20,252 bases of DNA from a virus: IMG/VR virus record IMGVR_UViG_3300005530_000088, positions 1 to 20,252 of that record; one strand, written 5' to 3'. The notes under the pieces were generated by a model that did not search any database, was not told the DNA's origin, and saw only the letters and a program-made list of their open reading frames with translations. Each line of letters opens with the position of its first letter. Position 1 is the stretch's first letter. Below, piece after piece: positions 1 through 20,252 of this stretch. Position numbers and translations under genes: made by a program.

Positions 1-632
1 GAAGGTTGGTTCAATTGAATGCCCGAAGCATTCTTTGGATTGAATACATAATCACCGACAAACCGTTCAAGAATATTTGGATCAGATTCAGCAAAACCGC
101 GCTCGACCGCAATCTTGATCTTTTCCCATGCAATGCACTTTTTTGGATAAGGGGCGCATATAACGTCCTTATCCGAACCAGGGTCAGATAAGGCAAGCAT
201 GAACAGGACATCCTTAGGTTCGAACCCAATGTCGGAGTCGATGAACAACATATGGGAAAAATACGGTCTCGTATCTTCGACGCCCTCGGGAGGTTCGGGT
301 CCTACACGAGCCCGCATGAATTCATCACAACAATAATTTCGGCCACGTTGGATCAACGATTCATTGAACAAATAATGGACGTTTAGTGTGATCCCAATGT
401 CCTTGCATACTTCAACGAGGTTCAACATACAGCGCGCATAGATTCCATTACACTGGCCTCCATACATTGGCGTGGCAACGAATAGTGATTTGCCTCGCAA
501 ATTTTCGAAGGGAATTTTGGCCTGAATGCCTACCTTGTCAGCAAGTTTCGGTGCAGTCGATACGGCGGTTTGCGTTTGGGGAAGTTTGATTTTTTTAGTC
601 GCTTCTTCACGGCGGCGTTGTTTACGATTCAT
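1..632 (-). CDS. Glycosyltransferase-like protein (GT-A fold type), C-terminus off window
   Basis: The reading frame starts with ATG at 632 and stays open to the window edge, giving 210 residues without a stop. The N-terminus (MNRKQRRREE) is a short basic leader. The core then reads FVATPMYGGQC (about 51-61), RGRNYCCDEF (about 96-105) and HMLFIDSDIGFEP (about 127-139). A hydrophobic strand ending in a DxD-like DSD (132-134) is typical of family-2-like GT-A glycosyltransferases, where it binds the metal and nucleotide sugar. Phages carry such proteins for modifying DNA or host surface sugars; which applies here cannot be told. The start overlaps the stop of the upstream DUF3310 gene by ATGA, so translation is probably coupled. 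The fold assignment is from motif memory and is moderately secure; the substrate is unknown. Confidence 0.65.
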   Translation of the reverse strand, partial: MNRKQRRREEATKKIKLPQTQTAVSTAPKLADKVGIQAKIPFENLRGKSLFVATPMYGGQCNGIYARCMLNLVEVCKDIGITLNVHYLFNESLIQRGRNYCCDEFMRARVGPEPPEGVEDTRPYFSHMLFIDSDIGFEPKDVLFMLALSDPGSDKDVICAPYPKKCIAWEKIKIAVERGFAESDPNILERFVGDYVFNPKNASGIQLNQP

Positions 633-976
633 TCAACCTCTTTCGCTTTGGCTTCATTTAGATCATGCACATAGAGAGCCAAAATCGAATAATGGATCAT
701 CTTCAAAATATCCTTCCGATTATAACCTTCTTTCTTGCCATATCGTTTGGCATACTTGATTACATTACCAAGCGTAAAACCAATACCATGCCCAGCATCA
801 ATGATAATATCCGTAGCTTGATACGTGTCGCCCGCGTAATGTTGTTCGTAGGTGGCGTCGATATATCTGGAGATTTCGGCAATAAGGTTGTCTTCATTGA
901 ATTTGTAATCTATTGTATGAGGGATGATACGGAATGTTTTTTCATCAACTATGTCAGGGTATATCTCTTTGGTCAT
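629..976 (-). CDS. DUF3310 (SaV-like) protein
   Basis: A 115-residue protein. The segment at about 46-90 (HYAGDTYQATDIIIDAG, GFTLGNVIKYAKRYGKK, RKDILKMIHYSI) matches the DUF3310 pattern: a YQ-x-xDII helix, a glycine-rich turn, LGNxIKYxxRxGKK, then a DLxKxxxY helix. DUF3310 proteins are widespread in phages and sometimes labelled nucleotide kinase, but no function is established. The N-terminal 40 residues are not recognisable. The start lies 23 bases inside the end of the upstream hypothetical gene, and the stop overlaps the glycosyltransferase start by four bases. A CTAAATA box sits about 30 bases upstream. Confidence 0.75.
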   Translation of the reverse strand: MTKEIYPDIVDEKTFRIIPHTIDYKFNEDNLIAEISRYIDATYEQHYAGDTYQATDIIIDAGHGIGFTLGNVIKYAKRYGKKEGYNRKDILKMIHYSILALYVHDLNEAKAKEVE

Positions 977-1268
977 CTTCTTCTGTGTTCACATTGTCAT
1001 CTTGGATATTTAGTTCAGAATCTTCTGTTTTTGTTTGCTCCCTTGGAATATTTTGGACTTCCAGGTAATAATTCTTCACTGCCACAACATATGGCACGCC
1101 AGGAAGTTTATTGTAGGTAACGTAATCTGAAAGTCCAAATTCAAGTTTGCGATAGTCTTGACCGTGGTAGCGATAGTAATGATGCGTCTCAAGATCGAGA
1201 ATCACGTAGGTTGACGTGAGGGTTTCGAAAGTTATCTTGACAACGACACCCTTACCACGTCTGACCAT
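954..1268 (-). CDS. Hypothetical protein with acidic tail
   Basis: A 104-residue protein I do not recognise. The first 70 residues look like a small beta-rich domain (alternating hydrophobic stretches such as GVVVKITFETLTSTYVILDL and YVVAVKNYYLEV, with several aromatic residues). The last 30 residues are hydrophilic and acidic (TEDSELNIQDDNVNTEEDD) and look disordered. It starts with ATG at 1268, sharing one base with the stop of the cysteine-rich gene upstream, and its end overlaps the DUF3310 start by 23 bases. It appears to belong to the same cotranscribed accessory cluster. No signal peptide or membrane segment is visible. Confidence 0.6.
   Translation of the reverse strand: MVRRGKGVVVKITFETLTSTYVILDLETHHYYRYHGQDYRKLEFGLSDYVTYNKLPGVPYVVAVKNYYLEVQNIPREQTKTEDSELNIQDDNVNTEEDDQRDIP
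1007..1013 (-). promoter_or_regulatory. Possible late promoter box (CTAAATA) for the DUF3310 gene
   Basis: CTAAATA on the minus strand, 31 bases before the ATG at 976 and inside the preceding coding region. It has the same heptamer as the better-supported boxes, with weaker context. Confidence 0.3.
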
Positions 1269-1951
1269 TAGGCATCATCCTTGAGTTCGAATGAACCTTT
1301 GTTGGCCAAATCAATGGTCACGTCATCGAGCGTCAATTCGAGCTTGTTGAGAAGATTGTAGTTGGTCAATGCTGAGTTGATTGCGCCAGAATTTTTCAGG
1401 ATGATCTTGTCTCGGAGGGTGGCACTATCTTCGAAAACATTTGTTTCGAGCACAAGACGATTGTCGCGGCTGCCCTTCGACACGTCAACAACGGTCAGAG
1501 TCCAACGAGTAGTCCATTTCTTTTCTTTTGCGTTACAGGTCATAGTTTGTCCTTGTGATAATATTGATGTATTACATGTTAATATTGTTGTATTTGATGA
1601 CATGGCGAGATACCTATAGTAGTCATTTAAGTTGGTATTTGACCAAGTGATGATCACACCGTTAGTTGAGTTAGCGGGTCGCGTCCACGTCCCATCGGCC
1701 ACATAAAAACTACCGCGAGATACGCCAGTACACCCCCAGCAGGTTCCCATACCTCCACAATTACATGACGCTCCTAAATATGAACCCCCGCCAGCTAATC
1801 CAGCGCCGCCGCAAGTGTGACCAGCGAGGTTATTTCTTGCACAATCAGAATGATCGCCGCTTCCACAATTTGAACTACAGTAGCAATTCGTCTGAGGGTT
1901 ATAAAACCTTAATTTAATTGTTTCGATTTTCGTTTCTCCTTTTTCATCCAT
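1268..1951 (-). CDS. Cysteine/glycine-rich protein with beta-rich C-terminal region
   Basis: A 227-residue protein of unknown function. Nine cysteines fall between residues 23 and 74 (23, 25, 29, 37, 47, 63, 65, 71, 74) in a glycine-rich setting (GGAGLAGGGSYLGA, CNCGGMGTCWGC). Two more cysteines lie at about 125 and 138. The rest is Thr/Asn/Ser-rich and looks like beta-sandwich or fibre material (GSFYVADGTWTRP, GVIITWSNTNL, RWTLTVVDVSKG). There is no signal peptide. The start is ATG at 1951, with GGGAG 10-14 bases upstream, and lies 43 bases inside the deformylase gene. The cysteine cluster could bind metal or form disulfides in an exposed virion part; neither is shown. It could be a small structural or decoration protein. 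Confidence 0.6.
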   Translation of the reverse strand: MDEKGETKIETIKLRFYNPQTNCYCSSNCGSGDHSDCARNNLAGHTCGGAGLAGGGSYLGASCNCGGMGTCWGCTGVSRGSFYVADGTWTRPANSTNGVIITWSNTNLNDYYRYLAMSSNTTILTCNTSILSQGQTMTCNAKEKKWTTRWTLTVVDVSKGSRDNRLVLETNVFEDSATLRDKIILKNSGAINSALTNYNLLNKLELTLDDVTIDLANKGSFELKDDA

Positions 1952-2439
1952 CGCTTGACTTTCTCCCGCTCATACCAATCAACTACTTCGAAAAATCTAC
2001 CACCATCTAAATGTTCAACTTCGTGTTGGACTATGCGGGCAGTGATGCCAGTGTATTTGTTAGTATCGGTCTGGCCATTTGGGTATGTGAAACGTACTCG
2101 TATTGATATTGGACGCGTGACTTTGACAATAAGTCCAGGGTATGTCAGACACCCTTCCTCAAGCGTGACTGTCTCTTGGGAAAAGTCCACGATGTGAGGA
2201 TTGAACATGACTGTGATTGGATTGGTTGCCACAGCACAGACGCGCCACGGATAGCCAAGCTGGTTGCTTGCAATGCCGATTCCATCCTTGGCCATCATGG
2301 TTCGGGCAAGATGATCGGCAAACTTCACAGGGTCATAAGGGGGATTATTGAAGTCAAATTCTTCTGTCGGTGTTCGTAACACAGAATCAGAGTAATGAAC
2401 TAAAGTCTCCGTTAACCCAGGTAGTTCTTGCGTTTGCAT
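1909..2439 (-). CDS. def: Peptide deformylase
   Basis: A 176-residue peptide deformylase, which removes the formyl group from the starting methionine of new proteins. All three family motifs are present in order: GIGIASNQ (53-60, motif GxGxAxxQ), EEGCLTYPG (94-102, with metal-binding Cys97) and QHEVEH (138-143, with metal ligands His139 and His143 and catalytic Glu140). The third motif has Glu where most family members have Asp (HExDH), a mild deviation that leaves the catalytic residues intact. The C-terminal tail is very basic (EREKVKRWMKKEKRKSK). The ATG start lies 53 bases inside the SLOG gene, and no other in-frame start keeps motif 1 with enough N-terminus. A CTAAATA late-promoter-like box lies 55 bases upstream. 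Phage-encoded deformylases are known in marine and other myoviruses. Confidence 0.9.
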   Translation of the reverse strand: MQTQELPGLTETLVHYSDSVLRTPTEEFDFNNPPYDPVKFADHLARTMMAKDGIGIASNQLGYPWRVCAVATNPITVMFNPHIVDFSQETVTLEEGCLTYPGLIVKVTRPISIRVRFTYPNGQTDTNKYTGITARIVQHEVEHLDGGRFFEVVDWYEREKVKRWMKKEKRKSKQLN

Positions 2440-2794
2440 GTTCTATTCTCACGAGGTAGTATGGCTTTCGCAACCTATCCATTTCATTCATCATATTTAG
2501 GGAACCACTTGAATAGCCATCCCAAATAATAATAGCAACGTCGCAATATTCAGCCATTTGTCTATTACGAATTGCGCCAGCCGCCTTGCCGTATTTATTC
2601 CAGTCGGCGGGGAAGTCTTTGACTGTGACGTTGATGGATTTGGCGAAGTTCTCGCCGCTGGTATCAACACCACGCGCCTTGCCTGAGACGACTTCGGTCA
2701 GAAGTTCTGTATTAATCTGAGACTTTTCACAAATTCTGGTGATAGTTTTGGGAGGAATTTTAAGACTTCGCGAGCCTGCAATGACAAGCTTCAT
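2387..2794 (-). CDS. SLOG-superfamily protein (DUF2493/YAcAr type)
   Basis: A 135-residue protein when started at the ATG at 2794, which forms an ATGA overlap with the upstream stop and has TAGGA just before it. A longer frame reaches back eight residues but is less likely. It opens with a Rossmann strand and glycine loop (MKLVIAGSRSL), followed by EVVSGKARGVDTSGENFA, a basic helix (AAGAIRNRQMAEYCDVAIIIWDG) and SSGSLNMMNEM. The GSR, SGxARGxD, RN and WxGxSxGS motifs are those of DUF2493, a branch of the SLOG (LOG/DprA-like) nucleotide-binding superfamily. The ligand is unknown; SLOG relatives handle nucleotides or NAD derivatives. Its 3' end overlaps the deformylase start by 53 bases. Confidence 0.8.
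   Translation of the reverse strand: MKLVIAGSRSLKIPPKTITRICEKSQINTELLTEVVSGKARGVDTSGENFAKSINVTVKDFPADWNKYGKAAGAIRNRQMAEYCDVAIIIWDGYSSGSLNMMNEMDRLRKPYYLVRIEHANARTTWVNGDFSSLL
2494..2500 (-). promoter_or_regulatory. Possible late promoter box (CTAAATA) for def
   Basis: CTAAATA on the minus strand inside the SLOG gene, 55 bases before the deformylase ATG. Its spacing matches the boxes before gp22 and gp23, but it lies in coding DNA and could be chance. Confidence 0.4.
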
Positions 2795-3090
2795 AGTCCT
2801 AACAGATGTTTCTCCCAAGCCGACAGTTCGCGTGGCTTCGGTTTAGTGCCATAAATGTATCCATGATCCTTGTAATGAATACGAATCAGGTAATCTACGT
2901 CGGTTGGTTCAACCTCCAGAACTTCATATAAGACTGTGCCACTTAAAGTTTGAAATGGCGATACAAAATCCCTTGGTTTTAGATCGCCCCACTTACTCAG
3001 ATACTTGCTATGATCCTTGTTTACGCCATCAAGTATCCAATGGATATAGACTACTTTACCGTCCTCGGTCAGCTTAAACATATCATCCAC
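2791..3090 (-). CDS. Hypothetical protein
   Basis: A 99-residue protein I do not recognise. It looks like a compact beta-rich domain (VVYIHWILDGV, SGTVLYEVLEVEP, DYLIRIHYKDHGYIYGT) ending in a short helix (ELSAWEKHLLGL). The longest start is GTG at 3090, with GGAGA about 10 bases upstream; an ATG at 3081 is an alternative that removes three residues. It begins just behind the gp46 stop (3094) and ends in an ATGA overlap with the SLOG gene, so it is probably translated from the gp47/gp46 message. Confidence 0.6.
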   Translation of the reverse strand: MDDMFKLTEDGKVVYIHWILDGVNKDHSKYLSKWGDLKPRDFVSPFQTLSGTVLYEVLEVEPTDVDYLIRIHYKDHGYIYGTKPKPRELSAWEKHLLGL

Positions 3091-3093
3091 TTG

Positions 3094-4806
3094 TCACACA
3101 GTCTCCAAAATCTTGCTAAAGGCTTTCTTCTTCTCAAACTTTATCACCGTGTCGAACTTATCGGATATCGCATCGGTGTTGTGACTGATGATCAGGATAT
3201 TGGTATCCGTCATTGCATTGATGATGTTCATGAAGTCGTCGCGGCCATCCTGATCGAGCGCACTATCCAAAATTTCATCGAAGATCAGCAAATTGGAATG
3301 GGCACTCTGACGGATGCGGGCGATGTTGCGCCATGCAAACATGATCGCCAGATTGATACGCTTCTTTTCACCTTCCGAATGTGAGTAGTAGGAGTTTTTG
3401 TCGTTGTTGATGCCGCCAATGACTTCCTCGAAATTTTCATCAAGATTGAAGTCCACAAATAGATTCATTTGCCCGAGATATTGTTTGATGATCTTGTTCA
3501 TGATCGGAATGTATTGACGGATGATCAGAGTCTTGATGCCGCCGTCCTTGAGCAACGTCGAGGCCACGTTGAGAACTTCACGCTCGTCCAGCATCGCAGC
3601 TTTGCGGGTATTTGCATCGGCCAGTTGTTTCTTAAAGTCTTCATGCAGAGATGTGTCGATATTTACATATTTTTCCTTGAGACCGCCTAAGTCGATTTCG
3701 TAAGCTTCTTTGAGGGTTTTGATAGAGTTCAGTTCAAGAGCTACCTTGGCTCTCCATGTCTTGTAATTTTTAATAGTCGTGATAATTTTCTCACGTTCAT
3801 CCAATTTTGTCTGGGTTGTCTTGAGCTTCTTTTCGCATTTTTCTATGATATTAACTGCCGTATCGATCATCTGATTGCGGGTCGCAATCTCGCCATTCTT
3901 GAAGTCTTCCGATATATTTTGGGCACATGTTGGGCATTGACAAGCGTCCATAAAGAACGCTCGTTCCTTCTCCCATTTGGCAATCAACTTCTTTTGCTTA
4001 TTCGTGTGTTTGATGCATTTGTCACGAATGCCAATATATTGGTCGAAATGCAGAAGCTGTTCCTCAGTGGCTTCAATCGATTTGTCAATGTCAGTGATGG
4101 CTTCTTTTTCAATCCATGCGCGATCTTCTTGCTGTTTGATCTTGGCCTTGAGTTCGTTAGCACGATCCTTGATATCGGTCTTGATTTCCTTCAAGTGGCT
4201 TTCGTGAAGTTCAAGGTTCGATGACACCAATCGAATGGTCTGCTCGATTGCGTTCAGTTCGTCCTTGTTGGTCGTGACACGTTCTTTCAGGATATTGTTC
4301 ATGGCACTGAACACTTGTAGGTCCAGCAAGTCCTCGACAACAGTGCGCCGTTGCAGGGCAGGTAGTTCCATGAACGGCACATAAGTCGCCGTGCCCAGAA
4401 TGATGATCTGGCAGAAGCTTTTGTAATTGATCTTGAGGATATTGTTTTCGAGATACGCCTGATAATCCTTCGACATGCTATCCTGACGGATCAGTTCACC
4501 GTTCTCGAAGATTTCAAAGACATTGGGTTTGATGCCGCGACGGATCAGGAAGTGGCGCTTACCGATATCGAATTCGATTTCGACAAGGGTATTCTTGTCG
4601 GTCAAGCGGTTGGTCAGTGCTGGTTTGTTGATGTTACGATAGGGCTTGCCGAACAATGCAAACGTTATCGCATCGATCAATACCGATTTGCCACTTCCTG
4701 ATTTTCCTACGATCAGTGTCTTGTTGTATTGGTCGAGGCGAACTTCTGTCGTATAATTGCCATACGACATGAAGTTAGCCCAAGATATTCTATTGAATGT
4801 AATCAA
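3094..4806 (-). CDS. 46: gp46, Rad50/SbcC-like recombination nuclease subunit
   Basis: A 570-residue SMC-type ATPase that pairs with gp47 to resect double-strand ends for recombination-dependent replication. Visible parts in order: Walker A GKSGSGKS (34-41); family-specific LRxxIKPNVFEI-type and SFxQIIILGTATYVPFM segments; coiled coil (about 165-280); zinc hook CPTC (291-294); second coiled coil (about 310-415); ABC signature SHSEGEKKRINLA (475-487); Walker B LLIFDE (506-511); and the switch SH (541-542). Length is close to T4 gp46. The start appears to be TTG at 4806, overlapping the ATP-grasp stop as TTGA; the next ATG is 12 residues in and would remove the first strand. Its first 52 codons are duplicated at 5588-5776, separated from it by the ATP-grasp gene. 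Confidence 0.95.
   Translation of the reverse strand: MITFNRISWANFMSYGNYTTEVRLDQYNKTLIVGKSGSGKSVLIDAITFALFGKPYRNINKPALTNRLTDKNTLVEIEFDIGKRHFLIRRGIKPNVFEIFENGELIRQDSMSKDYQAYLENNILKINYKSFCQIIILGTATYVPFMELPALQRRTVVEDLLDLQVFSAMNNILKERVTTNKDELNAIEQTIRLVSSNLELHESHLKEIKTDIKDRANELKAKIKQQEDRAWIEKEAITDIDKSIEATEEQLLHFDQYIGIRDKCIKHTNKQKKLIAKWEKERAFFMDACQCPTCAQNISEDFKNGEIATRNQMIDTAVNIIEKCEKKLKTTQTKLDEREKIITTIKNYKTWRAKVALELNSIKTLKEAYEIDLGGLKEKYVNIDTSLHEDFKKQLADANTRKAAMLDEREVLNVASTLLKDGGIKTLIIRQYIPIMNKIIKQYLGQMNLFVDFNLDENFEEVIGGINNDKNSYYSHSEGEKKRINLAIMFAWRNIARIRQSAHSNLLIFDEILDSALDQDGRDDFMNIINAMTDTNILIISHNTDAISDKFDTVIKFEKKKAFSKILETV
4653..4715. repeat. 63-bp direct repeat, copy in intact gp46
   Basis: An exact copy of 5623-5685, 970 bases away in the same orientation. 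It covers the Walker A coding region of gp46. Similarity continues to 4806 with scattered differences. Confidence 0.95.
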
Positions 4807-5588
4807 AATGCGTCTTCTATCGCCATGATAAGTTTTTGGATATTGGCTCGGTAGAGACCAGAACTATTGATGTTATTGATTTCGACAATCTTGTAACCAT
4901 TCGGTGTATCAGCTATGTCGAGACAGTAAGTATTGATATCATGCATTTGTTCAACGCGTTGTAGTGCGTAATTTCGTGCTAAGAGGGGCACAACACCTGC
5001 ATAGGAGACTTGATCGCCAAGCTTATAGGGAGAGCACGTAATCATACGGCCATTGACGATCCAAAAGCGATACTCAGCATAGATAGTCTTTGGTTTAGCG
5101 ATGACTAATTTACTTGTCCATTCAGCGCCGCCGCCAGTTAGATCACCATCACTAATTATTACCCTTGCCCATTCCAGAAGTTCATTGCGAGACATAATTG
5201 AGCCTTTAATGAATTTAGAATCATCTGTTGGCCGAATGAAGTTTGTCTCATAGAGAGGAATGTCATCATTATAGATATCTACAAAAGTGGCTATCGCAGC
5301 ATCATGATTGAGCATATGATTACGCCAGACACAACGCTGAAACAGAAAGTCATAGTTGTCTAACGGAATGCACCCTGGATACCAACCATTATTGCGGCAA
5401 GTTTTCATCATCGAAAGCGAACCGTAGCACCAGACTTTCTGGTCGCCAAGATCGGGCTCGGGAATGAGTTCGCCTGAGAAGGGCACGACCTTATGGATCG
5501 AGTGGCGAATTTTCAATCGCTCTAACTGAGCGATGACTTCGTTCCATTGTTCTTCATGGCCAACGTTTTCTTGGACTAACCAGTGCAT
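4803..5588 (-). CDS. ATP-grasp protein (R2K/DUF4343-like)
   Basis: A 261-residue ATP-grasp enzyme. The C-terminal half carries the family signature: NFIRPTDDSKFIKGSI (about 116-131), IYAEYRFWIVNGRMITCSPYK (about 174-194) and YCLDIADTPNGYKIVEINNINSSGLY (about 222-247). The acidic DIxxTxxGxKIxEINxxNSSG segment supplies the metal ligands. R2K-clade ATP-grasp proteins occur in many phages and form amide-type bonds on peptides or proteins; the substrate is not known. The gene is not part of the T4 gp47-gp46 module. It lies between a truncated copy of the gp46 5' end (stop TGA at 5590-5588, one base shared with its ATG) and the intact gp46 (TTGA overlap at its end), so it probably arrived with the duplication. 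Confidence 0.8.
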   Translation of the reverse strand: MHWLVQENVGHEEQWNEVIAQLERLKIRHSIHKVVPFSGELIPEPDLGDQKVWCYGSLSMMKTCRNNGWYPGCIPLDNYDFLFQRCVWRNHMLNHDAAIATFVDIYNDDIPLYETNFIRPTDDSKFIKGSIMSRNELLEWARVIISDGDLTGGGAEWTSKLVIAKPKTIYAEYRFWIVNGRMITCSPYKLGDQVSYAGVVPLLARNYALQRVEQMHDINTYCLDIADTPNGYKIVEINNINSSGLYRANIQKLIMAIEDAF

Positions 5589-5776
5589 CAGAGTTGAATC
5601 TTCGTTAGTTCATCGGTGCCATACAATGCAAACGTTATCGCATCGATCAATACCGATTTGCCACTTCCTGATTTTCCTACGATCAATGTCTTGTTAAATT
5701 GGTCGAGGCGAACTTCTGTTGGATAGTTTCCATACGACATGAAATTCGACCATCTAATGGTGTTAAAAGTTATCAA
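5588..5776 (-). pseudogene. Truncated duplicate of the gp46 5' end
   Basis: A 62-residue frame whose first 54 residues are nearly the same as the N-terminus of the intact gp46 at 4806. It includes the same TTG start, the FMSYGNY segment and the complete Walker A GKSGSGKS. Only about six of the first 53 residues differ. After FALYG the sequence leaves gp46 and ends within eight residues (TDELTKIQL). At DNA level 63 bases are identical to 4653-4715, and the remaining bases toward the start are more diverged. It begins in a TTGA overlap with the GIY-YIG stop and ends at the ATP-grasp start. It cannot be a working ATPase. It is either a dead remnant or a leader that keeps translational coupling going. 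Confidence 0.85.
5623..5685. repeat. 63-bp direct repeat, copy in gp46 fragment
   Basis: Identical to 4653-4715. It flanks the ATP-grasp gene together with that copy, so recombination between the two would delete the gene and restore a single gp46. Confidence 0.95.
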
Positions 5777-6471
5777 TTTTTCAACCGTTTTTCACTATTT
5801 CTCAATTTAGCTTCTTCCGACCATTTTATGCCTTTTCGAGAGCTTGATTTTCTTGTTTTGGCAGCTTCACTTAATTTTTTTCTGTGCTCTATTGAAAATA
5901 CCCTGCCTACGTTAGAACTTCGTAATTTTATTTTGGTTTCTTCCGTAAGTGTTTTACCAAAACGTGGATGTTGTGAAATGTCATAACTTTCACACTTTGA
6001 CCAATGGTTTTCTCGTAATTTTTGTTTGTGTTCTTCTGTAAATTCCCTACTAATTCCCTTCAATTTATCGCTTATTTTTTGTCGGGTCTCTGATGAATGA
6101 GACTTTCCTAAAAATGGGTGCGTATATCCATTTTTAGTCCAATGGTTTTCTCGTAATTTTTGTTTGTGTTCTTCTGTTAGATGTTGACCTTTAGAAGTCC
6201 AATTTGATTTTGACGTTGTAAATCTCAAATTGTAATAACATTGTTTTCGTTTTACACGTTTCAACCATTTTTCTTCGATTTCTAAAAGGGTGTTTCGGTC
6301 TGTAATTACACGTTCAACGATACGACGTTTGAAATCTTGCGGTCGTCTTCGGTAGGCGTCTCTCATGCGATTGGATGAACAAATATATCCATCATCCTCA
6401 GTTCCCCAATGAGAACCTATGTAATACATCTTTCGCTTGCGATCATACCAAATATAGACAAATCCAGACAT
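5773..6471 (-). CDS. GIY-YIG homing endonuclease with NUMOD3 repeats
   Basis: A 232-residue free-standing endonuclease of the Seg type. The nuclease domain is at the N-terminus: VYIWYDRKRKMYYIGS (5-20, the GIY and YIG strands), GTEDDGYICSS, a conserved Glu in LLEIEEKWL and YYNLR. The rest is a chain of NUMOD3-like DNA-binding helices: LTEEHKQKLRENHW (98-111), HSSETRQKISDKLKG (125-139), FTEEHKQKLRENHW (144-157), LTEETKIKLR and FSIEHRKKLSEAAK. Two of these modules are identical because of a 39-bp direct repeat. It lies between gp47 and the gp46 fragment, overlapping the latter's TTG start. Its own start region combines a late-promoter box with a hairpin covering the ribosome binding site, an arrangement known for T4 homing endonucleases. 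Confidence 0.9.
   Translation of the reverse strand: MSGFVYIWYDRKRKMYYIGSHWGTEDDGYICSSNRMRDAYRRRPQDFKRRIVERVITDRNTLLEIEEKWLKRVKRKQCYYNLRFTTSKSNWTSKGQHLTEEHKQKLRENHWTKNGYTHPFLGKSHSSETRQKISDKLKGISREFTEEHKQKLRENHWSKCESYDISQHPRFGKTLTEETKIKLRSSNVGRVFSIEHRKKLSEAAKTRKSSSRKGIKWSEEAKLRNSEKRLKN
6001..6039. repeat. 39-bp direct repeat, first copy (NUMOD3 module)
   Basis: Identical to 6139-6177 at a distance of 138 bases. It encodes the repeated TEEHKQKLRENHW module of the GIY-YIG endonuclease. Perfect DNA identity suggests recent internal duplication or conversion. Confidence 0.95.
6139..6177. repeat. 39-bp direct repeat, second copy (NUMOD3 module)
   Basis: Identical to 6001-6039 and in the same reading frame, within the same endonuclease gene. 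Confidence 0.95.
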
Positions 6472-6476
6472 TTAAT

Positions 6477-6499
6477 ACTCCAGTAACAATTACTGGAGT
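6477..6499 (-). promoter_or_regulatory. Hairpin hiding the ribosome binding site of the GIY-YIG gene
   Basis: A perfect 10-bp inverted repeat (6477-6486 and 6490-6499) with a 3-base loop. In the minus-strand RNA the 3' arm ends in CTGGAGT, which holds the GGAG Shine-Dalgarno sequence; the ATG follows five bases later at 6471. Readthrough RNA from gp47 would fold and close the site. A late transcript starting a few bases after the CTAAATA box at 6500-6506 would lack much of the 5' arm and leave the site open. The hairpin and its position are seen directly; the regulation is inferred from the I-TevI type of control. Confidence 0.75.
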
Positions 6500-6506
6500 T
6501 ATTTAG
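6500..6506 (-). promoter_or_regulatory. Late promoter box (CTAAATA) for the GIY-YIG gene
   Basis: CTAAATA on the minus strand, directly adjoining the hairpin and overlapping the gp47 stop codon. The same heptamer precedes gp22, gp23, the exported HExxH gene and def, so it is probably the gp55-dependent late -10 box of this phage (T4 uses TATAAATA). Confidence 0.6.
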
Positions 6507-8719
6507 GCAACATCGAGTGCGGATTTATATAATTCTTGCAGAAGTGCGTTGATCTTCGGTTTCATTTCGTCCTTGACGCCAATAGTATCACAATACTTCG
6601 CGAGCAGGCCAATGGTGTCTTCAACTTGTAGGAGTTCAGCTTCATCGCCATCAAAGGCGAGGTGCCCAAGGTCTTCAATGACCTGGACCGACAACGGCTC
6701 GACGGCATCGAGCTTGTCGCGGAACGTCTCAAACCAGAAGGCGTTGTCTTTGTTTCGGACGACAACCCTGACGAATGACTTGCGATACTTTTCGAAGTCA
6801 ACGTTGAGGACTTGATCCATGGACCTGTCCTTGTCGTCATACTCAATCCTATAGTATAGACTATATGGGTTCGGAATGAAAGTTAAATTGTGGGTTTCCA
6901 GGTCAAAAATATGGAAACCTTTAACATCGCCGTAGTCTCCCCACTCCATCTGGAAAGGACAGTTATGAACTACAGAATTATTGACTACAAAATTATGAGT
7001 GTCTTCTACTTCAATATCGTATAATTGACTTTCTTGTCCTGGTTTATCCCAATAGGTAAAATCAGTTATCAACTGTGCTGAGTATTCAAGTCTGTCGCTA
7101 TCCAAAGAAATTTTTGGAATATGTCTATATTGTTTGGGCAACTTTATCACAAGTCTCCCATTATAGTCATATTCTTCCATGCAATGGGGAACATAAGGCG
7201 CGATCAATCCGAAAAAGATATCAAAATTCTCCTTACCATATCCAGATAGATAGAATCTGTTATTTCTCTTGTCTTCCACCATAGTAAGGTAGATATTGTA
7301 TTTTTTAGCAAAAAATTTCTGAATCAGCACATTATCATCATACGAAAACCCTTGGGTATTGAGAGAAACACCACTTAAATACCTTTTACCATTCTTTGTT
7401 TGCCAGAGAACATTACCATCATCCAAATACCAAAACGCCAACGCAATATCATCTACCAATTCGAGAATATTCTTTACGCTTTTCTTCCCTTCTGGATATC
7501 CTATATCTCTCAAATATCCGAATTGAGGGGTTGACGTAATATTCCCCCTATAAACATCAATCACCTCTTTGTTATACCCACATTTCCTGTGCGATTTACT
7601 GATATTCCCATTCATAATTGAGCATTTATATGCCACGTAATCTTTCTGAAACTTGCTATGAGTAAAATGCAAAGTATTTTTAGTTATAGTAGCATCACCT
7701 AATAGTGTTCCAATTGCTACAGATATCTGTGTCGCATTTAACAACTTATTTTCTTTACGGATTGATACATCTTTTTCGGATGGATAACGCACCAAATACT
7801 TATTTTTTATAAGTCTCGCTTCTTCATACCTCCTTAGAGAAGGTTTCAAAATGTCGTCAACTATCATGCACGGATGATCTTCTGTGCAAATCAATTGCTT
7901 CTTACGGCTATTGTTGGATGAAAGAGATATCCATTTCTTAGTTCCATTATTAGGTTGAACTTTATGGGATATCACATTTTTCCATTGAAATTTGCCCTTA
8001 GAATCTAATGATAGGACTTTTCCAGAATACTTGTTGTCAACGATCCATTTTATGGATTTCAGTCCGTCTTCGGTTCTTACCATTCCCTTTCTGTGAATAC
8101 AGCCAAGATAATGGATGTTGTTGTAGTCTGATTTGTGATGAAAATGTCCTGTCAAGACAGTTCGGAACTTTTCGAACTTTTCAGGACGTAGTGCGTCTTC
8201 GCGGCTATAGTAGGTGCCACGATGCACCTGAAAGCCATACAGTTCAAGATGCCCCATGCAGATATTGGCCTCAGAGTGCGCCAAAGCAGTCATTGTGGCC
8301 GTTTCATTGTCTCGGCATATCCATGGGCACAGGAACACAGGAACGCCGTCTATGACCGTCGTAGTGGCTTTGGTATACAGTTTAAAGTCAACATAGCGGT
8401 CCTGTAGCAACTCTTGCAGGGCGCTTAGTTGATTAGTGTCCTTGAAATACACGTCATGATTCCCTGCCAGCACATGAATATTCTGGACATGTTGCTGGAG
8501 TGGTTCAAGGAAGTCTGTTCTCAGACGATTGAGTGTGTTATAATTGATGAACTTACGGCGATCTACAAAATCACCCAGATGCACGACAGTCTTGATCTTA
8601 TTCTGTTTAATGAACGGGAAGAAGATGTCGTCGTAGAAGGCTTTTTGGTGATCGAGGATGGCAGGATTATCATTACGGATACCAGCGTGGGTATCGGAAA
8701 TTACGCATATTTTAGTCAT
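6503..8719 (-). CDS. 47: gp47, Mre11/SbcD-like nuclease subunit, interrupted by an intein
   Basis: A 738-residue precursor; removal of a 380-residue intein leaves 358 residues, close to T4 gp47. The calcineurin-like phosphoesterase motifs are complete in the N-extein: DTH (9-11), GDFVDRR (49-55), GNHD (86-89), GHLE (156-159) and GHFH (191-194). The intein sits after HYLG (203-206), where the family has the YxGSP strand following the last metal motif, and the C-extein resumes with CPFQMEWGDYGD. The protein is the Mn-dependent nuclease partner of gp46. The start is ATG at 8719. A sigma70-like promoter lies 28 bases upstream across the gp55 stop codon. Activity depends on intein splicing, because the insertion lies in the phosphoesterase domain. 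Confidence 0.93.
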   Translation of the reverse strand: MTKICVISDTHAGIRNDNPAILDHQKAFYDDIFFPFIKQNKIKTVVHLGDFVDRRKFINYNTLNRLRTDFLEPLQQHVQNIHVLAGNHDVYFKDTNQLSALQELLQDRYVDFKLYTKATTTVIDGVPVFLCPWICRDNETATMTALAHSEANICMGHLELYGFQVHRGTYYSREDALRPEKFEKFRTVLTGHFHHKSDYNNIHYLGCIHRKGMVRTEDGLKSIKWIVDNKYSGKVLSLDSKGKFQWKNVISHKVQPNNGTKKWISLSSNNSRKKQLICTEDHPCMIVDDILKPSLRRYEEARLIKNKYLVRYPSEKDVSIRKENKLLNATQISVAIGTLLGDATITKNTLHFTHSKFQKDYVAYKCSIMNGNISKSHRKCGYNKEVIDVYRGNITSTPQFGYLRDIGYPEGKKSVKNILELVDDIALAFWYLDDGNVLWQTKNGKRYLSGVSLNTQGFSYDDNVLIQKFFAKKYNIYLTMVEDKRNNRFYLSGYGKENFDIFFGLIAPYVPHCMEEYDYNGRLVIKLPKQYRHIPKISLDSDRLEYSAQLITDFTYWDKPGQESQLYDIEVEDTHNFVVNNSVVHNCPFQMEWGDYGDVKGFHIFDLETHNLTFIPNPYSLYYRIEYDDKDRSMDQVLNVDFEKYRKSFVRVVVRNKDNAFWFETFRDKLDAVEPLSVQVIEDLGHLAFDGDEAELLQVEDTIGLLAKYCDTIGVKDEMKPKINALLQELYKSALDVA
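6962..8101 (-). mobile_element. Intein with LAGLIDADG endonuclease inside gp47
   Basis: A 380-residue in-frame insertion, precursor residues 207-586. It starts with Cys207 (CIHRKG), the splicing nucleophile. Block B has the TxxH motif (CTEDHP, 278-283). Two LAGLIDADG-type helices follow: VAIGTLLGDA (334-343) and LAFWYLDDG (427-435). Block F reads YDIEVEDTHNFVV, and the element ends in VVHN (583-586) followed by Cys+1 of the C-extein. All residues needed for class 1 splicing are present, and both endonuclease acidic positions appear kept (GDA, DDG), so it may still home. The DNA is more AT-rich than the gp47 exteins, which fits horizontal arrival. Confidence 0.93.
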
Positions 8720-8746
8720 TCAAATCCATTACTTCAAAAGGGAACT

Positions 8747-8775
8747 ATTATATCACGTTTTTAGTTAGGGGTCAA
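8747..8775 (-). promoter_or_regulatory. Sigma70-like promoter for the gp47-gp46 operon
   Basis: On the minus strand TTGACC (8775-8770) and TATAAT (8752-8747) are separated by exactly 17 bases, close to the bacterial consensus. The -35 lies over the last codons of gp55, and gp47 starts 28 bases after the -10. This suggests host-polymerase transcription of gp47 and the genes behind it before late expression. Confidence 0.7.
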
Positions 8776-9286
8776 TAAACGCTTCCACACCTTTTTTAGA
8801 GTTTCGTTTCTCTTTTTCTTCAGCAAGCTTACGCTCGAAGTCTGCGATCAAAATGTCCGCCAGTTCATTTTCGGTGTCAGACTTGTAAGTGTTTGAATGA
8901 AGCTTGTTCAGTAGGTCCATTTCCTGCCGTCCCTTGAGCTTCTTGTATTGCTCATTTTTTTCAGTCTTGATCCGTCGAAAGAACGAGTTCTTAACGATCA
9001 TTGTGAAGTAGGCATGAGGATTTTTATACTTCTCAGGATTAAACGATTTGATCCCATACTTGACACAATTTTCAACAGCATCGTTGATCATTTCCTCTTT
9101 CCATAACGATGAGTAACGATTGAACCTGTAGTATTTTGAAAATTCCTTGGCGATCTTGAGGATAGCTTCGCCTATGTAATTTGATGCCTGAGGTTCAGGT
9201 AGTCCTTTCTCCTTAGCTTCCTTGAGTTTTCGATGATACTTCAACATTTCCTCATGAAGTAACTTGTTGTCGATATATTTTGCCAT
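8765..9286 (-). CDS. 55: gp55, late-transcription sigma factor
   Basis: A 173-residue homologue of T4 gp55, the small sigma factor that directs host RNA polymerase to late promoters. The diagnostic central region is IGEAILKIAKEFSKYYRFNRYSS, then LWKEEMINDAVENCVKYGI and FNPEKYKNPHAYFTMIVKNSFFRRIKTEKNEQ, which matches sigma region 2 (core binding and -10 recognition) and the well-conserved KYKNPHAY motif of the T4 protein. The C-terminal third is charged. The start chosen is ATG at 9286 with CAGGAA five to ten bases upstream; a longer frame would begin at a TTG (9331) with no ribosome site. Its likely targets are the CTAAATA boxes before gp22, gp23 and other late genes here. Confidence 0.92.
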   Translation of the reverse strand: MAKYIDNKLLHEEMLKYHRKLKEAKEKGLPEPQASNYIGEAILKIAKEFSKYYRFNRYSSLWKEEMINDAVENCVKYGIKSFNPEKYKNPHAYFTMIVKNSFFRRIKTEKNEQYKKLKGRQEMDLLNKLHSNTYKSDTENELADILIADFERKLAEEKEKRNSKKGVEAFIDP

Positions 9287-9625
9287 TTGGTTCCTGAAAG
9301 TCCATAATTTCACTTGACTCAATGAAATCAATGGTGTAACATATAAAGTGTTGGAGGTGATTAGAAACCTCTAACATTCCCTTTAGATTGATTCATGAAA
9401 TTTAGATAAACCGCTCGGACGAAACGTAGTGTAGTCCGATGGGCTTTAGCCCATTGATGATCCTCTAACAAACCTTAGAGTGACTCTAGCAAACCCTTCG
9501 GGTTTGTCTCGCCTTCGGCTCGATGTGGCTTTGAATTATGTAATGAGTCTTACGTTATCTAACGTCATGTAACTTACCTACCCCGCCATCAATGAATAAT
9601 TGCGTCCAGTAGACAACAGCGGCCG
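9287..9625. other. Gene-free, stem-loop-rich stretch upstream of gp55
   Basis: 339 bases without a credible gene on either strand. Inverted repeats follow one another: 9351-9374 (8 bp, better paired in plus-strand RNA), 9415-9439 (6 bp, 13-base loop), 9439-9454 (6-7 bp), 9463-9480 (6 bp), 9490-9506 (7 bp, loop TTC), 9511-9519 (weak, 3 bp) and 9552-9565 (6 bp). CCTCTAACA occurs twice (9369-9377 and 9462-9470). A plus-strand TTGACT (9314-9319) with TAACAT 17 bases downstream could be a promoter. No T-run terminator is visible. It may be a structured noncoding RNA, an RNA-processing region, or a leader of gp55. I do not recognise a known RNA family. Confidence 0.5.
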
Positions 9626-10042
9626 TCAGTTTACAGAGTTGCTGCAAGGATGCATGTAGTCCGACATAGAAGTCTTGAGAATGATCGTTTCATTCGGTTT
9701 GTTCAGATTTCCCAACATTGTTGACACTTTTTGAATCTCAGCCATCTTGTTAGGTTCTATGTAGTTCTTAGAATATTCCACAGAGTTCTTGTAATAGTCT
9801 GCGATTTCTTCTGATACAGTCGTCATGGTGACGATGTGCATCGGGTTGAGATTGAGATTTGTCTCGGCTGTGAGAGTATACTTTGAGAGAAAGATACTTG
9901 ACCTGCCACTTTCATTATCTTTGACTTCATCAACCACCAATGCATCCTTGACGATCACGTAGTCTTTTGTTTTTCGATGCAGACAGCAGAGGATTTCGTC
10001 GCCATTGACGAGTCGAAGGTGTAGTATTTTTGGTTTGGTCAT
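9626..10042 (-). CDS. Conserved-looking hypothetical protein, possibly Lsm-like
   Basis: A 138-residue protein between uvsW and gp55. The N-terminus (ILHLRLVNGDEILCCLHRKTKDYVIVKDALVV, about 6-37) reads like the first strands of an Sm/Lsm barrel, with the xGxEI turn followed by paired strands. NLNPMHIVTMTTVSEEIADYYKNSV then resembles the last strand and a helix. Related small proteins occupy the same position in other T4-like phages as far as I recall; this is recall, not a search. The ATG start overlaps the uvsW stop as ATGA. Sm/Lsm proteins bind RNA, but no RNA binding is shown here. The stretch after it is the stem-loop region. Confidence 0.6.
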   Translation of the reverse strand: MTKPKILHLRLVNGDEILCCLHRKTKDYVIVKDALVVDEVKDNESGRSSIFLSKYTLTAETNLNLNPMHIVTMTTVSEEIADYYKNSVEYSKNYIEPNKMAEIQKVSTMLGNLNKPNETIILKTSMSDYMHPCSNSVN

Positions 10043-11529
10043 TTTATCCCTACTAAAAACTGTTTATACTCGAATTTCTCCTTGATATACATGTCAACAC
10101 GTTGAGTATAATGATCCATGGCATAGTTATACCAAGTTGTCTTGGCCCGTTTTGCTTTCCATGATAGATCATCGGCAATATCAAAGAGTGTGCAGTGTGT
10201 TTTACTGTCATCCAAACGCAAACCTCGCCCGATAGACTGCATAATCTTGATGCGCGCCTTCGATGGATTGGCGAAGATGATATTATGTATATTAGGGATG
10301 TTTACGCCTTCGCTGAAAACACCAGTGCTCGCCAATATGATAGATTCATTACCAGCAATGACAATTTGACGGATATCCTCACGATCATCACCTTTGATCT
10401 TGCCATGCACCAGATGGACAGGAATCTTTGCTTCTTTTTTGACAGCATCGTGAAGCGGTATACCGTGTTCCTCAATACGCGTAAAAAGGACCAAAGTATT
10501 GCCCTTGAGGCTGAGAGCCAAGTTCTTAATATAATTGTTCCGTCGCTTATAGTTTAGAAGGAACCTGATTTCATCCTGGTATTCGAATTGACTCGGCTTC
10601 GCCTTCTTCGCCTTGTAGCACGCTTCCCGAATTTCATCGGGATATGATAAAACCACACACTTGATCTTGAGAGGGGCAACATATCCAGCTTCCATCAATT
10701 CGTGCATTTTCTTGACGACAGTGATGGGACCGAACATACCGCGCAGAACCATTTCATTGGTGAGTGTCCCGTCGAGCGTGCCAGTAACACCTATCTTGTA
10801 TTTAGGTTTAGTCGTCTTATGGATGATCTTCTTCAAGGAGTCGGCCTTGAAGGTATGGGCTTCGTCTCCGATGACTGCCGTGAATTGATCGAACCACTTT
10901 TGCGGTTGATTGACGATAGAATGATAAGTGGTGATGACAATATCCTTGCGGATATCCCGCGTGGCACCTTCCTTGATCATTTGTATCGTTTTACCGACCT
11001 TTTGATCTAAATCGTAGTCAATGAAATCCTTTGCCATCTGTGTCACGAGATTTATACGTGGACATATAATAAGCTTCTTGCCAGGGAGATATTGCGTCAG
11101 AAGATAGATGATCAATGACTTGCCTGAGGCAGTTGGGCAGAGGTACAGACCATGTCGCTCGCGTATCATGCGCACAAAGGCATCAATCTGGTAGTCTCTC
11201 GGCTGAAACTTGAGATTGAGTGATGCAATGAAGTCTTCGGCTTCTTTCAGCGAGAATTCAGTATGGTCGAACTGCGGGTCCTGGATTAGTTTGTAGTTCT
11301 GTTTCTTCGCATACTCTCTGAGTTGTGGTAACAGACCAATATAGAGCTTGCGTTCTTTCTGATTGAATAGTCGTATCTTACCATCCCATGGTCCATACTT
11401 GTAGGCAGGCATGTGCTGATAGTTAGGCACCATGAATGTAAAGAGGTTGCTTAGTTCCCTTGCTATCCCGTCGTCCGACTTAATGCGTAGGTAAACTTCA
11501 TCGAGGTATTTGGCTTCAATCGTTGTCAA
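10039..11529 (-). CDS. uvsW: UvsW, recombination and replication-fork helicase
   Basis: A 496-residue superfamily 2 helicase matching T4 UvsW in length and order. In T4 it remodels stalled forks, branch-migrates Holliday junctions and unwinds R-loops. Visible parts: N-terminal DNA-binding domain with YKYGPWDGKIRLF (43-55); Q-like motif QPRDYQIDAF (109-118); motif I PTASGKS (132-138); DEAH (222-225); GVTGTLDG (247-254); VLFTRIEEH (347-355); VFSEGVN (404-410); and motif VI QSIGRGLRLDD (431-441). The frame begins at TTG (11529), 14 bases inside the preceding small gene; no nearby ATG exists and the T4 N-terminal alignment supports this start. It ends in an ATGA overlap with the next gene. Confidence 0.93.
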   Translation of the reverse strand: MTTIEAKYLDEVYLRIKSDDGIARELSNLFTFMVPNYQHMPAYKYGPWDGKIRLFNQKERKLYIGLLPQLREYAKKQNYKLIQDPQFDHTEFSLKEAEDFIASLNLKFQPRDYQIDAFVRMIRERHGLYLCPTASGKSLIIYLLTQYLPGKKLIICPRINLVTQMAKDFIDYDLDQKVGKTIQMIKEGATRDIRKDIVITTYHSIVNQPQKWFDQFTAVIGDEAHTFKADSLKKIIHKTTKPKYKIGVTGTLDGTLTNEMVLRGMFGPITVVKKMHELMEAGYVAPLKIKCVVLSYPDEIREACYKAKKAKPSQFEYQDEIRFLLNYKRRNNYIKNLALSLKGNTLVLFTRIEEHGIPLHDAVKKEAKIPVHLVHGKIKGDDREDIRQIVIAGNESIILASTGVFSEGVNIPNIHNIIFANPSKARIKIMQSIGRGLRLDDSKTHCTLFDIADDLSWKAKRAKTTWYNYAMDHYTQRVDMYIKEKFEYKQFLVGIK

Positions 11530-11689
11530 AATCTGGCAGGTCTTCTTTTACTACTTGATACAGTTCGTCAATAAATTCATAGGCGTTTATGATTACTCTA
11601 TCACATTGATAGATGGTTTCTTCACATCGAACCTTATTATCAATCATGAAACGCATGACTATTTCGTATAGCTTCTGGTTATTGTCCAT
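11516..11689 (-). CDS. UvsY.-2-like small protein
   Basis: A 57-residue helical, acidic protein when started at ATG 11689 (MDNNQKLYEIVMRF). A longer frame of 66 residues exists but would overlap uvsY further. The segment RCEETIYQCDRVIINAYEFIDELYQVV is a single amphipathic helical stretch. T4-like phages keep one or two tiny genes between uvsY and uvsW (uvsY.-1/.-2 in T4); the position and size fit, and the similarity is from memory. The function is unknown. Its start overlaps the uvsY stop by 11 bases and its end overlaps the uvsW TTG start by 14. Confidence 0.65.
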   Translation of the reverse strand: MDNNQKLYEIVMRFMIDNKVRCEETIYQCDRVIINAYEFIDELYQVVKEDLPDFDND

Positions 11690-12116
11690 TCTGGAATTTG
11701 ATAAACTCAATTGCATTTTTGATTAGGAAGGATCGTTGCAGGACTGTCTTCGCGATGTCCTTTAACAAGTCGAGCTTTTCGCGACTTGTGCTGATTTGTA
11801 GTGCGATTTTGGCAAGGTCAGGATCAGTGGCAAGGTAAGGTTCGACTGTCTTATCTGTCATGCGAGCGCCGCCCTCAGGTAACTTCCAGCCCTTTTCACG
11901 CGTCTCGGCCGTCTCGCCATAGCGATAGAATTCGAACTTCTGGACCTTTAGTTGGTCATAGTATTGTTGAGCTTTATTGAAGATTCGTTTTTCATCAATG
12001 TAGTATTTGTAGTATTTGCCGTGAAGAACATGAGTATTGAGAGATTCCATCGCCAAATTTGATGGATCAATTTTTGAATCTTTCTCCCATTCTTCGAAGA
12101 TTTCGTCAAATGTCAT
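11679..12116 (-). CDS. uvsY: UvsY, recombination mediator
   Basis: A 145-residue protein. In T4 this hexamer loads the UvsX recombinase onto gp32-coated single-stranded DNA. Two family features are visible: the N-terminal SKIDPSNLAMESLNTHVLHGKYYKYY (about 14-39), where T4 has IDxTKLxYEAANNxxLYxKW, and the C-terminal LQRSFLIKNAIEFIKFQNGQ, matching the T4 tail with RGFAIKHI. The middle holds a helical, basic segment with FYRYGETAETREKGW. The ATG start has GGGGAG six bases upstream. A sigma70-like promoter (12143-12171) directly precedes it, so uvsY, the small gene, uvsW and the Lsm-like gene probably form one early or middle operon. Confidence 0.88.
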   Translation of the reverse strand: MTFDEIFEEWEKDSKIDPSNLAMESLNTHVLHGKYYKYYIDEKRIFNKAQQYYDQLKVQKFEFYRYGETAETREKGWKLPEGGARMTDKTVEPYLATDPDLAKIALQISTSREKLDLLKDIAKTVLQRSFLIKNAIEFIKFQNGQ

Positions 12117-12142
12117 TAGGACTCCCCATAACTGAATCCTGT

Positions 12143-12171
12143 ATTATACTACATTTTAAGGGGATGGTAAA
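12143..12171 (-). promoter_or_regulatory. Sigma70-like promoter for the uvsY-uvsW operon
   Basis: On the minus strand TTTACC (12171-12166) and a perfect TATAAT (12148-12143) with a 17-base spacer. It lies at and just beyond the end of the gp3-like gene; uvsY begins 27 bases after the -10. Confidence 0.65.
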
Positions 12172-12683
12172 GTGGTTATGTTGTATTTTGTGAATTTAAA
12201 TGTAGCAGAAGATGCTATTTCAGGCAGACCGTCTTCTGTTGTTGACAGTGTGAAGCCACTCAATGCTATGGGGAAGGCGTTTTTATACAGTATTTCTATG
12301 TTTGTATTCTTGATGTTCGTAGTAATGAGCACTGAGATATCCGAATATAGTCCATCGCCAGGGATCGTCTGTTTGGCAAGGTTGGCATACTGGTCATAGT
12401 TGTCGGGGTATCCGAGCCCGCAAATCCAATTGTAGAGTTCGACATAGTTTCGCAGGTCTTCGTCTACCTTGAAATTCAAAACCAAGTCATCATAGACGAT
12501 GTGGTCCCCAGGAACAGGAACAGTGATAAATGGATTGGGTTGCGCGGCTGGCGGTAATTGCAGGGCAGGTATATTTACATTCTGGGTAAAGAATGTCGTC
12601 GTCGGCAACTTCTTCACGACGAATACAAATCCATCAGGTTGCAGGTAGTTGATATTGAGTGGCGTGCGATCAATAGCACTCAT
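12156..12683 (-). CDS. 3: gp3-like tail tube tip/tail completion protein
   Basis: A 175-residue protein, nearly the length of T4 gp3 (176), which caps the head-proximal end of the tail tube. The region QNVNIPALQLPPAAQPNPF (34-52), then VPVPGDHIVYDDLVLNFKVDEDLRNYVELYNWICGLGYP (about 55-93), mirrors T4 gp3 (VPIPGI, YDPLIVRFIVDEELKSWIGMYEWM). The C-terminal LYKNAFPIALSGFTLSTTEDG and ASATFKFTKYNI fit the same tube-like fold. Position also agrees: in many T4-like marine phages gp3 lies between gp23 and uvsY. The start overlaps the stop of the GIY-YIG gene by ATGA, so an inserted endonuclease gene now directly precedes it. The exact number (gp3 rather than another tube-like protein) is inferred. 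Confidence 0.72.
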   Translation of the reverse strand: MSAIDRTPLNINYLQPDGFVFVVKKLPTTTFFTQNVNIPALQLPPAAQPNPFITVPVPGDHIVYDDLVLNFKVDEDLRNYVELYNWICGLGYPDNYDQYANLAKQTIPGDGLYSDISVLITTNIKNTNIEILYKNAFPIALSGFTLSTTEDGLPEIASSATFKFTKYNITTLPSP

Positions 12684-13288
12684 GACTTTATTTTACCCCG
12701 TCCAAGTATGAAACCTGTTGGTTCGGTTCCCTCAATAAGCATTTTAGTTTCATTAGTTAGGGGGTGTCTATACCACTTTTTATATCTATTATACGAAGGT
12801 TTCCCGCGATGTGGTGTTCCATATTTAGCTTTCTTTTCTTCAATAGTCATAGCTACATATCTGGCATTTATTCCTTTTTTCATGTTTTTGATATGTGTTT
12901 TGGATAACGTTCTTCCAATAAGAGATTTTTTGATACTCAGTTTATGCTGTTCACTAAGAGGCTTCCCTAATATTCCTTGTCTGGACTTTTCTATTGATTC
13001 TATGGTTCTACCTTTACAGTAAAACTTACCATCACCATTATGTTGATTATAGAACAACTTATGCTTTGCAGCATTTACTTTTTTTAGCAACACACTTTCC
13101 ATTCTAATCATATCTTCATATTTCCCGATTGCTACTATCGTTTTTTTGAAATCGTCTGGTCGAAGCTTAATTTGTTCCATTACTAACTTACTTGAACAAA
13201 TATATCCATCAGTAGTATGGCCTTTATGGGAACCAATATACAATTTTTGTGATATGGTATCTTCTATAATGTAAATGTATCCAGTCAT
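12680..13288 (-). CDS. GIY-YIG homing endonuclease (second copy type)
   Basis: A 202-residue free-standing endonuclease. The N-terminal GIY-YIG domain reads YIYIIEDTISQKLYIGSHKG (4-23), DGYICSSKLVMEQI, a conserved Glu in MIRMESVLLKK and LFYNQHNG. NUMOD3-like helices follow (TIESIEKSRQGILG, LSEQHKLSIKKSLIG, LSKTHIKNMKKG), then a basic tail with GTPHRGKPSYNRYKKWYRH. It shares YIGSHxGxxxDGYICSS with the other GIY-YIG protein at 5773-6471 but is otherwise well diverged, so the two are separate arrivals rather than a recent duplication. It is wedged between the exported HExxH gene (TAATG overlap) and gp3 (ATGA overlap). No hairpin is seen at its start. Confidence 0.88.
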   Translation of the reverse strand: MTGYIYIIEDTISQKLYIGSHKGHTTDGYICSSKLVMEQIKLRPDDFKKTIVAIGKYEDMIRMESVLLKKVNAAKHKLFYNQHNGDGKFYCKGRTIESIEKSRQGILGKPLSEQHKLSIKKSLIGRTLSKTHIKNMKKGINARYVAMTIEEKKAKYGTPHRGKPSYNRYKKWYRHPLTNETKMLIEGTEPTGFILGRGKIKS

Positions 13289-13698
13289 TATTTCTCAAAA
13301 TCTTGTTTGTATAGTTGCCGAAGGTTGTCACAACGAGACTTGTCAATGCCAGTTGCGCAAATTTCCTTGATCAGCTTCTTGTTCATGTGATGTGTGGTTT
13401 CCAAGGTATAGAAGGCATAGGTATCCGCGCCGCTTTCATTACGGATGCCATGGGCGTGGCCACATTCGTGTTGGAAGATGAATTGTTGCAGCAATGGTGA
13501 CTTGTTCTTGAAGTAGTTTGGATTGATCCAAATTTCTCCTGTTGTGATATATGTCTCGGCGTTCTCAATATTCTTGTTGAGAGAGACTGTGGTATTGACA
13601 CCCGTGCATTGCCAAAGATTTTTCTTGCCGATGAAAGCCCCATCGGAAGGTAGCGCCAAAAGGATCATTGCCAAGAATGCGAAGATGAATAGGCGCAT
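13288..13698 (-). CDS. Small exported HExxH metallopeptidase-like protein
   Basis: A 136-residue protein with a clear signal peptide: MRLFIFAFLAMILLALPSDGA, a basic residue then a hydrophobic core, likely cleaved near Ala21. The centre holds QQFIFQHECGHAHGIRNESGAD (71-92) with the zinc-binding HExxH (His77, Glu78, His81). Glu88 or Asp92 could be the third ligand, as in zincin peptidases with HExxH followed by E or D 6 to 11 residues later. Three cysteines (31, and two near the C-terminus) could form disulfides outside the cytoplasm. A CTAAATA box lies 44 bases upstream, so it is probably expressed late. A role in the periplasm during lysis or superinfection control is possible but unproven. 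I do not recognise a named family. Confidence 0.75.
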   Translation of the reverse strand: MRLFIFAFLAMILLALPSDGAFIGKKNLWQCTGVNTTVSLNKNIENAETYITTGEIWINPNYFKNKSPLLQQFIFQHECGHAHGIRNESGADTYAFYTLETTHHMNKKLIKEICATGIDKSRCDNLRQLYKQDFEK

Positions 13699-13727
13699 TT
13701 TACTTTTTTCTCCAAGTGTGATATAAT
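13699..13727 (+). promoter_or_regulatory. Sigma70-like promoter for the plus-strand endonuclease
   Basis: TTTACT (13699-13704), a 17-base spacer and a perfect TATAAT (13722-13727), leaving a leader of roughly 25 bases before the ATG at 13759. No Shine-Dalgarno sequence is apparent in that leader. Confidence 0.55.
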
Positions 13728-13741
13728 CCTTTTTTCCTTTC

Positions 13742-13748
13742 TATTTAG
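13742..13748 (-). promoter_or_regulatory. Late promoter box (CTAAATA) for the HExxH / GIY-YIG / gp3 unit
   Basis: CTAAATA on the minus strand, 44 bases before the ATG at 13698. It crosses the divergent sigma70-like promoter region used by the plus-strand endonuclease. Confidence 0.6.
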
Positions 13749-13758
13749 CGAAATCCTG

Positions 13759-15195
13759 ATGACTGACCAAGAAATACTCGTTTTGTATAAAAATAACTCT
13801 ATTTCCCTTCTTGAATTACGGAAGTTGACAGGACTGTCTGATTACAAAATTCATCAAATAGCCAAAAGGCATGGGATCGAGCTTCGTGGTGCAAAGCGCA
13901 CCGTGACCTTAGTAAAGATGTGCCCTGATGCTGATAAGTTACGCCGCCTTGCGGTCACTAATATGACTAACAAAGAAATTGCTGCCGAATTTTGTGTATC
14001 TCCAAGTTTGTTGGATAAGTGGTTCAAGAGTTTTGATATTGATCGTCGCTTTCGAAACAATGAAGGCAATCGCCCAGCAAGAGAAGAATTGCAGCAACGA
14101 TATGAGGAAGGACGCTCATGCCCTGATCTTGCCTTGCACTATAAGGTGACGGCAAAGACTATTAGTAATTGGCTTGAGTATTATGGTATTGAAAAACGCA
14201 CATTACTCCAATCCAGACATACCTCTCAATACAAAACCAAATACAAAGAGACGTGCCAGAAGATATATGGCGCAGATAACCCATTTCAAAACAAAGAAGT
14301 TCAGGAAAGAGTAAGAAAATCCTTTGTCAGAAATGGTGATACCAAACGTTCCAAAGGTGAGGAAGATTGCATTAAAGCCCTGAATGAGTTTGCCGATTTA
14401 CATCTTGAACCATCAAGACAATTCCTGAACAACGGAAAAGAGCTTGATGGTATTGACTTAGAAAAACGTGTGGCCATCGAGTTCTGTGGCCTTTTCTGGC
14501 ATTCTGAAAAAGGAGGTAAAACACGCGATTATCATTATGACAAATGGAAACAATGCAAAGAACAAGGCATAAAACTATTTACCATTTTTGAGGACGAATG
14601 GGCAATAAATCGAGATAAAATTTGTCGATATATTTACATGAATACAGGTAATTCTCGCAGATATATTCAAGCTCGGAAGACAGAATTTGTTGAAGTCCCT
14701 TATCATATAGCCCGCCAATTTTGTATCGACACTCACATGCAAAACGCTGCGAACTTTCGCAGTGCATATGGGTTGGTCTACGACAGCGATCTTGTCTCCT
14801 TGATGACGTTTGGGATGCACCATCGAAATAATAAAAGTATAGTCATGAATAGATATTGTGGAAAGTTTGATGTGACTATCATTGGTGGACCTTCAAAACT
14901 AATGACCAACGTATCAAAACTGGTCGGTGAAGATATTGTAACTTGGTCAGATAACAGGTGGTCTATGGGGAATGTTTATGCCAAGATGGGGTGTGAATTT
15001 GAGACCGAATTACCGCCTGATTATTATTGGACAGATTTTGTAAGAAAGTATAACAAACAGACACGCCGAAAACAAAATACAGGTCAGCCAACAGAATTGA
15101 CTGAGAAAGAATACAATGAAGGATTAGGTATGAGTAGAATATGGGACTGTGGCAAAATACGTTGGGTTTATAGAAACAAAAAAGCACCCGAGTGA
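13759..15195 (+). CDS. Vsr/EDxHD-type homing endonuclease with three HTH modules
   Basis: A 478-residue protein on the strand opposite to all its neighbours. The N-terminal third has three helix-turn-helix-like modules: SLLELRKLTGLSDYKIHQIA (17-36), MTNKEIAAEFCVSPSLLDKW (69-88) and CPDLALHYKVTAKTISNWL (121-139). A linker GADNPFQNKEVQERVRKSF (171-189), of a type common before such nucleases, follows. The nuclease core has SKGEEDCIKAL (198-207), LDGIDLEKRVAIEFCGLFWHSE (229-250) and YHYDKWKQCKEQGIKLFTIFEDEW (258-281), matching the Vsr-like PD-(D/E)XK layout with Asp230/233, Glu241 and His259. A C-terminal domain of about 190 residues is uncharacterised. It sits tail to tail with gp23 and has its own sigma70-like promoter, as expected for a free-standing homing gene. 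Confidence 0.85.
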   Translation: MTDQEILVLYKNNSISLLELRKLTGLSDYKIHQIAKRHGIELRGAKRTVTLVKMCPDADKLRRLAVTNMTNKEIAAEFCVSPSLLDKWFKSFDIDRRFRNNEGNRPAREELQQRYEEGRSCPDLALHYKVTAKTISNWLEYYGIEKRTLLQSRHTSQYKTKYKETCQKIYGADNPFQNKEVQERVRKSFVRNGDTKRSKGEEDCIKALNEFADLHLEPSRQFLNNGKELDGIDLEKRVAIEFCGLFWHSEKGGKTRDYHYDKWKQCKEQGIKLFTIFEDEWAINRDKICRYIYMNTGNSRRYIQARKTEFVEVPYHIARQFCIDTHMQNAANFRSAYGLVYDSDLVSLMTFGMHHRNNKSIVMNRYCGKFDVTIIGGPSKLMTNVSKLVGEDIVTWSDNRWSMGNVYAKMGCEFETELPPDYYWTDFVRKYNKQTRRKQNTGQPTELTEKEYNEGLGMSRIWDCGKIRWVYRNKKAPE

Positions 15196-15206
15196 TCCCG
15201 AGTGCT
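15177..15206 (-). terminator. Rho-independent terminator behind gp23
   Basis: In minus-strand RNA a 10-bp stem (15197-15206 with 15183-15192, two G-U pairs) encloses a four-base loop and is followed by a U-run (15183-15178). It ends transcription about 30-50 bases after the gp23 stop. Read in the plus direction the stem has two mismatches but is followed by five T's (15208-15212), so it may also weakly terminate the endonuclease, whose stop codon it overlaps. Confidence 0.8.
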
Positions 15207-15233
15207 CTTTTTGTTTGTTTATCCAAAGATTGC

Positions 15234-16619
15234 TTACATGATATTTTTGCAGATCGTTCTGCGATAAAATGTGTTGCTATCCTTGAGAATCGAACCTTGG
15301 TTCGAAGCCGATAGACCTTGTGCAAACGGATTTGATGCCATGCCATAGCGCGTCATATAACCGATCTTCGGATGGAATGACTGCGGATCAACGGCTGTAA
15401 ATCGTTGCAGCGGAACATACGGGCAATAGAATAGACCAGCGTCATAAGGAGTTGCACCCTTATAACCTACCGTGAAGTAGTTCAGGCCAGGAGTGCCCGC
15501 AAGAATTGCGTCGGCATATGGATCAATGTAGACCTTGATACGACCTTGTAGAACACCAACAAATGTGTTGCCAGTGTCATCAACAGAACCTTCAAGACTC
15601 TTCATCGCAGGAGCGTAATCAAGGACTTCAGCAGCAGCGAGCGCCGATGCCACATCCGACGAACAGATGAGGATATTGCCCTTGCCTCTACGAGTTTCCT
15701 TGGCGATACGGTTGCATTCGCGGTCAATGTGAAACCATAGACCCTTGAACTTTTCAACTGACCAACGACCGTTAGAGTCGGTGTCAAGGTCGAAGAAGCC
15801 TGCGGTTGTGGTGTTTTCTTGAGAACCTTGTTTCGCTGTGAAGTTGATCGTGCGAACAATTTCACGGTTGATTTCGGCAAGAAGTTCCTGAGTGATGATC
15901 GAGCTAAGCTCTTGGTCAGCGTCCAGACCATGGACCGCCTTCAAGTCTTGCGCGATTTGGATTGTGTAATCACCCTTCAGGTTGCGTTCTTTCGCGACAA
16001 CCGAGTTACGAGTGATTGTGAATGACATTTCAGGCCATGCGGTATTTGAATCCGTGCCCAAGGCTTCGCCCTGTGCCGTAGACATACCAGAACCGTAGTT
16101 GTAAATGCCAACTTCGGCAATGTTAGCATCAACGCTGGAGTTACCAGGAAGATAACCAACTTGCTTTTGACCAGCAGTGTTAGCGCCCGATGTAACCGTG
16201 GACCAAGTTGTGTCAACTTCATTGTAGAATGTTTGGTTGCCAGTTTGGTTGGCGTAAGTAGGACGCAAAGCGAAGACGAGACCTGTAGGTCCTGTCATAG
16301 GCTGAACACCAAGAACGTCATAGGCCATGAGGTTCGGAGCCGTGCGACGGACCATCGAAATCATGATCGGGTCGAATGTATCAATACCACCTGAGCCAGG
16401 GGTTGATGACGATGCACCCATGAAGTTCACGGGAATACCCGCTTCGTTCAACATCTGTGGTGAACCGCTTGAGCCAGCTTGGGCCAATTCGATTTCGCTG
16501 TTTTCCAGAAGAATGGCAGTTACCTTCTTCTTGTATGGGTCTGTGATCTTAGACTCACCAGCGTCTTCGAGCACGGCTTCCCATTTCTTTACGAGTGCTC
16601 TCGTATCATATTGTCTCAT
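15234..16619 (-). CDS. 23: gp23, major capsid protein
   Basis: A 461-residue T4-type HK97-fold capsid protein. The region FDPIMISMVRRTAPNLMAYDVLGVQPMTGPTGLVFALRPTY (about 86-126) is the most conserved part of the gp23 family. Other visible markers are EMSFTITRNSVVAKERNLKGDYTIQIAQDLKAVHGLDADQEL, RRGKGNILICSSDVASAL and the C-terminal FTAVDPQSFHPKIGYMTRYGM. It is shorter than T4 gp23 (521), mainly in insertion regions. The N-terminal propeptide has LLE at 37-39, which fits the (L/I)xE cleavage rule of gp21. Transcribed from a CTAAATA box 48 bases upstream, with GGGAG before the ATG, and ended by a strong hairpin terminator. Confidence 0.95.
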   Translation of the reverse strand: MRQYDTRALVKKWEAVLEDAGESKITDPYKKKVTAILLENSEIELAQAGSSGSPQMLNEAGIPVNFMGASSSTPGSGGIDTFDPIMISMVRRTAPNLMAYDVLGVQPMTGPTGLVFALRPTYANQTGNQTFYNEVDTTWSTVTSGANTAGQKQVGYLPGNSSVDANIAEVGIYNYGSGMSTAQGEALGTDSNTAWPEMSFTITRNSVVAKERNLKGDYTIQIAQDLKAVHGLDADQELSSIITQELLAEINREIVRTINFTAKQGSQENTTTAGFFDLDTDSNGRWSVEKFKGLWFHIDRECNRIAKETRRGKGNILICSSDVASALAAAEVLDYAPAMKSLEGSVDDTGNTFVGVLQGRIKVYIDPYADAILAGTPGLNYFTVGYKGATPYDAGLFYCPYVPLQRFTAVDPQSFHPKIGYMTRYGMASNPFAQGLSASNQGSILKDSNTFYRRTICKNIM

Positions 16620-16666
16620 TTGAAATTTAACTCCCTAATTCTTCTTATTATTGGCGGGTTGTTAGT

Positions 16667-16673
16667 TATTTAG
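16667..16673 (-). promoter_or_regulatory. Late promoter box (CTAAATA) for gp23
   Basis: CTAAATA on the minus strand in the gp22-gp23 gap, 48 bases before the capsid gene start. A dedicated late promoter for the most abundant virion protein is expected. Confidence 0.7.
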
Positions 16674-16694
16674 ATTCTTGAAGATTTTACCGAA

Positions 16695-17729
16695 TTAGTA
16701 TGGATTACGTGTGTGCTTCAACGCTTCGACGTAACGTTTCATGTTGGGGGAAACCGTAGGAGTGTTTTCAACTTCCTTTTCCTTCGCAACTTCTTCTTCG
16801 GTGTATTCGACTTCTTCTGAAATCAAGTGAGTCTTGCTCTTTGGAGTAGACTTGTTGAAGTGATGATTCTTGATAGTTTCAAGCTTCTTCACATAACTAT
16901 CGACATCATCAAGATCGAAACCTTCCACAAGTGTTTTGAACTTGTCAGTTTCAATTTCTGTGAGACCTTCGGACATGACTGTGACGATGTTCGTCTTCGT
17001 CAGTTCTTCGATCTTCCTATCCTTTTCGATGTTTTCGATCAAAGATGCATTCAATGCTGTTTCGGTTTCGTCCAGCTTGTCAGCAAGCATATCGACGACT
17101 TCGACTTGATCCTCGGGGATATTGAAATTATGTTCGCGGAACAGTGCGGCAAGACCTGTGATAAAGTCTTCGGCAAGTTCAGCCGAAACCGAACGTTCGA
17201 TGGCAACGATATTGTCAGTTGCCCATTTCTTGACGGCATCAGATAGGAAGGAATCGACTTGTTCGACCATACCTTCATAGATGGTAGCGACTTCTTCTTG
17301 GAGAGCGGCTTCGTAGGCTTCTTCTAATTCAGCCTCGACAAGCGCTACACGCGCATTGATAGCCGATTCAAAAAGAGTAGATGCCTTTTCCTTGAAGTCT
17401 TCTGACAGTTGCGTGTCGTCACCGAACAGGGTTGCAAGGTCTTCCTTGACAGCCTGTGCAATGGCACCCTTTGCGTGAACCGACGCTTGATTCTTGGCAG
17501 CAGCGCCATCGGGGACGCCCTTGCTGTAAGTGCCGACTTGAGCCAGAACGGCATCGGCAAACTTAGCCCATTGATCGGGATCAGCCGAAGCCATGCCCTT
17601 CATGACAACGGACATAGCATTGATTTTTGACTTACCGTCTAAGGCAGAAGTGTCAACGTGCCCATTCACTGTATCTTCATCAAGCACTTCATCTTGAGCC
17701 TTAACAGCTTCTTTTTTCTTAACTGTCAT
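16695..17729 (-). CDS. 22: gp22, prohead core scaffold protein
   Basis: A 344-residue, acidic, mostly helical protein located between gp21 and gp23, where T4 gp22, the main scaffold, lies. It begins with alternating basic and acidic runs (MTVKKKEAVKAQDEVLDED), then long Ala/Glu-rich helices (ALVEAELEEAYEAALQEEVATIYEGMVEQVD, about 117-147) of coiled-coil character. The C-terminus MKRYVEALKHTRNPY resembles the conserved tail of gp22 proteins in T4-like marine phages, as I recall. In T4 the core is degraded by gp21 after assembly; several LxE/IxE sequences here could be cut. A CTAAATA box lies 42 bases upstream and AGGAG precedes the ATG. Longer than T4 gp22 (269). Confidence 0.85.
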   Translation of the reverse strand: MTVKKKEAVKAQDEVLDEDTVNGHVDTSALDGKSKINAMSVVMKGMASADPDQWAKFADAVLAQVGTYSKGVPDGAAAKNQASVHAKGAIAQAVKEDLATLFGDDTQLSEDFKEKASTLFESAINARVALVEAELEEAYEAALQEEVATIYEGMVEQVDSFLSDAVKKWATDNIVAIERSVSAELAEDFITGLAALFREHNFNIPEDQVEVVDMLADKLDETETALNASLIENIEKDRKIEELTKTNIVTVMSEGLTEIETDKFKTLVEGFDLDDVDSYVKKLETIKNHHFNKSTPKSKTHLISEEVEYTEEEVAKEKEVENTPTVSPNMKRYVEALKHTRNPY

Positions 17730-17770
17730 ATAAAAATTACTCCTAGAGGGTTTTCCGTATTCGTGTTTGG

Positions 17771-17777
17771 TATTTAG
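17771..17777 (-). promoter_or_regulatory. Late promoter box (CTAAATA) for gp22
   Basis: CTAAATA on the minus strand in the short gp21-gp22 gap, 42 bases before the gp22 ATG. Confidence 0.65.
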
Positions 17778-17789
17778 TAAAATGTGAAC

Positions 17790-18449
17790 TTAGAGCTTCA
17801 ATTGAAGCCAATTTTCAAGCAGACGCAGACGCGTTTCTTCCAATTCGCGTTTGGTCAGTGTCTTGATGTGTTTCTTGGTGCTTTCGGCAAGTTCTGTGCG
17901 CGTCCAATCACCCGAAATTGGATCATAAAACCAATCGACACCTTCCATGATACCAGTAACAAAGGCATCAGGTGCTGACGGGTCCATCACAATGTCTGCG
18001 GCTGTGATCAGATGGAAGTCATCTTGGACTTCTTTTAGACCTTCGTTGATATCTTTCAGAGTACCGAGACCACGGGATGATACGCCGACTTGGACGCCAC
18101 CTTCGATAAGGCCACGAGCATTCATACCTTCGTGTGTGTCGAGAATGAGTGCCTTACCCATAACGTTCTTACCTTCCATCTTGAGGGAAGTAATACGGTG
18201 GGAGATACGTGAACCGTTGATCTTGGGATTCGGTGGATGGTCGAGTTCGCCAACGGCACGGTTAGCCTGCACCATTTCCTTGAGGTAACGCGCGACTTCC
18301 TTACTCATAGTTGCTTCGGGATAGATACGACCGTTGCGGTTGGGGATGCACTGCATGAAGACGCCTTCGATATAGAGCTTCTTCTTTGCACCTTCTTCGC
18401 CTTCTGTGATGACTTGAACGTCTTCCGATAGTTCTTGTAGTAATTTCAT
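17790..18449 (-). CDS. 21: gp21, prohead maturation protease
   Basis: A 219-residue serine protease of the herpesvirus-assemblin-like fold that cleaves scaffold and capsid proteins after (L/I)xE during head maturation. The catalytic parts are GELDHP (67-72, His71) and GVSSRGLG (122-129, Ser124/125), at a spacing of about 54 residues, as between His85 and Ser140 of T4 gp21. LYIEGVFMQCIPNRNGRIYP (25-44) and TAADIVMDPSAPDAFV (about 149-164) are further family segments. The last 45 residues are charged and helical and may be the self-removed tail. The start ATG follows the upstream stop by two bases. Confidence 0.93.
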   Translation of the reverse strand: MKLLQELSEDVQVITEGEEGAKKKLYIEGVFMQCIPNRNGRIYPEATMSKEVARYLKEMVQANRAVGELDHPPNPKINGSRISHRITSLKMEGKNVMGKALILDTHEGMNARGLIEGGVQVGVSSRGLGTLKDINEGLKEVQDDFHLITAADIVMDPSAPDAFVTGIMEGVDWFYDPISGDWTRTELAESTKKHIKTLTKRELEETRLRLLENWLQLKL

Positions 18450-18451
18450 CG

Positions 18452-18805
18452 TTAGACAGATTCCTTACTTATATCGAGCAAGATGGTGCCGCCACCAGTC
18501 AGGGTGACGACGACATTTGCTGCCTTGTCTTGATTGAGAATCATATTATGAGCGGCGAAGTCGAACGTGAAATTGCCGCCACCATTGAAAACTTGATTGG
18601 CCCCGCGCGATACAACCCATGAAGATGAATTGTTGACAGTCGCAATCATAATCTTACGAATAGACGCGCCTGAAACATTTTGAGAAACACCGTCAGAGTT
18701 TGTGTAGCAAACGTTACTGACAGAACTATTTCCTGCAATGACAAATGTCGTTGTTGCGTTGGCCCAGAGCACAGATTCATTGAGTGAGTTCTTTAATACT
18801 GTCAT
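18452..18805 (-). CDS. Hypothetical beta-rich protein in the head cluster
   Basis: A 117-residue protein rich in Ser, Asn, Val and Gly, with alternating polar and hydrophobic residues throughout (TTTFVIAGNSSVSNVCYTNSDG, GNFTFDFAAHNMIL, NVVVTLTGGGTILLDI), suggesting a small all-beta fold. I do not recognise the family. It lies between the basic core-type protein (TAATG overlap) and gp21 (two-base gap), so it is made with the head-assembly genes and may be a minor head or decoration component. No signal peptide or membrane segment is seen. Confidence 0.6.
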   Translation of the reverse strand: MTVLKNSLNESVLWANATTTFVIAGNSSVSNVCYTNSDGVSQNVSGASIRKIMIATVNNSSSWVVSRGANQVFNGGGNFTFDFAAHNMILNQDKAANVVVTLTGGGTILLDISKESV

Positions 18806-20154
18806 TACTTGCTACCCATATACTTGAGGTCTTTTGGTTTCTTTGGCCAATCAGGCATGAAGAAATTACCACTACTATCAGTTTTTAAAGCTGACATACG
18901 TTTGCCGAGAGTGACAGCGCGTTTGATGGTTTTCTTTTCAGCCGTTTTGTCTTTTGCATCTGATGCACTATGATAATTGGCAACGTTTTTATCCATTGCA
19001 GCATTCGTTTTATCATGTGCAACATTCTTGCGACTATTGGCAGTTATGTATTTCTTGAAAGAGTGAAATATACCTTCATTGACTTTGCGTTTTCGCTTCG
19101 GCGGTGTGCGCGCTATAATATCGTGCGTTGGTTTGTTCGCTTTGATGTCGTCAGACGTATAAGTCTTCAATCCTTGTTTAGCGTTCGCAGCGGTAATTTG
19201 AGGCATAAACCCATGTGTTGGATTATCCTTGTGATATTTATTCAAGGATGCCGTATTGCTTTTCATATTCGCGAGTTGTTTGTCAGAGATTTGCTTATTG
19301 TGGTCAGGCGACTTCATGTTTTCGCGACTCTTGAATGAGGCAAGGTCACGCTTTCTCTTGGGAGAAATATTCCCATACTTGTCTTTCCAGTCGAACCTTG
19401 GATTCATTTTATCCTGTTCACCATCTTCAAACGAATTGGGAACGAATGTCGTCGGTTTTTTAGGATCGCTGAACCAACCTTCAAAAATGGCGTTTACATC
19501 TTCGGCTCGATACTTGACGCGCTTCTTCATGCCATTGGATTGTTTGACTTTGAACTTGCCCTTCAAACGATCAAGAGCGCGTTGTTCACCTTCGAGACGG
19601 TCAGGAAATTTCTTGATGTCATCGAGGCTGCTTTCGTGAGAGGCGTTCGCATAACGCGTGAGCAGACGCTTCGACAATTCGTGAAGGGTTTCTTCCTTGA
19701 CCAATGTCGTTGTGCGTTTCGAGCGAGAATTGAGTGGCTTGTTCTTGAAACGCTTGCCAGGAGCCACGCCGAATGTCTTACGCAGGCTATTAGTCTGAGA
19801 TGATAGCGATCCAGGCTTTTTATTTTTCAGAGTAACGCCAGAACCAGAACCCTTGGCAAACTTCTTGGTCTTGTCCACGACCAATGAGCTTTGCTTACGC
19901 TTCGGCTTGCCCTTACCAGTAATCTTAGAGATTAGTTTGCCGACAAAGGATTTCTTCGCGGCGACGCGTTCATTGAGTTCAACGTCTTCGTGATGCCACT
20001 TACGGGCATTGATGGCGAATTGCGCACGCTTCCTCTCAAGCTTGGAACCCGAGTGTGCAGCCTTGCGTTCGCGACTGAGTGGTATTTTCTTACCAGCCGC
20101 GATACCAAGTGTCTTGTGTAGGGCACCTTTCTTGAGGTGAAGGTTTAAGGTCAT
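18805..20154 (-). CDS. Large basic prohead-core/internal-type protein (gp68 position)
   Basis: A 449-residue, very Lys/Arg-rich, low-complexity protein located where T4 has the core protein gp68, between a gp67-like end and gp21. Two copies of one motif are visible: LHKTLGIAAGKKIP (12-25) and LRKTFGVAPGKRFKNKP (124-140). Further modules include ETLHELSKRLLTRYANAS (155-172), a type I recall from other myovirus core proteins, and basic runs such as KGKPKRKQ and PPKRKRK. (L/I)xE sites that gp21 could cut lie after residues 62 (LNE), 159 (LHE) and 225 (IFE). It may enter the prohead core and be cut into DNA-binding internal peptides; this is inference from place and composition. It is much larger than T4 gp68. 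Confidence 0.65.
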   Translation of the reverse strand: MTLNLHLKKGALHKTLGIAAGKKIPLSRERKAAHSGSKLERKRAQFAINARKWHHEDVELNERVAAKKSFVGKLISKITGKGKPKRKQSSLVVDKTKKFAKGSGSGVTLKNKKPGSLSSQTNSLRKTFGVAPGKRFKNKPLNSRSKRTTTLVKEETLHELSKRLLTRYANASHESSLDDIKKFPDRLEGEQRALDRLKGKFKVKQSNGMKKRVKYRAEDVNAIFEGWFSDPKKPTTFVPNSFEDGEQDKMNPRFDWKDKYGNISPKRKRDLASFKSRENMKSPDHNKQISDKQLANMKSNTASLNKYHKDNPTHGFMPQITAANAKQGLKTYTSDDIKANKPTHDIIARTPPKRKRKVNEGIFHSFKKYITANSRKNVAHDKTNAAMDKNVANYHSASDAKDKTAEKKTIKRAVTLGKRMSALKTDSSGNFFMPDWPKKPKDLKYMGSK

Positions 20155-20252
20155 TACGCGCTTTCTTCGTCGTCGGTGTCGTCTTCGTCATCGGGAAGGT
20201 CATCGTCTTCATCGTCGTAACCTTCGACTTCATCATCTTCAAAATCGTCATC
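20154..20252 (-). CDS. gp67-like prohead core protein, C-terminal end only
   Basis: Thirty-two codons and a TAA stop are visible; the start lies beyond the window. Twenty-three of the 32 residues are Asp or Glu, ending in DDTDDEESA. T4 gp67 is a small prohead core protein with an acidic C-terminus and is encoded ahead of gp68 and gp21, so position and composition both fit. Any other protein with an acidic tail cannot be ruled out. The stop overlaps the next ATG as TAATG. Confidence 0.6.
   Translation of the reverse strand, partial: DDDFEDDEVEGYDDEDDDLPDDEDDTDDEESA

Follow-up and report, generated by a model that had tools for sequence, protein, structure and literature searches.

Intronless homing in T4-like phages, represented by the seg and mob genes, is characterized by free-standing GIY-YIG genes lodged between phage genes, leaders that combine a late promoter with a hairpin at the ribosome-binding site (RBS), co-conversion of flanking DNA and essential recombination genes as neighbours (PMC2988022). 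T4 endonucleases are known to be controlled by hairpins and late promoters, and I-TevI represses its own synthesis through an operator (PMC2988022). During T4 homing a break is repaired from the genome that bears the homing endonuclease gene (HEG), and if only one side has homology, the opposite side may be joined illegitimately. Such one-sided, microhomology-joined repair has been described for T4 intron homing, with one-sided homology, resection and an illegitimate junction (1999 work, as described in PMC2988022). Fungal mitochondrial mobile ORFs (Allomyces atp6; Glomus atp6, atp9, cox2 and nad3) pair an endonuclease gene with a duplicated host-gene end: the two copies have differing histories, and the HEG-linked copy completes the gene while the native end is displaced (PMC3630166). 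In the HEG-bounded exchange regions of phages, a nuclease gene borders a recombined segment within a core-gene neighbourhood (PMC10448857). ATP-grasp enzymes of the R2K clade are predicted peptide ligases that occur sporadically in phages (PMC4431377).

The locus described here shares traits with all of these. The window, that is, the whole stretch of DNA analysed, is a 20,252-nucleotide (20-kb) piece of a T4-like phage from IMG/VR, recognized by the marker genes gp23, UvsW and gp46/47. On its minus strand an intein-containing gp47 is followed by a GIY-YIG HEG, a truncated gp46 start, an R2K ATP-grasp gene and an intact gp46. The traits of intronless homing listed above are all present or proposed, homing itself being putative; unlike the seg and mob loci, the window has, between the HEG and the neighbouring gene, a bystander gene and a shortened copy of that neighbour. 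One-sided homology, resection and illegitimate joining were experimental in T4 intron homing, whereas here they are proposed from a natural junction. As in the fungal ORFs, the two copies appear to differ in history, the first 57 nt of the fragment being as diverged from the intact copy as from the nearest relative. However, the window duplicates a 5' end, an unrelated gene separates the copies, and the HEG-linked copy is dead, ending at codon 53, while intact gp46 uses the other copy. The HEG stands, like those of exchange regions, at the edge of a putatively recombined segment beside core genes, but no recurring island or cargo was detected around it. The event is probably of a kind already known from T4 homing, and by analogy it resembles the fungal duplicated gene ends in mirror image, without their rescue function. 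No description of a free-standing HEG with a dead gp46 start beside a resident accessory gene was found in the literature searched.

Gene order and mobile elements in the window

Gene assignments are based on Pfam and PHROGs matches (Table 1). From the HEG onward, neighbouring genes are joined by stop/start overlaps: TTGA between HEG and fragment, which places the truncated gp46 directly behind the endonuclease, as the first-pass annotation had it; TGATG between fragment and ATP-grasp; and TTGA again between ATP-grasp and intact gp46. The intein-splicing match in gp47 lies under the curated Pfam cut-off. No DNA-level relatives of the window were found among GenBank phages.

Table 1. Features of the gp47-gp46 region, in window coordinates
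Feature	Position	Strand	Evidence
gp47, SbcD-like nuclease, split by an intein with LAGLIDADG domain	6503..8719	-	Pfam Metallophos + LAGLIDADG_2 + Intein_splicing
HEG leader	6477..6519	-	fold z=-3.07; leader shared with most related HEGs, which lie at unrelated sites
Free-standing GIY-YIG homing endonuclease (HEG)	5773..6471	-	NUMOD3 2.8e-12; phrog_314 homing endonuclease 5.5e-21
gp46 5' fragment (codons 1-53), including Walker A and the TTG start	5618..5776	-	53 aa at 86.8% amino-acid identity with the N-terminus of intact gp46; codon alignment
Non-gp46 tail of the fragment ORF (TDELTKIQL-stop), putative recombination junction	5588..5617	-	codon alignment
63-nt tract in the fragment, identical to 4653-4715	5623..5685	-	repeat search, codon alignment
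63-nt tract within intact gp46, identical to 5623-5685	4653..4715	-	repeat search, codon alignment
R2K-clade ATP-grasp gene, 261 aa	4803..5588	-	PF14243 2.4e-17; PF18299 5.7e-11; homologue in same position in L002
Intact gp46, SbcC-like subunit, 570 aa	3094..4806	-	SMC_N 4.3e-18; 69% identity to L002 gp46

Four mobile-nuclease genes are accommodated within the 20 kb. The gp47 intein is inserted before CPFQMEW, after a conserved YLG segment, and the relatives include intein-free gp47. A second, distant GIY-YIG HEG (29% identical; 12680-13288, minus strand) overlaps with its stop the start of the tail-tube gene; neither a leader hairpin nor a neighbour-gene repeat was found there. A 478-aa homing-endonuclease-like protein (phrog_3339; 13759-15195, plus strand) is encoded on the opposite strand and adjoins the gp23 gene.

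The gp47-gp46 gap is itself variable: it measures at most 60 bp in 69 of 110 loci, reaches about 700 bp in others (L004, L030-L046, L049, L068, L079, L097-L105 and others among the variable cases) and extends to 1.1 kb in L002, the relative introduced below. An extra gene occupies the gap in L004 and in phiM12.

Two gp46 starts with a mosaic relationship

The two gp46 starts form a direct repeat of 160 nt (4647-4806 and 5617-5776) in the same orientation, with 86% identity and a spacing of 970; blastn aligns 136 nt at 91% (E 5e-50), far beyond chance. Both copies begin with TTG. A same-orientation duplication of the first 52 codons had been proposed earlier; orientation and start codons stand, while the homology reaches codon 53. 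The identical 63-nt tracts lie exactly where they had been placed. The fragment ORF comprises 62 aa (5588-5776), its final 9 codons not belonging to gp46, and probably has no protein function. The idea that its tail is the end of a second gp47 copy gained no support: most gp47 C-termini have LY-x-E-A close to their end, and the tail carries LY 12 positions from its end, without EA.

Differences between the copies (22 of 160 positions) are distributed very unevenly: 17 fall in nt 1-57, confirming the reported divergence of the start-proximal bases, 3 in nt 58-153 and 2 in nt 154-159 (heterogeneity, Fisher P=4e-6; contrast to intact gp46 against L002, P=0.019). In the first interval each copy also differs from L002 at 18 positions. 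In the second L002 differs by 17-18, against the 3 that separate the window copies, and codons 20-51 are identical except for isolated codon differences at 27 and 31. The histories were compared by such difference counts, as 53 codons and one close relative are too few for a tree. Clustering of the differences at the 5' end and near-identity at the 3' end point to two gp46 lineages and a subsequent local conversion or template switch. Separate histories with subsequent sequence exchange are therefore supported, in agreement with the earlier proposal of recombination or conversion between a resident and an incoming gp46: conversion would later have homogenized a foreign start, or two templates would have been used in copying it. 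As 11 of the 17 differences in codons 2-19 are synonymous and 6 nonsynonymous, the fragment start appears to have diverged as part of a working gene elsewhere.

The Walker A DNA was considered as a specially conserved HEG target and rejected: the 27 nt shared with L002 are one of several such runs, and shuffles yield a run of at least 9 codons in 45% of cases.

The endonuclease gene and its leader

The N-terminus of the HEG is of the GFVYIWY...YYIGSH type, common to 11 viral loci and to the annotated HEGs of phiM12 and phiN3. NUMOD3 scores above its cut-off, giving the protein the domain content of a homing endonuclease; the Pfam GIY-YIG model yields no match at 0.001. The HEG is a gene in its own right outside introns and inteins, and its relatives lie at unrelated sites with different neighbours (L006-L016, L148-L151); T4-like phages and others harbour related HEGs at numerous sites. 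In L007, L010, L011, L014, L015 and L151 (phiM7) the gene that follows the HEG is complete, and the HEG stop overlaps its start or almost reaches it. As the window HEG abuts the fragment just as related HEGs abut complete genes, this arrangement suggests that a donor phage had the HEG directly before a complete gp46.

The leader consists of a CACTCG box (6514-6519), a TAAATA late-promoter-like element (6500-6505) that overlaps the gp47 stop, and a hairpin (6477-6499) enclosing a GGAG RBS. CACTCG lies upstream of 9 of 16 HEGs in exact form, against an average of 0.1 in shuffles. The combination of CACTCG, CTAAATA and, in most cases, an RBS-enclosing hairpin is portable among HEGs at unrelated sites (window, L006-L016, L148-L151). 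By analogy with I-TevI, CACTCG could be a candidate operator; it could also be part of the insertion site. Because the leader crosses the last codons and stop of gp47, the left edge of the insert would lie at or within the gp47 3' end, and the gp47 C-terminus of the window differs from that of L002. The C-terminal exon of gp47 is 80-83% identical to L002.

The nearest relative and the ATP-grasp gene

The nearest relative found, L002 (IMGVR_UViG_3300037419_000589), has the order gp47-orf90-ATP-grasp-gp46, with neither HEG nor fragment; orf90 is a 90-aa ORF (L002 439-711) without a PHROG match. A gp47-ATP-grasp-gp46 genome free of the fragment, anticipated by the first-pass annotation as an intermediate, thus exists. 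The window gene belongs to the same sequence family as the R2K enzymes (PMC4431377), passing the cut-offs of PF14243 (64.1 bits; 26.3) and PF18299 (42.9; 26.2). It is the sister of the L002 ATP-grasp (support 100/99, tree of 18), with only 43-46% identity between the two. Linkage to gp46 sets this pair apart from other R2K ATP-grasps among the loci seen: at the other loci of the family that were retrieved, gp46 was not detected in the 4-6 kb of flanking sequence covered.

An ATP-grasp gene before gp46 is accordingly the shared and probably the older order, a polarity drawn from the single relative record L002. Since this order is common to both phages and the ATP-grasps are sisters, the insert relative to L002 is more likely the HEG with the gp46 fragment, and not the ATP-grasp. 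The earlier suggestion that repair of an endonuclease cut captured the ATP-grasp gene is thereby divided: the HEG persists as the likely agent, and the ATP-grasp, whose sister is already in place in L002, is not supported as the cargo.

Origin of the junction

We propose, with a probability of about 0.5, that HEG spread, by one-sided homing with illegitimate joining, left the 53 gp46 codons behind as a dead scar. The arrangement and the mosaic are observed; the break, the donor and the order of events are inferred. The recipient would have had the order gp47-ATP-grasp-gp46, as L002 indicates, and the donor, a related phage, gp47-HEG-gp46. A break near the end of the recipient gp47 would have been repaired with the HEG phage as template: after invasion by the gp47 end, synthesis would copy the gp47 tail, the HEG leader and the HEG and proceed into gp46. 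As the ATP-grasp gene stood between gp47 and gp46 in the recipient, the other side would have offered no matching sequence, so that copying would stop at about codon 53 and be joined illegitimately just upstream of ATP-grasp, at 5588-5617. Later gene conversion with intact gp46 would have homogenized about codons 20-51.

Several points count against one-sided homing. The gp47-HEG-gp46 order expected of the donor, which had also been predicted earlier, was not found among the viral contigs and genomes scanned; polarity comes from one relative; orf90 is absent from the window; and no microhomology could be demonstrated at the junction from the window sequence. Comparable scars are also lacking elsewhere. 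None of 110 gp47-gp46 junction loci (some from the same contigs and not all independent) has a second gp46 start, and none of the 11 related HEG loci has a flanking-gene fragment, which speaks against a recurring form of the cargo-insertion unit envisaged at first; the HEG family as a habitual carrier of flanking-gene pieces was likewise rejected. Homing scars, if made, would then be rare or quickly deleted, and the structure looks like a one-off.

The same product would arise if ATP-grasp and a gp46 5' end had entered a gp47-HEG-gp46 phage, by homologous exchange in gp46 codons 20-51 at one end and an illegitimate join behind codon 53 at the other. The fragment would then be the native start, and the incoming start would have restored the gene. 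This reading, that of the first-pass annotation, mirrors the C-terminal duplications of the fungal mobile ORFs and has in them a precedent (PMC3630166); the near-identical tract sits at the expected exchange site, and L002 carries ATP-grasp directly before gp46. Yet it requires that ATP-grasp was previously absent here, where the closest relative has its sister, and, ATP-grasp not being an endonuclease, the element would lack a driver of its own, so that we regard it as possible but doubtful. Fewest steps are demanded by a single unequal crossover between gp47-HEG-gp46, at about codon 53 of gp46, and gp47-ATP-grasp-gp46, just before ATP-grasp, after which the two gp46 starts would have undergone gene conversion; no endonuclease cut is required. 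Duplication and both gene orders are explained, and from sequence alone the outcome is indistinguishable from that of one-sided homing; the presence of a HEG at the site is, however, left out of account, and we consider this route unlikely. One-sided homing is ranked above both.

Descent of the repeat from gp46 itself, by simple tandem duplication and decay of the upstream copy, would account for its direct orientation, but decay should be even and mostly nonsynonymous; the 5'-clustered, mostly synonymous differences beside a nearly identical 3' part make it barely credible, and the earlier judgement that a recent tandem duplication fits poorly is upheld. A chimera of two co-occurring strains, conceivable for a 20-kb metagenome contig known here without reads, is improbable in view of the differences between the copies and of the single linear path through the repeat graph: with two entries to and two exits from the 63-nt repeat, that path is the one observed, and the alternative needs a free 970-bp circle. 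Frames and stop/start overlaps are moreover intact across the junction.

Implications

The scar should be open to deletion by homologous recombination between the repeat copies, and ATP-grasp would be lost with it. The two gp46 starts might even serve as recombination arms: looping-out of 970 bp would remove ATP-grasp and re-create gp47-HEG-gp46, and the gene could also be regained. We hold this for a long shot; if true, ATP-grasp would be an optional gene, the phage population would switch between having and lacking it, and the adjacent HEG would influence this switching.

In this junction T4-like phages offer a natural candidate for the outcome of one-sided, illegitimate homing, and scar, bystander gene and insert-free near relative together allow comparison: a mechanism of a known kind is probably visible here in unusually readable form. 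The gp46 and gp47 genes, for which a role in T4 homing has been called possible in the literature, are in this phage themselves beset by mobile elements. The locus suggests that such scars are rarely kept, and that the spread of HEGs can leave partial gene duplications where the recipient holds an accessory gene at the site.
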